The notes beneath the pieces were generated by a model. That model searched no databases, was not told the origin of the DNA, and saw only the letters and a list, made by a program, of their open reading frames with translations. Below, in pieces: positions 1-64,000 of a stretch of 64,000 nucleotides of DNA. The stretch lies in the NCBI RefSeq assembly GCF_014191605.1, contig NZ_JACHWU010000001.1, positions 682,001 through 746,000 of the forward strand, in the 5' to 3' direction. How positions within the stretch are numbered: the first letter of the stretch is position 1; the number at the start of each line of letters is the position of its first letter. The position numbers and the translations under genes are program-made. This DNA comes from Prauserella isguenensis (GTDB lineage: Bacteria; Actinomycetota; Actinomycetes; Mycobacteriales; Pseudonocardiaceae).

Positions 1-53
1 ACGTAACTGATGCCCGCGACCTCACGGCGGTAGGCGGCGAGTTCATCGGTCAT
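1..53 (-). CDS. 5' end of an unidentified gene (partial)
   Basis: Reading leftwards from an ATG at 53-51, 17 complete codons are open to the window edge (protein begins MTDELAAYRREVAGISY). A good ribosome binding site (AAGGAG) sits about seven bases upstream of this ATG on the minus strand. The start overlaps the last 11 bases of the upstream minus-strand gene, which suggests translational coupling and one operon. Too little is visible to assign a family; only the start and the coupling are supported. Confidence 0.55.
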   Translation of the reverse strand, partial: MTDELAAYRREVAGISY

Positions 54-507
54 CGGAGGCTCCTTCCGTCTCGGTGGCGCTGAGATCGGACAGCACTCCC
101 GCGACCCCCAGCACCGCGTAGGCACCGGTCGCGGCGGTCAGGCCGACAGCGGCACCGCGGCGAACATCGCCGCGGACGATGTGGGCGAATCCATCGGCCG
201 TGTCACACAGGTCCACGAGCAGTCCCAGTCGGCGCCACCGACGTCGAGCCGAGCCGTCGGACAGCAGGTATCCCCAGCCCAGCGCGAGTGCCCGCGAGCC
301 GAATACCCTGATCAGATACATCAGCTCCGGGGTCGCGTCGACTCCGGCGACACGCGTGTTCACCCTCGGTGTCACCAGGGACAGCGTTCCCCAGGCCATC
401 CGTCCCACTGCGGCGACTCGGAACGCGGTATGGAGCACGTCGATACGGTGCGACGCGTCCCGTATCGGTGTGACGCGTGCTGGTGCGGTGTGTGGCGATG
501 CCGTCAT
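43..507 (-). CDS. small putative membrane protein, unknown function
   Basis: An open frame of about 154 codons from the ATG at 507; a GTG at 525 in the same frame is the alternative start and would add six residues. Neither start has a clear Shine-Dalgarno sequence. The protein has a hydrophobic stretch near residues 60-80 (around LGWGYLLS) and a second one near the C-terminus (around GAYAVLGVAGVL), so it is probably a small membrane protein. I do not recognise a named domain. It is divergent from the XRE/MmyB-type regulator at 595, with a palindrome in between, so it is a likely target of that regulator. It is coupled by overlap to the partial gene that follows. Confidence 0.6.
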   Translation of the reverse strand: MTASPHTAPARVTPIRDASHRIDVLHTAFRVAAVGRMAWGTLSLVTPRVNTRVAGVDATPELMYLIRVFGSRALALGWGYLLSDGSARRRWRRLGLLVDLCDTADGFAHIVRGDVRRGAAVGLTAATGAYAVLGVAGVLSDLSATETEGASDDR

Positions 508-541
508 GCCGACCGACAGTGGCACCCGGGCAGCGGCACGT

Positions 542-562
542 CGATTACCCCTTCGGTAATCG
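542..562. promoter_or_regulatory. palindromic operator between divergent genes
   Basis: A perfect inverted repeat, CGATTACC-CCTTC-GGTAATCG (8-bp arms, 5-bp spacer), lies between the divergent membrane-protein gene and the XRE-family regulator. Its position about 35 bases upstream of the regulator start and about 35-55 bases upstream of the other start is typical for an operator shared by a regulator and its divergent target. Binding is inferred. Confidence 0.55.
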
Positions 563-594
563 CCCCGCGCACCGGCGCGGTCTACCGTCGCCGT

Positions 595-1437
595 ATGACG
601 GTCGGCCCACTGCTCCGTGAATGGCGCTCACGCAGGAGACTCAGCCAACTCGAGCTGTCGACACGGCTCGGCGTGTCCGCACGGCACATCAGCTTCGTCG
701 AGACCGGCCGATCCGGCGCGAGCCGCGCGCTGCTGCTGCAATTCGCCGAGCACCTCGACGTGCCGCTACGCGCGCGCAACGAACTGCTGCTGGCCGCCGG
801 ATACGCACCCGCGTTCGGCGAGCACCGGCTCGACGACGGGGCGATGGAACCCGTGCGGCGGGCGATCGACACCGTCCTGACCGCACACGAACCCCACCCC
901 GCTCTCGCGGTGGACGACTGCTGGAACGTCGTCGCCGCCAACCGCGGCATCGCACTGCTCCTCGAGGACGTGGCGCCGGAACTGCTCACCGCGCCGCCGA
1001 ACGTCCTGCGACTGACATTGCATCCGGACGGGCTGGCACCACGTGTGAACAACCTGCCGGAGCTGCGGACCTCGCTGCTGCGCAAGGTCGACCGGCAGGC
1101 GACGCTCAGCGGTGACCCTCGACTGTCCGAACTGTACGAAGAGCTCGCGTCCTACAGCCACGAATCCCCCGACGGGGCTCCACCTGCGGACGACCGGGTG
1201 TTTCTCCCCGTCCGACTGCGCATGACGAGCGGCACGGAGCTACGACTGGTCACGACCGTCACGACATTCGGTACCCCGCTCGACACCACGGTCGCCGGGC
1301 TGTCCATGGAATCGTTCTTCCCCGCCGACGCCGAGACGGCCGAATTCCTGCGCCGCGACGCGGAAAACGGAACCACCCGGCTCGAACGACTCGCCGCGCG
1401 GCATCCACACCTGGTGCAGTACCTCGCGGGCGGCTGA
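595..1437 (+). CDS. XRE-family regulator with MmyB-like ligand-binding domain
   Basis: A 280-aa DNA-binding protein. Residues about 8-62 form a helix-turn-helix of the XRE/Cro type (LSQLELSTRLGVSARHISF, then ETGRSGASR). The rest resembles the MmyB-like ligand-binding domain seen in actinobacterial regulators, with the family's typical WNVVAANRG and NLLRLTLHP-like segments (here NVLRLTLHPDGLAPRVNN) and an RLVTTVTTFGTP element near the end. The ATG at 595 was chosen over in-frame upstream codons because the HTH begins directly after it and a TACCGT box at 581-586 would give a leaderless or near-leaderless message. Proteins of this type usually repress a neighbouring gene, commonly a dehydrogenase; here the neighbour is a small membrane protein. 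Confidence 0.9.
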   Translation: MTVGPLLREWRSRRRLSQLELSTRLGVSARHISFVETGRSGASRALLLQFAEHLDVPLRARNELLLAAGYAPAFGEHRLDDGAMEPVRRAIDTVLTAHEPHPALAVDDCWNVVAANRGIALLLEDVAPELLTAPPNVLRLTLHPDGLAPRVNNLPELRTSLLRKVDRQATLSGDPRLSELYEELASYSHESPDGAPPADDRVFLPVRLRMTSGTELRLVTTVTTFGTPLDTTVAGLSMESFFPADAETAEFLRRDAENGTTRLERLAARHPHLVQYLAGG

Positions 1438-1509
1438 CGAATTCGGCGCTGCCACGTGTCCCCATGTGGAGGTCGCCTGTGGACAGTTTGCACACTGTCA
1501 CGCACGACC

Positions 1510-1528
1510 GCATCGCTGATAACGATGA
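1510..1528 (+). repeat. 19-bp copy of the tRNA-Ile anticodon arm
   Basis: These 19 bases are identical to the anticodon stem-loop of the tRNA-Ile gene (its copy is at 2135-2153) but in the opposite orientation. A 19-bp chance match is very unlikely. The copy lies at the left edge of a decayed gene remnant, so it may mark an old recombination or integration event at the tRNA gene. No integrase is visible. Confidence 0.6.
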
Positions 1529-1561
1529 AGGCGAGCCGCGCCGTCGAACGATCGGTTCCGT

Positions 1562-1951
1562 GTGACGGACGCGCGACGCCGGACGTGGAGCCGCAAGTGA
1601 GGCCGCCCGCGCGGCACACACGGCCGCGAGCTCCGCGTACCTGCACCCGCTGCCGAAGGCGACCCAGGTCCGGCACGTCCTCGGCGCGGCGGCCCACGCG
1701 GCGCGGGCGTTCGAACCCGACGCGGGTGACGACGACTCGGGCGCCGTCAGCTCGGGTGAAGTCAGCTCGGGTGAGGGTGGCGGTGGCGGCACGGACATCC
1801 GGCCGAGCGGCTCGATCACGCGTGCCGGTTGGCGACGCCAGTCGTGGTCGACGTGCTCCGGCGCTACCCCGAGGCTCCGGCCGGCGATGCCCGTCCGGGC
1901 GTGCTGCTCCTCGCTCTCGACGCCGCGTTGCGCGACCGCCGCGTTGCGTAA
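1562..1951 (+). pseudogene. remnant of an Imm-5-like putative immunity protein
   Basis: Pieces of one protein family are readable in different frames. The frame through 1599 gives AARAAHTAASSAYLHPLPKA and TQVRHVLGAAAHAARAFE, characteristic of the actinobacterial 'putative immunity protein' (Imm-5-like) family. After a shift near 1829 another frame gives LATPVVVDVLRRYPEAP and LLLALDAALRDRRVA followed by TAA at 1949-1951, which is the family's usual C-terminus. Upstream, VTDARRRTWSRK ends at an in-frame TGA, so there is at least one further disruption. The N-terminal half is missing and a short direct duplication (near 1739-1775) lies in the middle. No toxin gene is adjacent. The decay is seen directly; the family is from recall. 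Confidence 0.6.
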
Positions 1952-1966
1952 CCGGGCCTGACCGTC

Positions 1967-2050
1967 CCGCGAACCCGCAACACGGCCCCCGGAATCTGCA
2001 ACACAGCCCCCGGAAACGACAACACGAGCCCCGGAAACTGCAACACGGCG
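1967..2050. repeat. tandem array, four units, exact 21-bp period
   Basis: Four consecutive 21-bp units starting at 1967, 1988, 2009 and 2030 share the pattern CCCGGAAnCTGCAACACGGCC. The same unit in reverse orientation forms the array at 43519-43602, so this is a dispersed family. The units have no spacers and are shorter than CRISPR repeats. 21 bp is two helical turns. Confidence 0.75.
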
Positions 2051-2060
2051 TCTGGGTACG

Positions 2061-2098
2061 AAAAAGGCGCCTCCCGCGTAGTGCAGGAGGCGCCTTCT
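2061..2098 (-). terminator. Rho-independent terminator after tRNA-Ile
   Basis: An 11-bp perfect stem (AAGGCGCCTCC at 2064-2074 and its complement at 2086-2096, loop of 11) is followed on the minus strand by a run of T (complement of the five A at 2061-2065). It lies directly downstream of the minus-strand tRNA gene. Confidence 0.8.
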
Positions 2099-2105
2099 CT
2101 ACGGG

Positions 2106-2179
2106 TGGGCCCAGGAGGACTTGAACCTCCGACCTCATCGTTATCAGCGATGCGCTCTAACCGCCTGAGCTATGGGCCC
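2106..2179 (-). tRNA. tRNA-Ile (anticodon GAU)
   Basis: The reverse complement folds as a canonical 74-nt tRNA: acceptor stem GGGCCCA paired with TGGGCCC, D arm GCTC...GAGC, anticodon stem CATCG/CGATG with loop CTGATAA (anticodon GAT), and a T arm with GGTTCAAGTCC. The 3' CCA is not encoded (bases 2103-2105 read CCC on the transcript strand). Position downstream of gyrA and the DUF3566 gene matches other actinobacteria, where a tRNA-Ala usually follows; none is seen here. Confidence 0.97.
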
Positions 2180-2230
2180 GTGCAGCGATGAAAACTCTAC
2201 CTCACCGCCACTGTCGAGGTTGACACGGGG

Positions 2231-3013
2231 TCACTCCCGCTCGGAGAGGGTCACCTCCAGGCCACCCGCCAGATCGGCGGACACGTTGTAGATGAACGCG
2301 CTGACCGTGGTCAGGGCCGAGATCAGCACGATATTGATCGCACCGACGATGGCGGCGATGCCGAACACCCGGGGTGCGGTGATGAACGGGTCCCCGACAC
2401 CCTCGCTCGCCTCGCCCTGCACCAGCGACGTGTACGTGCCGTTGATCTGGTCCCACACGCCCATGCCTTCGAGGACGGTGTACAGCACACCGACCGCGAC
2501 CAGCCAGATGAAGAACAACGCCACGCCCAGCACGAGCGACAGCTTGAGCACCGACCACGGGTCGAACCGCTTGACCTGCAGGCTCGCCCGCCGCGGACCA
2601 CGGCCAGGCCTGCGCAGCGCACTGACCGGGGTCGACCGCTTGCCACCGTCACCGGAGGCCGCGCCCGCGCCGCTCGCCGTGCCGACGCCCTCGGGCGAGG
2701 CGAGCTGGTCGTCACCCTCGGGTCCGCGGCCGCCGAACAGCCGGTTCGCCGCCGTTCCGCTGACGACCTGGGTGTCGGCGTTGCTGCCCCCGTAGTCGGC
2801 ACCGGCCGAACCGGTCGCGGCGTACTGCTGCGTCGGCTGGTACGACGCTTCGTCGGCGGGCAGCTCGCCCGACGACCAGCGTTCCCCGAAGCCGTCGGAC
2901 TCGGAGTCCGACACGGCGTCGACATCCTTCGCGACACGCTGCCACGGCGGTGCGACCTCGTCCTCGGCAGCCGTGTCGGCGCCGCGCTTGTCGGTGTTGT
3001 CGGGTGGTGTCAC
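2231..3013 (-). CDS. DUF3566 transmembrane protein downstream of gyrA
   Basis: A 260-aa membrane protein that begins with GTG. Residues 1-145 are low-complexity, charged and Gly/Ser-rich; residues about 150-255 match the DUF3566 family, with VKRFDPWSVLKLSLVLG at the start, a first membrane helix (ALFFIWLVAVGVLYTVL), an extracytoplasmic loop, and a second helix (VFGIAAIVGAINIVLISALT) ending in FIYNVSADLAGGLEVTL. It is the last protein gene of the gyrB-gyrA group (44-base gap to gyrA), as in mycobacteria and other actinobacteria where a DUF3566 protein follows gyrA. The function is unknown; synteny only says it is co-expressed with gyrase. Confidence 0.9.
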   Translation of the reverse strand: MTPPDNTDKRGADTAAEDEVAPPWQRVAKDVDAVSDSESDGFGERWSSGELPADEASYQPTQQYAATGSAGADYGGSNADTQVVSGTAANRLFGGRGPEGDDQLASPEGVGTASGAGAASGDGGKRSTPVSALRRPGRGPRRASLQVKRFDPWSVLKLSLVLGVALFFIWLVAVGVLYTVLEGMGVWDQINGTYTSLVQGEASEGVGDPFITAPRVFGIAAIVGAINIVLISALTTVSAFIYNVSADLAGGLEVTLSERE

Positions 3014-3057
3014 AACCGGTCAGTCCCTCGTCCGCACTCGCGTCTCGTGCCTACCGC

Positions 3058-5760
<2,703 letters not shown>

Positions 5761-5824
5761 GGCTGGTTGTTCCTTTCAGGCCTGATCCGGGTGGCTCGCG
5801 GGTGGGTGGTGCGGGCTCCGCGGA

Positions 5825-7804
<1,980 letters not shown>

Positions 7805-8071
7805 TCACCATCGCCACACGCGCACGCGCGCGGGAAATCTGGGGCGCGGACACCTTGTCGGCTCACCGTCTCGCACGCGCTTACACGGGGTTTCCCGCGC
7901 GCCGATCCGGCCCACCTGTCCTAGTTTACTTGGCCAGTCTCGCTCACATGCATCAAGGACACGTCTGATTTCGCCAGAGAGCGACGATCTCGACCCTGAT
8001 CGAGTCCCGGGGCTGACCCGATCGGCGACGTCGCGTGTCGGAGAAATCGGACGCCCACTCCTCGGTAGGGG

Positions 8072-8980
8072 TCAGCCGTACGTGTCACGGGGACCCCTGC
8101 CGGACACGTGTCGCGGTCCCTTCCGCCAGCTCGGAGCAGCCGGACCCTGAATCTTCATGCGCTTGACGACGCCGTGTCCCACACCGGAGGCGATCTTCGC
8201 CAGCAGCTGCCGCTGCAGCAACCGGAGCTGCGTGGCCCACGCGGTGGACGAAGCCCTGACCACCAGTTCTCCGTCGGTGAGGCTCACCGGCTGGGCGTGT
8301 TCAGCGACGTCTTCACCCACGAGGGTGGCCCACCTGCCGAAGACGTGACCGCCCGCGAGCCGGTCGCTCCAGCCGAACTGGGTCGCCATGCGGGCGGCGA
8401 TCCGGCCAAGGCTCTGCGGGTCGCGCTCGTCGGCGCCCGCGCCCGACCAGCGGCGCCTGCGCGGGTTCTGCGACGTCTGCCCCTGTTTTCCCGGGGGCCG
8501 CGAACCCGGCTGCCGCCTGCCCGGTTCGTGACCCCGGTTCTTCGCGCGGTCCTGCGCGGCCTTCAACACCGAATGCGCCAGGTCACGGCCGCTTTCCGCC
8601 GTGTCGGACGGTCCCGGAGTTCCCGCGTCCCCGGACTGCTCGGTGCCGGTCGCGGAGTGTGCACCACCTGTGGACGGAACGCGACCGCGGTCGCCGTCGT
8701 GCGAGTCGCCGCCGATTGCGGTAGGCGACCCCGCGTCCGCGACTGCTCCGGTCGGTGCGGTACGGTCACGCTCCGTCGCTCGATCGGGCCTCTCGCGCCC
8801 GGCCCCCCCCTCGCGGGGAGTATTGACGTGATGATCATGGTCTGCAGTTACCCAGTGCGATAACAAATCCAGGGTGTTATCCACACTGTCCACAGACTTA
8901 TCCCCAGTTTGGCGACGTTTAGCTGTGCCCGCGGTCACGCCGCGTCGCTGATTTCCCGTATTGCGGGTGCCGTCAGTCAC
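8072..8980 (-). CDS. dciA: DUF721/DciA-family protein, putative helicase-loading factor
   Basis: A 302-aa protein whose C-terminal third (about residues 190-290) is the DUF721/DciA domain ([20 protein letters not shown], then [20 protein letters not shown]). DciA is the ancestral replicative-helicase partner in bacteria lacking DnaC/DnaI. The N-terminal 185 residues are charged and low-complexity. The GTG start at 8980 overlaps the recF stop (GTGACTGA), so translation is probably coupled to recF. The first 35 codons contain a cluster of DnaA boxes. Assignment to the family is firm; the biochemical role is by homology. Confidence 0.88.
8877..8906 (+). promoter_or_regulatory. three DnaA boxes inside the 5' end of dciA
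   Basis: Within 30 bases there are TTATCCACA (8877-8885, perfect consensus), CTGTCCACA (8886-8894, one mismatch) and TTATCCCCA (8898-8906, one mismatch), all in the same orientation and inside the dciA coding region 75-105 bases after its start. DnaA binding is inferred. Confidence 0.55.
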
Positions 8981-10124
8981 GTGTTACCTCACCCTCCGCG
9001 ACCGCAAAGCGGACGCCGGTCAGCTCGGCCGGCACGTCTTCATCCACAGCGGCCGTCACGAGCACCTGCTCCGCACCCAGAGCGACCTCCGCCAGTCGCG
9101 CCCGCCGTCGCTTGTCCAACTCGGCGAACACGTCGTCGAGCATCAGCACCGGCTCACCCCCTGCCTCGCCGCGCAACAACTCGTACGAACCGAGCCGCAG
9201 CGCCAACGCGAACGACCACGACTCGCCGTGGCTCGCATACCCCTTCGCCGGGGTGTCCCCGAGCACCAGGTCCAGCTCGTCGCGGTGCGGTCCGACCAGG
9301 CTTACCCCACGTTCCAGCTCCGCTGCGCGCGACTCGCCGAGCGCCACTCGCAGCACCTCCGCGAGCCGCTCCGGGTCGGCCCGCTCACCACCGGGTTCGC
9401 CGTAGCCCTCCGGCAACGCCTCACCCAGGCTCGACCGGTACGCGATGCGGGCGGGCCGCGAATCCGGCGCCACCCCCGCATACGCCTCGCCGGTGTGCGG
9501 CGCGAGATCCGCCACCAGGTTCAACCTCGCCGCCAACAGCTGCGCCCCGGCCTTCGCCAGGTGGTCGTCCCACACGTCCAACGTCGACGCCGCGTACGGA
9601 TCGTCGCCGCGTTTCTTCCCCGCCGACTTCAACAGGGCGTTGCGCTGCTTGAGCACCTTGTCGTAGTCGGAACGCACCCCCGCGTACCGCGGGGCACGCT
9701 GCACCAGCAGTTCGTCGAGGAACTTGCGGCGTTCACCGGGGTCACCGCGCACCAGCGCCAGGTCCTCCGGGGAGAACAGCACCGTGCGCAGGATCCCCAG
9801 TACGTCCCGCGGCCTGCCGACGGCACCCCGGTTCACCCTCGCCCGGTTGGCCCGCCCCGCCGCGATCTCCAGCTCGACCGTCAGCTCGCGGTCCTCGTTG
9901 ACGACCGCGGTCCGCACCAACGCGCGTTCACACCCCTGGCGCACCAGGGGCGCGTCGGTCGCGACCCGGTGCGAGGAGAGCGTGGCAACGTAACCGATCG
10001 CCTCGAGGAGGTTCGTCTTCCCGCGGCCGTTCTGCCCCACCAACACGGTCGGGCCCGGCTCGAGCGGCACGTCGACGTGGTCCCACGAGCGGAAATCGGT
10101 CACCTGCAGGTGACGGATGTACAC
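8973..10124 (-). CDS. recF: DNA replication and repair protein RecF
   Basis: An SMC-like ATPase that helps load RecA at gapped DNA, 383 aa, GTG start (protein [14 protein letters not shown]). The Walker A motif is [16 protein letters not shown] (residues about 29-44), the region [23 protein letters not shown] is split by the usual coiled-coil-like middle, and the C-terminus has the ABC signature and Walker [16 protein letters not shown]. The gene is 21 bases downstream of gnd and overlaps dciA by eight bases, in the standard dnaN-gnd-recF-dciA order of Pseudonocardiales and mycobacteria. Confidence 0.97.
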
Positions 10125-10145
10125 GTCGTTATCCGGCTGCCTTCG

Positions 10146-11036
10146 TCACTCGCCGGCCCTCTTCACGCTGTGCCCGCCGAACTGGTTGCGCAGCGCCGCC
10201 ACGGCACGCATCGCCGACGAGTCCTCCTGCCGCGAGGCGAACCGCGCGAACAGAGCCGCCGAGATGACCGGAGCGGGCACCGAGTTGTTGATCGCCTCCT
10301 CGAGCGTCCACCGGCCCTCTCCCGAGTCCTCGACGTAGCCTTCGAGCTCGCCCAGCTGCGGGTCCTCCTCGACGGCACGGATCAGCAGGTCCAGCAACCA
10401 CGAGCGGACGACCGTGCCGCGCTGCCAGGCCTTGATCACGCCAGGCACGTTGTCGACGACGTCCGAGGCCTCGAGCAGTTCGAAGCCCTCGGCGTAGGCC
10501 TGCATCAGGCCGTACTCGATGCCGTTGTGCACCATCTTCGCGTAGTGACCGGCTCCGACGCCGCCAGCGTGGGCGAAGCCCTCGTCCCGCGGTCCCTCCG
10601 GACGCAGCGCGTCGAAGATCGGCATCGCACGCTCGATGTCCGACTCGTCGCCGCCCGCCATGAGGCCGTAACCGTTGTCCTTGCCCCACACGCCACCGGA
10701 GACACCGACGTCGACGTACTTCACGCCCTGCTCGGCCAGCACGGCCGCGTTGTGACTGTCGTCGGTGAACCGCGAGTTGCCACCATCGATGACCAGATCG
10801 CCACTCGCCATCAGGCCACCGAGCTCCGCGACCGTCACCTTGGTCGGCTCGCCCGAGGGCACCATCACCCACACGATGCGCGGCTCGTCGAGCGCCTTGA
10901 CCAGGTCCGCGAGCGACGAGACGTCACTGACCTCCGGATTCCGGTCGAAGCCGACCACCTCGTGCCCGGCGGCGCGTAGCCGCTCGCGCATGTTGAAACC
11001 CATCTTCCCGAGGCCGACCAGTCCGAGCTGCACCAT
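10146..11036 (-). CDS. gnd: 6-phosphogluconate dehydrogenase, short NAD-type
   Basis: Oxidative decarboxylation of 6-phosphogluconate in the pentose phosphate pathway. The 296-aa length is that of the short Gnd subfamily, not the about 470-aa classical enzyme. The N-terminal dinucleotide fold begins GLVGLGKMGFNM; FDRNPE at the end of the second strand has Asp/Arg in the position that often decides cofactor choice. The substrate-binding VGVSGGVWG and the catalytic-lysine motif AGHYAKMVHNGIEYGLMQAY are present. It lies between dnaN and recF as in most actinobacteria; no functional link to replication is known. A 63-base gap separates it from dnaN. Confidence 0.96.
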   Translation of the reverse strand: MVQLGLVGLGKMGFNMRERLRAAGHEVVGFDRNPEVSDVSSLADLVKALDEPRIVWVMVPSGEPTKVTVAELGGLMASGDLVIDGGNSRFTDDSHNAAVLAEQGVKYVDVGVSGGVWGKDNGYGLMAGGDESDIERAMPIFDALRPEGPRDEGFAHAGGVGAGHYAKMVHNGIEYGLMQAYAEGFELLEASDVVDNVPGVIKAWQRGTVVRSWLLDLLIRAVEEDPQLGELEGYVEDSGEGRWTLEEAINNSVPAPVISAALFARFASRQEDSSAMRAVAALRNQFGGHSVKRAGE

Positions 11037-11099
11037 CGAAATGCTTTCCCTTGGTTGTCGCGTGTGCTTGCTGCTGGCTGACGTGTCTGCAGGGTGGAC

Positions 11100-12233
11100 T
11101 CAGCCGGGCAGGCGCACAGGCATGAGCAGGTACAGGTAACCGGGCACCACGTCGCCGTTCTCGTCGGCCGGCTTGATCAGAGCGGGCCGGTTGGGCGTGG
11201 TGAACGTCAGCTCCGCACGGTCCGCGTGCAAGGCGGCGAGCCCGTCGGCGAGGTAGCCCGGGTTGAACGCGATCGCCACCGGCTCGCCCTCGAAGTCGAC
11301 GGGCAGCTCCTCCTCGGCGCTTCCCTCGTCGTCGCCACCCGCCGACAGCCGCAGCGAGCCGTCACCGAACTCCAGTCGTACCTGCGTACCCCGCTCCGCG
11401 ACGAGCGACACCCGCTTGATCGCCTCGGTCAACGTCGACACGTCGATGACGGCGCGGCAGCTGTGCTCGCTCGGCAGCAGCTGGCGGTAGGGCGGGAACT
11501 CGGCGTCGAGCAGCCGGGTGGTCGTGTACTTCCCGGACCCGGTCAGGCCGAGCAGTCCGTCACCGCTGGCGAGCCCGACCTGGACCGTCGACCCGCTCGT
11601 GCCCAGCGACTTCGCCGCGTCGGCGAGCGTGCGTGCGGGCACGAGCACGGAGGCGTCACCCAGCTCCTGCGCGGGCGACCAGTTGAACTCCTTCATCGCC
11701 AACCGGAAACGGTCCGTGGCGACGAGCGTGAGGTTCTCACCGGAGATCTCGACGCGCATACCGGTGAGCATCGGGAGCGTGTCGTCCTTGCCCGCGGCGA
11801 CGGCGACCTGGGCCACCGCCTGCGCGAACGCCTCACCCGCGACCTCGCCCGCGAGATCGGGCTGGGCAGGCAGCTGGGGATAGTCCTCGACCGGCATCGT
11901 CGGCAGGGAGAACCGAGCGCTGCCACAGGTGATCGACGCGCGCGCCCCGTCGACGGCGATCTCCACCGGCTGGGCGGGCAGCGCCTTGGTGATGTCGGCG
12001 AGCAGCCGGCCGGACACCAGGGTGCGCCCACCGTCGGCGATCGTCGCGGGGACGCCGACCGTCGCGGACACCTCGTAATCGAAACCGGACACCGTCAGCG
12101 CATCCGACTCACCGTCACCACCGGCGTCCAGCAGGACTCCGCCCAGCACCGGTACCGGCGGCCGGGACGGGAGGCTGCGTGCCACCCAGGCGACGGCGTC
12201 AGCGAGGCCATCACGCTCGACGCGGATCTTCAT
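11100..12233 (-). CDS. dnaN: DNA polymerase III sliding clamp (beta subunit)
   Basis: The ring-shaped processivity clamp, 377 aa, three repeated clamp domains. The start at 12233 ([14 protein letters not shown]) was chosen because AAAGGA lies eight bases upstream and the first clamp strand begins there; a nearby ATG at 12242 would overlap that ribosome binding site, and a longer frame upstream has no homology. Typical elements are [37 protein letters not shown] and a C-terminal [14 protein letters not shown] that ends the third domain. It is the first gene left of oriC. Confidence 0.98.
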
Positions 12234-12535
12234 GGCGCCCATCCTTTCGACGGCCCGAGCCGCCGTAGCTCGAAAGACGACAAACGACCACCTGCCGGTT
12301 CCCCTCGTGGTTCGAGGCGAGCCCGGACCGTGGCTGTAGCGGGCCCGCCAACGTACAGCGTGTCGACATGTCGATGCATCTGCGCTCCGGACCTGACACG
12401 GGCCGGAGCCGACCGACATGGAGACCCGCTGCTCGAGCGGACCGGATGTGTGGGTCTCCACGGTAGAGCCTGGGACCGCCGCGGGTCATATCGGGCCACG
12501 GGCTCGTCAGGGGTTCGTCCCCATCTTCAGGCGGC

Positions 12536-13070
12536 CTTCTCTTTTTCTTTTGTTCTTCTAAGAGAGATCTTTTGTCCAGCCGTAGTAGTAAGCGTTGTGA
12601 GTTGTGTGGATGCAGCTCGTTCGCCCAGGTCGGCAGGCGTGGCGCCGTGTGGAGGACAGGGTGCGGCAACCGGTGGACCGATCGGAGGCCGATGTGGGTG
12701 GTTTGAACCGTCCTCAGGCGGCCCGTAGTTGTCCCCATGGTTGTCCCCAGTTGTGGGGACGGTTGTGCCCAAGGCCTGTGAGCGACCGGCGTGAGACAGA
12801 TCGCCCGCAGGGGTGACGGATTTCTTGGCACACAAGGATTTCCACACAGTGGGGATGTTTTCCCAGTTCATTCGTGCACAGGTGCGGCGCGCGCCGGACC
12901 GTTGACGTGCACCGTTGCGGTCAGGGCGTCGGTGGACATCCTGCGGACAGGGTGCGGACAACCCTGTGGATGCTGTGGACCTCCGGTGGACAACCCGGCC
13001 GGAGGTCGGGAATGAGCGGGTTTCGCGCCGTGATGAGGAAACCGACGAAGGTTGCGTGTTCACAGTGGAC
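12536..13070. other. chromosomal replication origin (oriC)
   Basis: The intergenic region between dnaN and dnaA. An AT-rich, pyrimidine-rich tract at 12537-12600 is a candidate unwinding element. DnaA-box-like 9-mers follow: TTGTCCCCA at 12729-12737 and 12741-12749, TGCGGACAA at 12953-12961 and GGTGGACAA at 12985-12993 (one mismatch each to TTGTCCACA or its complement), plus weaker TGTGGATGC (12605), ATTTCCACA (12838), GGTGGACAT (12931), TGCGGACAG (12942) and TGTGGACCT (12974). No perfect box is present in the cluster. Position and box cluster match Streptomyces and Mycobacterium origins. The stretch 12240-12535, upstream of dnaN, presumably carries the dnaN promoter; nothing else was recognised there. 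Confidence 0.85.
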
Positions 13071-13118
13071 GGACCCGTCGAACGGTCGCCGTGACGGTGT
13101 GGGAGTCCACTTCGCGAG

Positions 13119-13181
13119 CCGGTTCGAAGTCGTTTCCGGCCGGTTCGACGGCGGTTCTGGCCGGTTCGAAGGCGAGGAGCC
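13119..13181. repeat. three tandem 21-bp units beside oriC
   Basis: Units starting at 13119, 13140 and 13161 share CCGGTTCGAnG followed by a diverged half. The period is exactly 21 bp, the same as the arrays at 1967 and 43519, although the sequence is different. The region 13071-13494 between oriC and dnaA has no gene that I can support. Confidence 0.6.
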
Positions 13182-13387
13182 CGCCGTTCGGTGACGGTTG
13201 CGAGGCCGAGCTGGGCGGCCGAGTGGACGCCGATCGGTGCGCGCCACCACGCGATCGGGTGGCCGACCCGCCGTGTGTGATGCCCTCCCCTGCGGACGGG
13301 ACGCGGAGCCGGCCTCGGTCGGGACGTGGACCGGCGCGGCTCACGGGGCCGTTCGGCGCCGCGCCGGTGGTCTGATCCCGTGCGTAT

Positions 13388-13423
13388 CGAGTGCAGAACA
13401 CGGCCTGCCGAGTGCAGAACACG
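13388..13423. repeat. two 21-bp-spaced copies of CGAGTGCAGAACACG
   Basis: The 15-mer CGAGTGCAGAACACG occurs at 13388 and again at 13409, giving a 21-bp period. Its GCAGAACACGG core resembles the GCAACACGG core of the 1967 and 43519 arrays. It lies about 70 bases beyond the 3' end of dnaA. Confidence 0.55.
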
Positions 13424-13494
13424 CGCGGACACGGGCCCCGCGGGCGCACACGGCGCGGCGGCGCAGCCGTGGGGCGTGGGGCGTGGGGCGTGGG

Positions 13495-15783
13495 TTACTG
13501 GCGGGCGCGCTGCTTGATGCGGGAGGTGAGTTCCTGCACCTGGTCGTAGATACGACGGCGCTCGGCCATCTCTTTGCGAATCTTCTTGTCCGCGTGCATG
13601 ACCGTCGTGTGGTCGCGGCCGCCGAAGGTCTGCCCGATGCGCGGCAGTGACATGTCCGTCAACTCGCGGCACAGGTACATCGCGATCTGCCGTGCCGTCG
13701 CGAGTGCCTTCGTCTTGCCGGGGCCGCACAGGTCGTCGACCGTCACGTCGAAGAACTCCGCCGTCACGCCCATGATCGTGGAAGCGCTGATCTCCGGTGC
13801 CTGTGAATCGGGAATCAGATCGCGGAGCACGATCTCGGCCAGCCCGACGTCCACCGGCTGCTGATTCAGCGACGCGAACGCGGTGACCCGGATGAGCGCG
13901 CCCTCGAGCTCGCGGATGTTCGCCTCGATGCGCGCGGCGATGAACTCGAGGACGTCACCGGGAACGTCGAGCCGGTCCTGAGCCGCCTTCTTGCGAAGGA
14001 TCGCGATCCGCGTCTCGAGCTCGGGCGGCTGGATGTCGGTGATCAGGCCCCACTCGAACCGCGTCCGCAGCCGGTCCTCCAGCGTTTCGAGGCGCTTCGG
14101 CGGCCGGTCGGACGAGACGACGATCTGCTTGTTCGCGTTGTGGAGCGTGTTGAAGGTGTGGAAGAACTCCTCCTGAGTTCCTTCCTTGCCTTCGAGGAAC
14201 TGGATGTCGTCGACGAGCAGAATGTCGATGTCGCGGTAGCGCCGCTGGAACGCCACCTTGCGGTCGTCCCGCAGCGAGTTGATGAAGTCGTTCGTGAACT
14301 CCTCGGTCGACACGTACCGCACACGCATGCCGGGGAAGAGTCGTTGGGCGTAGTGCCCGACGGCGTGCAGCAGGTGCGTCTTGCCGAGCCCGGACTCCCC
14401 CCAGATGAACAACGGGTTGTACGCGCGGGACGGCGCCTCGGCGACGGCGACCGCCGCCGCGTGGGCGAACCGGTTGGACGCGCCGATGACGAACGTGTCG
14501 AACGTGTACTTCTCGTTGAGCTTGGTCTTCGACGTCTGCGGCTGAGCGGGCGCCGTGTAGGGCTGGCCCGCGGTCGGCTGACCGGTGAACGACGGCCAGA
14601 TCTCGTTGGCAGCGGCCAACGCCTCGCCTTCCTCGTCCACCTCTTCGTCCGAGTCGGCCAACGCCTCGAGGCGGGACTGGCCCGCCGACTGCGGGGCCGA
14701 CCTGCCTGCGGACTGCGCCGGACCAACGGAGTTCTGCGCTCCGGCCGACGGCGAGCGTCCGTCCGAGTGTTCCGACGCACCGGAGCTTCCGCCCGCTGTC
14801 CGCGAAGCCGATCCGGACGAGGCGTCACCGGCCGCGTACGGCTGCGCCGAACCGGCCTGGCCCCGGGTGTGCTGCCTGGACTGCGGTGCACCGGCGTCGG
14901 GTGCGGGCTGCCTGCCGGGACCCGCCTGGTGCTGCCCGGGCGAGTTCGGCGCGCCGCGGTTCTGCCCACCGGGGCGCGGCTGCTGCTGCCCGGCCTGCGA
15001 CCCCGGTTGCTGGGAGCCGGGCTGCTGCGGTGCGGAGTGCCGCGGTGCGGTGGAGTGCTGCGGATACGGCGTCGGCCTGCGGCCTTGTGGCTGCGCGGAA
15101 TGCGGAGTCGAGGCGTTGTGGGACGGCGACTGCTCGGCCGTTCCCGAACCGGCCGTGCCCGAAGCGGTGTCGGTCGAACCGCTGGACGGGACGTCGGGTG
15201 GCGGTGGGGTGTCGTCGCGGATCGGGGGGATGGCCGGCATGACCATCGTCTCCTCGGCGGGAGAGGTCGGCGGGACGCGCGGCGCGGCCGAGGGCCCGTT
15301 CGACGAGGGCCTGTTCGCCGACGGAGCCTGCGGTGACGGGGAGCCGCTCGACGACGCGGAATCGGTGCCTGCCTGCGACGCCGGCGCACCGGCATCGCCG
15401 CCGGACGAGGCGAGCGTGCCTTCCATCCGGCCCGTCGACTGGTACGGCGTCGTCGGGGACTGCTGCCCTGCCGAGGAGTACTGGGGCGGGGACGTCGGAC
15501 CGTTGGGGGCGGGCGCGCTCTCGGCGGAGTCGACCTTCACGGCCAGCGAGACTTCGCGCCCCAGCCTGCGGGACAGGGCGGCGGTGATCGGCTCGCGCAG
15601 CGCGCGCTCGATCGCTTCCTTGGCGAAGTCGCTCGGCGCGGCGAGCAGTGCGGTGCCGTCGAGCAGGCCGATCGGGCGGGTCACCCGCATCCAGGCGCGC
15701 TGTTGGGGGGAGAGCGTGCCGTCGGACAGCTCCTTGACGACCTGTTCCCACACGGATCCCAGGTTCAGCTGTTGGTCAGACAC
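13495..15783 (-). CDS. dnaA: chromosomal replication initiator DnaA, extended linker
   Basis: The initiator ATPase that binds DnaA boxes and opens oriC. At 762 aa it is far longer than E. coli DnaA (467) or M. tuberculosis DnaA (about 507). Domain I (residues 1-90) starts [19 protein letters not shown]. Domain II, about residues 90-420, is a Pro/Gln/Ser/Gly-rich linker of roughly 330 residues. Domain III (AAA+) has Walker [12 protein letters not shown], Walker [11 protein letters not shown] and sensor/arginine-finger element [10 protein letters not shown]. Domain IV has the DnaA signature [15 protein letters not shown] that contacts the box. GTG start. A perfect DnaA box 150 bases upstream suggests autoregulation. 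Confidence 0.98.
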
Positions 15784-16364
15784 CCTGCTCTGCTCCCCTC
15801 CCCTCGACCTCGTGGCCTTGCGCGTTCAACCCTGTCGACGTTCGGGAGCACGTGCTCGCCGACGCCGGTCCGAGACGGCAGCGGTGCAGGTCGAGCGGCA
15901 CTTCCGGCGTGATCAGCGCAGGAAGCGTCCCCAAGTTGTCCACAGGTGTGCATTAATGTACGGCTGCCCCACGAGCCCTCCTACCCGTGGGTCCGTGTGT
16001 CGCTCGCCCAGTCTCCCACCTACCGGCGGCGCGGCGCGTTCCCCTCATCTTCGCGGTTCGAGAAGAGGGACGCTAACAAGCGCTGGTCTGTGCCACAAGC
16101 GGTTCATTCGGGCAAGGATCCCATGGTCGACGGCGTGTCGCCATTCGAACCGCCTGCGTGAGCAGCGAGGCTGCGACAGGGGGCGGTGTGAGGCGCGGGC
16201 GGCGGGGTGCGTACCCTTGAAAGGTCTGCCGCCGACACCACGGCGTCACGGCCGTCCGGCCGACGAGGTCTCTCACGGGAGACTATCGCGCCGGTTTCCG
16301 TGGCGAACACGAGGACGGTGGCGACCCCAGACCTGTTACGTCGCCAGACCAGGAGAATGACGCC
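15784..16364. other. dnaA-rpmH divergent intergenic region
   Basis: 581 bases between the divergent dnaA and rpmH starts. It contains the DnaA box at 15936-15944 and, on the minus strand just upstream of it, a TACATT-type -10 candidate (near 15953-15958) for dnaA. The part near rpmH should hold the rpmH-rnpA promoter but I cannot place it. No gene is supported here. Confidence 0.6.
15936..15944 (+). promoter_or_regulatory. perfect DnaA box in the dnaA promoter region
   Basis: TTGTCCACA, identical to the actinobacterial DnaA box consensus, lies about 150 bases upstream of dnaA and next to a -10-like TACATT. This arrangement is the usual sign of dnaA autoregulation. Confidence 0.75.
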
Positions 16365-16502
16365 GTGAGCAAGCGCACCTTCCAGCCGAACAACCGTCGA
16401 CGCGCGCGGACCCACGGATTCCGGCTGCGGATGCGTACGCGGGCAGGCCGCGCCATCGTGGCCGCCCGTCGTCGCAAGGGCCGTCAGAAGCTGTCCGCCT
16501 GA
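16365..16502 (+). CDS. rpmH: 50S ribosomal protein L34
   Basis: A 45-aa basic ribosomal protein starting with GTG at 16365 ([20 protein letters not shown], ending KGRQKLSA). AGGAGA lies about nine bases upstream. It carries the L34 signature of N-terminal KRTFQPN, then R-rich helix with [14 protein letters not shown] and the closing RRRKGR. It is the first gene of the rightward rpmH-rnpA-yidD-yidC-jag operon, 28 bases ahead of rnpA. The high demand for L34 relative to RnpA is usually met by differential processing of the shared message. Confidence 0.97.
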
Positions 16503-16530
16503 CCTCGCCTGCGGCCGGGTCCGAGCGCGC

Positions 16531-16920
16531 GTGCTTCCCGCCGACGCTCGCCTGCGGCGCAGTGAGGAATTCCGTGCCGTCATGCGCGGCGGCGTCCGAG
16601 CCGGGCGCCGCCGCCTTGTGCTGCACGCGCTCGTCGAGTCCGGCGAGCGGAAGAAGGCAGGGTTCGTCGTGAGCAAGGCCGTGGGTAATTCCGTGGTGCG
16701 GCACCGGGTAAGCCGGCGCCTGCGCCACCTCGTCGCGGACCGCCTCGGAACCCTGCCGGACGGTTGCGCGTTGGTCGTACGAGCGCTTCCGCCGGCCGCG
16801 AAGGCGAGCAGTGCGGAGTTGGGCTCGGACCTCGACGCGGCGTTGCGGCGGTTGAAGCTAGCCGGTGCCACGAGCGCTGCACCGGAGGCCTCCCGCGACA
16901 GCAATGGACGAACGGTGTGA
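16531..16920 (+). CDS. rnpA: ribonuclease P protein component
   Basis: The protein subunit that assists the RNase P ribozyme in trimming tRNA 5' ends, 129 aa, GTG start at 16531 ([21 protein letters not shown]). The RNR-type signature is [12 protein letters not shown] (about residues 57-68), embedded in [15 protein letters not shown] as in the family. The C-terminus beyond about residue 105 is a non-conserved tail. The stop overlaps the yidD start (GTGA). Confidence 0.95.
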
Positions 16921-17261
16921 GTGAGCAGCAGCCGGTCGCCGAGCACCCGGATTGTGCAGGCGACCACGACGAGACGACAGATGCGGCTCCGCGACCGACC
17001 CCGGTTGCGTGGATTCTGCTGCTCCCGATCCGCTTCTATCGCAAGGCGATCTCCCCCTTCCTGCCCCCGATGTGCCGGTTCTACCCGAGCTGCAGCGCAT
17101 ACGCGGCCGAGTCGCTGACGAAGCACGGCGCGGCGCGGGGCAGTTATCTCGCCGTTCGCAGACTGCTGCGGTGCGGTCCGTGGACCGACCCGGGACGGGA
17201 CCCCGTGCCCGAGACGTTCAGCCTCCGGCGTCAACCCCCTGGTATATCTACCGAGGAGTAG
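16917..17261 (+). CDS. yidD: membrane protein insertion efficiency factor YidD
   Basis: A 114-aa member of the YidD/DUF37 family, which helps YidC-dependent membrane insertion. The GTG at 16917 overlaps the rnpA stop as GTGA, so translation is coupled. After a 28-residue acidic leader comes an amphipathic helix ([20 protein letters not shown]) and the family core [22 protein letters not shown] with its conserved cysteines, followed by [19 protein letters not shown]. The gene ends four bases before yidC. The leader is longer than in E. coli YidD. Confidence 0.93.
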
Positions 17262-17265
17262 CTCA

Positions 17266-18411
17266 GTGCTCGACTTTATCTACTACCCTGTGTCGTTCAT
17301 CTTGTGGTGCTGGCACAAGGTGTTCGGCTTCGTCTTCGGGCCGGACAACGCCATCTCCTGGATTCTCGGCATTGTCTTCCTGACCTTCACGGTGCGCGGC
17401 ATCCTCTTCAAGCCGTTCGTCAAGCAGGTCCGGTCGATGAAGAAGATGCAGGACTTCGCCCCCGAGGTGAAGAAGCTGCAGAAGAAGTACGCCAACGACC
17501 GGCAGAAGCAAGCGACCGAGATGCGCAAGCTGCAGCAGGAGCACGGGGTCAACCCGCTCGGCAGCTGCCTCCCGATGCTGCTGCAGATTCCCGTGTTCAT
17601 CGGTCTGAACTGGGTGCTCCGGAACTTCCAGGAGGGCAGGCCGAGCAACTACTTCTTCGACGCCGCCGAAGTCGATTCGTACGTCAACGCGAAGCTGTTC
17701 GGCATCAACATCGGTGACGCCATCAACCACTTCGGCTTCGCGGGCCAGTCGAGCGAGTGGCACTGGGAGGTCGCTCCGCTGGCGATCCCGCTGATGATCA
17801 TCGCCGCGATCGCCACGCACCTCACGGCCCGTCACTCGGTGGCACGCCAGAACCCGGCGTCGGCCTCGCAGCAGACGGCCATGATGAACAATCTGACGCT
17901 GTACATCTTCCCGTTCGGTGTGCTGATCTTCGGTGCCTTCTTCCCGATCGGCCTGCTCATCTACTGGCTCGCGAACAACGGCTGGACCCTCGGCCAGCAA
18001 CGCTTCGTCTACGGCCGCATCGACCGTGAAGAGGAGCAGAAGAAGCTCGAGGACAAGGAGAAGCGCGACAACCTCGCGCCGAAGCCGGGCCAGAAGCCGA
18101 AGAAGCCGCAGCCCGGCCAGAAGCCGGACCCCCAGAAGAAGCAAGCGTCGAAGGGGGCGGCCGGCTCGGCCGACAGCACGGACACCGGCACGGACAACGA
18201 GGCCGGCTCGGGTACCGAGTCCGGCTCCGAGTCGGGAAAGGTCTCGGCGCAGTCGTCCACGGGTAGCGCCAACGGCAGTGGCGGCTCGCAGAAGAGTGGC
18301 GGCACCAAGGGCGGCAGTAGCGCCAAGGGCGGCGCCTGGGCCAAGAACGGCGGCAACAAGCAGCGGCCCTCCGGTCAGGGCAAGAAGTCCAAGGGCGGCA
18401 AGCGCCGCTGA
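17266..18411 (+). CDS. yidC: membrane protein insertase YidC (Oxa1 family)
   Basis: A polytopic insertase, 381 aa, GTG start four bases after yidD. The N-terminus has a first hydrophobic helix (FIYYPVSFILWCWHKVFGF), then ISWILGIVFLTFTVRGILFKP whose Arg is the hydrophilic-groove arginine, a long cytoplasmic hairpin rich in Lys/Gln (MKKMQDFAPEVKKLQKKY), GSCLPMLLQIPVFIGLNWVL and two C-terminal helices ending in YIFPFGVLIFGAFFPIGLLI. The last 115 residues are a hydrophilic Lys/Gly/Ser tail, probably for ribosome contact. No large periplasmic domain, as in Gram-positive YidC. Confidence 0.96.
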   Translation: MLDFIYYPVSFILWCWHKVFGFVFGPDNAISWILGIVFLTFTVRGILFKPFVKQVRSMKKMQDFAPEVKKLQKKYANDRQKQATEMRKLQQEHGVNPLGSCLPMLLQIPVFIGLNWVLRNFQEGRPSNYFFDAAEVDSYVNAKLFGINIGDAINHFGFAGQSSEWHWEVAPLAIPLMIIAAIATHLTARHSVARQNPASASQQTAMMNNLTLYIFPFGVLIFGAFFPIGLLIYWLANNGWTLGQQRFVYGRIDREEEQKKLEDKEKRDNLAPKPGQKPKKPQPGQKPDPQKKQASKGAAGSADSTDTGTDNEAGSGTESGSESGKVSAQSSTGSANGSGGSQKSGGTKGGSSAKGGAWAKNGGNKQRPSGQGKKSKGGKRR

Positions 18412-18473
18412 CGCGCGCGGCGACCGCCTTCCGCAATCAGACCTCGCCTGAGGGGCTCGAGAGGAGAAGCGAC

Positions 18474-19070
18474 ATGTCCGAGACCGCAGAGGTGATCGGC
18501 ACGGAAGAAGAGAAGGCCGCGGCCGCCGAGGCCGGGGCCGGCGAAGAGAACAAGTCGGCCGACACGCACGCGGACGACACGGCGATTAGCGAGTCCGAGT
18601 CGTCGGCCGAAGACGTGCTCGTCCGTGAAGGCGACATCGCGGGCGATTACCTCGAGCGACTGCTCGACCTGCTCGACTACGACGGCGACATCGACCTGGA
18701 CGTCGAGGCCGGCCGGGCGATCGTGAGCATCGACGGTGGCGACGACCTCGAGAAGCTCGTCGGTCCGCGCGGCACGGTGCTCGAGGCTCTCCAGGAGCTG
18801 ACGCGGCTCGCCGTTCAGCAGGAAACCGGATCGCGCAGCAGGCTCATGCTCGACGTTGCGGGCTGGCGTGCGGGTCGCCGGGAGGAGCTGCGCCGCATCG
18901 GCCGGACCGCCGCCGAGAACGTCGCGAAGTCCGGTGAGAAGGAGAAGCTTCAGCCGATGAGCCCGTTCGAGCGCAAGGTCGTCCACGACGCCGTTGCCGA
19001 AGTCGACGGCGTTACGAGCGAGAGCGAGGGCGAGGAGCCCAAGCGTCGCGTGGTGGTCGTGCCCGAGTAG
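18474..19070 (+). CDS. jag: Jag/KhpB-type RNA-binding protein (KH-R3H)
   Basis: A 198-aa cytoplasmic RNA-binding protein downstream of yidC. Residues 1-45 are acidic and low-complexity. A KH-like domain (about 50-115) has the GDIAGDYLERLLDLLDYDGD start and VGPRGTVLEALQELTRLAVQ (GxxG loop region). The R3H domain (about 120-180) has RREELRRIGRTAAENVAKSG and PMSPFERKVVHDAVAEVDGV. The order yidC-jag is conserved in Gram-positives. ATG start with GAGAGGAGA upstream. A terminator follows. Confidence 0.95.
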   Translation: MSETAEVIGTEEEKAAAAEAGAGEENKSADTHADDTAISESESSAEDVLVREGDIAGDYLERLLDLLDYDGDIDLDVEAGRAIVSIDGGDDLEKLVGPRGTVLEALQELTRLAVQQETGSRSRLMLDVAGWRAGRREELRRIGRTAAENVAKSGEKEKLQPMSPFERKVVHDAVAEVDGVTSESEGEEPKRRVVVVPE

Positions 19071-19088
19071 CAGCGGTAGCGTCAGCGG

Positions 19089-19120
19089 AAGCGGCCCGTC
19101 GGATTTCCGGCGGGCCGCTT
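19089..19120 (+). terminator. terminator after the rpmH-jag operon
   Basis: A 14-bp stem (AAGCGGCCCGTCGG, loop ATTT, CCGGCGGGCCGCTT with one G-U pair) starts 18 bases after the jag stop. There is only a short T-rich run after it. Confidence 0.75.
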
Positions 19121-19170
19121 CTGTGTTCACGCCCGACCACTCCCCTCTCTGTAGCCGGTCCTCCTGCGTT

Positions 19171-19184
19171 GTTTCACGTGGAAC
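19171..19184. promoter_or_regulatory. parS site 1 (one mismatch)
   Basis: GTTTCACGTGGAAC differs from the 14-bp parS core GTTTCACGTGAAAC at one base. It is the parS closest to jag. Confidence 0.75.
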
Positions 19185-19869
19185 TGGGGTGCGGGTTCCG
19201 GTGATGCTTCCGCCCGGCGGCGGGAAGGGGTGCCGGGCCGACGGATCGACTCGCGGCAGCAGCGCTACCGGCGACGGACGCAGGTTGCGTGGCGGCGCAC
19301 CGGGCGGACGGCCCCGCGGCGAAGTCGACCGGGAAGCGGATGGACGTGTGTCGGATGTGCGGGCACGGGTGGACTGGCGCGGGTGCGCCTCCTCTTGCCG
19401 AATGGATGGAGCAGCCGTGGTGGTGCGCGGGCTGTGCTTGGAATGGGTGCCCGTGAGTACGGGTGCGATGGTGGGTGCTCGTGGTGCGGGTCCGGCCCGG
19501 ATCGGCGGACGATTCCGGATCCGACAACGACAGCACGGCCCACGCGGAACATGGGCGAAGCGACGGACGGCCGGTTGGGAGGGTGCGGGGTGCGTGGCCA
19601 CCCTCGCGGTTGTCGGCGCAGTAGGCCTGGAGCGAAGCCGGCGCTCCGGCGTGCCGACGACATCCGGCGGGGCGCCGACCCTTCCGTGTCGTTCACAGCT
19701 GCCGAGTGGCGGACTTCGGGAGAACGAAGGTGTGACGGCGTGTCAGTGTGGTGGACGCCTGGCGGTGACGGATGCGTGTCGCGGCAGTACGTGGGTCGCG
19801 ATGCGGCAGGATGACCGTGGCGGTATCAGGACCGGGTAGGTGGAGCGGGAACCGGTTTTCGCACAGGCC

Positions 19870-19883
19870 GTTTCACGTGAAAC
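19870..19883. promoter_or_regulatory. parS site 2 (perfect)
   Basis: GTTTCACGTGAAAC, a perfect palindromic ParB-binding site in the non-coding region between jag and rsmG. Confidence 0.93.
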
Positions 19884-20033
19884 CGCTCGCCCAGGTTGGA
19901 CGGGACCGGACTCGTGACCGGGCGGCGGCACACCAGTCGCCGGCACCCCGGGGAACTGGCGCATCATCGGCCCTCGGCCGGCAAGGCCGTGGGCACGGCT
20001 AACCCACTGACCGCCGGCCCACCGACCGCCGAC

Positions 20034-20078
20034 GCACCGACCGGCAACGCACCGACCGGCAACGCACCGACCGGCAAC
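20034..20078. repeat. three perfect 15-bp tandem copies
   Basis: GCACCGACCGGCAAC is repeated three times without change (20034, 20049, 20064), with degenerate copies just before. It lies between parS sites 2 and 3. No coding frame around it looks real. Confidence 0.7.
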
Positions 20079-20372
20079 GGGGCGCCTGATAACGGCACCC
20101 GGAAGCACGCCCCCGAAGGAAATGAACTGGTGCCGCTGCAACCACCACTAGAACCCGCCACCCCGGCGACTCGATGTGCCGGAGGCCCACCGCGCCCCGG
20201 CCGCCCTAGGCGCCAGCACTGCCCTGTCGTGTGGAAAGTAGCTTCTGCCTACCGCGGCCGCGGCACTGCGTCGCTTCTATGATCGACGGCGACAACCGCG
20301 GGCCATCGCCCCGACGGTCGTACGAACCCGATAGGCAGTACTACGACCGACTGCCACGCGCGCCTTGTCGTC

Positions 20373-20386
20373 GTTCCACGTGAAAC
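20373..20386. promoter_or_regulatory. parS site 3 (one mismatch)
   Basis: GTTCCACGTGAAAC, one base from the perfect parS core, about 125 bases upstream of rsmG. Confidence 0.8.
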
Positions 20387-20462
20387 CGCGCGTGGAGTTC
20401 TCCACATCTTCGGACTGTCGACGCTGATTGCGCACAGCTTCATGGACAATCAGACGCGGGCC

Positions 20463-20476
20463 GTTTCACGTGAAAC
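20463..20476. promoter_or_regulatory. parS site 4 (perfect)
   Basis: GTTTCACGTGAAAC, perfect, 34 bases upstream of the rsmG start, so ParB binding here may also affect the rsmG-parAB promoter. Confidence 0.93.
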
Positions 20477-20509
20477 GCGACGCCTGCTAATCCAGTGAGG
20501 AGTTGAGTA

Positions 20510-21217
20510 GTGGGCCGGGACAGGCTGGAGTCCACCACCCCGACGACGGCGATCGCGGTGTTCGGTGAGCACGTAGATCGGGCCGAACGGTTCGTGGCGA
20601 TGTTGCGCGAAGAGGGTGTGACGCGGGGCCTCATCGGACCGCGGGAGCTGGACCGCTTATGGGACCGCCACGTGCTCAACTCCGCGGTACTGGGCGACGA
20701 GGTTCCACGTGAAACAAGCGTCGTGGATGTGGGATCCGGAGCGGGCCTTCCCGGAGTACCGTTGGCGATCAGTCGCCCCGATCTCGATATCGTTCTCCTC
20801 GAACCTATGGCTCGTCGTGTCGAATGGCTCGAGGAAGTCGTGGAGGAATTGGACCTCGACGGCGTCACCGTGGTTCGTGGACGCGCGGAGGAGAAGGCCG
20901 TGCGCGCACAGCTCGACCCGGCCGATGTCGTCACAGCTCGCGCGGTCGCACCCCTCGCCCGCCTTGCCGGTTGGTGCCTTCCCTTGGTCGGCGAGTCCGG
21001 CACGCTGGTCGCCCTCAAAGGTGCCAGCGCGGCGGAGGAGATCGAGCGCGATCGGGCCGACGTGGCGAAGGTCGGTGGCGGCGAACCGCGCATCGCGGAG
21101 TGTGGCGGCGACATTCTCGACACGCCCACGACGGTTGTCGTGATCGAGCGGGTGGCACGGCAGCGGCCGGGGTCGCAGCGGAAGCGGTCGAAGAAGAAGG
21201 GTCAGCGGAGCGCATGA
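20510..21217 (+). CDS. rsmG: 16S rRNA 7-methylguanosine methyltransferase RsmG (GidB)
   Basis: Methylates N7 of G527 in 16S rRNA using S-adenosylmethionine; 235 aa, GTG start at 20510. Family features are IGPRELDRLWDRHVLNSAVL, the SAM-binding VVDVGSGAGLPGVPLAI (about residues 70-86), LLEPMARRVEWLEEV and VTARAVAPLARLAGW. The C-terminus is a lysine/arginine-rich tail. A parS site is embedded in the codons for VPRET (20702-20715). Its stop overlaps the next small ORF as ATGA. Loss of this enzyme gives low-level streptomycin resistance in other bacteria. Confidence 0.96.
   Translation: MGRDRLESTTPTTAIAVFGEHVDRAERFVAMLREEGVTRGLIGPRELDRLWDRHVLNSAVLGDEVPRETSVVDVGSGAGLPGVPLAISRPDLDIVLLEPMARRVEWLEEVVEELDLDGVTVVRGRAEEKAVRAQLDPADVVTARAVAPLARLAGWCLPLVGESGTLVALKGASAAEEIERDRADVAKVGGGEPRIAECGGDILDTPTTVVVIERVARQRPGSQRKRSKKKGQRSA
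20702..20715. promoter_or_regulatory. parS site 5, inside rsmG coding region
   Basis: GTTCCACGTGAAAC (one mismatch) encodes the residues V-P-R-E-T in RsmG, just before the SAM-binding loop. Confidence 0.8.
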
Positions 21218-21293
21218 CGAGCAGTTCCGAGCAAGGCATGTTCCACGTGAAACACGGCGGCGTTGGGTACGCGCCGATGAAGGGAGAGACTCG

Positions 21294-21297
<4 letters not shown>
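21214..21297 (+). CDS. 27-codon bridging ORF between rsmG and parA
   Basis: An ATG at 21214 overlaps the rsmG stop (ATGA) and the frame ends in a TGA at 21295-21297 that overlaps the parA GTG start (GTGA). The 27-residue product would begin MTSSSEQGMFHVKHGG. The codons for MFHVKH contain parS site 6. The double overlap would carry ribosomes from rsmG into parA, so the ORF may act as a coupling device rather than make a useful protein. No family is known to me. An internal ATG at 21276 is preceded by a weak site. Confidence 0.4.
21240..21253. promoter_or_regulatory. parS site 6 (one mismatch), upstream of parA
   Basis: GTTCCACGTGAAAC lies 41 bases before the parA GTG, inside the small bridging ORF. 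Confidence 0.8.
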
Positions 21298-22195
<898 letters not shown>

Positions 22196-22199
<4 letters not shown>

Positions 22200-23209
22200 C
22201 CGAACGCAGAGGCGGCCTCGGCCGCGGACTGGCAGCGCTGATCCCGACGGGACCGGTCGAGGACGATCCCGAGGCCGAATCGCATGTGCCTGTCCCCGAC
22301 ATGGCCGACGTCAAACCGCCCGCGGGTGACGACAGTGGATGGTTCGCCGCGAACGGCGCCATCGACGACGCACCCGCGGTGGGAGGCGAGGTCGCCGGTG
22401 CGGTCTATCGCGAAGTGCCGCTGGAAGCCATCGAGCGGAACCCGAAGCAGCCTCGGCAGGTCTTCGACGAGGAGGCGCTCGCCGAGCTGGAGCACTCCAT
22501 CCGCGAGTTCGGCCTCATGCAGCCGATCGTGGTGCGGACCCTCCCCGAGGACAAGTTCGAGCTCGTCATGGGCGAGCGCAGGCTGCGGGCGTCCCAGCGG
22601 GCCGGTCTCGAGCGCATCCCGGCGATCGTGCGGCAGACCACCGACGACGCGATGTTGCGGGACGCCCTGCTCGAGAACATCCATCGAGTGCAGTTGAACC
22701 CGCTCGAGGAGGCGGCCGCGTATCAGCAGCTGCTCGACGAGTTCGACGTGACCCACGACGAACTCGCGTCGCGGATCGGGCGCAGCAGGCCGGTCATCAC
22801 CAACACGATTCGGCTGCTGCGGCTCCCCCTCCCCGTGCAGCGGCGAGTGGCGGCCGGTGTGCTGTCGGCGGGGCACGCCCGGGCGCTGTTGTCGCTCGAG
22901 GATCCCGACGCGCAGGAGGAGTTGGCGGGTCGCATCGTCTCGGAGGGACTGTCGGTCCGCGCGACCGAGGAGGCGGTGACCCTCTACAAGAACGGCCCGC
23001 AGAAGAAGGAGAAGAAGCAGGCGCGGAAGCCGACGGAGGCGCCGGGGCTCCAGGAGCTCGCGACGCGCTTGTCGGACAGCTTCGACACGAAGGTCAAGGT
23101 CGACCTCGGGCGTCGGAAAGGGCGCATCGTCGTCGAGTTCGGGTCGGTGGACGACCTGGAACGCATCGTCGGGTTGATGGATCCGAACAAGGGCAAATCG
23201 GACGACTGA
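22196..23209 (+). CDS. parB: chromosome partitioning protein ParB (Spo0J)
   Basis: A CTP-dependent DNA clamp that loads at parS, 337 aa. The extreme N-terminus [16 protein letters not shown] is the ParA-stimulating peptide. The CTPase/ParB domain (about residues 75-170) has [14 protein letters not shown], the [13 protein letters not shown] motif that binds CTP and [17 protein letters not shown]. The HTH (about 170-240) reads [20 protein letters not shown] and [11 protein letters not shown]. The C-terminal dimerisation domain follows a lysine-rich linker. ATGA overlap with parA. Six parS-type sites lie in the 4 kb upstream. Confidence 0.97.
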
Positions 23210-23289
23210 TCGCAGGTCCCATCACCCCGGCTCATTACGTCACGGTGACGATTACTCGGGGTGATGCCGGAGCACCGGTCGTGAGAGAC

Positions 23290-23329
23290 GAAGAGGCGCC
23301 CGGAGCGAATCCGCTCCGGGCGCCTCTTC
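23290..23329. terminator. bidirectional terminator between parB and ddl
   Basis: An 18-bp perfect stem (starting GAAGAGGCGCCCGGAGCG, loop AATC) lies between the convergent parB and ddl genes and can serve both strands. Confidence 0.85.
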
Positions 23330-23344
23330 GTGGATCCGGACTCG

Positions 23345-24298
23345 TCAGGCCGTGCCGCGGCCGGCGGCGCGGCCGATCAACTCGTCGAACACCTTCCCCA
23401 GCGAGGTGCCCGCCGCTTCGAGCGCCATCGGAACGGTCGACGTCTCGGTGAGCCCCGGCGACGAGTTCACCTCGAGGAAGTGGACCGTGCCGTCTGCGGC
23501 GACGATCGCATCGGTGCGGGAGATGTCGCGCAGGCCCAGCGTTCGATGCGCGCCGATCGCCAGCTCCCCCACCGCCTTCTCGGCGTCGGCGTCGAGCCGT
23601 GCCGGGGTGAAGAAGTCGGTCAGCCCGGCCGTGTAGCGCGAGGTGTAGTCGTAGACGCCGTTCTCCGGCACGATCTCGACCGCCGGCAGTGCCTCGGGCC
23701 CGTCGGCACCTTCCACGACCGTGACGGCGACCTCGGTGCCGTCGATGAACCGTTCGGCGAGGACGGTGTCGCCGTAGGCGAAGCAGCCGACCATCGCGGT
23801 GGGCAGTTCGGCGGCGTCACGGACCACCTGGGCGCCGAGCGCGGAACCGCCCTGGTCCGGTTTGAGGATCAGCGGCAGGCCGAGCCGTTCGACCATCGCG
23901 TCGAGTACCGACTGCGCGCCGAGTTCGCGGAATGTGCTGTGGGGTAGGACGAACCAGTCGGGCGTGGCGAAGCCGGCGCCGGACACGAGTGCCTTGGCGA
24001 TCGGCTTGTCCCACGCGCGGCGGCATCCCTGCGAGTGCGTGCCGACGAACGGGATGCCGAACATCTCGAGGACCGTCTGCACGGAGCCGTTCTCGCCCTC
24101 GCCGCCGTGCAATGCGACGACGGCCGCGTCGGGACGCTGCTCGCGCAGCCTGCCGATCAGACTCGCGTCGGTGTCCCATTCCTGGACCGTGAGTCCGGCA
24201 TCGCGTAGTGCGACCGACAATCTCCTGCCGGACCGCAGCGAGACGTCCCGTTCGTGGGAGAGGCCGCCCGCGAGGACGGCGACAGTACGTTCGGCCAC
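23345..24298 (-). CDS. D-alanine--D-alanine ligase family protein (ATP-grasp)
   Basis: A 317-aa ATP-grasp enzyme, GTG start, that probably joins two D-alanines for peptidoglycan. It shows VAVLAGGLSHERDVSLRSG at the N-terminus, VVALHGGEGENGSVQ (the Ddl HGxxGEDG-like motif) and WDKPIAKAL. The ATP-grasp metal region ends FLEVNSSPGLTETSTVPM (usual Ddl: EVNTxPGMT). Actinomycetes usually carry another ddl near the mur/leu genes, so this copy beside parB may be a second ligase. Which dipeptide it makes cannot be read from sequence. It is 36 bases downstream of the aminotransferase gene. Confidence 0.85.
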   Translation of the reverse strand: MAERTVAVLAGGLSHERDVSLRSGRRLSVALRDAGLTVQEWDTDASLIGRLREQRPDAAVVALHGGEGENGSVQTVLEMFGIPFVGTHSQGCRRAWDKPIAKALVSGAGFATPDWFVLPHSTFRELGAQSVLDAMVERLGLPLILKPDQGGSALGAQVVRDAAELPTAMVGCFAYGDTVLAERFIDGTEVAVTVVEGADGPEALPAVEIVPENGVYDYTSRYTAGLTDFFTPARLDADAEKAVGELAIGAHRTLGLRDISRTDAIVAADGTVHFLEVNSSPGLTETSTVPMALEAAGTSLGKVFDELIGRAAGRGTA

Positions 24299-24334
24299 CC
24301 GTGAAACTCCTTGGGGCTGAAGGGAAAACGTCGA

Positions 24335-25699
24335 TCAGGCCGTGTCCGGCCCGGGCGTCTGCGGCCCGGAGACGGCACGGGTGGTGACGCTACCGAACGT
24401 ACGCATCAAGTCCATTTCGGACTCGAGGACGCCCGCGAGGCGGCGAACGCCCTCACGGATTCGCTCGGGCGTCGGGTAGCAATAGGACAGTCGCATCTGT
24501 CTGCTGCCCAGACCGTCCGTGTAGAAACCCGTCCCCGAGGCGTAGGCGACGCGCGCGGTGACGGCGCGGGCCAGCATCGCCTTCGCATCGACGCCTTCGG
24601 GAACGGTCAACCACACGTAGAACCCACCCTCGGGGTGGGTCCAGCTGCAGCCTTCGGGCATGTACTGCTCGAGGGCGCCGATCATCGCGTCGCGGCGTTC
24701 GCGGTAGTTCTCGCGGAACGTCTTGATCTGCCCCTTCCAGTCGTGCGTCGCGAGGTACTTCGAGACGACGAGCTGGTTCAGTGTCGGCGGGCACAGCGTC
24801 GCCGACTCCGAGGCGAGCACGAGCTTCTCGCGCACAGCATGTGGTGCGAGCACCCAGCCGACGCGCAGCCCCGAGGCGAAGGTCTTCGAGAACGAGCCGA
24901 GGTACACGACGTTGTCCGGGTCCATGGACCGCAGGGCCGGGTAGGTCTGCCCGTCGAAGGCGAGCAGGCCGTACGGGTTGTCCTCGATGACCAGAACGTC
25001 GTACTGCCTGCAGATCTCCAGGATCTCGGCCCTGCGTTCGGCGGCGAGCGTCACGCCCGCGGGGTTGTGGAAGTTGGGGATCGTGTAGAGGAACTTGACC
25101 CGCTTCCCCGCCCTCTCACACTCGGCGAGCGCGGTGCGCAGGTTCTCCGGCACGAGGCCGTCGTCGTCCATCGCGACGTGCACGACCTCGGCCTGATAGG
25201 CCGCGAACGAGCCGAGCGCGCCGACGTACGACGGGCCCTCGGCGATCACGACGTCGCCGGGGTCACAGAACAGTCGCGTGACCATGTCCAGCGCCATCTG
25301 CGAGCCGACCGTGACGACGACGTCGTCGGGGTGGCCGGTGATGCCTTCCATGGCCATGACTTCGCAGATCTGCTCGCGCAGCGCCGGGACTCCGTGTGCC
25401 GAGCCGTACTGGAGGGCCGTGAGTCCGTCCTGCGCGATGAGCTCGCTCATCTGCTGCGACAGCGACTCGAGCGGCAGCGCGGCGAGATTCGGCATGCCGC
25501 CCGCCAGTGAGACGACCTCGGGTCGGCTCGCCACAGCGAACAGCGCTCGGATCTCGGATGCCGTCATCCCCGCGGTGCGGGCGGCGTAACGCTCGACGTG
25601 GGGGTCGAGGTTCGTACGGCTCCCCGGCTCGGCGCCGGGCTTGGTCTCGGGGAGATTCGGCTCCGCGCTCTGCGAATCCGGGACCTGGGGTTCGCTCAT
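24335..25699 (-). CDS. PLP-dependent aminotransferase, class I/II
   Basis: A fold-type I aminotransferase, 454 aa, ATG start. The first 35 residues are a disordered leader. The PLP-lysine is in YLGSFSKTFASGLRVGWV; upstream are LAGGMPNLAALPLESL, LQYGSAHGVPALREQI, YTIPNFHNPAGVTLAAERR and VIEDNPYGLLAF, a set typical of the MocR/LysN-like group (2-aminoadipate and broad-specificity aminotransferases) without the GntR DNA-binding domain. The substrate is not predictable. It is in an apparent operon with the Ddl-type ligase, so a role in amino-acid supply for cell-wall synthesis is possible but unproven. Confidence 0.88.
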   Translation of the reverse strand: MSEPQVPDSQSAEPNLPETKPGAEPGSRTNLDPHVERYAARTAGMTASEIRALFAVASRPEVVSLAGGMPNLAALPLESLSQQMSELIAQDGLTALQYGSAHGVPALREQICEVMAMEGITGHPDDVVVTVGSQMALDMVTRLFCDPGDVVIAEGPSYVGALGSFAAYQAEVVHVAMDDDGLVPENLRTALAECERAGKRVKFLYTIPNFHNPAGVTLAAERRAEILEICRQYDVLVIEDNPYGLLAFDGQTYPALRSMDPDNVVYLGSFSKTFASGLRVGWVLAPHAVREKLVLASESATLCPPTLNQLVVSKYLATHDWKGQIKTFRENYRERRDAMIGALEQYMPEGCSWTHPEGGFYVWLTVPEGVDAKAMLARAVTARVAYASGTGFYTDGLGSRQMRLSYCYPTPERIREGVRRLAGVLESEMDLMRTFGSVTTRAVSGPQTPGPDTA

Positions 25700-25951
25700 G
25701 GCATACTTCCGTCTGCTTTTCGTGGGAAAGCGTTCGGCGGCTGGGCTCTACCTGCGTGCTTCACCTACGGGTAGTTGTTCGAGTGTAACCACAGGTGGTA
25801 GAGCACCTCCCGCCGTTGGCGTGCTCGTCACATCGGCATATGCTTGCCGGTGTTACTCGCCCTGCGCGCGTCCGGCGTGCGGGCGGTGTCCGTCGGTGCC
25901 GGTGGCTGCGGTTTCACGCGGCTGCGCGGCCGCGTCAGCCCGGGAGGTCTG

Positions 25952-26680
25952 GTGCCACGTCGCATCGTGGGCGTCACGCTGGACAACCTCGAACAGTTGC
26001 CGCGCCAGTGCCGGCGTTGCGTGTACTGGGAGCTCGCCCCGCATCTGAAACAGCAGGCCGAGGAGTTCGGCGAGACGGAGGTCGAGAAGGAGGCCTGGGT
26101 CTCCGGCGTACTGCTCGAGTGGGGTTCGTGCGGGCGGATCGTCTACAGCGGCAAGTTGCCCGTCGGATTCGTGCTGTACGCACCGCCCAACGCGGTCCCC
26201 CGGTCCGACGCGTTCCCGACGTCGCCTCCCAGTCCCGACGCGGTGCTGTTGACGGCGTTCCACATCCTGCCGGAGTTCCGTGGCGGTGGACTGGGCAGGT
26301 TGCTGGTGCAGGCCGTCGCCAAGGACCTCACCCGACGGGGCGTGAAGGCCATCGAGGCGTTCGGCGACGCCGGTCCCGAGGATCCGGACTCCGAGGACGA
26401 CACCGGCGCGTCCGCGGGTTCCGAAGCCGCCGCGTCCGCCGAATCCGGCACACGGGTTGTTTCCGCCGGGGGTGACGACGACGGGCACTCCTGCGTGGTG
26501 CCGGCGGCGTTCCTGCAGAGCGTCGGCTTCAAGACCGTGCGGCCGCATCCCCGCTGGCCCCGGTTGCGCCTGGAGCTGCGGTCATCGATCACGTGGAAGG
26601 AAGACGTCGAGGCGGCGTTGGAGAAGCTGCTCGGCGAGGTCACGATGACCACGGCGACCTCGTCCAGCTCGCGCGCCTGA
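25952..26680 (+). CDS. GNAT-family N-acetyltransferase
   Basis: A 242-aa protein with the GNAT fold. The GTG at 25952 was chosen because GGGAGG precedes it by about five bases and the conserved region (VPRRIVGVTLDNLEQLP) starts there; upstream codons in frame have no support. Near residue 20 is a CRRCVYWE cysteine pair. The acetyl-CoA loop is FHILPEFRGGGLGRLLVQAV (R/Q-x-x-G-x-G/A type). A Ser/Asp/Ala-rich insertion of about 45 residues separates it from the last strand. A homologous acetyltransferase gene sits beside parB in other actinobacteria. The acceptor is unknown. Confidence 0.82.
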   Translation: MPRRIVGVTLDNLEQLPRQCRRCVYWELAPHLKQQAEEFGETEVEKEAWVSGVLLEWGSCGRIVYSGKLPVGFVLYAPPNAVPRSDAFPTSPPSPDAVLLTAFHILPEFRGGGLGRLLVQAVAKDLTRRGVKAIEAFGDAGPEDPDSEDDTGASAGSEAAASAESGTRVVSAGGDDDGHSCVVPAAFLQSVGFKTVRPHPRWPRLRLELRSSITWKEDVEAALEKLLGEVTMTTATSSSSRA

Positions 26681-26776
26681 GCGGTCGCGGCGCAGGCCTC
26701 GCGCCCGTCGGGTACCGGGCGCTCGGGATACATCGGTGGGAACCGCCAGTGCACGGAGTCGTCCGCAGCACGGAAG

Positions 26777-26816
26777 TTATCCACAGTTCTGTGCACAACT
26801 CACATGGTTATCCACA
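26777..26816 (+). promoter_or_regulatory. pair of perfect DnaA boxes outside oriC
   Basis: Two perfect TTATCCACA boxes (26777-26785 and 26808-26816) lie 31 bases apart in the same orientation between the convergent acetyltransferase and cwlM genes, with TGTGCACAA between them and TTGTGCACA just after. There is no gene start nearby for them to regulate. Confidence 0.65.
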
Positions 26817-26950
26817 GATTCGCGGTGTCTTGTGCACACCCGCTCCACCGTTCGCTGCGCTGCGTCGATGTCTCGACACCATGCGTGACGAGGCGATGAG
26901 ACGCGACGAGACCCGGTGAACAGGCGTCGCTCCGCGCTGGAGCGCCCGGC

Positions 26951-28150
26951 CTACTCGGCCTTGGCGAGTTCGTGGGCGAGGACGTCGGCGAACGTGAACG
27001 TGCCCGTGGGCTGGTCGCCCTCACCGAGCAGGTACAGCCGCTTGACGGAGATGAGCAGGCCCTCGGCGACCACGTCGCGGAACGCCGGATCGGAGAGCCG
27101 CAGTCGGTCCTGGCTGTTCGTCAGATAGCCGATCTCGACGCGCACCGCGGGGCACCGCGTCCGCGTGAAGATGTCCCACGTCTTCGGGTGCGTGCGGCAG
27201 TCGAGCAGGCCGGTGCGGGCGGCCAGCTCGCGCTGGATGTAGCCGGCGAGCAGTTCGCCCACGGTCGACGTGGTGCCGTTGCCCGTGCCGAAGTGGAAGC
27301 TCGCGACGCCCTGGGCTTGCGGCGACGAGTTGCCGTCGCTGTGCAGCGACAGGAACAGGTCGGCGCCCGCCTCGTTGGCGAACTGCGCCCGTTCGGTTTC
27401 CGACGGGCTCTGCGCGGGCCCGCGGGAGATCAGTGCCTCCATGCCGGTGGCCTTCATCCGCCCTTCGAGGCGGCGTGCCAGGTCCCAGGCGATGTCGCGT
27501 TCGGCGACCCCGCCGACGTCGACGCCCGGGTCGTCCCCGCCGTGGCCGGGGTCGATGACGATGCGCTTGCCGCGAAGCCGCGGCCCCGCCTGCCGCACCT
27601 GCTCCTGTTCACGCAGGAACACCGGGCGGCCGCCACGGGCGCGCGGAGAGAGCTGCCGGAGGGCGCGGACGGTGGACGGGCCGCAGATGCCGTCGATGGT
27701 CAGGCCGTAGTCGCGCTGGAAGTTCTTCAGCCCGCGTTCGGTCTGCGCCCCGAAGTGGCCGTCGGGCCTGCCCGCGTTGTAGCCGAGCTCGGTGAGACGT
27801 TCCTGCAGCGAGAAGACGTCGTCACCGTGCACCGGCGACGAGATGAGATAGGCCAGCGGGCGGCTGCCCAGGTGGTAGCAGGAGCCGCGCAGCGCCCGAT
27901 ACGTCGCGGGACCGACCACGCCGTCGGTGATCAGACCCCTGCGCTGCTGGAACGCGCGAACGGCGTGTTCCGTCCGATCGTCGAAGACGCTGCGCGAATC
28001 GTCCGGTGCGCCGTGGGTGTGGTGGTCGGTGCCACCTGCGCCGTTGACACCGTGCGCGCCGTTGGTCCCGGGAAGCAGGTCCAGGCTGACCAGCATGGAC
28101 CTGATGTCGGCGACGTCCGGTCCGCTGTCGCCGCGGCGGAGTACCCGCAT
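26951..28150 (-). CDS. cwlM: CwlM-type protein: two PG-binding domains plus amidase_3
   Basis: A 399-aa protein with two peptidoglycan-binding repeats (about residues 1-95 and 105-175: VRAFQQRRGLITDGVVGPAT and LKNFQRDYGLTIDGICGPST) and an N-acetylmuramoyl-L-alanine amidase domain (about 190-380). The zinc-site residues are present: His in VIDPGHGGDDPG, Glu in VAERDIAW, His in LFLSLHSDGNSS and the catalytic Glu in AVRVEIGYLTN. There is no signal peptide, as in mycobacterial CwlM, which is a cytoplasmic PknB substrate that activates MurA. Synteny with trxA/trxB supports orthology. A Gly/His/Asp-rich insertion (about residues 28-52) interrupts the first repeat. Confidence 0.92.
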   Translation of the reverse strand: MRVLRRGDSGPDVADIRSMLVSLDLLPGTNGAHGVNGAGGTDHHTHGAPDDSRSVFDDRTEHAVRAFQQRRGLITDGVVGPATYRALRGSCYHLGSRPLAYLISSPVHGDDVFSLQERLTELGYNAGRPDGHFGAQTERGLKNFQRDYGLTIDGICGPSTVRALRQLSPRARGGRPVFLREQEQVRQAGPRLRGKRIVIDPGHGGDDPGVDVGGVAERDIAWDLARRLEGRMKATGMEALISRGPAQSPSETERAQFANEAGADLFLSLHSDGNSSPQAQGVASFHFGTGNGTTSTVGELLAGYIQRELAARTGLLDCRTHPKTWDIFTRTRCPAVRVEIGYLTNSQDRLRLSDPAFRDVVAEGLLISVKRLYLLGEGDQPTGTFTFADVLAHELAKAE

Positions 28151-28367
28151 GCACTCCTCGCTCTACCTTGGGCATCGGACCAGCGGGCGAATCACCACCC
28201 GATCCGGTGCTTTGATGCTGTGCAAACCAATACAGGGCGCGGGGCCCTGCGCCTGACCATTGTGCCTTGTGTCCACGTGACGAGCGCGCCAGGCCCGTCT
28301 CGATGTCCGCTTCACCGACGTGACGGCCCGACGGCGGCTGCGTGACGCAGACCGCGGCCGAAAATGT

Positions 28368-28405
28368 GAAAGCCCGGGACACGGATGGTCCGGTCCCGGG
28401 CTTTC
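28368..28405 (-). terminator. terminator downstream of trxA
   Basis: A 13-bp perfect stem (GAAAGCCCGGGAC, loop of 12, GTCCCGGGCTTTC) lies 29 bases beyond the trxA stop on the minus strand. Confidence 0.75.
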
Positions 28406-28433
28406 GCCTGCGGATGCGCTCGCGGCGCCTGTG

Positions 28434-28757
28434 TCAGAGGACTTCCGACAGGTCGTCGAGCAGCGCCGCCTTCGGCTTGGCACCCGTGATCTGCTTCACC
28501 GGCTTGCCGCCCTGGAACAGGATCAGCGTCGGGATCGACATGACCTGGTAGTCGCGGGCGGTGTTCGGGTTCTCGTCGATGTCCAGCTTGGCGATCTGGA
28601 TCTTGTCCTTGTGCTCGGCGGCGATCTCCTCGAGCACCGGGGCGACCATCTTGCACGGGCCGCACCAGGTGGCCCAGAAGTCGACGAGCACGGGCTTGTC
28701 GTTGGCGAGCACGTCGTCGCTGAAGCTGGAGTCGGTGACCTTGACTGTGTCGGTCAT
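28434..28757 (-). CDS. trxA: thioredoxin
   Basis: A 107-aa disulfide reductase of the cytoplasm. The active site WCGPC lies in VLVDFWATWCGPCKMVAPVL, followed by KLDIDENPNTARDYQV and the cis-proline element SIPTLILFQGG. ATG start at 28757, 60 bases downstream of trxB, so the pair is probably cotranscribed and supplies electrons from NADPH via TrxB to TrxA. The mycobacterial counterpart is called trxC. Confidence 0.96.
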   Translation of the reverse strand: MTDTVKVTDSSFSDDVLANDKPVLVDFWATWCGPCKMVAPVLEEIAAEHKDKIQIAKLDIDENPNTARDYQVMSIPTLILFQGGKPVKQITGAKPKAALLDDLSEVL

Positions 28758-28817
28758 GGTGCCTCTTTCTTTCCTCGTACGGGCCCGGTCGTCGCGGGCG
28801 GAAAACCGGAAAATCGG

Positions 28818-29819
28818 TCAGTCGGCGGCGCCGGCGGTCGCGTAACCGCCGCCGACCATCTCGGACGTCTCCGCGGCCTCGGCCACGTGCGCGTGTTCGG
28901 CGAGCCAGCGCTCGGCGTCGATCGCCGCGGTGCAGCCGCTGCCCGCCGCCGTGATGGCCTGCTGGTAGGTCTGGTCCACCAGGTCACCGGCGGCGAAGAC
29001 GCCGTCCACGTTCGTGTACGAGCTGCGGCCCTGGGTGAGGACGTAGCCCGACTCGTCGACCTCGATCTGATCGCGGAACAGCTCGTTGCGCGGGTCGTGG
29101 CCGATCGCGACGAAGAAGCCCGTCACATCGAGCGTGGACTCCTCGCCCGTCACCGTGTCCTCGACCTTCAGGCCACTGACGGTGCCGTCGCCCAGCACCT
29201 CGGTGACCTGCGAGTTCAGCTGCCAGCGGATCTTGGGGTTCTGCTGGGCACGCTCGAGCATGATCTTCGAGGCGCGGAACTCCTCGCGGCGGTGGACGAT
29301 CGTGACGGTCGTGGCGAACTTCGTCAGGAACGTCGCCTCCTCCATCGCCGAGTCGCCGCCGCCGACCACGGCGATGTCGTGCTCGCGGAAGAAGAAGCCG
29401 TCGCAGGTCGCGCAGGACGACACGCCGCGGCCGAGCAGTTCCTGCTCACCGGGCACGCCGAGGTACCGCGGCGCGGCACCGGTCGCGAGGACGACCGCGC
29501 GGGCGGCGTAGCGCCTGCCGTTCGCGGTGACGTACTTGACGTCGCCGGTCAGCTCGAGCTGCTCGACGTCCTCGGCACGCAGCTCCGCGCCGAAGGTCTT
29601 GGCCTGCTCGCGCATCTCCTCCATCAGGTCCGGGCCCTGGATGCCGGACCGGAAGCCGGGGTAGTTCTCCACCTCGGTCGTCGTCATGAGGGCACCACCG
29701 AACTGGGAACCCTCGAACACCAGCGGCTCGAGCTGTGCGCGCGCCGCGTACACGGCCGCGGTGTACCCCGCGGGACCCGACCCGACGATGATCAGGTTCC
29801 GAACGTCCTCTGCAGCCAC
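28818..29819 (-). CDS. trxB: thioredoxin-disulfide reductase
   Basis: A 333-aa FAD/NADPH flavoenzyme that reduces thioredoxin. FAD-binding [19 protein letters not shown] is at residues 9-27, the redox-active CATC is in [12 protein letters not shown], the NADPH-binding [12 protein letters not shown] follows, and [20 protein letters not shown] closes the FAD domain. The GTG at 29819 was chosen because GGAGGAAA sits seven bases upstream and the FAD fold starts directly after; the frame remains open further upstream without homology. Confidence 0.96.
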
Positions 29820-29956
29820 TGGGTTTCCTCCGCTTCGATAACGCCTGACACCGGGTCCAACAGCATCGTAGGGCCGTCTGTTCCCGCCACGGTCCACGCC
29901 CGGATGTGACGGGGCTTTCGTCAGGTGTGCTCCCGCGATGTGGACACCGGCAGAGA

Positions 29957-29994
29957 AAGGCCGGCGGCGTCCGTGTCGGATCGCCGCCGGCCTT
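29957..29994 (-). terminator. terminator downstream of the sigM operon
   Basis: A 13-bp perfect stem (AAGGCCGGCGGCG, loop of 12, CGCCGCCGGCCTT) followed on the minus strand by TTCTC. It separates the sigM/anti-sigma operon from trxB. Confidence 0.78.
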
Positions 29995-30031
29995 CCACCG
30001 GATCGTGCCGGTGTCGCTCGGCTCGCCTCGC

Positions 30032-30832
30032 TCAGCCGCCCGCGCCGACGACCCGGTCGAGCACCGGAGCCGACGTGCAGTCGGGGCTCACCGCGACCAT
30101 GCGGAACTGGGCGAGCTTGCCCGTGGGGTAAAGCGCCAGGACGGCTTCCCGCCCGTCGATCGTGACCGGCCGCACCCCGACCGGCTCCTTGCTCGGGTCG
30201 GCGCCCGCCGCCTGGACGCAGGCGTCGAGACGGCTCTTGGTCTCGAGCGGGCCGTAGTCGCGCATCGTCTGGATGCTGCCGATCGCCGAGGTCAGGTCGC
30301 CGTCGTCCTTCGTCAACGCCAGCGGTCCGGAGCCGTTCGAGGGTGCACCCGCGTCGCTGTCGCCGGACTGCTCCGACGGCGCCGGCTGCGCGACGCCCGG
30401 CGTCTCGTCGCCGCCACCCAGGTTCGGCACGGCGATCGCGACCGCGGCCACCACGGCGGCCGCCACGGCGACGAAACCGGCCGCCAGGCCCTGTTTCTTC
30501 CGCCTGCTGCGAGCCCGGTCGAGGCTGACGACGTTGGTACCTGCGGCCTGCTGTTCACGGGTGCGTTGTTCGTCGGCGATCGCCGCGTCGATCCGCGCCG
30601 CCACGTGGGCCGGCATCGGCTCGACCGGCTCGTCCTGCAGGGAACCCAGGTCCGCCTGGGCCGCCTCCAGCGCCTCGATGACGGCTCGCGCCTCCGGGTC
30701 GGCGTTGACGCGAGGCCACAGCTCGGCCGCTTGGCTCTCGCTCAGCGCACCGGCGTGCAGGTCGGCGAGCACGTCGACAGACAACGCGGAACCGTCGGCG
30801 GCCCCGCCATTCCCCCTGAACTCGTCCGTCAT
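30032..30832 (-). CDS. putative anti-sigma-M factor (single-span membrane protein)
   Basis: A 266-aa protein whose ATG at 30832 overlaps the sigM stop (ATGA), the usual sign of an ECF sigma/anti-sigma pair. Residues 1-70 resemble an anti-sigma cytoplasmic part ([39 protein letters not shown]) but lack a clear zinc HxxxCxxC motif. One transmembrane helix (about residues 118-140, [21 protein letters not shown]) precedes an extracytoplasmic Ser/Gly/Asp-rich domain with two cysteines. Mycobacterial synteny (sigM with its membrane anti-sigma factor next to trxB) supports the role. A longer frame from 30940 would overlap sigM and was not used. Confidence 0.8.
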
Positions 30833-31440
30833 CGTCGTCCCTCCCCGTGTTTGCTTTCGTAAGTTGGGACGCCGCCTTCCTCGGTCGGGTTCCGCAGATG
30901 ACCGAGAAGTTTCGCCAGTTTGGAGCGACCTCGCGCACACCTGCTCTTAACCGTCCCGTCAGCTATGCCGAGCATCTCCGCGGTCTCGGACACCGAGTAC
31001 CCCTCGACGTCGACGAGCACGATCGGGGCGCGCTGGTCCTCCGGCAGCTGGTCGAGCGCCTCTTTGATCACCAGGGACGTTTCGCGCTCGGCCATCGAGT
31101 CGCGTGGCACGGCCGGTTCCTGGTGGCCCTCCTCGGGGAGCGGCACGGTCGGCTTGGCCTGCCGCCTGCGGATGCGGTCGAGGCAGGCGTTGACGACGAT
31201 CCGGTGGAGCCACGTCGTGACCTGCGACTCCGCGCGGAAGTTCGACGCCGCGCGGAAAGCCGAGATGAACGCGTCCTGCAGGGCGTCGGCGGCCTCCTCG
31301 GGATCGCGGACCGTGCGCAAGGCGACGGCCCACATGCGGTCTCGGTGTCTGCGTACGAGCTCGTTGAAGGCATGCGGATCGCCGGCGGCGTGCGCCTTGA
31401 TCAGATCCGCATCCGTTGGCTCGGCGGTGGGCGCTGTCAC
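30829..31440 (-). CDS. sigM: ECF RNA polymerase sigma factor SigM
   Basis: A 203-aa extracytoplasmic-function sigma factor, GTG start. Region 2 (about residues 25-95) has FNELVRRHRDRMWAVALRTV, DPEEAADALQDAFISAFRAA and VTTWLHRIVVNACLDRIRRR. Region 4 (about 130-185) has LDQLPEDQRAPIVLVDVEGY and the HTH SVSETAEMLGIADGTVKSR followed by CARGRSKLAKLL. Synteny with trxB/trxA and the MurJ region identifies it as the SigM orthologue, which in other actinobacteria responds to envelope or thiol stress. It is followed by its membrane partner in the same operon. Confidence 0.93.
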   Translation of the reverse strand: MTAPTAEPTDADLIKAHAAGDPHAFNELVRRHRDRMWAVALRTVRDPEEAADALQDAFISAFRAASNFRAESQVTTWLHRIVVNACLDRIRRRQAKPTVPLPEEGHQEPAVPRDSMAERETSLVIKEALDQLPEDQRAPIVLVDVEGYSVSETAEMLGIADGTVKSRCARGRSKLAKLLGHLRNPTEEGGVPTYESKHGEGRR

Positions 31441-31566
31441 CCGGAAGAGATTACTAAGGAGTGCCCGGGCGTGAGCACGCCCTGCTCGGATCGTCCGGGT
31501 GAGATCGTCGTGTCCGGAATGTTCAGTTCGACGCCGCAGGCTCGGCGACGGCCGGTGGGCGGGTCG

Positions 31567-33120
31567 TCACGCCGACGGCAGGAACTTCACTTCGCCGAAC
31601 TCCGAGGTGAACTCGGGTTCCTGACCGGACAGCGCCTTGACCCACACGACCACGTGCGTGCTCTCGACGGGTCGGTCGAGCGAGATCATGGTGTTGACGC
31701 CGTCGAGCTTGCCCTGGCCGACGACCTCCGTGTCGTCGAGGGCGGCGTCCGGCGAGTCGGCCGTGCGGATCTGCACCTCGGTGCCCGGGCTGTCGGCCAC
31801 GACCCGCACCTTCGACAGGTCGATGGGCCGGTCGAACGTCGCCAGCAGTCCGACGCCGCGCTTCAGGGCGGGCAGCTGCTGCTTGTACAGGTCCGTGCGC
31901 CACACGGTGGAGGGGTCGCCGTCGGTGGCCTTCGGGGCGTCCTCGGGGCTGTCGCCCTCGCCCTCGGGGTTGTAGACGGTGATCTCCGAGGGCTGCACCG
32001 GTCGGCCGGTCTGTCCCTGCTGGTTGCCGTTTCCGTCGCTTCCGTCATCGCCGCCGTTCTGGCCACCGTTCTGCCCGGCCTGCTGCTCGGCGGTCGGTTC
32101 GGCGAGGTTCACGGGCGGGCCCGAGGTGTCGCCATCGTCCTGGAAGAAGTTGATGGCCATCATGCCGAGCCAGGCGAGCACCGCGACGGCTGCGCACACG
32201 AGCGCGGTGACGCCGAGCGCGAGCTTGCGCCTGCGGGCCCTGTCCTTCGACGGCTTCTTCGTCGTCCACACGCTGCCGTCGGGCTCGGCCGGTTCGGCGG
32301 GTTGTTTGGCGCGTTCGGCGGCTTCTGCCGCCTGGTCGAGTGCCCGAAGGATCGCCGCACTGGTGCGGATGCCGCCGTGGTCGCCGTCCTCGATGGTGCG
32401 CACCGACAGTGCCGACAGCTCCTGCGGCACGCGGGGCTGCAGCGACTTGGCGGGCACGATCCTGCCGGTCGGCGACTTCGGCGCGGGCGGCAGCGCGGGC
32501 GGTCCGCCCGGCAGCGCCCAGCGGCCCGTGAGCAGCAGGTACAGCACCGAGCCGAGGGCCTTGACGTCGTCGCGGAGGGTGGCGTCGGGCAGGGGGCCGG
32601 GGAAGGCCAGGCGCAGCCTGCCGTCCGGGGTGAGGCGGAGCCGCTGCGGGTGGTCGATGCCGAGCACGAGGCCGGACTGGTGCGCCTGGTCGACCGACTC
32701 GGCCAGGGCGCGCACCATGCGCGCGGCCGCGCCGGGTTCGACGGGCCGTTCGGCGACGAGGTCGATCAGGTCGGTGCCCTTCGTCCACTCGGCCACGACG
32801 ATGCCCAGTAGCCCCTCGGACGAGGAGATACCGCTGCCGAGGGACAGGACGTCGAGCACACGGGCCACGCCGGGGTGCTCGAACGTCGCTGCGTGCGCGG
32901 CGCGTTCCAGCGTGCGCCTGCCGAGCAGGGCCGCCTCGGGGTCGGCGGGATCGCCGACGAGCATGGTCAGCGCGACGTCGCGGCGGAGCTGCCCGTCGCG
33001 TGCACGCCACAGATGCGCGCCCGCGCGTTCGTCGATGCCGAACTGCGCGAGCAGGCGGTAGCGGCCGTCACCGACGACTCCGCCGGGCGCCAGCGCACCA
33101 CGCTGCGCTCTCGTGCCCAT
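31567..33120 (-). CDS. membrane pseudokinase with discoidin-like extracellular domain
   Basis: A 517-aa protein. Residues 15-270 have the outline of a Ser/Thr kinase but key residues are missing: the beta-3 lysine position reads VALTML, the HRD loop reads GIDHPQRLRL, and no DFG is found. A basic segment and one membrane helix (about 305-327, LALGVTALVCAAVAVLAWLG) follow, then a Gln/Gly/Asp linker and an extracellular domain (about 390-515) like the F5/8-type or CBM-like C-terminus of mycobacterial MviN. In M. tuberculosis this part is fused to MurJ and its phosphorylated pseudokinase binds FhaA; here it is a separate gene 91 bases downstream of murJ. Confidence 0.87.
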   Translation of the reverse strand: MGTRAQRGALAPGGVVGDGRYRLLAQFGIDERAGAHLWRARDGQLRRDVALTMLVGDPADPEAALLGRRTLERAAHAATFEHPGVARVLDVLSLGSGISSSEGLLGIVVAEWTKGTDLIDLVAERPVEPGAAARMVRALAESVDQAHQSGLVLGIDHPQRLRLTPDGRLRLAFPGPLPDATLRDDVKALGSVLYLLLTGRWALPGGPPALPPAPKSPTGRIVPAKSLQPRVPQELSALSVRTIEDGDHGGIRTSAAILRALDQAAEAAERAKQPAEPAEPDGSVWTTKKPSKDRARRRKLALGVTALVCAAVAVLAWLGMMAINFFQDDGDTSGPPVNLAEPTAEQQAGQNGGQNGGDDGSDGNGNQQGQTGRPVQPSEITVYNPEGEGDSPEDAPKATDGDPSTVWRTDLYKQQLPALKRGVGLLATFDRPIDLSKVRVVADSPGTEVQIRTADSPDAALDDTEVVGQGKLDGVNTMISLDRPVESTHVVVWVKALSGQEPEFTSEFGEVKFLPSA

Positions 33121-33211
33121 CCGGCCTGACCCCCTAGGTTCGGTTGTCGCTCCCTGCTGTCTCTAGGAGAGGGTACGTGAACACGCAGTGCAAGGGCGGT
33201 GTCTTCCGCCT

Positions 33212-36064
33212 CTAGCCGCGTTTGAGCAACCGGGTGACCCTCCTGGTCACCGGCGTGAGCTCGTCCACCTTGAGTGCCATCAGTACCCCGAACGAGACAC
33301 CCAATCCGACGATCCCCTGCAGGACGAGGGTCACCCAGGCGCCGCCGATCGCCCCGAGGAAGTCCGGGACGAGCATTCCCGTGGCGGCAGCGGCGGCCGC
33401 ACCGAGCACGCTCGCCACGACGGTGAACAGGATGACACCGACGACCCGCTTGCTGCGCAGGTTGCCCAGCTTCACCCACAGCCAGACCTGCCCGAGCACC
33501 GCGCCGACGACGAACACCAGCGAGTTGACCATCATCACGCCGAGCACGACGTGGGTGGGCGACAGCAGCGCCTGCGCGAGGTACAGCAGCGGGATCTTCA
33601 CCGCCGTCATCACGACCATGATCAGCGTCGGTGTGCGCGAGTCCTTCATCGCGTAGAACACGCGCATCTGCAACATGACGAGCGCGTACGGCAGCAGCCC
33701 GAACGCCGAGACCGCAAGCGCTTGCCCCAGTCGTTCCGCGTCCTCGACCGAGCCCTTGCCCAGCGCGAACAGGGCGACACCGATCGACGTGCCCGCCACG
33801 GCCATGACCGCAGAGACCGGCAGCAGCATCAACGTCGTCAGCCGTGAGCCGTAGGACAGGTCGCCGACGAGCCTGCGGTGGTCGCCGTCGGCCGCGGCCC
33901 TGCTCATCTTCGGCATCAGCGCGGTGAGCAGCGACACGCCGATGACGCCGTACGGCAGCTGAAACAGCAGCCACGCGTTCGAGTAGATCGACGCACCGCC
34001 CGCCGCGCCCGCGGTGAGCACGCGGGTGTTGATGACCATGCCGATCTGGCTGACGACGACGTACCCGAGGATCCACGCGGCCAGCCCGCCGAACTCCTTC
34101 AGTCGCTCGTCGAGGCCGAAGTTCCATTTGAACCGGAATCCCGAACTGCGCAGGGCGGGCACGAGGAACAGCGCCTGCGCGGTCATGGCCGACAGCACGC
34201 CGAGGCCCAGCACGAGGACCTGCGGGTCGGTCATGCTCGTCGGCACGATCGTCGGATCGCCGGGCACCAGCGCGAACGCGATGATCGTGACGATGATGAC
34301 CAGGTTGTTGATCACCGGAGCCCACTGGGCGGGCCCGAATATCTGCTTCGCGTTCAGCACCGCCGACAGCACCGCGAACAGACCGTAAAACAGCAGGCCC
34401 GGCAACAGCAGGTACGCGAACCACGTCGCCAGCTGGGGGTTCGCCGCGCCCGAGTCGTCCATCAGCAGCGACGTCAGCCACGGCGCGGCGGCGGTCGAGA
34501 CGATCGTGCCGATGCCGAGGATCGTGATCGCCATCGTGATCAGCCGCTGGGTGTACGACTCGCCGCCGTCCGGGTCGTCCTGCGATCGCACGAGCAACGG
34601 CACGACGACGCTGGTCAGCACACCGCCGAGCAGCAGCTCGTTGATGATCAGCGGCATCGTGTTGGCGACCGTGAACGAGTCGTACAGCACGCCGAGCGTG
34701 GCCACCCACGCCAGCAGCACCTTCCACAGGAACCCCGTGATGCGGCTGGTCATGGTCGCGATCGCCATGCGCCCCGTGGCCTTGGCCAGCGACTGCTTCT
34801 TCGCCGCGGGTTTCGGCTCGGCCTCCGGTTCGGCGCGGTCGTCGACGCCGACCGGCGGGATCCGTTCGCCGATGTCCGTGTGCCGGGGCCCGTCGAGGAT
34901 CCGCGGCATCATCTGCGTCGCGAGCTCGTCGTACGGGCCCTGCACGTCCGGGTCTATCCCCGGCCAGCGTGCCGAACGCGGTGGGATGTAGATCGTCGCG
35001 TCGAGCTCGCGCGGCGGCGGTGGCGGTGTCGGACGTCCCTGGGGGCCGCGCGGCACCGGCCGGTCCACGGGTGCCACGGGCCGGGTGGGCTCGTGCGACG
35101 GCGCGTCGAGCGGCGGGCGCGCGGACTTGCCGTGGGCGGCTGGTTCACCCGATCGATCCGCGGGTGGGCCACCCTGCCACGGGCGCACCGGACCGCGCCG
35201 CGACGTCTCGGGAGGCCTACCACGACGTGGTGGCTTTCCGCGCGGGTCGCGCGGGAGCTGTTCGTCCGGTGGCGGCCATCCACCGGGCGGTGTACCCGGG
35301 GACACATGGGGCGGCCGGTCGTTGGGTGGCTCGGCCGTCGGGCGGTCCTGGGGCGGCCGGTGCTCCGGCGGAGGTGGGGCCGGGCGGTCACGGCGGGTGC
35401 GGTCCGGGGGCGGTGCCTGCCTGCCCGTCGGCTGCTGTCCCGGTGCTTGTGGACCGGGTGCTTGTTGTCCTGGTGCTTGCGGCGGGCCGGGCGGGCCCGC
35501 GGGCGGCGCGCCGTGACCCTGCGGGTCGGCGGGCCGCCGACGCCGCGGTGGCTCCTGGCCCGGGCGCGGGTCCGCGGGCGGCCTGCCGGGTGGCGGGCCC
35601 TGGGGTGGACCGGCCGGTGGCTGCGCGCTCTGCGCGGGCGGCGGTGTGCTGTGCCGGGGGCGCCGTTCGCCGTCGGGTGGCGGCATACGCCGGTCGCCGG
35701 CCTCGGGGGCGCGGCGACCGTTCCGTTGCGGATCGTCGGGTCCGGCTGGCGGCTGTGGCGCCGGGCCCGGCGGCGGTGCGGGGCGCGAGGGTGGCACAGG
35801 ACGCGACGGGTTCGCCTGCGGTCGCCGTGGCTCGCGGGGGACGCCGTTCGGGCGTTCGGGACCGTGGCGGTCCGCATCCGCGGAGCCTTCCGGGTCCGCC
35901 GACCCATCCGACCACGCAGGATCGTCCGGCCACGCGGAGTCACCCGGCCACTGCGTTGCGTCATCCCCCTCGGATGCCGCAGGCCCCCCTGGCCTCGCCG
36001 GTCCTCCCGGCCTGCCCCCGGGTTCGGGTGGCCGGCCCGGCTGTCTGTCCAACGCGTGCCCCAT
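33212..36064 (-). CDS. murJ: lipid II flippase MurJ with a very long Pro-rich N-terminus
   Basis: A 950-aa polytopic membrane protein, start ATG at 36064 (a TTG directly before it is possible). The C-terminal 530 residues are the MviN/MurJ flippase, from ATMTSRITGFLWKVLLAWV through the usual 14 helices (for example YDSFTVANTMPLIINELLLGG and LLFYGLFAVLSAVLNAKQIF). The first about 410 residues are a Pro/Gly/Arg-rich cytoplasmic region that contains PPxxP repeats and no known fold. MurJ flips lipid II across the membrane for peptidoglycan synthesis. It is downstream of the DUF6049 gene and upstream of the separate pseudokinase, as parts of the mycobacterial Rv3909-Rv3910 block. Confidence 0.93.
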   Translation of the reverse strand: MGHALDRQPGRPPEPGGRPGGPARPGGPAASEGDDATQWPGDSAWPDDPAWSDGSADPEGSADADRHGPERPNGVPREPRRPQANPSRPVPPSRPAPPPGPAPQPPAGPDDPQRNGRRAPEAGDRRMPPPDGERRPRHSTPPPAQSAQPPAGPPQGPPPGRPPADPRPGQEPPRRRRPADPQGHGAPPAGPPGPPQAPGQQAPGPQAPGQQPTGRQAPPPDRTRRDRPAPPPPEHRPPQDRPTAEPPNDRPPHVSPGTPPGGWPPPDEQLPRDPRGKPPRRGRPPETSRRGPVRPWQGGPPADRSGEPAAHGKSARPPLDAPSHEPTRPVAPVDRPVPRGPQGRPTPPPPPRELDATIYIPPRSARWPGIDPDVQGPYDELATQMMPRILDGPRHTDIGERIPPVGVDDRAEPEAEPKPAAKKQSLAKATGRMAIATMTSRITGFLWKVLLAWVATLGVLYDSFTVANTMPLIINELLLGGVLTSVVVPLLVRSQDDPDGGESYTQRLITMAITILGIGTIVSTAAAPWLTSLLMDDSGAANPQLATWFAYLLLPGLLFYGLFAVLSAVLNAKQIFGPAQWAPVINNLVIIVTIIAFALVPGDPTIVPTSMTDPQVLVLGLGVLSAMTAQALFLVPALRSSGFRFKWNFGLDERLKEFGGLAAWILGYVVVSQIGMVINTRVLTAGAAGGASIYSNAWLLFQLPYGVIGVSLLTALMPKMSRAAADGDHRRLVGDLSYGSRLTTLMLLPVSAVMAVAGTSIGVALFALGKGSVEDAERLGQALAVSAFGLLPYALVMLQMRVFYAMKDSRTPTLIMVVMTAVKIPLLYLAQALLSPTHVVLGVMMVNSLVFVVGAVLGQVWLWVKLGNLRSKRVVGVILFTVVASVLGAAAAAATGMLVPDFLGAIGGAWVTLVLQGIVGLGVSFGVLMALKVDELTPVTRRVTRLLKRG

Positions 36065-36162
36065 CAACTCGGCGTCAAGCTCGGTTCAGGGTAATGCGCT
36101 CGCCGGTAAAACTCAGGTCGGGAACGGCTTCGGGTGCGTCGGCGTCCGGCAGCCGGTGCGGG

Positions 36163-38367
36163 TCAGGGCGACGGTTCGCCCTCGTCGCGGTGCCTGATCC
36201 GGCGGACGATCCGCCTGCCGGACAGCAGCACCAGCGCCACACCCGCGACGATCGTGATGACGAGGGTCACGGTCGATAGTTCCGTGGAACTGAGTTCCAG
36301 TTCGGCGGGCTCGCCGAGCGCGGTGCCGCCGGGCGTGCTGAGCGACACAGTGATCTTGAACCGTCCCGACCGGAGCGTCTCGGCGGGGACCTGCGGACTG
36401 AACGTGCTGTCGGCCGACAACGTCTGCACCGGGATGTGTGCAGGTCGCAGCCCCGCGATGTTCTCGAGCTGTAGTCGTACGCGGATCTGCACCGGCAGGT
36501 CGTTGGTGACGCTCACGGGCAGTGGAGCGGACTCGGATCCCCGCAGCACCGGCTGGGCGAGCGTGGCGACGGTGACGTGTCCCGTCAGGTCGGTGAGCTG
36601 TTCCTCGGCGTTGCGGGCGGCCGCCGTCGCCGAGGCGGGCCGGGTCGCCCAGGCCGCCGACGTCGCGCGGATGACGGCGTTGTGCAACGGCTGCAGCAGC
36701 TCGGCGGGCGGCACCTGCCGGGTGGGGTCGACGCGCATCGCGCGGCTGAGGTCGGCGGTCGTCGACTCGGTCCTCGACAGTGAATCGAGTAGCTCGGCGT
36801 CGAGTGCCGCCGAGGCGGAGCCGTCACCGGGCTCCCGTCCCGGCACGGCCTGCTGCGGCGGGGCGGACAGGACCTCGTCGAGCGGGGTCGGCGTGAGCAT
36901 GTTCGCGCCGTGCAACTGTGCGTAGGCGTCGAGGAACGCGGTCAGCTCGCCGGTCGTCGCGTCGATCCGCCGCGGAGGCGCGATCACCACCGGCCCGCCC
37001 GGCTGTTCGCCGAGCCCGCCGCGCAGCGCCAGCGCCGCGATGCCGTTCTGCGTGGCGACCTCGGTGTCGTTCACGGCGGTCAGCCGGTTCCCGCGGGCCT
37101 TGCGCCCGGTCAGTGCGGTGGATACGAGCGGGTCGTAGGTGAGCGTCCGAGCCTGTCCAGCAGTCGAGACGCGGCCGATGGTGTCGGCTCCCGCCGACGC
37201 GGTCGGCGGGACCAGGAACGTCCGCGCGCCGCCCTCGGTGGCCGCCGACATCGCGTCCTCGTCGGGTGCCCCCGCGGGCCATACGACGCCGGGTCGAGGC
37301 TGCACCCCGGTGCGGCGCAGGATCGACGCCCCACCGCTGACGGCCATCCGCATCAGGTCGGTCTCCGAATCGACCTCGGCGAGTGTCTCCAGGTCGGCGT
37401 CGGCATACGGCAGCTGGACGACGCAGTGCGAGGCGACGAGTGACCGGAGTTTGTCGAGCCAGTTGCGTGCGTCCTGTGCGCCCTGGCCCTCGACGTCGCC
37501 GTCGGTGGTGCGGATCCGATATCCGCCCGCCATGGCCTCGACCGTGCCCAGCAGTTCCGGGTCGATCGCGAAGCACATCGACCCGAACAGCGCCGGGTTC
37601 TCCTGTTTGGCCAATGCGGATTCGACCAGTGCGTCGAGTCTGCCGCCAGGGGCGAGTGCCGTGGCGAGGTCGTCGTCGGCGAGGACGATCGAGCCGTCGT
37701 GGGGCTGTGACACCACGCGGGGGCGGCTCGCCGTGAGCGGCCACAGCAGCGTGGTCCGCGCGGGTGCGGCCTCGCTCGGCGGATCGATCACGGGCAGCAG
37801 CAGATTCATCGACGCCAGCCGGGCAGGCCCGCCGTACTCGGGCGTGCCGTTGACGTTGACCAGCAGCGGATAGACGCCGGGGGCGCCCAGCGGCAGGTCG
37901 GCCGCTGGGATGTCGAAGCGCACCGGAGCCGACTCGCCGGGCGCGAGCGTGTCGGCGAGGGTGACCCAGGCGGTCGTGCCCGCGTCGGCGGGCGGCGGTT
38001 CGGTGACGGCTCGCTGGAACGCCGCCGTCGACGGCACCGCCTGGCCGACCTGCAGCCGCGCCACCACCTCGGAGATCTCCCGGTCGCCGGTGTTGGTGAC
38101 CGTTCCGGTGACCTGCACGCGCGTTCGGTCGGCCTCGCCCGCCGTGAGGACACGCGGGGAGAACCTGCCGATGTCGAGGCGGAGCAGGTCGGGGCCGCTG
38201 AGGCGCTGTGCGGGGTGCGGCCCGCCCTGGCCGGGCCGCAGAGGGGCGGCCCGATCCGCGGTGGCCGCCGTCGCCGAGGCCGTGGCGGCCGCGGTGGCCG
38301 GTGGAGCGGACAGCCCCTGGGTGAGGAGGAAGGCCAACGCCAGCGCGAACGCGCTGAACCTCGTCAC
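36163..38367 (-). CDS. DUF6049 secreted, membrane-anchored protein (Rv3909-like)
   Basis: A 734-aa protein with an N-terminal signal peptide (MTRFSAFALALAFLLTQGLS then APPATAAA), a long extracellular region and one C-terminal membrane helix (about residues 695-717, VTLVITIVAGVALVLLSGRR) with a short basic tail. The first domain looks like a beta-sandwich (DRTRVQVTGTVTNTGDREIS); the central part contains repeated LLLP and LLWPL segments typical of this actinobacterial family. It occupies the place of Rv3909 between murJ and the nudix gene. The function is unknown but the conserved position beside the lipid II flippase suggests a role in the cell envelope. GTG start. Confidence 0.85.
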   Translation of the reverse strand: MTRFSAFALALAFLLTQGLSAPPATAAATASATAATADRAAPLRPGQGGPHPAQRLSGPDLLRLDIGRFSPRVLTAGEADRTRVQVTGTVTNTGDREISEVVARLQVGQAVPSTAAFQRAVTEPPPADAGTTAWVTLADTLAPGESAPVRFDIPAADLPLGAPGVYPLLVNVNGTPEYGGPARLASMNLLLPVIDPPSEAAPARTTLLWPLTASRPRVVSQPHDGSIVLADDDLATALAPGGRLDALVESALAKQENPALFGSMCFAIDPELLGTVEAMAGGYRIRTTDGDVEGQGAQDARNWLDKLRSLVASHCVVQLPYADADLETLAEVDSETDLMRMAVSGGASILRRTGVQPRPGVVWPAGAPDEDAMSAATEGGARTFLVPPTASAGADTIGRVSTAGQARTLTYDPLVSTALTGRKARGNRLTAVNDTEVATQNGIAALALRGGLGEQPGGPVVIAPPRRIDATTGELTAFLDAYAQLHGANMLTPTPLDEVLSAPPQQAVPGREPGDGSASAALDAELLDSLSRTESTTADLSRAMRVDPTRQVPPAELLQPLHNAVIRATSAAWATRPASATAAARNAEEQLTDLTGHVTVATLAQPVLRGSESAPLPVSVTNDLPVQIRVRLQLENIAGLRPAHIPVQTLSADSTFSPQVPAETLRSGRFKITVSLSTPGGTALGEPAELELSSTELSTVTLVITIVAGVALVLLSGRRIVRRIRHRDEGEPSP

Positions 38368-38414
38368 TGCTCGCCGCCTCCGTGCCTGTCCGTGCCTGCC
38401 CGTGTGCGTGTCCG

Positions 38415-38906
38415 CTAGCCGAACAACTCGCGTGCCTTGCGCACGAGCTTGCGCTCATCGGTGTAGGCGAGCCGTGAATCCAGTTCGTCGAGCGGGACCC
38501 AGGCCACTTCGGTGACCTCCACGTCGTCGTCGGACAGCTCGCCGCCGTGTGCCTCGAGGAGAAAATGATGCACCGTCTTGTGGATCCGTCTGCGCTCGGC
38601 CACGAACCAGTAGTCGATCGAGCCCAGCGGACGGACCACACGTGCGACGATGCCGGTTTCCTCCCGAACCTCGCGCACGGCCGTGTCCTCGACGGTCTCA
38701 CCGTCCTCGATGTGCCCCTTCGGCAGGGACCACAGAAGCCTGCCGTGCCGGTTCAGCCTGCCGATGAGTGCGGCGTGCGTGCGGGCGCGGTCGACCACGA
38801 GGCCACCGGCGGAGGTCTCGTCGACAGTCGTCATGCGCCGCCCGCGACGGCGCCGCGGCCGGCGCCGTGGTGTGGCGTCACCGGAGCGACCGGCCGATCC
38901 AGGCAT
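38415..38906 (-). CDS. nudix hydrolase (MutT4-like)
   Basis: A 163-aa nudix hydrolase. The nudix box is [20 protein letters not shown] followed by TGIV, with all catalytic glutamates in place. The protein has a basic N-terminal extension ([11 protein letters not shown]) of about 24 residues. The ATG at 38906 was preferred over the internal ATG at 38834 because a TAGCAT -10 box lies six bases before it, giving a leaderless message; neither has a ribosome binding site. In mycobacteria MutT4 is the orthologue by synteny (next to pcnA); the substrate is an oxidised or dinucleotide phosphate of unknown identity. Confidence 0.87.
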
Positions 38907-39019
38907 GCTGCGATGCTAGATCACATGCCGCCGCCGGTAGGCTGGCTTGCTGTGTCCGTGTTGAACCGAACCCCACGCGGGCCTGCGTGGGGCGCAAACG
39001 TCGCGGAGGTCGCGCAGGC

Positions 39020-40504
39020 GTGAACCAGGCCGCCGTGAACACCACCGAATCCCAGCTCCGGGCGATGAAGGAGGCTCAGCGCAACGCGGTAGCCGAGTTG
39101 CTGCGCGTCTCCCCCGTCGCCGACGAGCTGGCCACGCGGTTCGCCGACGCGGGCCACCGGCTGTACCTGGTCGGGGGGAGCGTCCGGGACGCGCTGCTGG
39201 GCAGGCTCTCGTCCGACCTCGACTTCACCACCGACGCACGGCCGGAGGTGATCCAGCGACTGGTGTCCGGCTGGGCCGAGGCCGTGTGGGACACGGGCAT
39301 CGAGTTCGGCACGGTCGGTGCGGCCAAGGGCGGCGTACAGCTGGAGATCACCACCTTCCGGGCGGACGTCTACGACCGGGTGAGCCGCAACCCCGAGGTG
39401 TCGTTCGGTGACACGATCGAGGGCGACCTGGTGCGCCGCGACTTCACCGCCAACGCGATGGCGATCGAGCTGTCGACGAAGACGTTCGTCGACCCGCACG
39501 GCGGCATGGCGGCGCTCGCCTCCGAGGTGCTCGACACGCCCGCCACACCGGAGGAGTCGTTCGCCGACGACCCGCTGCGGATGCTGCGCGCCGCACGGTT
39601 CGTGGCGCAGCTGGACGTCACGCCCGCCGACCGGGTCGTCGCCGCGATGCGGGACATGGCCGGTGAGTTGGAACGGATCACGGCCGAGCGGGTGCAGGCC
39701 GAGCTGTCGAAGCTGCTGCTCGGGAAGGCGCCGCGGCGCGGCCTCGAGCTGATGGTCGACACCGGGCTCGCCGACGTCGTACTGCCCGAGGTCCCCGGCA
39801 TGCGCCTGGCGATGGACGAGCACCACCAGCACAAGGACGTCTACCAGCATTCGCTGACGGTGCTGGAGCAGGCGATCGATCTGGAGACCTCGCACGAACC
39901 GACGTCCGAGCCGGACCTGGTGCTGCGGCTGGCGGCGTTGCTGCACGACATCGGCAAGCCGGACACGCGCAAGTTCGAACCCGGTGGCGGCGTGAGCTTC
40001 CACCACCACGAGGTCGTCGGCGCCAAGATGGCCCGCAAACGTTTGCGCGCGTTGCGATACTCCAAGGAGATCGTGCAGGACGTGTCGCAGCTCGTGTACC
40101 TGCACCTACGGTTCCACGGCTACGGCAACGGCGAGTGGACCGACTCCGCCGTGCGGCGCTACGTCAACGACGCGGACCACCTGCTGACCCGCCTCCACAA
40201 GCTGGTGCGTGCCGATTGCACGACGCGGAACCGGCGCAAGGCCGCCCAGCTGCAGCGGACCTACGACGACCTCGAGGCCCGTATCGCACGGATCGCCGAG
40301 GAGGAGGACCTCAAGCGGGTCCGCCCCGACCTCGACGGCAACGAGATCATCCGCATCCTCGGCGTGGAGCCGGGGCCGATCGTCGGCAAGGCGTGGAAGC
40401 ACCTCAAGGAGGTGCGCCTCGACCGCGGCCCGCTCGACCACGACGAGGCCGTCGCCGAGCTCCGCCGCTGGGCCGCCGACCAGGGAATCGACCCGGCGAG
40501 CTAG
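39020..40504 (+). CDS. pcnA: CCA tRNA nucleotidyltransferase
   Basis: Adds the 3' CCA to tRNAs, 494 aa. The start GTG at 39020 has GGAGG nine bases upstream; an in-frame GTG at 39035 is the alternative. The class II nucleotidyltransferase core shows YLVGGSVRDALLGRLSSDLDF (with the metal-binding DLD), RRDFTANAMAIEL and the ERxxxE-type element. A HD domain follows (RLAALLHDIGKPDTR, HHHEVVGAKM), as in many bacterial enzymes that also act on phosphates. This matters here because tRNA-Ile has no encoded CCA. It is divergent from the nudix gene, with an identical order in mycobacteria. Confidence 0.93.
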   Translation: MNQAAVNTTESQLRAMKEAQRNAVAELLRVSPVADELATRFADAGHRLYLVGGSVRDALLGRLSSDLDFTTDARPEVIQRLVSGWAEAVWDTGIEFGTVGAAKGGVQLEITTFRADVYDRVSRNPEVSFGDTIEGDLVRRDFTANAMAIELSTKTFVDPHGGMAALASEVLDTPATPEESFADDPLRMLRAARFVAQLDVTPADRVVAAMRDMAGELERITAERVQAELSKLLLGKAPRRGLELMVDTGLADVVLPEVPGMRLAMDEHHQHKDVYQHSLTVLEQAIDLETSHEPTSEPDLVLRLAALLHDIGKPDTRKFEPGGGVSFHHHEVVGAKMARKRLRALRYSKEIVQDVSQLVYLHLRFHGYGNGEWTDSAVRRYVNDADHLLTRLHKLVRADCTTRNRRKAAQLQRTYDDLEARIARIAEEEDLKRVRPDLDGNEIIRILGVEPGPIVGKAWKHLKEVRLDRGPLDHDEAVAELRRWAADQGIDPAS

Positions 40505-40563
40505 CCGCAGCCCGTCGCCGCGTCACCCCCCCCGCCACCCGTCCGGCCGTGCTGCGAAGTTCT

Positions 40564-40625
40564 CCAAGGCGCCTTAGTGGTGTTCAGCGCCTCAGTGGCG
40601 TTCAACGCCCCCAAGGTGGCCTTGG
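40564..40625. repeat. degenerate 18-bp repeats and hairpins between pcnA and the TNT gene
   Basis: The stretch holds TTAGTGGTGTTCAGCGCC and TCAGTGGCGTTCAACGCC back to back, and two palindromes: AAGGCGCCTT (40566-40575) and CCAAGGTGGCCTTGG (stem of 6, 40611-40625). It lies between convergent genes and could terminate both. Related GCCCCCAAGGxGCCCTTGG-like stretches lie after the MFS gene and after leuS, suggesting a dispersed intergenic element. Confidence 0.5.
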
Positions 40626-40674
40626 TGGCATGACGATCACCGGGACGGGCCGGTGCGAGCGGGCCGCGTGACGG

Positions 40675-42582
40675 CTACGCGCGCTCCAAGGCACCGGACT
40701 CGACGTGGGCGCCGACCGGACGCGGCGTCAGGTAGGCGACCGCCCCGCCCGGCAGCGGCCCCCACGGAGCCGTCACGCCCGTCAACACGTGCAGCGGACG
40801 CGTGACGACGAACGTGCGCAGGTCACCCTCGCGTTCGATCGGCAGCGACGTCTCCGGGAACGGTGTCCGATCGGGGTGCAGCACGTTGCCCTGCTCGCCT
40901 CCGAACCGTCGCAGGCGCGTCCCCGTGGGCAGCGTGACCATGCGCTTGTTGCGGAAGAACGGCAACGGTGGTTCCCCGCGCAGCGGCTGGATCGGCCAGT
41001 CCGTCGGGTGCTCCTGCTCGGCCGACGTGCCGCCGCCCATGCGCCCCGGCAGCAGCAGCAACGACCCGAGCAGCGCCTCCGCGGCCTCGTGCACCCGCGC
41101 GAAGTGGCGCGGTTCGACGGGTTCGCCGCCCGCGTACCGCGCGACCTCCCAGCCGTCGGCCGTGCGGCGCAGGCACCATGCGTCGTCGGCGCTCTCCCCG
41201 ATCCGGTACGCCGACTCTGCGATGCCGTACTCGGCCAACCGCAGCCGCAGGGCCGACAACACCTCCGACGCGCGCAGCCGTCGCGGCTCCTCACCGCGCT
41301 GCACCCTCGTCAGCGTGCTCGGTTCGGCCACGTCATCCGGAGCGCGCGGTGGCCGGGGCTTGCCCAGCAGGTCGGCCTCGGCCGTGGCGCGCACCGAGCG
41401 GCTCGCGTACGGCACGGTGTACTGCTGCGCGCGGATCACGTCGAGCAACTCCGGCTCCGGCGGGACGCCGTACTTACGCAGGTAGTGCGGCACCGCGGCA
41501 GGCCAAACCCAGGTGCCGTCGGTGTGGAACGCGTCCGGCACGTCGTGCGCGCCCTGCGGAGCGAACACGTCCCGCAGCCCGCCCTGCCTGGCCAGCACCA
41601 CCGGGGCGCGGAACAGGTACCCGAGCACGCGCGGAATCTCCTCCTGCGGGAGCGGCGGCCGGTTGACGACAGGCTGCTCGCCGTCGCCGCCACCGCCGTC
41701 GAGGACACGCGCGTGACGAAACTCGACGTCGAGCGGCTTGCCCGCCTTGCTCGCCAGCCATGACGGCGGTTCCTTGCGGGGGAACTGCTCCAGCTCGGCG
41801 TCGTAGGTGCGCGCGGTGCGCCTGCCCGCGGGCGGCAGCTGCCACTGCGGTTCGCCGGCCGTGTCGAAGTCGAAGTCGAAGTTGCGCTCGGGATCGAGCG
41901 CGTAGGTGCCCTGGAACCAGGTGCCGTCCTCGGGCGTGTACATCGCCGACCGCAGTTGCGACAGCAGCTGCCCCAGCTGCGGCGGAGCGGACAGCGAAAC
42001 CGCTGTGTCCTCGCCGGCGTCGGCCTTGACCTCGAGTTCCGAGTAGTCGCCCACCTGGCGGAACTGCGCGGCCACCCGCTGCCACCCCGACGGCAGGAAG
42101 CCCAGCAGCGTGCGCCCGATCGCTTTGAGTAGCGCCTGCACGTCGCCCGTGCCCGGTTCGCTTCGCGGGGCGTGGGCGGCGGCGAAGTCGTGCCGCTCCT
42201 GCCACAGCGCGGTGATCGTGTCCGGGTCCTGCACGCGCGTGGTGAGGTCGGTGAGCCCGAGGTCGCGGGCGCGCTGCTCGTCGGTGCCGGTCCACCGCAG
42301 GACGAGTTCACCGTCCTCGGACGACGGTTCGACCAGATACGGTTCGTCGTCGTGGAGACAGTAGGTGTGCAGGGCGAACGTCGCCGGTGCCTCCTCGGCG
42401 GGCACGACCTTGCCGCGGCTGCCGTGGGCCTCGGTGTCGAACTCCTCGGGCGCGTCCTCGCCGGGCAATGGCGTCAGCAGCACACTGGAATCCGTCGTCG
42501 AACGCTGCGCGCGGAACATCCGGCCGTTCCACAGCGCGTACAACGCGTCCGGGCGCTCCGCCACTTCGACTCGGTGTCGCAC
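40675..42582 (-). CDS. TNT-related protein with internal immunity-like domain
   Basis: A 635-aa protein without signal peptide or membrane helix. The C-terminal 80 residues resemble the tuberculosis-necrotising-toxin (TNT, NAD glycohydrolase) fold: TRLRRFGGEQGNVLHPDRTP (about 556-575), then VTRPLHVLTGVTAPWGPLPG. In secreted TNT toxins the motif near the end is usually PWxxQPGGG with a catalytic Gln; here the position reads Leu, and an aromatic residue after RFG is also changed, so activity is doubtful. Residues about 150-240 (LLGFLPSGWQRVAAQFRQVG, YSELEV, GTWFQGTYALDPERNFDFDF) look like the YezG-type immunity domain. GTG start. The fusion is from pattern recall and needs a profile search. Confidence 0.6.
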   Translation of the reverse strand: MRHRVEVAERPDALYALWNGRMFRAQRSTTDSSVLLTPLPGEDAPEEFDTEAHGSRGKVVPAEEAPATFALHTYCLHDDEPYLVEPSSEDGELVLRWTGTDEQRARDLGLTDLTTRVQDPDTITALWQERHDFAAAHAPRSEPGTGDVQALLKAIGRTLLGFLPSGWQRVAAQFRQVGDYSELEVKADAGEDTAVSLSAPPQLGQLLSQLRSAMYTPEDGTWFQGTYALDPERNFDFDFDTAGEPQWQLPPAGRRTARTYDAELEQFPRKEPPSWLASKAGKPLDVEFRHARVLDGGGGDGEQPVVNRPPLPQEEIPRVLGYLFRAPVVLARQGGLRDVFAPQGAHDVPDAFHTDGTWVWPAAVPHYLRKYGVPPEPELLDVIRAQQYTVPYASRSVRATAEADLLGKPRPPRAPDDVAEPSTLTRVQRGEEPRRLRASEVLSALRLRLAEYGIAESAYRIGESADDAWCLRRTADGWEVARYAGGEPVEPRHFARVHEAAEALLGSLLLLPGRMGGGTSAEQEHPTDWPIQPLRGEPPLPFFRNKRMVTLPTGTRLRRFGGEQGNVLHPDRTPFPETSLPIEREGDLRTFVVTRPLHVLTGVTAPWGPLPGGAVAYLTPRPVGAHVESGALERA

Positions 42583-42924
42583 GCGTCCTCTCCCCCTCGC
42601 CTCGGCCTTCGCTCGGATCCCCGCCCGCGGGTCGCGCGGGCTTTACTGTAACCACATTCGCCGCGCTCGCCCGCCGGTGCCGCGGTGCGGGAACGTCCGA
42701 CGTCCCGGCCGCGTTCGAGCAGGTCGCACCCGCCGCGGGACGCGTCCCCGGCGTCGTCCCGAACGGCCGGCCCCAGGCCCGGCCCGCCTCACCTTAACGG
42801 GTTACCGGTGACGGCGAGGTGGGATCCGCTCACTTACAGCAAGTTGCACGCGAGGTCCAGAGGGACGTTGGCGATACCGCAAACATCCCCTCCGTTCCCT
42901 TCGTCCACCCACGTGGGTGGGATC
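42583..42924. other. gap between the TNT-like gene and yqgE
   Basis: 342 bases between the divergent starts. It must carry promoters for both genes. CCACCCACGTGGGTGGG (42905-42921), a palindrome, lies directly upstream of yqgE and could be an operator. I see no gene; the reading frames here are continuations of the yqgE frame without homology. Confidence 0.45.
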
Positions 42925-43506
42925 ATGGCGGGCGTGCAAGCGGACTCCGAGGTGGAACCGGGAACACTGCTGGTCGCCGCCCCCACGATGTTCGACGAGA
43001 ACTTCCGGCGGACGGTGGTGTTCGTCATCGATCATCGTGACGAGGGAACGCTCGGGGTCGTGCTGAACCGGCCGAGCGAGGTGCCGGTCGGCGAGGTTCT
43101 GCCCGGCTGGGGTTCGCACGTCGTCGAGCCGGAGTCGGTGTTCGTCGGCGGCCCGGTGGAGAAGAAGACGGCGCTGTGCCTGGCCGCGTTGCGTACCGGC
43201 GAGGACGCCTCCGAACTCGAAGGCCTCATCGCCGTCCGCGGCCCCGTGGCGCTCGTCGACCTCGACGCCGATCCCGACGAGTTGGTGGCCAAGGTGCGCG
43301 GCATGCGTGTGTTCGCGGGTTACGCGGGCTGGGACGCGGGACAGCTCGCGGCGGAGATCAACCGCGGTGACTGGCTGATCGTGCCGGCGCTGCCGGGGGA
43401 CGTCTTGGCCACGCCCCACCGAGACCTGTGGGCTCACGTCCTCCGCAGGCAGGGTCTGCCGACCGCCCTGCTCGCCACCCACCCCGGAGATCTCCAACTG
43501 AACTGA
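42925..43506 (+). CDS. YqgE/AlgH family protein
   Basis: A 193-aa protein of the DUF179 (YqgE/AlgH) family, known from structure but of unknown biochemical role. Typical motifs are GTLLVAAPTMFDENFRRTVV, HRDEGTLGVVLNRPSEVPVGE, VFVGGPVEKKTALCLAAL and FAGYAGWDAGQLAAEINRGDW. The ATG at 42925 was chosen because the conserved LLVAAP strand begins 14 residues later; the frame stays open upstream for another 80 codons without homology. It is preceded by a palindromic element and followed by a 21-bp repeat array. Confidence 0.9.
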   Translation: MAGVQADSEVEPGTLLVAAPTMFDENFRRTVVFVIDHRDEGTLGVVLNRPSEVPVGEVLPGWGSHVVEPESVFVGGPVEKKTALCLAALRTGEDASELEGLIAVRGPVALVDLDADPDELVAKVRGMRVFAGYAGWDAGQLAAEINRGDWLIVPALPGDVLATPHRDLWAHVLRRQGLPTALLATHPGDLQLN

Positions 43507-43518
43507 CCCGCGACCGCC

Positions 43519-43602
43519 CGTGTTGCGCTTTCCGGGCCCCGTGTTGCAGGTTCCGGGGACCGTGTTGCGGATTCGGGGGACCGTGTTGCAGGTCCCGGAC
43601 GC
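43519..43602. repeat. tandem array, four units, exact 21-bp period (second locus)
   Basis: Units start at 43519, 43540, 43561 and 43582 and share CGTGTTGCnGnTTCCGGGGAC. The reverse complement matches the units at 1967-2050, so both loci belong to one repeat family. It lies between yqgE and the MerR gene in 209 bases without a gene. Confidence 0.75.
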
Positions 43603-43715
43603 GCGCGGCCGTTCCCACCCGTCGCCCGGCTACAACCCTCAGCGACGCAGACGCGCGGCGTGTGTGCTCTCGCCGCCCGGTTCAACACCTGACCGCGCTT
43701 CCGAACGCCCGCCTG

Positions 43716-44444
43716 TCATCCCGGTTCGACCTCGCCGAGGAGTGCCGCGATGTCGGCGCCCGCCGCGACGAGGGCGACCGTGCGCATGCCGATGTCCGTG
43801 AGCCTGCCCTGCAGCGCCTCGACGGGGCCGTCGACGTCGCCGAGCGCGCGAACGGTGTCCAGCGTGCTCCGCACCGCGGGTATTCCGTAGCCCGCGGCCC
43901 GCAACGCGGCGGTGATGCGTGCCTCGCGAACGGCGCCCTGGGGGTACCGCCGCGCGGCGTACGACGTCACCCGCTCCGGCAGGACCAGTCCTTCGTGTTC
44001 CCAGAACCGCAACGTCGAGGTGCGTACACCGAGTGCCTCCGCCAGCTCGCCGATGGACATCGCGTCGGCGGGTGTCTCCGCGTGGTCGGACTCGGTGCTG
44101 ATCGCGCGGAGGGCGGCGATGGCGTCGAGCGCCTGGGTGCGCAGCCGGGTGAGGTCGACGTGGAGCGCGCTGACAACGGCGGCGGCCTCGTCGAGCGGCA
44201 GGGTGCGGATCTCGCGCAGGGTGCGGCGCGCCGCCACGGGGCCGATCGCGGCGGCCAGTCCGCGGTAGGCGCGCAGCGCGACGACGTGCCGGTGGGCGAA
44301 GCGGCGGTAGTTGTTCGGGGCGCGGGTCGCGGGCGGGATGACGCCCAGTCGTTCGAGGTCGCGGACCTGCTGTGGGCTGTAGCCCGAGGCCGTGGCGAGT
44401 GCCGCAGTGGTCAGCGGGCGGTCGCAGGTCGTGGAACCCTCCAT
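43716..44444 (-). CDS. MerR-family regulator with two HTH domains
   Basis: A 242-aa regulator. Residues 9-75 form a first MerR-type HTH (LTTAALATASGYSPQQVRDL, ERLGVIPPATRAPNNYRRFA) and residues 130-200 a second, more canonical one (MSIGELAEALGVRTSTLRFW, EHEGLVLPERVTSYAARRY). Most MerR proteins have one HTH and a C-terminal effector domain, so this tandem arrangement is uncommon. The effector part after residue 200 is short and has no cysteines. The start ATG at 44444 lies 26 bases from the divergent DUF6194 start, with an inverted repeat between. It probably controls that gene and itself. Confidence 0.82.
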   Translation of the reverse strand: MEGSTTCDRPLTTAALATASGYSPQQVRDLERLGVIPPATRAPNNYRRFAHRHVVALRAYRGLAAAIGPVAARRTLREIRTLPLDEAAAVVSALHVDLTRLRTQALDAIAALRAISTESDHAETPADAMSIGELAEALGVRTSTLRFWEHEGLVLPERVTSYAARRYPQGAVREARITAALRAAGYGIPAVRSTLDTVRALGDVDGPVEALQGRLTDIGMRTVALVAAGADIAALLGEVEPG

Positions 44445-44449
44445 AAGCA

Positions 44450-44469
44450 CTTCAATAACAGACTTGAGG
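44450..44469. promoter_or_regulatory. inverted repeat in the MerR-DUF6194 divergent region
   Basis: CTTCAATAACAGACTTGAGG, a 6-8-6 inverted repeat with one mismatch, fills almost the whole 26-base space between the two starts. Both messages would be leaderless or nearly so, so regulator binding here should act on both. Confidence 0.5.
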
Positions 44470-44470
44470 C

Positions 44471-44929
44471 ATGACCATCGACGACATTCTCGGCCACGTC
44501 CGCACCTTTCCCGGTTCGCTCGTGCTCTCCCCCGAGCCGGGTGGCGAGTACCCGGAGCTCGCGTGGGGCGACCACTTCGTCTACTACGCATCCGACGGGC
44601 GGATTCCGCAGCGCATCCAGCCCTACGCCACGATCGTCACGAAGGACTACCCCGGTGACGAGGAGTCGCGGCTCGACGCCGACGGCCGGTGGCGGATCAA
44701 CATCCACGTCACGCGCGAGCGGTTCGCGGAGCTGGTCGGGCAGGAGGCCTCGACTGTGGACTTCGCAGGCGTCGACCTCGCCGCGGCCGACACGGTGTTG
44801 CCGCACCCGGTGTATGCACGCGCGGGGCTGGTGGCCGTGGTGAACCCGGGTGAGCGCACCGGCGCGCTCCTCGCGGACCTGCTGCGTGAGGCCCACGACC
44901 GCGCCATGGCGCGCGCGACACGGGCCTGA
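44471..44929 (+). CDS. DUF6194 family protein
   Basis: A 152-aa soluble protein that matches the DUF6194 family (MTIDDILGHVRTFPGSLVLS at the start, GDHFVYYASDGRIP, ATIVTKDYPGDEESRLD, WRINIHVTRERFAEL, then HPVYARAGLVAVVNPGERTG). These small proteins resemble the MmcQ/YjbR-like fold; the function is unknown. The gene is divergent from the double-HTH MerR gene and probably its target. ATG start at 44471, no ribosome binding site because the space to the divergent gene is only 26 bases. Confidence 0.85.
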   Translation: MTIDDILGHVRTFPGSLVLSPEPGGEYPELAWGDHFVYYASDGRIPQRIQPYATIVTKDYPGDEESRLDADGRWRINIHVTRERFAELVGQEASTVDFAGVDLAAADTVLPHPVYARAGLVAVVNPGERTGALLADLLREAHDRAMARATRA

Positions 44930-45056
44930 CCGCCTCGCCCGGTACGACCGGCCCGAGCTACGACGGGCCCGACCGCCGCGACGCACGGCGCGTCTCTGCG
45001 GCGGGAACGGCCTTCGCTTCGCTGCGCTGCGGGCGCACACCTCCTACTGTCGGGGG

Positions 45057-45530
45057 ATGCGCCGCCTGTTGCTTGTCGTCCTCGCCGTCCTGGCTGCCGC
45101 GTTCGGTGCGTTCGTCGTCGGAATGCGTCGCAAGTCGCCCGCCGTCCAGGACAGGGTGCGGCAGTTCAGCAAACACGTCATGACGCCGGCCGTACTGCCG
45201 ACCGCCGGCACCGCTGGGCAGGGAAACGGCGTGGTGCACCACCGCGGGCGCACGAGCGGCCGCGAGTACGCCACGCCGGTGACGCCGCTTCCCATCGCGG
45301 GTGGCTTCCTTATCGGGCTGCCGTACACCGCGCGGGCCGACTGGGCCCGCAACATCCTCGCTGCGGGCAGAGCGACGGTGGAGTTCGACGGCGAGAGGCA
45401 CGAGGTCACGGAGCCCGTCGTCGTGTCGTACGACGAGGTGGAGGAGCTGCTGCCGCGCGGCGTTCGGCTCGGGGCGAAGGTCTTCGCGCTGGACGAGTTC
45501 CTGCGGGTTCGCACCGTCGCGAAGGCTTGA
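45057..45530 (+). CDS. deazaflavin (F420)-dependent nitroreductase-family protein
   Basis: A 157-aa protein of the split beta-barrel DDN/F420-nitroreductase family. Residues 1-22 are a hydrophobic helix (LLLVVLAVLAAAFGAFVVG), so it is probably membrane-anchored. The family core shows VVHHRGRTSGREYATPVTPL, GGFLIGLPYTARADWARNIL and AAGRATVEFDGERHEVTEP. A TACTGT box six to twelve bases ahead of the ATG at 45057 suggests a near-leaderless message; the GGGGG before the ATG could serve as weak binding site. The cofactor is F420 by homology; the substrate is unknown. Confidence 0.87.
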   Translation: MRRLLLVVLAVLAAAFGAFVVGMRRKSPAVQDRVRQFSKHVMTPAVLPTAGTAGQGNGVVHHRGRTSGREYATPVTPLPIAGGFLIGLPYTARADWARNILAAGRATVEFDGERHEVTEPVVVSYDEVEELLPRGVRLGAKVFALDEFLRVRTVAKA

Positions 45531-45541
45531 CTCGGCGCCTG

Positions 45542-45574
45542 TTGTGACAGTGCTTATATAAGCCCTGTTATAGT
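45542..45574 (+). promoter_or_regulatory. marR promoter with embedded palindrome
   Basis: A -10 box TATAGT (45569-45574) ends six bases before the GTG start at 45581, so the message should be leaderless. GTGACA/TTGTGA at 45542-45549 is the -35 candidate. Between them is the perfect 12-bp palindrome GCTTATATAAGC (45552-45563), a likely MarR operator. Confidence 0.6.
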
Positions 45575-45580
45575 CTCGGC

Positions 45581-46072
45581 GTGACCGAAGAAACCCCTGA
45601 TCACGATCCGACCGACGTCGGGTTCTGGCGTCCGCTGCGACGGCTCCAGGACGCCATGGACGCCGAGATCGTGCGGCTCTACACCGAGCGCGGCGTGGAC
45701 GTCCGGCCGCGGCACACCATGCCGCTGATCCGACTCGGCAGGCGCGGACCGATGACCATCCGCAAGCTCGCCGAATCGACCGAGGTCACGCATTCGGCGA
45801 TGAGTCAGACGGTCGCCTCGCTCCGCGGCGACGGCCTCGTGACCACACGTCCCGGCGCCGACGCCCGCACCCGCGTCGTCGAACTCACCGACGCCGGGCG
45901 CGAGCTGCTGCCGTTCCTCGAGGCCGAGTGGCGCGCCACCGAGGAGGCGATCACCGAGCTCGACGCCGAACTGCCGTACTCCTTCACGCGGGTTGTCGAG
46001 GACATGGCCGCCGCACTCGAACACCGCTCCTTCCGGGATCGCATCGCGGACCGGTTGCCGGACGCCCCGTGA
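45581..46072 (+). CDS. MarR-family transcriptional regulator
   Basis: A 163-aa winged-helix regulator, GTG start. The winged helix lies in residues 45-115: RLGRRGPMTIRKLAESTEVT, HSAMSQTVASLRGDGLVTT and the wing RPGADARTRVVELTDAGREL. Flanking helices form the dimer interface. A palindrome in its promoter suggests autorepression. The MFS exporter gene starts 61 bases downstream and is probably in the same operon, the usual MarR-exporter arrangement for drug or organic-acid response. Confidence 0.93.
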   Translation: MTEETPDHDPTDVGFWRPLRRLQDAMDAEIVRLYTERGVDVRPRHTMPLIRLGRRGPMTIRKLAESTEVTHSAMSQTVASLRGDGLVTTRPGADARTRVVELTDAGRELLPFLEAEWRATEEAITELDAELPYSFTRVVEDMAAALEHRSFRDRIADRLPDAP

Positions 46073-46133
46073 GTCCGCCGGAGCCGCGGGCGGCCGGACG
46101 TCACTGCGTCCCGTCCGACGGCGGGGTCGGCTC

Positions 46134-47357
46134 GTGAGCCTGCTCGGCACGCTCGTCGACGTGCGGCCGCTGCGGACCAGCGCGGACTTTCGCAGGCTGT
46201 GGATCAGCACGTCGGCGTCGACGTTCGGGCAGCAGGTCGCGGTGGTGGCGGTGCTCGCACAGGCCTGGGCGTTGACCGGCAGCTCGTTCGCGGTCGGCGC
46301 CGTCGGATTGGCGCAGGCGGCCGGCATGGTGGTGTGCGGCCTCGTCGGGGGCTCGCTGGCGGACGCCGTCGACCGGCGACGACTGGTGCTCTTCACCACG
46401 GTCGGTCAGACCGCCGCGGCGACATTGCTGGCCGCGCAAGCGTTTGCGGGGTTGCGGTCGTTCGCGCTGATCGTGGTGCTGGTGGGCGTTCAGGGCGCGC
46501 TGGTCGGCCTCGGCGCGCCCGCTCGGAGGACTCTTGCGGTGAAGCTCCTGCCGTCCGGGCAGCTCAGCGCGGGGCTGGCGTTGTCGAGTCTGAGCTTCCA
46601 GGCGGCGCTACTCGTGGGGCCCGCGCTCGGTGGGGTGGTCACGGCGGCATCGGGGCCGGCCGGTGCGTACGCGCTCGACGCCGCGTTCCTGCTGGTCGCC
46701 GCTTACGGCATCGGCGGGTTGCCCGCGATCCGTCCGGAGGGAGGCGAGCGTCCTGGTCTGCGGTCCATCGGTGCGGGACTGCGATTCGTGGTGGGCGACC
46801 CGGTGCTCGGCGGGTCCTTCCTGACGGATGTGCTGGCGACCGTGCTGGCCATGCCGGTGGCATTGTTCCCGGCGGTCGCGGCGGAACGGTTCGACGGCGA
46901 CCCGCGGCTGATCGGCTGGTTCCTGTCGGCCATCGCCGTGGGCGGGCTGCTCGCCGGACTGGGCTCGGGCGTGTTCACGCGGGCGCGGCGGCTCGGGGCG
47001 GTGCAGCTCGCCGGGTCGCTGGGCTGGGGTATCGCCCTGGCGTCGTTCGGGCTGATGGAACCGTTGTGGGCCGCACTGGGGTGCCTGGCTGTCGCGGGTG
47101 CGTGCGACGTGGTGGCCGTGGTGTCCCGTGGAGCGACGACGCAACTGGCGACGCCGGATTCGCATCGCGGGCGGGTGAGCAGCGTGGAGTTCGTCCTCGG
47201 CGCGGCGGGACCCGACGTGGGCAACTTCCGCGCGGGCAGCGTCGCAGGTATGACGTCGGCGCCGGTCGCGGCGGTGTCGGGCGGTCTGCTCTGCGTGGTG
47301 GGCCTGGGCGTGTTGACGTTCGCCGACCGCCCGTTGCGAACCTTCGAACGGCCCTGA
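46134..47357 (+). CDS. MFS exporter (EntS/MFS_3 type)
   Basis: A 407-aa transporter with 10-12 hydrophobic segments. The MFS signature of the first cytoplasmic loop is GGSLADAVDRRRLVLFTTVG and the protein starts SLLGTLVDVRPLRTSADFRR, LWISTSASTFGQQVAVVAVL as in the EntS/MFS_3 group of siderophore or drug exporters. The GTG at 46134 was chosen because the first helix starts about 22 residues later; an upstream in-frame extension runs into marR. It is cotranscribed with the MarR gene, so drug efflux is the likely role; the substrate is unknown. Confidence 0.88.
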   Translation: MSLLGTLVDVRPLRTSADFRRLWISTSASTFGQQVAVVAVLAQAWALTGSSFAVGAVGLAQAAGMVVCGLVGGSLADAVDRRRLVLFTTVGQTAAATLLAAQAFAGLRSFALIVVLVGVQGALVGLGAPARRTLAVKLLPSGQLSAGLALSSLSFQAALLVGPALGGVVTAASGPAGAYALDAAFLLVAAYGIGGLPAIRPEGGERPGLRSIGAGLRFVVGDPVLGGSFLTDVLATVLAMPVALFPAVAAERFDGDPRLIGWFLSAIAVGGLLAGLGSGVFTRARRLGAVQLAGSLGWGIALASFGLMEPLWAALGCLAVAGACDVVAVVSRGATTQLATPDSHRGRVSSVEFVLGAAGPDVGNFRAGSVAGMTSAPVAAVSGGLLCVVGLGVLTFADRPLRTFERP

Positions 47358-47378
47358 CAGCGCAGTACTGAAAGCCCC

Positions 47379-47399
47379 CGAGTGCCCTTGGTGCACTCG
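47379..47399. terminator. hairpin between convergent MFS and SdpI-like genes
   Basis: A 7-bp perfect stem CGAGTGC-CCTTGGT-GCACTCG with no T-run. It lies 22 bases after the MFS stop, next to GCCCCC- and CCCCAAAG-type pieces that resemble the repeat after pcnA. Confidence 0.5.
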
Positions 47400-47438
47400 A
47401 CGCCCCAAAGTGCCGTTGCGGACGTCGAAACCCGTCGC

Positions 47439-47915
47439 CTACGCCTCGTCGGATTGCGCGGCTGCCAGGGCGCCGCAGCCGCCTGCGCCGCACGCGCAAC
47501 CACCGCAGCCGGCCGGCTCGGGCGCCGGTTCGGGCACGGCCTGCGCCGCCCGGTTACCGAGCGCACCACCACCCGCGACCAGCGTGAACATGCCGACGAG
47601 GCCGATCACGGCGGCGATCACCGTCCCCCAGACGGTCGGCATCACGAATCCGGCCACGCCGGCCAGTACGCCGACGGTGCCCGCAGCGACGGTCGGCAGC
47701 CCGGCGACGCGGTTCGCCACCCGGAACGCCTCGTCGCTGCGCAGCGTCGCCCGCGTGCGCACACCCGCCCCACGGTCGCGAGGCAGCTTCTCGCGCAGGC
47801 CGAGGACACCGCCCCAGCCGACGAGGAGACCGAGGACTGCGGGAATCAACGAGGCGACGATCACGACGATCACGGACCCGAGAATACGCAGTCGCGCCGG
47901 TCGTCTTGTCGACAC
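47439..47915 (-). CDS. SdpI-family membrane protein with Cys/Gly-rich tail
   Basis: A 158-aa protein with four hydrophobic segments, GTG start. The SdpI/YhfL motif is LREKLPRDRGAGVRTRATLR followed by SDEAFRVANRVAGLPTVAAG. In Bacillus SdpI is an immunity protein against SdpC, but most family members in actinobacteria have no known toxin and no sdp operon is seen here. The C-terminus is unusual: GCGGCACGAGGCG places five cysteines in 13 residues, possibly metal-binding. It is convergent with the MFS gene. Confidence 0.8.
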   Translation of the reverse strand: MSTRRPARLRILGSVIVVIVASLIPAVLGLLVGWGGVLGLREKLPRDRGAGVRTRATLRSDEAFRVANRVAGLPTVAAGTVGVLAGVAGFVMPTVWGTVIAAVIGLVGMFTLVAGGGALGNRAAQAVPEPAPEPAGCGGCACGAGGCGALAAAQSDEA

Positions 47916-48075
47916 CCGAACCGGCTGTGCGCAGCGTCATGCGCCGGGGAAACGCTCCGCCGAACGCCGGTGCGCGGGGTGACGCCGGCGGCACCCGGCG
48001 TCACCCCGGGCCGGGCGCACGGCCCCACCAGCACGCCTACGTAAACCGGGTGACATCGGGAGTTACCATGGAGGC

Positions 48076-48114
48076 GTGAATTCGGCGAGCCTGCTCCTTA
48101 GCCGGCCGCGCTGA
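48076..48114 (+). CDS. 12-codon leucine leader peptide upstream of leuS
   Basis: A GTG-started frame encodes [12 protein letters not shown] with three consecutive leucine codons (CTG CTC CTT) and ends in TGA at 48112-48114. A TACCAT -10 box at 48064-48069 would start the message at or near this GTG, so it may be leaderless. The stop codon lies inside a strong hairpin. It is 125 bases upstream of leuS, the leucyl-tRNA synthetase gene, so ribosome stalling at low Leu-tRNA could control leuS. Confidence 0.5.
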
Positions 48115-48138
48115 CCCGAGACCAGCGGTCGGCGCGGC
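48105..48138 (+). promoter_or_regulatory. attenuator-like hairpin ahead of leuS
   Basis: A 12-bp stem (GCCGCGCTGACC and GGTCGGCGCGGC, one G-U) overlaps the end of the leader ORF. Further downstream TGCCACC (48150) and GGTGGCA (48206) can pair, offering alternative folds. No T-box core was found. Confidence 0.5.
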
Positions 48139-48238
48139 GAACCCCTCATGCCACCAGGCTGGGGGGTCGATTGCTTTTCAGGGCGTTCAACCACATGCCT
48201 CAGGTGGCAGGCCACGAGTGCGGAAGGGTTCCGGCGAG

Positions 48239-51091
48239 ATGACAGACGGCAGCGACACGACCCCGGCGCAGCGGTACAACGCGGCGCTGGCCGGGCAGAT
48301 CGAGCGGCGCTGGCAGGACTATTGGTCCGACCACGGCACCTACCACGCGCCCAACCCGGCGGGTCCGCTCTCCGACGAGTCCGCGCCCATGCCGTCCGAC
48401 AAGCTTTTCGTGCAGGACATGTTCCCGTACCCGTCGGGCTCGGGGCTGCACGTCGGCCACCCGTTGGGCTTCATCGGCACCGACGTGTTCGCCCGGTACA
48501 ACCGCATGATCGGCCGGAACGTGCTGCACACGATGGGCTTCGATGCCTTCGGCCTGCCGGCGGAGCAGTACGCGGTGCAGACCGGCACGCACCCGCGCAC
48601 GACGACCGAGCACAACATCGAGCGCTACCTGGATCAGATCCGCAGGCTGGGCTTCGGTCACGACGAGCGCCGCCGTATCGCGACCACCGACATCGAGTTC
48701 TACAAGTGGACGCAGTGGATCTTCCTGCAGATCTTCAACTCCTACTACGACGATCGCGAGAACAAGGCGCGCCCGATCGCGGAGCTGGAGAAGCAGTTCG
48801 CCGCCGGTGAGCGCGAGACGCCCGACGGCAGGGCCTGGTCGGAGCTGTCGGCCGCCGAGCAGCGGAAGGTCATCGACGATCACCGCCTGGTGTACATCTC
48901 TGAGGCGCCCGTCAACTGGGCCCCCGGCCTGGGCACGGTCGTCGCCAACGAGGAGGTCACCGCCGAGGGGCTGACCGAGCGCGGCAACTTCCCCGTCTTC
49001 CGCAAGCCGCTGCGGCAGTGGATGATGCGCATCACCGCGTACGCCGACCGACTGGTCGACGACCTGGCGCTGCTGGACTGGCCCGAGAAGGTCAAGTCGA
49101 TGCAGCGCAACTGGATCGGCCGGTCGCGTGGTGCGAACGTCCGCTTCCCCGTGGGTGACGAGGCCATCGAGGTGTTCACCACCCGCCCGGACACGCTGTT
49201 CGGTTCGACGTACATGGTCTTGGCGCCGGAGCATCCGCTGGTCGACAAGCTGACCGCCGACGCCTGGCCGGAGGGTGCGAAGGACGCGTGGACCGGCGGG
49301 GCCGCGACGCCGGCCGAGGCCGTCGAGGCGTATCGCAAGGAGACCTCGCGCAAGTCCGACCTGGACCGGCAGGAGACGCGGGAGAAGACCGGCGTCTTCA
49401 CCGGATCGTTCGCGACCAACCCGGCGAACGGTGAGTTCATCCCCGTGTTCATCGCCGACTACGTGCTGATGGGCTACGGCACGGGTGCGGTCATGGCGGT
49501 GCCCGCACACGACGAGCGCGACTTCGAGTTCGCGACGAAGTTCGAGCTGCCGATCCTGCAGACGATCGAGGCGCCCGACGGTCACCCGGCCGACGAGGCC
49601 TACACCGGTGACGGCACGGCGATCAACTCGACCAACGAGGACATCAGCCTGAACGGCCTGGGCGTCGACGACGCCAAGAAGGCCATCATCGGCTGGCTGG
49701 AGGAGAAGGGCCACGGCGAGGGAACCGTGCAGTACAAGCTGCGCGACTGGCTGTTCGCCCGCCAGCGGTACTGGGGCGAGCCGTTCCCCATCGTGTACGA
49801 CGAGGACGGCACGCCGATCCCGCTGCCCGAGGACCAGCTGCCGGTCGTGCTGCCGGACGTCGACGAGTACTCGCCCAAGACGTTCGACCCGGACGACGCC
49901 GAATCCGAGCCCGAACCGCCGCTCGCGAAGGCGACCGACTGGGTCGAGGTGACGCTGGACCTGGGCGACGGGCCGAAGAAGTACCGCCGCGACACCAACG
50001 TGATGCCGCAGTGGGCCGGTTCGTGCTGGTATCAGCTGCGCTACATCGACCCGACCAACGGCGAGAAGTTCGTCGACCCGGAGAACGAGCAGTACTGGAT
50101 GGGGCCGCGCGCCGCCGAGCACGGCGTGAACGACCCGGGCGGGCTCGACCTGTACGTCGGCGGGGTCGAGCACGCGGTGCTGCACCTGCTGTACTCGCGG
50201 TTCTGGCACAAGGTGCTGCACGACCTGGGATTCCTCTCGTCGGCCGAGCCGTACCGGAAGCTGTTCAACCAGGGCTACATCCAGGCCTACGCCTACACCG
50301 ACTCCCGCGGTGTGTACGTGCCCGCCGAGGAGGTGACCGAGGCCGACGGGAAGTACTTCTACGACGGTGAAGAGGTCACCCAGGAGTACGGGAAGATGGG
50401 CAAGAGCCTGAAGAACTCGGTCGCTCCCGACGAGATGGCCGACACCTTCGGTGCCGACACCTTCCGGTTCTACGAGATGTCCATGGGTCCGCTGGCGGAT
50501 TCGAAGCCGTGGGCGACCAAGGACGTCGTCGGTGCGCATCGCTTCCTGCAGCGGTTGTGGCGGCTGATCGTGGACGAGACCACCGGTGAACTGCGCGTTT
50601 CCGACGACGAGCTGTCCGAGTCGGATTTGAAGCTGCTGCACAAGACCATCGCGAGCGTGCGCGAGGACTACGCGGAGCTGCGGTTCAACACGGCGGGCGC
50701 GAAACTGATCGAACTGAACAACCACGTCACGAAGACGTACGGCTCCGTCGAGGCGACGCCGCGCGGGCTGGCCGAACCGATGGTGCTGATGCTGGCGCCG
50801 ATGTGCCCGCACATCGCCGAGGAACTGTGGCACCGGCTGGGCCACCCGGACACGCTGGTGCACGGCCCGTTCCCCGTTCCGGACGAGAAGTACCTGGTCG
50901 ACGACACCGTCGAGTACCCGATCCAGGTGAACGGCAAGGTGCGTTCGCGGATGACGGTCGCGTCCGACGCCGGCTCCGGAGATGTGCAGGCGGCCGCACT
51001 CGCCGACGAGAAGATCGCGGCGGCACTGGACGGCGGCGAGCCGAAGAAGGTCATCGTCGTGCCGGGCAAGCTCGTCAACGTCGTCGTCTGA
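48239..51091 (+). CDS. leuS: leucyl-tRNA synthetase
   Basis: A class I synthetase that charges tRNA-Leu, 950 aa. The HIGH motif is in [18 protein letters not shown] (HVGH) and the KMSKS motif reads [10 protein letters not shown] (KMGKS). Between them the CP1 editing domain includes [39 protein letters not shown] and the LCRDWLF-like [18 protein letters not shown]. The C-terminal anticodon-binding domain ends [15 protein letters not shown]. The ATG at 48239 was chosen over upstream codons because AGGGTTCCGGCGAG precedes it. The 125-base leader carries the Leu leader peptide and attenuator-like hairpin. Confidence 0.97.
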
Positions 51092-51103
51092 GGGTCGTGT
51101 CGG

Positions 51104-51128
51104 CGCCCCCAAGGGCACCTCGGGGGCG
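51104..51128. terminator. hairpin after leuS
   Basis: A 7-bp stem, CGCCCCC (51104-51110) with GGGGGCG (51122-51128) and an 11-base loop, sits between the convergent leuS and TetR genes. Confidence 0.5.
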
Positions 51129-51131
51129 AGC

Positions 51132-51950
51132 TCAGGCGACGGGGACGTCGAGGCCGATCTCCCTGGCCAGGTCCCCGAGCAGTGCGTCGAACAGCGCCTC
51201 GGGTTTGGCCAGCGGGATCGGATAGTTGCCGAACACCTCGAGTGTGACGTGGCCGTACAGGCGTGCCCAGAACTGCATCATCAGGTATGTCGTGCCCACC
51301 GTGAGCCGCTCGCGCGGCACGTCGATGCCGGCCTCGGCGAGCACGGCCAGCAGCGCGTCGCGGTAGCCGGCAAGGTCGTTGCGCAGTTCCGCGGGCACGA
51401 CGTCGTCGCTGGGCAGTGCCGCTTCGTCGGAGAGCAGCACGTCCCCGGCGGCCAACAGGAACAGCCTGCCGAACGGTTCGGTGAGCTGCTGCAACTTGGC
51501 GCTGCTGCTCGTCGTCGCGGTCGCTCCCGAGGCGAACACCAGCGTGAACTCGTTGACGTGTGCCAGGGCCCAGTGTCGGAACCCGCGGCAGATCGCGAAC
51601 AGTCGGCGCGGCCCGTCGGCTTCGTGCCCGGCGATCTCGTCGGCCAGCGCCTCGCCGAGGTCGGTGACGACGTCCGCGCGGAGGTGTTCGAGCAGGTCGT
51701 CGCGGGACCCGTAATAGCGGTACAGCGCAGGCGCGGTGATGCCGAGGTCGCGGGCGATCGCGCGCAGCGTCACCGCCTCGGGGCCCTGTTCGACGAGGAG
51801 TGCCCGCGCGGTTCGCCGGATGTCGCGGTCGGTGGCGGCACGTTCCCTGGCCCTGCGCCTGCCTGCCTGGTCCCGTCCGCTTCGGTGGGGCACCGGATTC
51901 GACGGCGGTGCGGGTTCCGACGGTGGCACCCGGCTCGACGGCCTGTCCAT
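51132..51950 (-). CDS. TetR-family transcriptional regulator
   Basis: A 272-aa regulator. The HTH is in residues about 45-92: TDRDIRRTARALLVEQGPEA, VTLRAIARDLGITAPALYRY and the closing YGSRDDLLEHL. The C-terminal part resembles the WHG-type TetR domain (LAHVNEFTLVFASGATATTS, LMMQFWARLYGHVTLEVFG). The N-terminal 40 residues are Arg/Pro-rich. The ATG at 51950 is preferred; a TTG six bases upstream is possible. It ends 41 bases after leuS (convergent) and is divergent from the ribokinase gene, whose control region it may regulate. Confidence 0.9.
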   Translation of the reverse strand: MDRPSSRVPPSEPAPPSNPVPHRSGRDQAGRRRARERAATDRDIRRTARALLVEQGPEAVTLRAIARDLGITAPALYRYYGSRDDLLEHLRADVVTDLGEALADEIAGHEADGPRRLFAICRGFRHWALAHVNEFTLVFASGATATTSSSAKLQQLTEPFGRLFLLAAGDVLLSDEAALPSDDVVPAELRNDLAGYRDALLAVLAEAGIDVPRERLTVGTTYLMMQFWARLYGHVTLEVFGNYPIPLAKPEALFDALLGDLAREIGLDVPVA

Positions 51951-52342
51951 CCGCAAAGTCTAGGTGGGCCGGTCCTGCCGCGTGCAGCTCGGCCGCGAGA
52001 CGCGTACCGGACGGTGGAAGCCGGCCACGGGAAGGTCGGGGCGCCGCCGGCACCGATCACTCGGGGGGCTACGTGACCGATGCCGGCGACCCGACGCCCG
52101 GTGGCACCGAGAACGGCCCCGCCGGACAACACACCGCGCGAGCGCGGCATGACTGAGAGAGTCCTCGTGGACTCGAACCATGACGCCGACGTTCCTGTGT
52201 CACCCGAAAGTGGGAACGCCTGTGCTGGGCGGCTCGCCTGATTGTCGCACTGATCGTCGCCATAGTTACAAAAACTTTCGCATCTGATCCTGCATATCTG
52301 CATCTGCAAATGCCGCCCCGGCGTGCATGGCAAGGTGTAGGG
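51951..52342. other. divergent TetR-ribokinase region
   Basis: 392 bases without a supported gene. The right end is locally AT-rich and carries the GCATCTG repeats at 52280-52306. A short Arg-rich reading frame is open but resembles nothing. Confidence 0.5.
52280..52306. promoter_or_regulatory. GCATCTG direct repeats upstream of the ribokinase
   Basis: GCATCTG occurs at 52280-52286 and 52300-52306 with GCATATCTG between them, in an AT-rich stretch about 40-65 bases before the ribokinase start. It may be an operator; the regulator is unknown. Confidence 0.4.
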
Positions 52343-53272
52343 GTGACCGAAGCTGTTCTCGTCGTCGGCTCCGCGAACGCCGACCTGGTCGTCGCCGCGG
52401 AACGCCGTCCCGCAGGCGGGGAGACCGTCCTCGGCGGTGACACGCAGATCCTCCCCGGAGGCAAGGGCGCGAACACCGCCGTTGCCGCGGCCCGCCTCGG
52501 TGCCGACGTCGCGCTGATCGGTGCCGTCGGCGACGACGCACACGGCAGGCTGCTGCTCGACTCGCTCCGCGGTTCCGGCGTCGGCACCGACCGCGTACGG
52601 ATCGTCGACCGGCCGACCGGGGCCGCGTACATCACCGTGACTCCGGACGGCGAGAACTCGATCCTCGTGTCCCCCGGCGCGAACCACGCGCTCGCACCCG
52701 CCGACGTCGCCGAGCCTGCGGGTGCCCGGGTGCTCGTCGCCTCGCTCGAGGTGCCCCTCGACGTCGTCGAGCACGCGATCGCCGAGACCTCGCGCGAGGG
52801 CGTCCGCACCGTGCTGAACCTCTCGCCCACCGCCAAGCTCTCCGACGAGACGTTGCAGGCGCTCGACGTGCTCGTGGTCAACGAGCACGAGGCCGCGTGG
52901 CTGCTGGGCACGGATTCCTCCGACGGCCAGGACAACGGCGGCACCGGAGCAGGTGCCGACAACGCTGCCGACGGCGCACGGCTGCTCGACCTCGGCCCGG
53001 ACGCGGTCGTGATCACGCGCGGCCCCGACGGTGCGACCGTGCTCACTCGCGGCGGCGCGGGTGGGGTCGACGAGGTCATGGTTCCGTCACCGCAGGTCAC
53101 CGCCGTGGACACGACCGGCGCGGGCGATGCCTTCACCGGCGCACTCGTGACGTGGCTGGCTTCGGGTGCCACAGTGTCCGACGCGGCGCGCCGGGCCGTC
53201 GACGTCGCCGCGGTGTCGGTGACCAAGCACGGCGCCCAGCCCTCGTATCCGCTGCTCGACGAATTAAGCTGA
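52343..53272 (+). CDS. ribokinase (PfkB-family carbohydrate kinase)
   Basis: Phosphorylates a free sugar, probably ribose, 309 aa. The first motif is VVGSANADLVV, the sugar-binding glycine motif GGKGANTAVAAARLGADV, and the catalytic and ATP-binding motif DTTGAGDAFTGALVTWLA, all diagnostic of the PfkB/ribokinase family. The GTG at 52343 was chosen; the ATG at 52310 in frame would add 11 residues but lies in the control region. It is 31 bases upstream of the enzyme I gene, so the two may be cotranscribed. Family assignment is firm; the exact sugar is not. Confidence 0.85.
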   Translation: MTEAVLVVGSANADLVVAAERRPAGGETVLGGDTQILPGGKGANTAVAAARLGADVALIGAVGDDAHGRLLLDSLRGSGVGTDRVRIVDRPTGAAYITVTPDGENSILVSPGANHALAPADVAEPAGARVLVASLEVPLDVVEHAIAETSREGVRTVLNLSPTAKLSDETLQALDVLVVNEHEAAWLLGTDSSDGQDNGGTGAGADNAADGARLLDLGPDAVVITRGPDGATVLTRGGAGGVDEVMVPSPQVTAVDTTGAGDAFTGALVTWLASGATVSDAARRAVDVAAVSVTKHGAQPSYPLLDELS

Positions 53273-53303
53273 GTTTCCGATCAGTCTTGGGAGGATCAGG
53301 CAC

Positions 53304-54932
53304 ATGGCCGAGGCGAAGTTGTCCGGCGTGGGCGTCAGCCCCGGCCGCGCGAGCGGCCCGGTCGTCCGGGTCACCGACACCATCGAGGAGCCGGCGAGCA
53401 CGCCGGGGCCGGACGATCCGTACGCCGAGTCCGCACTCATCGGGCCTGCCGCCGAGAAGGTCGCCGCCCGCCTCGAGACGATGGCTGCCGCGGCGACCGG
53501 GGATGCCGCGGCGATCCTCACGACGACCGCCGCGATGGCCGCCGACCCTTCGCTGGTCAGCCAGGCCGAACAGCTCGTCACCGCGCAGCGCATCCCAGCG
53601 GCCCGTGCCGTGTACGAGGCTGCGGGACATTTCGCCCAGGCGCTGTCCAACGCGGGCGGCTACATGGCCGAACGGGTACGCGACGTCCACGACGTGCGCG
53701 ACCGCATCATCGCCGAGGTCGTCGGCATCGCCCCTCCCGGTGTGCCGGAGCTGACCACGCCGAGCGTGCTCGTCGCCCGCGACCTCGCCCCGGCCGACAC
53801 GGCGGGCCTCGACCCCGCGAAGGTGCTCGCGCTCGTCACCGAGGAGGGCGGCCCGACCAGCCATACGGCGATCCTGGCGCGCTCGATCGGCATCCCGGCG
53901 ATCGTCGCGGTGCGGGGTGCGCTGACGTTCGACGCCGAGGCCGTGGTGGTCGACGGCGACCTGGGCACCGTCGAGGCGGCCGACCCCACGGCGCCCGTCG
54001 TCACCGCCACCGCAGGCGGAGCCGCCGACTGGAACGGCACCGGCGAGACGGCCGACGGGCATCCGGTGAAGGTGCTGGCGAACGTCGGAGCCCCCACCGA
54101 CGCCCGTGCCGCGGCCGACGCCGGCGCGGAAGGCGTCGGGCTGTTCCGCACCGAGTTCTGCTACCTCGACGCCGACGACGAACCCGGCGTCGACGGGCAA
54201 CGCTTGGCCTACGCGGCGGTCCTCGAGCCGTTCCGCGGCAAACCCGTCATCGTGCGCACGCTCGACGCGGGCGCCGACAAGCCGTTGGCGTTCCTCTCGC
54301 CCGAGGCGGAGCCCAATCCGGCGCTCGGCGTTCGTGGCGTGCGCGTGGCGTTCGACCGGCCGGGTGTGCTGGACCGTCAGCTCGAGGCCATCGCGGGGGC
54401 CACCGCGGATTCGGGCGCCGACGTCGCGGTCATGGCTCCGATGGTCGCGACCGCCGAGGAGGCCGCCTGGTTCGCCGAACGGGCCCGTGCGGCCGGAATC
54501 GCGCGGGCAGGCGTGATGATCGAGGTGCCCGCCGCCGCGCTGAACGCCCGTGAGGTGCTGGATGCGGTCGACTTCGTGTCCGTCGGCACCAACGATCTCG
54601 CCCAGTACACGTTCGCCGCCGACCGGCAGCTCGGTGCCGTGGCGACGCTCAACGACCCGTGGCAGCCCGCGTTGCTGCGGCTCATCGGCATGGTCGGCGA
54701 CGCGGCCAAGGCGACGGGCAAACCCGCCGGTGTGTGCGGCGAGGCGGCCGCCGACCCCGGGCTGGCGCGGGTCCTGGCCGGACTCGGTGTGACGAGCCTG
54801 TCGATGAACGCCGCCTCGGTGCGCGCCGTCGGCGCCGGGCTGGCAGGCGTGACGCTGGCCGAGTGCGAACGCGCCGCACAGCAGGCGCTGGCCGCCCCGA
54901 ACGCGCAGGCCGCCCGCACCGCCACGAAGTAG
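53304..54932 (+). CDS. ptsI: phosphoenolpyruvate--protein phosphotransferase (PTS enzyme I)
   Basis: The first protein of the phosphotransferase system, 542 aa, moves phosphate from PEP to HPr. The active-site histidine is in GGPTSHTAILARSIGIPAIV; PEP-binding elements are GVGLFRTEFCYLDADDEPG, GADKPLAFLSPEAEPNPALG and VSVGTNDLAQYTFAADRQLG; the C-terminal cysteine motif reads GVCGEAAADPGLARVLAGLG. ATG start with GGGAGG upstream. No HPr gene or sugar-specific EII gene is in the window, so the rest of the system is elsewhere. The ribokinase upstream hints at a shared sugar-use role. Confidence 0.93.
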   Translation: MAEAKLSGVGVSPGRASGPVVRVTDTIEEPASTPGPDDPYAESALIGPAAEKVAARLETMAAAATGDAAAILTTTAAMAADPSLVSQAEQLVTAQRIPAARAVYEAAGHFAQALSNAGGYMAERVRDVHDVRDRIIAEVVGIAPPGVPELTTPSVLVARDLAPADTAGLDPAKVLALVTEEGGPTSHTAILARSIGIPAIVAVRGALTFDAEAVVVDGDLGTVEAADPTAPVVTATAGGAADWNGTGETADGHPVKVLANVGAPTDARAAADAGAEGVGLFRTEFCYLDADDEPGVDGQRLAYAAVLEPFRGKPVIVRTLDAGADKPLAFLSPEAEPNPALGVRGVRVAFDRPGVLDRQLEAIAGATADSGADVAVMAPMVATAEEAAWFAERARAAGIARAGVMIEVPAAALNAREVLDAVDFVSVGTNDLAQYTFAADRQLGAVATLNDPWQPALLRLIGMVGDAAKATGKPAGVCGEAAADPGLARVLAGLGVTSLSMNAASVRAVGAGLAGVTLAECERAAQQALAAPNAQAARTATK

Positions 54933-54954
54933 GCGGCCGGTCGGGCTCGGCCGG

Positions 54955-55836
54955 TCAGGCGAACCAGTTGCGGCGCGGGTAGCGCACCGTCATCGATCCG
55001 CCCACGACGCGGCCCGTCACGACGATCCGCGGCGTGCCCGCGGCACGGCTCGAATCGGTCTTGTCGGTGAGGGACGACCACTTCAGCTCGTCGAGGCCGT
55101 TCAGGTCCACGGACGCCTGCTCGGGCACGATCAGGTTCACCGAACCCCACTTCGTGTCCAGCTCGACGTGCACGGCACCGCTCGTGAACTCCGCCGACGA
55201 GAAGTCGAGCTTCGTCTCGCCGTACTTGTTGCGCACCAGCATCTCGGGCGGCACCTGCCAACGCCCGCGCCGGACCAGCGTGCTGCCGACGCCCTTGAGC
55301 TCCACACGCCTGCCCGCTGCGGGCCGGCCCGCCAACGTCTCGAACGCCGGCTCCGCACCCCAGCCCGGGGTCGCCGCCGGCCCGGCCGGAACCGCGTCCT
55401 CGTGCCGCAGCCCCGGCAGGTCGACCAGCACCGAGTTCAGCTCGCCCCGCGTGCGCGCGCCGAGCGCCGTGTCGGTGCGCTCGGCGAACTCGTCGAGGTC
55501 CAGCATGCCGTGCCCGATCGCGCGCTGGAGCAGCTCCACGACGTGTTCGCGTTCGGCATCGGAGACCCGCAGGTTCCGCAAGCGTTCGCGTTCGGTCGCA
55601 CCGGGCGTGGTGTCGGCCGCCGCATCCGTTGACGACGCCGCACTCGCTGACGACGCCGCACTCGTTGACGACGCCGTGCCGGCCCAACCCGCCGCACTCT
55701 CCGAAGCTGCAGCGCCGATCGTGTCGGTGGCGTCCGTGGTGCCCGGTCGGTCGACGGTCTGCGCGCCTGCGTCCACCTCGCCGCCGGCCGCGTCGCCGGT
55801 CCCGTCGCGCGTCCCGTCGCTGGAGTTCTCAGTCAC
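54955..55836 (-). CDS. DUF1707 protein with LiaF-like C-terminal domain
   Basis: A 293-aa protein with a low-complexity Ala/Ser/Thr N-terminus (about 75 residues) and the DUF1707 domain (about 82-135): LRVSDAEREHVVELLQRAIG, HGMLDLDEFAERTDTALGAR, TRGELNSVLVDLPGL. The C-terminal 140 residues (GVGSTLVRRGRWQVPPEMLV, NKYGETKLDFSSAEFT, WGSVNLIVPEQASVDL) resemble the beta-helix-like LiaF/DUF2154 cell-wall-stress domain. No membrane helix is evident. The DUF1707-LiaF-like combination is common in actinobacteria and has no assigned function. GTG start. Confidence 0.8.
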   Translation of the reverse strand: MTENSSDGTRDGTGDAAGGEVDAGAQTVDRPGTTDATDTIGAAASESAAGWAGTASSTSAASSASAASSTDAAADTTPGATERERLRNLRVSDAEREHVVELLQRAIGHGMLDLDEFAERTDTALGARTRGELNSVLVDLPGLRHEDAVPAGPAATPGWGAEPAFETLAGRPAAGRRVELKGVGSTLVRRGRWQVPPEMLVRNKYGETKLDFSSAEFTSGAVHVELDTKWGSVNLIVPEQASVDLNGLDELKWSSLTDKTDSSRAAGTPRIVVTGRVVGGSMTVRYPRRNWFA

Positions 55837-55911
55837 ACCGAGAACGGTACGACCGCGGCCGCCGCGCCGGATCCGGGAAACCCCTGAGAACAGCCCGGAC
55901 TTCCCTGCGTG

Positions 55912-56565
55912 TCACTCCTGCTCCTGGTCGAGGCCGTGCTCGATGGCGTACCGGGCGAGCTCGACCCGGTTGTGCAGCTGAAGCTTGCGCAGCGTCGACT
56001 GCACGTGGTTCTCCACGGTGCGGTGCGAGATGACGAGCCGGTCGGCGATCTGCCGCGCGGTCAGGCCCTTGGCGACGAACCGCAGCACGTCCTGTTCACG
56101 CTGGGTCAACTGCGGTGGCGGGTCCCCGCCGCTCGGCGTCTCGGCCATGCGCCGGTATTCGCCGAGCACCATCCCGGCGAGGCCGGCGGTGAACACGGGA
56201 TCGCCGTCGGCGGTGCGTCGCACGGCGTCGACCAGCTCGGTCACCGACGCGGACTTGACGAGATAGCCCGACGCGCCGGCCTTGACGGCCTCGAGCACGT
56301 CGGCGTGCTCCCCGCTGGCCGACAACACGAGCACCCTCGTGCCCTCCAACTGTCCGGTGATCGACCTGATCGCGTCGACCCCCGACTGTTCGCCGAGGTT
56401 GAGGTCCATCAGCACGACGTCGGGGGTGACGGTGGTCGTCACTCGCACGGCCGAGTCGACGTCCCCCGCCGTGGCGCGCACGTCGAAGCCGTGTTCACTC
56501 AGGTCCCGTGCGACGCCGTCCCGCCACATCGGGTGGTCGTCGACGATCATCACCGACACCGTCAT
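55912..56565 (-). CDS. NarL/LuxR-family response regulator
   Basis: A 217-aa two-component output. The receiver domain (1-120) has VMIVDDHPMWRDGVARDL, the phospho-acceptor Asp in TPDVVLMDLNLGEQSGVDAI, and the T/S and K of VLVLSAS and YLVKSASV. The LuxR-type HTH (about 150-212) is LTQREQDVLRFVAKGLTARQ, IADRLVISHRTVENHVQSTL. The ATG at 56565 overlaps the stop of the histidine kinase gene (ATGA), so the pair forms one operon. This pairing resembles MacRS-type systems in Streptomyces that respond to envelope stress. Confidence 0.93.
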   Translation of the reverse strand: MTVSVMIVDDHPMWRDGVARDLSEHGFDVRATAGDVDSAVRVTTTVTPDVVLMDLNLGEQSGVDAIRSITGQLEGTRVLVLSASGEHADVLEAVKAGASGYLVKSASVTELVDAVRRTADGDPVFTAGLAGMVLGEYRRMAETPSGGDPPPQLTQREQDVLRFVAKGLTARQIADRLVISHRTVENHVQSTLRKLQLHNRVELARYAIEHGLDQEQE

Positions 56566-57716
56566 CGGGTGTTCCTCCTCCGGTCGGCCGGTCGTGGCAG
56601 ATGCATTTCCCACTCCGTTCCCGCACCGGGTGCGGTCTCGAGCCGGGCCGTTCCGCCCAGTTCGGCGAGGCGGCCCCTGATGGACTGGGCGACGCCGATG
56701 TGTCCTTCCGCGGCCGCCGCTTCGAGCCGGCCCTCGGGAATGCCGGGGCCGTCGTCCCGGACGGTCAGCACGATCTCGTCGGAGAGCTCCTCGAGCAACA
56801 CCCACGCCTTCGCACCCTCGCCCGCGTGCTTGTCCACGTTGGACAACGCTTCTTTCACAGCTGTCAGCAGTTCGTCGACGGTGTCAGCGGGCAGTCGCAC
56901 CTCGGAGGCGGGGCCGGAGATCTGTACGCGCGACGTCGCCAGGACGCCGAGCGAGGCGCGCAGGTCGGCGTCACCGTCGCTGGAGGCCAGCGGTTCGGTC
57001 GTCACGAGCGCCCGTAGCGCGATCTCCTGCTCACCCGCCTGCTTGGCGAGTTCCGCGGCCTCGCCGCCGAGTTCCGCGCCGCGCCTGCGCACCCGCGCGA
57101 GCACCTGGAGCACGCTGTCGTGGATGGAGCGGGCGAGGCGTTCGCGTTCGGCGGTGGCGGCCTCCGCGCGCATCGCGCGGGAGACGACGGCCTGCGACCG
57201 GCGCGCGGTCGTCGCGGCCATGCCGATGATCGTGCCGCTGGCGAAGAGCAACAGCCCGTCGCGGGCCACGTCGAGGTCGAACTTCCAGCGGGCCACGCCG
57301 GTGGACACGGCGACGATCAGCCCGCCGATCGCGCCCCCGACCGCACCGAAGCGCGCCCCCGCCGTCAGCGGCGCGACGGACGCCCACACGGTCGTCAGCA
57401 GCGGCGCGGTGATGGCGAACTGGTAGTCCGACAGCGCCAGTGGCGAGAGCAGCATGATGCCGCACGTCACCACCACGTCCGCCACGACGAGACCCGCGTA
57501 GCGGGTGCGCACGCGTACGAACGCCGTCGTCGTCACGATCGACCACACGACCATGGCCGCCCACGCGGCCCACGCCAGGACCAGGTTGCGGTACTCGTCG
57601 AAGTGGACGATCACCGCACCCAGCGCGAACGCCAGGGTCATCCACCGCAGCACGACGGTTCCCCACCACAGTGGGGTGATCGGGTCGAGCAGGTTCGGTT
57701 TGGGCGCGGTCGTCAT
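56562..57716 (-). CDS. MacS-type sensor histidine kinase
   Basis: A 384-aa membrane histidine kinase. Residues 15-165 contain five or six membrane helices (for example MTLAFALGAVIVHFDEYRNL, WAAWAAMVVWSIVTTTAFV) of the DUF5931/MacS N-terminal domain. The dimerisation/phosphotransfer motif is ERERLARSIHDSVLQVLARV (phospho-accepting His in IHDS) and the HATPase_c lid shows VKEALSNVDKHA, RDDGPGIPEG and GTEWEMHLP. It partners with the downstream NarL-type regulator by a four-base overlap. Such kinases lack a big sensory domain and probably sense membrane state. Confidence 0.92.
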   Translation of the reverse strand: MTTAPKPNLLDPITPLWWGTVVLRWMTLAFALGAVIVHFDEYRNLVLAWAAWAAMVVWSIVTTTAFVRVRTRYAGLVVADVVVTCGIMLLSPLALSDYQFAITAPLLTTVWASVAPLTAGARFGAVGGAIGGLIVAVSTGVARWKFDLDVARDGLLLFASGTIIGMAATTARRSQAVVSRAMRAEAATAERERLARSIHDSVLQVLARVRRRGAELGGEAAELAKQAGEQEIALRALVTTEPLASSDGDADLRASLGVLATSRVQISGPASEVRLPADTVDELLTAVKEALSNVDKHAGEGAKAWVLLEELSDEIVLTVRDDGPGIPEGRLEAAAAEGHIGVAQSIRGRLAELGGTARLETAPGAGTEWEMHLPRPADRRRNTR

Positions 57717-57729
57717 CGGGGCCGCCTGG

Positions 57730-59013
57730 CTACTCCTCGGATCTGTCTGATTCGCCGGTTGTCACCGTAGTGCCGGAATCGGTGGCACGGGAGGCGGCGT
57801 TCGGGTCCTCCTGGTCCTCCTGGTCCGTACCACCGGCATCGGGCTCGGTGCCGCCGTCTCCGGTTCGCGCCGCGCGATCACCGTCACCGTCCGGGTCCTC
57901 GTCGTGAACCAGGGATTGGACTCCCGCGTTCACCACCGCCAGCAGCGGGACGGCGAGCAGCGCGCCGGGGATGCCGGCCACGGTCAGTCCGACCGTGATC
58001 GCCAGGACGACGGCCAGCGGATGGAGCCGTACCGACCGGCCGAGCAACAGCGGTTGCAGGACGTTGCCCTCCAGCTGCATGACGCCGACGACGATCGCCA
58101 GCACGATGACGGAGGCGAGGAAGCCGTTGGTCACGAGTGCGACGAGCACGGCCACGGCACCGGTGACGACGGCGCCGATGATCGGGACGAACGCGCCCAG
58201 GAAGATCAGGGTGGACAGCGGCACCACCAGCGGAACGCCCATGATCCACAGGCCGATGCCGATGAGCACCGCGTCCACGACGGCCACGGCGGCGGTCGCG
58301 CGCACGTAGTTGATCAGCGACGTGAACGCCCGCCGGCCGGCGAGGTCGACCCGGGCGCGGACGTTGCGGGGCACTCCGCGGGTGAGGTACGTCCAGATCT
58401 TGTTTCCGCTGGTCAGGAAGAAGATCAGGATGAAGAGCGTCAGCAGGAAACCGGTGAGGAACGTGCCGATCGTGCCTGCCGTGGTCAGTGCGCTCGAGGT
58501 GACCGCGGCCTGGTTCTCCTGGATGAACTGGATGCCGTTGTTGATGGCGTCCTGGATCTGCGTCTGCTGCAGGTGCAGTGGCCCGTTGATGAGCCAGTCC
58601 TCGATCTGCTCGAGGCTCTGTGACACCTGTTGCTGCAGCGCGGGCAGTCCGTCGGTGAACTGGATGATGACGAACGTCAGCAGTCCGCCGACGACACCGA
58701 GTCCGCCGATCAGCACGATGACCGCGGCCACCGTTTGCGGCAGGCCGACCCGCGCGAGCCGGTGCACCGCCGGGATCAGCAGCGCGGCGAGCAACAGCGC
58801 CACCGACAGCGGGATCACGACGACGGGGAGGTAGCCGATGACTTCTCCGACGACGTACAGCGCGGCCACGATCACGAGGAATCGCCACGCCAGTGCAGCA
58901 CTGACCCGGAACCCCTTCGGTACCGATCGCGCGACGTCGGCGTCGAGGGAGCTGCCAGGAGGCGCGGTGTCGGTGGTGGTGCTCCCGGTCGTCCGGGCCG
59001 TCTCGTCGTCCAC
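57730..59013 (-). CDS. AI-2E family transporter (TqsA/PerM-like)
   Basis: A 427-aa polytopic permease, GTG start, of the AI-2E/PerM family, with about eight hydrophobic helices: FLVIVAALYVVGEVIGYLPV, VVIPLSVALLLAALLIPAVH, TVAAVIVLIGGLGVVGGLLT and a final GIPGALLAVPLLAVVNAGVQ, all family-typical. The N-terminus and the C-terminal 55 residues are Asp/Gly/Thr-rich. Members export quorum signals or work as Na+/H+ antiporters; the substrate is unknown here. The gene is 13 bases upstream of the histidine kinase gene and may be cotranscribed with the two-component system. Confidence 0.87.
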   Translation of the reverse strand: MDDETARTTGSTTTDTAPPGSSLDADVARSVPKGFRVSAALAWRFLVIVAALYVVGEVIGYLPVVVIPLSVALLLAALLIPAVHRLARVGLPQTVAAVIVLIGGLGVVGGLLTFVIIQFTDGLPALQQQVSQSLEQIEDWLINGPLHLQQTQIQDAINNGIQFIQENQAAVTSSALTTAGTIGTFLTGFLLTLFILIFFLTSGNKIWTYLTRGVPRNVRARVDLAGRRAFTSLINYVRATAAVAVVDAVLIGIGLWIMGVPLVVPLSTLIFLGAFVPIIGAVVTGAVAVLVALVTNGFLASVIVLAIVVGVMQLEGNVLQPLLLGRSVRLHPLAVVLAITVGLTVAGIPGALLAVPLLAVVNAGVQSLVHDEDPDGDGDRAARTGDGGTEPDAGGTDQEDQEDPNAASRATDSGTTVTTGESDRSEE

Positions 59014-59335
59014 GGGATAACCGTATCGAGATCGGCGTCGCCGTGTGCGGTGAGTCGATCTACAGGCCGTGGGCGCTACGCCGCGTCACACCCTGATACG
59101 CCGCGTGATTTTCACACCTTCGTGCCATCAAGCCGCGTGGGGCGTGATTTCCGGGGTGTGGGTTTGCCACTCTCGTCGGCACGCGGTGAAAACCGCCGGA
59201 ATTCATTTTCCGATTCCTCTTCACGTTTTGCGGCGCTCCCCGAGACCGGGCGGCCGTGGAACCGAGACGGCAAGGCATTTGCAGCGCGGTCCTCGACGAC
59301 GAGGTGCGCCAGTTCGACATTCACGAGGAGTGTGC
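59014..59335. other. upstream region of the two secreted-protein genes
   Basis: 322 bases between divergent genes, with repeated CGCCGCGTCACACC and CGCCGCGTGATTTTCACACC pieces (59090-59127) that could be operators. It should contain promoters for both the permease and the secreted-protein gene. No gene supported. Confidence 0.45.
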
Positions 59336-60718
59336 GTGGCAGCGACGACCCCGACACCGGACGCCCGGCGCGTCCGTCGGTGGCTGTCGCGCGTGCTCGC
59401 CGTGTCGGGAGGCGCGGCGGCCGCCACCGCGATCGCGTGGGGTGTCGGCGCGACGTCCGCGTCCGCGATGGAGAGCCCTCTCGACGTCGGCCGCGACAAC
59501 CCGGCGGCGTCCGTCCCGGTCGACGCCGATGCCACGTCGCCGTCCGCGAATGCCGAATCGTCCGAATCCGACTCGTCTCACCGCGATGCGGCGCAGTCCG
59601 ACGGCCGACAGGCCGGGGAGTCGCGGCCGACCGGTGGTGCAGACCACGACGGCACCGCGCACGAGTCGGCCTCGCCCGAGGACGCGGCGTCGGCGGACGG
59701 TGCGCTCGCCGAACAGTCGACTGACGGAGAGCCCGCTTCGGGTGCCGCCACGTGCGGTGAGTCCGCCGACGGCCCGACGGACGTGCGCGGCCTGTTCGAC
59801 CGCGCACACGGCGACCGTTTCGACCTCGGCCGGTTCCAGGCTTCCGGTCGTGACGTGCCCGGTTCGCAGCTTCCCGCTTCCGACGACGGGGCTTCCGGCG
59901 ACAAGGGCACCGACGACGACAAGACCACCGACGATGCAGCCGCCGAGGATGCAGCCGCCGACGATGCAGCCGAGGGCCAGACGGATGCCGCGCCGGAGAC
60001 GTGCGCGCACGGCTCCGAGCGCCCGGGCGAGGTCGACGAGCCGGAAAGCGCCGAACACCACGCCACGTTCGTTGCGGCCGACGGTTCCGACGACGCCCGG
60101 AAGCGGGTCGAGCAGGCTTGGCAGCGGCACGTCGCGGAGCCGACGCGCGAGGCGATCCACCGTGTCGGCGACACGGTGCGTGCCGTGGCGAACCTCGACG
60201 AGTGGTCCGGCGACCGGTCGCCCTCGTGGTCCGAATTCGACCTGCCGTGGGCGGGATTCACGCCCGACCCCGCCGAGCTGCCGTCGTCGTACGACGTGCC
60301 GATGGGCGCCGGCTCGCAGGGGCACGCTCCCGAGACTTCGCCGCAGGACGCTGACGCCCGTGAGTCCGGCGACCAGCGGCATTCGACCGTGACGTCCACT
60401 TCGGACGACGGCGCTTCCGAGACGTCCGGTGTCCTCGACACCGGCTTCGACGGCGCGGGCACCGACGGTGCCGCCGTCGACCCCGACTTCGGCGAACCGA
60501 CGACGCCGTCGCTGCCGGAGTTCGACCCGCAGTACGTGCCGGCCTCCGTGCCGTCGCACTCCTCGATCGCCGGCGGTGCGCACGCAGACGCACCGTCCGG
60601 TGCGGTCGTCACCACGGCCGATCCGTTCGCCGTGGCCGCCGTGGGCGCTGTGACGCGCTCCGGCTTGCTGCACAAGTCGATGTCGCCGGGTTCGCAGCCC
60701 GGTGTGACGCCCGACTGA
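59336..60718 (+). CDS. secreted acidic low-complexity protein
   Basis: A 460-aa protein, GTG start at 59336 with GAGGAG ten bases upstream. Residues 1-45 are a twin-basic signal region: RRVRRWLSRVLAVSGGAAAA, then TAIAWGVGATSASA with a probable cleavage after ASA. The mature part is Ser/Asp/Ala/Glu-rich and low-complexity, with short DDAAAED repeats (about 205-225) and only two cysteines (CGESADG and TCAHGSE) that could pair. A short more ordered segment (RVEQAWQRHVAEPTREAIHR) lies near residue 270. No known domain. It is next to the chaplin-like protein but separated by a terminator, so it may be a surface or matrix protein. Confidence 0.7.
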   Translation: MAATTPTPDARRVRRWLSRVLAVSGGAAAATAIAWGVGATSASAMESPLDVGRDNPAASVPVDADATSPSANAESSESDSSHRDAAQSDGRQAGESRPTGGADHDGTAHESASPEDAASADGALAEQSTDGEPASGAATCGESADGPTDVRGLFDRAHGDRFDLGRFQASGRDVPGSQLPASDDGASGDKGTDDDKTTDDAAAEDAAADDAAEGQTDAAPETCAHGSERPGEVDEPESAEHHATFVAADGSDDARKRVEQAWQRHVAEPTREAIHRVGDTVRAVANLDEWSGDRSPSWSEFDLPWAGFTPDPAELPSSYDVPMGAGSQGHAPETSPQDADARESGDQRHSTVTSTSDDGASETSGVLDTGFDGAGTDGAAVDPDFGEPTTPSLPEFDPQYVPASVPSHSSIAGGAHADAPSGAVVTTADPFAVAAVGAVTRSGLLHKSMSPGSQPGVTPD

Positions 60719-60733
60719 TCACTTCCGCGGGGT

Positions 60734-60791
60734 AGCCGGCACGCCCCTGCGGTTTTCGTTTCCGCATTTTCTTTTCTCCGTGCCGGCTTTT
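60734..60791 (+). terminator. terminator after the secreted acidic protein gene
   Basis: A 10-bp perfect stem, AGCCGGCACG (60734-60743) with CGTGCCGGCT (60779-60788), separated by 35 bases and followed by a T run. The long loop is unusual, so efficiency is uncertain. Confidence 0.55.
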
Positions 60792-60918
60792 CCTTTCCCC
60801 GCATTTCCCGCGACGGGCCGTTCGGCGTGTTCGCGATCCGCCTCATGTCCCCGCGCGTCCGGCGGAGCGCACTGATGTCCCCTCAACAGGGAACCTAGGA
60901 AAAGGAGAACACCACACA

Positions 60919-63900
60919 ATGCAGACCTGGGCGAAGCGTGGATTGCAGACCGCGCTGGTCACCGGTGGCATGATGATGCTGGGTACCGGCATCGCTTCCG
61001 CTGACGAGAACGTCGATCCGGACTCCCCCGCCGGTCCGCTCGATGCAGGCGTCAGCGTTCCCGTTCAGATCGAGGACAACGCGGTCGGCACCCCGATGGG
61101 CCAGCACGACCTGCCGGGTGTCGACAGGGAGATCAGCACCAAGCCCGTCACGGACAAGGTCAACGAGGCCTCCGCTCCGGCGATGGAGAAGGCCCAGCCC
61201 GTCACGGACCGCGTGAACGAGGCCGCGGCCCCCGTCACCGAACGCGTGCAGTCGGCGGCCGACCGCGGCAACACGGCGATGACCCAGACGGGTCCGCACA
61301 CCGAGAAGGCCTCGCCGAGCGTGGAATCGCCGGTCACGAAGGCGACCAACGCCGGCGCCGACCGGCTCCCCGGGCCGGTGTCGGAGTCCGCTCCGCAGCC
61401 CGAGAAGGTCACGGACACGCTCACCCAGCAGGCCGGTGGCGCCGACGCGCGTCAGGTGCCCGAGCCGGGCGACGACCCGTTCATGGGCAACAAGGTCGAC
61501 ACCAACATCGCGCTGCCGATCCAGATCACGGGCAACGCGGTGGGCATCCTCGGTGACGCCGAGGTGCACTCGGACTCCGAGCAGTCCTACGAGCACAACT
61601 CCGACGTCAGCACCGACGGCTCCTCCGGTGGGCTCGCGGGCAACGTCGTGGCCCTCGACTGGGCGGCGCCGGTGCAGATCTCCGGTAACGCCGGCAGCCT
61701 GGGCGGTTCGGGCAAGACCACGGGCAGCGCCTCGCAGGACGCCACCACCACGGGCGACGTGGAGACCGACGGCAGCAACGGCGCAGGCGCGGGCAACATC
61801 GTCTCGCCGCAGTTCGCCACTCCGGTGCAGGTGTCGGGCAACGCCATCGCGTGGTTCCTCGGCCACTCCGAGACCGACTTCGACCCCAGCAGCTCCGCCG
61901 AGAGCGGCGGTTACCTCGCCACCAACGGCGAGGGCGGCTCCATCGCGGGCAACGTGGTGGGCGCGCCGGTCGCGCTGCCGGTGCGGGTCGCCAACAACGC
62001 AGCCACGTGGGGCGGGGACGCCGACGCCGCCGGTTCGTCGATGGTCGACGCTGCCGCGGGTGACGACACGTCGCCGGGCATGCACGACATCGAAAGCTTC
62101 ATCCAGACCGAGGGCGAGAACGGCTTCGCTTCCGGCACGATCGCCCAGCCGCAGGTCGCCTCGCTGGCGTCGGTCACGGGTGTCGCGGGTTCGTGGATCG
62201 GCAACGCCGCGACGGGCGCTTCGGACGACCGGCAGGCCGGTGGCACGACGTCCGACGCGACGATGACCGCGGGCGGCGCCTCCAACACGAACGGCAACGA
62301 GGCCGCGGGTTCGGGCAACATCGTCGACGCCCCGGTGGCGCTGCCGGTGGAGATCTTCGGTGTCGGTGGCACCTGGATCGGCAACGCGCACGCCGACGAC
62401 CACGTCAACAGCACCGAGGCGGTCGCGGGCGGCGACACGCTGACGCCGGGCGACGAGTCGGTCCTGTCCTCGAACACGGCGTCGGCCGCGATCGCGTCGG
62501 CCGCCGAGGTGTTCGGCGTGGGCGGCGCGTGGATCGGCAACGCCTCGGGCAGCGCCGAGTCCGACAAGCTCGTCGACGCGGGCGGCTACAACGGCACGCT
62601 CGCCAACGAGTCCTCCGGTTCGGGCAACCTGGTGCAGGTGCCGCTGGCCACGCCGGTCGAGGTCTTCGGTGTCGGCGGCAGCTGGATCGGCCAGGGCGTC
62701 GGCGAGGGCGAGGAGACCAAGGAGGTCATCGCCGGTGGTGGCGGCAGCACCATCGACGACTACGGCTTCGCGAACGCCAACCTGGTTCAGGCGCCGGTGG
62801 CGCTGCCCGCGCAGGTCTTCGGTGTCGGCGCCAGCTGGATCGGCAACGGCTTCGGCGAGGGCGAGACCGACACGATCACCGAGGCCGGCGGCGACGCGAC
62901 CGCCGCGGGCGACAAGGGCACGGTTGCGGGCAACATCGGCTTCGTCCCGGTGTCGCTGCCTGCGCAGGTGCACGGGATCGGCGCCAGCTGGATCGGCAAC
63001 GGTCACGGCACCAGCGGCAACCTGACCGACTCGATGGCCGGTGGCGACGCCACGACGTCGGGTGAGCACGGCTCCATCGCCGGCAACCTGGTCGAGGTTC
63101 CGGCCGGTGGCGCGGCGTCGGTGTTCGGCAACGGCGCGAACTGGATCGGCACCGCGTCGGGCACCGGCGTGAACGACGTCGTGTCCGAGGCGGGCGGCGA
63201 CTCGGAGACCGTCGGCGACGGCGGTTCGATCGCGGGCAACATCGTCAGCGCCGACGCCATGCCGATCGTGTCGGCCTTCGGCAACGCGGCCAGCCTGACC
63301 GGTGTCGCGAACGGTGCGGGCGCGAACTTCGTGGACGTCACCTCCGGTGGCGACAAGGAGACGTCCGGCATGGGCGGCGCGATCTCCGGCTCGATCATCG
63401 ACGTGCCGCTCACCGCAGTGGCGCAGCTGTTCGGCAACGCCGCCACGGTCGGCGGGGTCGCGAACGCCATCGGCGACAACACGACGGTGGGCGAGTCGAG
63501 CGGCACCACCACGACGGCCGGTGACCCGCAGTCGCTGTCCGGTGTGGACGTGCAGCGTCCGATCGGCGTCGTCGCGCAGGTGTACGACGTGCCGCTCGAG
63601 CTGCTCGGCCAGGCGACCACCGTGGCCAACAACGACACGGACCTGACGGTCGCTGACGCGCCGATCGACCCGATCGTCGACAAGCAGATCACCGGTTCGG
63701 AGCTGCCGGCGACGGGCATGCCGAACACGCCGTACTTCGACGCGCTGGCCAACCGCGCGCCGGAGCTGGCGTCGGCGTCCCCGATGCAGCGTTCGGCCAC
63801 GCCGGCCGCGATGCCGGCCGCCCCGGGGCTGCCGACCGCGCCGGGTGCGGGCGACCTGCCCGCCGGTGACCTGCCGGTCAGCGGTCTGCTGCCGGAGGTG

Positions 63901-64000
63901 TCCGGTGCGGAGGCCCCGGAGCTGCCCGCGATGCCGGCGCAGCGTTCGGACGTGCCGCAGCTGCCGGCCGACCCGACGCAGGGTGAGTTCGCCGGTGCGC
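60919..64000 (+). CDS. giant secreted protein of tandem chaplin-like repeats (3' end outside window)
   Basis: At least 1027 codons, open to the right window edge. The ATG at 60919 has AAGGAG about 12 bases upstream. Residues 1-28 form a signal peptide (MQTWAKRGLQTALVTGG, cleavage after ASA). After a Pro/Glu/Val spacer, about residues 190-917 hold roughly 14 repeats of about 50 residues with the pattern GNxVxxPxxxPVxVxGNxxxWxG followed by a Ser/Asp/Gly/Thr-rich linker that ends GSIAGN or similar. This resembles the hydrophobic chaplin domain of Streptomyces aerial-hyphae proteins but the two cysteines of chaplins are absent; the visible protein has none. Residues 929-933 are LPATG, a sortase-like motif, followed by a Pro/Ala/Gly tail without an obvious membrane helix so far. 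An open frame on the minus strand over this region is an artefact of the GC skew. Confidence 0.8.
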   Translation, partial: MQTWAKRGLQTALVTGGMMMLGTGIASADENVDPDSPAGPLDAGVSVPVQIEDNAVGTPMGQHDLPGVDREISTKPVTDKVNEASAPAMEKAQPVTDRVNEAAAPVTERVQSAADRGNTAMTQTGPHTEKASPSVESPVTKATNAGADRLPGPVSESAPQPEKVTDTLTQQAGGADARQVPEPGDDPFMGNKVDTNIALPIQITGNAVGILGDAEVHSDSEQSYEHNSDVSTDGSSGGLAGNVVALDWAAPVQISGNAGSLGGSGKTTGSASQDATTTGDVETDGSNGAGAGNIVSPQFATPVQVSGNAIAWFLGHSETDFDPSSSAESGGYLATNGEGGSIAGNVVGAPVALPVRVANNAATWGGDADAAGSSMVDAAAGDDTSPGMHDIESFIQTEGENGFASGTIAQPQVASLASVTGVAGSWIGNAATGASDDRQAGGTTSDATMTAGGASNTNGNEAAGSGNIVDAPVALPVEIFGVGGTWIGNAHADDHVNSTEAVAGGDTLTPGDESVLSSNTASAAIASAAEVFGVGGAWIGNASGSAESDKLVDAGGYNGTLANESSGSGNLVQVPLATPVEVFGVGGSWIGQGVGEGEETKEVIAGGGGSTIDDYGFANANLVQAPVALPAQVFGVGASWIGNGFGEGETDTITEAGGDATAAGDKGTVAGNIGFVPVSLPAQVHGIGASWIGNGHGTSGNLTDSMAGGDATTSGEHGSIAGNLVEVPAGGAASVFGNGANWIGTASGTGVNDVVSEAGGDSETVGDGGSIAGNIVSADAMPIVSAFGNAASLTGVANGAGANFVDVTSGGDKETSGMGGAISGSIIDVPLTAVAQLFGNAATVGGVANAIGDNTTVGESSGTTTTAGDPQSLSGVDVQRPIGVVAQVYDVPLELLGQATTVANNDTDLTVADAPIDPIVDKQITGSELPATGMPNTPYFDALANRAPELASASPMQRSATPAAMPAAPGLPTAPGAGDLPAGDLPVSGLLPEVSGAEAPELPAMPAQRSDVPQLPADPTQGEFAGA
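61486..63660 (+). repeat. coding repeats, about 14 units of about 150 bp
   Basis: Units start at about 61486 (GNKVDTNIALPIQITGNAVG), then GNVVALDWAAPVQISGNAG, GNIVSPQFATPVQVSGNA, GNVVGAPVALPVRVANNA and so on to GVDVQRPIGVVAQVYDVP. The middle units (about 62200-63060) share FGVGxSWIGN. Unit length is close to 50 residues, the first and last are most diverged. Confidence 0.75.

Follow-up and report, generated by a model that had tools for sequence, protein, structure and literature searches.

RESULTS

Organization of the locus

The right-hand end of the 64,000-nucleotide stretch of DNA analysed here (the window) carries two adjacent genes on the forward strand, which encode a secreted acidic protein, hereafter the partner, and a giant repeat protein, hereafter the giant. 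The gene for the giant occupies 60919..64000, which covers residues 1-1027 of 1,085; its start at 60919 is correct, with an ATG preceded by AAAAGGAG and a frame that stays open up to the window end, and its stop lies 176 bases further along the contig (L001:2920-6177). The complete protein is acidic, contains 15.6% glycine and 15.1% alanine, and has 0 cysteines in its 1,085 residues. It opens with a signal peptide (residues 1-28; 60919..61002), read by eye from KR, a hydrophobic stretch and ASA and strongly conserved in an alignment of 13 giants (A1), followed by an N-terminal half-repeat (residues 40-85, VSVPVQIEDNAVGTP; 61036..61173) supported by the repeat profile and the same alignment, by a variable linker, and by 14 chaplin-like repeats of about 51 residues that are predicted to form a beta-solenoid (residues 186-917; 61474..63669). 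The custom repeat profile, a check suggested in the initial annotation, finds 15 units, namely the half-unit and 14 units mostly of 50-53 residues, and scores 764.9 bits against at most 4.8 for the best of 200 shuffles, the profile having been derived from the giant itself. The remaining residues, 918-1085, form a proline/alanine-rich tail that starts in the window (63670..64000), runs past it and ends in NGYGLGAFV, with pLDDT values below 50 from residue 913. The sequence features first described for the truncated gene (a signal peptide, by eye; about 14 repeats of about 50 residues; the absence of cysteine; an LPATG at residues 929-933) are all borne out in the completed one.

The partner (59336..60718, forward strand) is a protein of 460 amino acids with a net charge of -54, 2 cysteines and the C-terminal sequence PGSQPGVTPD; its likely GTG start, with GAGGAG just upstream, was chosen by eye. 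It has no Pfam or NCBIfam family up to E 1 and no second copy in its own genome up to E 10. Recognized by a rule on its tail (ending in PG, one to three residues and PD, within 1,200 bases upstream of the giant), it stands directly upstream of the giant in 74 of the 75 parsed relatives (80 loci minus five with no N-terminal motif found), L162 being the exception. The conservation of P-6, G-5, P-2 and D-1 is partly by construction, since the rule selects them, while Q-7, V-4, T-3 and the first PG are conserved independently of it; the 75 tails, the window's included, mostly follow PGxQPGVTPD (24 PGSQPGVTPD, 23 PGEQPGVTPD, 9 PGKQPGINPD). Across 20 partners the N-terminus (consensus RxRRWxSRALxVxGGAxAGTAAAWA) and the tail are conserved and the middle is variable. 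When 371 genomes were cross-read by hand, a giant-type match and the partner occurred together in 238, one alone in 35 and 2, and neither in 96, which is not an independent count because the genomes are related. The suggestion that the acidic neighbor could be a partner is strengthened by its position, its conserved tail and this co-occurrence. A literature search, mostly without subscription full texts, yielded no account of either protein that we recognized.

Some loci depart from this plan. Two encode, at the same place and with the same signal peptide, repeat-less proteins of 484 and 429 amino acids (L053:5645-7096 and L054:5109-6395) and keep the partner, with tails PQPGITPD and PQPGTTPD, which argues against the repeats being essential everywhere. 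Two giants stand in tandem within one genome (L041 and L051), and at L040:6501-9607 (also L095) the giant is split over two frames, through either a draft error or a pseudogene.

Upstream, and outside the two-gene unit, a divergent gene for an AI-2E family transporter (57730..59013, reverse strand) is a conserved neighbor, found upstream on the opposite strand at 73 of the 75 loci. In 20 neighborhoods that we drew, AI-2E appeared in 16, a kinase plus regulator in 13, a LigB-type gene in 9 and dnaB in 6; four neighborhoods (L043, L044, L051, L052) have none of these within reach. Downstream, near dnaB, are genes that look PPE/WXG-like in composition (L001:14649-17378; named by eye).

The 200-bp spacer between partner and giant (60719..60918, forward strand) has a similar length in relatives (median 194.5 bp; 170-220 in 63 of 74) and contains conserved blocks, CGCGGGGTAGC near its start and, in many relatives, CCCGCAAGGGAACC before the ribosome site. 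It is possibly a leader RNA or the partner's terminator. Covariation is weak (30 of 75 sequences aligned; 13 pairs, of which 4 change on both sides), so we claim no RNA family, and Rfam gave no match in L001:800-6300 up to E 1 and none at the gathering threshold in eight relatives. Upstream of the partner is a conserved 25-nt DNA element (59111..59135, forward strand). A first pattern for it matched 1 of 74 loci and was replaced by a 25-nt consensus read by eye; allowing up to 6 mismatches, this consensus is matched by 54 of 74 relatives and by none of 148 control stretches, the former count being partly by construction because the consensus was read off the same sequences. The element may serve the divergent AI-2E gene.

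Relation to chaplins

The initial annotation took the giant for a multi-domain relative of the chaplins, to be checked with the chaplin HMM. PF03777 matches the complete giant at 46.7 bits, above the curated cut-off of 21, and its residues 1-1027 at 48.6 bits. This score is a sum over the repeats, single repeats being weak: a search of its own genome gave no match at E 0.001 and five, all weak, at E 0.01, the best at 0.0019. PF03777 is the sole family listed for residues 1-1027 in a Pfam scan up to E 1, and NCBIfam has no family for them up to E 1. A profile-profile alignment of cysteine-free repeats of the giants (from a set of 881 repeats, after 99 of 1,029 were left out as partial and identical ones merged) with 23 chaplin domains gave an E value of 6.7e-9 and a score of 36.7, while the highest score among 50 column-shuffled controls was 13.1; the alignment covers 27 columns and takes in the first two GN positions. 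In the reverse direction, a profile of 13 giants, free of chaplins, finds matches in 82 of the 393 genomes searched in the class; of these, 80 lie outside the family (best E 4e-31), and 74 of the 80 also match PF03777 when compared by hand. Judged by these sequence comparisons, the giant is very probably a homologue of the chaplins, in line with the original proposal.

Age of the array, cysteines and anchoring

Within the giant the repeats average 30% identity to each other. Between giants they match in order in 5 of the 9 relatives compared (L089, L091, L101, L110, L116), at up to 78% mean identity, with the order partly blurred in the other four (L144, L151, L159, L162), and many repeat positions do not vary from genus to genus. 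Each giant has 11-17 matched units, with 14 in 44 of 75, counting the half-unit where found (a separate run gave 18 for L162). The array is thus old and not homogenized, unlike a freely expanding repeat. The chaplin-like cores have a mean GRAVY of 0.60, compared to 0.55 for the 23 chaplin domains, and a GRAVY of -0.69 marks the intervening stretches as polar; taken over its full length, the repeat region is close to neutral (0.04) and carries a net charge of -73.

Fifteen of the 75 giants are free of cysteine. In all 75 together, 140 of 163 cysteines sit 12-17 residues from another one, where random placement, in a control that took in the split gene L095, predicts 3.9. Most of them occupy repeat columns 21-22 and 35-37, and columns 21-22 correspond to the position that precedes the second GN in chaplins. 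Because relatives keep cysteine pairs in a few repeats, about 14 residues apart, the cysteine-free state of the giant looks derived, through loss.

The internal LPATG (residues 929-933; 63703..63717, forward strand) was noticed in the initial annotation, which advised looking for a C-terminal sortase signal and a sortase gene nearby. It is not a sorting signal, because 152 residues without a membrane helix follow it and the motif is not conserved. At its C-terminus the completed giant shows neither an LPXTG nor a membrane helix nor a basic tail; some LPxTG arises in 1.2% of 10,000 shuffles of the tail (918-1085); and 18 of the 75 giants carry an LPxTG somewhere, at positions that are scattered. 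A mildly hydrophobic stretch lies within the last 80 residues of 4 of the 75, and in none does an LPxTG in the last 50 residues coincide with a hydrophobic stretch. Of the two sortase genes in the host genome neither is near the giant: one is found about 92 kb upstream of it, the other about 955 kb downstream. On the missing C-terminal signal and the scattered motifs in relatives we reject sortase anchoring; a role of the LPATG in it is not supported.

Spread among genomes

Among the best 80 of 163 loci, the closest named relatives are Prauserella (91-92% identity), with others in Amycolatopsis, Thermocrispum, Haloechinothrix, Lentzea, Actinophytocola, Kutzneria, Crossiella and further genera. 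The host genome is accordingly most likely that of a Prauserella. The giant profile matches 273 of 371 Pseudonocardiaceae-level genomes and leaves 98 without a match. Counted by hand, 56 of the 273 matches do not reach 1e-50 (in five of these weak genomes, G007, G011, G016, G018 and G019, the match is N-terminal only), leaving 217, so that a long multi-chaplin protein in a two-gene unit is present in about 217 of the 371.

PF03777 itself matches 238 of the 371 same-family genomes, and most matches listed belong to frames that are at least about 1,000 residues long. Among the matches listed, clear short chaplins number four, with frames of 87, 104, 119 and 135 amino acids and 39-80 bits (L178, L179, L181 and the G270 match, L177); a few weaker matches fall in other short frames (G063, G071, G072, G023, G100), and a 514-residue frame in G235 (L192) has the look of a two-domain chaplin with an anchor. 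Classical short chaplins thus look rare in this family among the matches listed, with the caveat that rare ones may be missed because 16-17 first-look candidates were scored per genome and matches were listed down to about E 6e-4. The 14 control genomes, all without a match, are uninformative; that the search works is shown by strong matches in the class search, in which the f31 genomes, which we take to be Streptomyces, have 5-15 PF03777 matches each. Chaplin-like genes outside Streptomyces are named in a handful of genera, with no Pseudonocardiaceae among them, in the accessible text of one review (PMC4255298).

Predicted structure

AlphaFold2 models the repeats as a beta-solenoid. The best VIA alignment of both models is to the curli subunit CsgA (8c50, Pontibacter korlensis), at 7% identity and with a Foldseek E value that is not significant, and the lower-ranked VIA matches include the secreted beta-helix proteins EtpA, HMW1 and UpaB.

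DISCUSSION

We infer that the giant, as a secreted, unanchored, single-chain, multi-domain relative of the chaplins, works with the partner as a surface coat, and we give this reading a probability of about 0.55. Each unit would contribute an amphipathic segment rich in beta structure, as a short chaplin does on its own, and stacking inside one chain would replace the disulfides and the self-association of short chaplins. The outcome would be a beta-rich rod that is assembled in advance, hydrophobic on its faces and polar and acidic in its loops; the partner might cap this rod, keep it soluble or tether it. Rod and partner would together coat the surface of hyphae or spores, and Pseudonocardiaceae would use the giant instead of many short chaplins. 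A bolder form of this idea sees a one-molecule rodlet, that is, a chaplin fibril in the form of one chain whose length the roughly 14 conserved units determine, its cysteines dispensable through intramolecular stacking, the partner's PGxQPGVTPD tail capping or docking it, and the whole replacing short chaplins as the main surface coat of Pseudonocardiaceae; taken with all its parts, we regard this as speculative and rather unlikely.

Other readings place the weight differently. The protein may be a chaplin-derived beta-solenoid that is now an adhesin or polysaccharide-binding rod instead of a surfactant coat, as the matches to EtpA, HMW1 and UpaB, the polar acidic loops and the conservation of repeats one by one, as in a rigid rod, would suggest. 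Yet the cores retain the hydrophobicity of chaplins and the Pfam scan found no adhesin or carbohydrate-binding family, and we hold this view to be unlikely. The solenoid could even be an artifact of AlphaFold2, which is described in the accessible part of PMC11795689 as making confident false solenoids out of perfect repeats; the giant would then be a mostly disordered extracellular matrix protein, as would suit its glycine- and alanine-rich acidic composition and the lack of a significant Foldseek match. Its repeats, however, are far from perfect in this sense, at only about 30% identity, and many of their positions are invariant across genera, so that we find such a protein improbable. Very unlikely, finally, is a structural protein of the envelope or cell wall of substrate hyphae, unrelated to aerial growth and chaplin-like by ancestry only: the fixed position beside the AI-2E gene, the two-component system that is often nearby (both genes in 13 of the 20 neighborhoods drawn) and the existence of repeat-less versions speak for it, but the Pfam scan found no wall-binding domain and the protein has no anchor.

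As a candidate surface coat, giant and partner lend themselves to direct deletion tests in organisms whose coat is not worked out in the literature searched. The covalently joined chaplin units of the giant are also a natural series in which to study the stacking of chaplins and the importance, if any, of their cysteines. Such giants of about 14 units occur in many soil bacteria of the family of Amycolatopsis; among the matches listed there, short chaplins of the ordinary kind look rare.

Like the chaplins (PF03777; ChpA-H of Streptomyces coelicolor), the giant is probably secreted, with a conserved signal peptide read by eye, and it matches their profile. In the accessible part of PMC13251363, the chaplin domain is defined by three GN motifs and has two cysteines, a ChpB domain being named as an exception. 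The giant's repeats keep two GN positions at chaplin spacing, whereas the third lies outside the alignment; cysteine pairs are kept in relatives of the giant but not in the giant. Short chaplins have one domain and long ones two, compared to 14 full units here, and the sortase signal of long chaplins (an LPXTG-like motif, membrane helix and basic tail) is missing; polar acidic segments between the cores and a partner gene are found on the giant's side. Because the third GN, the cysteines, the domain number and the sorting signal all differ, the giant falls outside the chaplins sensu stricto; it is a giant, unanchored variant of the chaplin kind.

Rodlins are small proteins. In Streptomyces, according to the accessible part of PMC5314377, the rodlins RdlA and RdlB are secreted and act with chaplins, and RdlB forms amyloid. 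The models liken the giant to the stacked beta-solenoid of curli CsgA; it lacks the curlin repeat (Pfam scan up to E 1, residues 1-1027), and the two may share a working principle at most. Closer in kind are multi-chaplin proteins of other actinobacterial families, with several to about 10 chaplin-like units per chain (L052, L208, L210, L212, L217), of which L052 has a predicted strand order similar to the giant's; a further four (L209, L211, L215, L216) are multi-chaplin-like, cysteine-free in the mature part and hydrophobic in a C-terminal stretch. These proteins are shorter (open frames of 497-719 amino acids) and have, by eye, a hydrophobic C-terminal stretch and a basic end, both of which the giant lacks. 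Neither many domains nor the absence of cysteine is therefore unique to the giant; it differs in being so large, in having no anchor, in the age of its array and in its partner.
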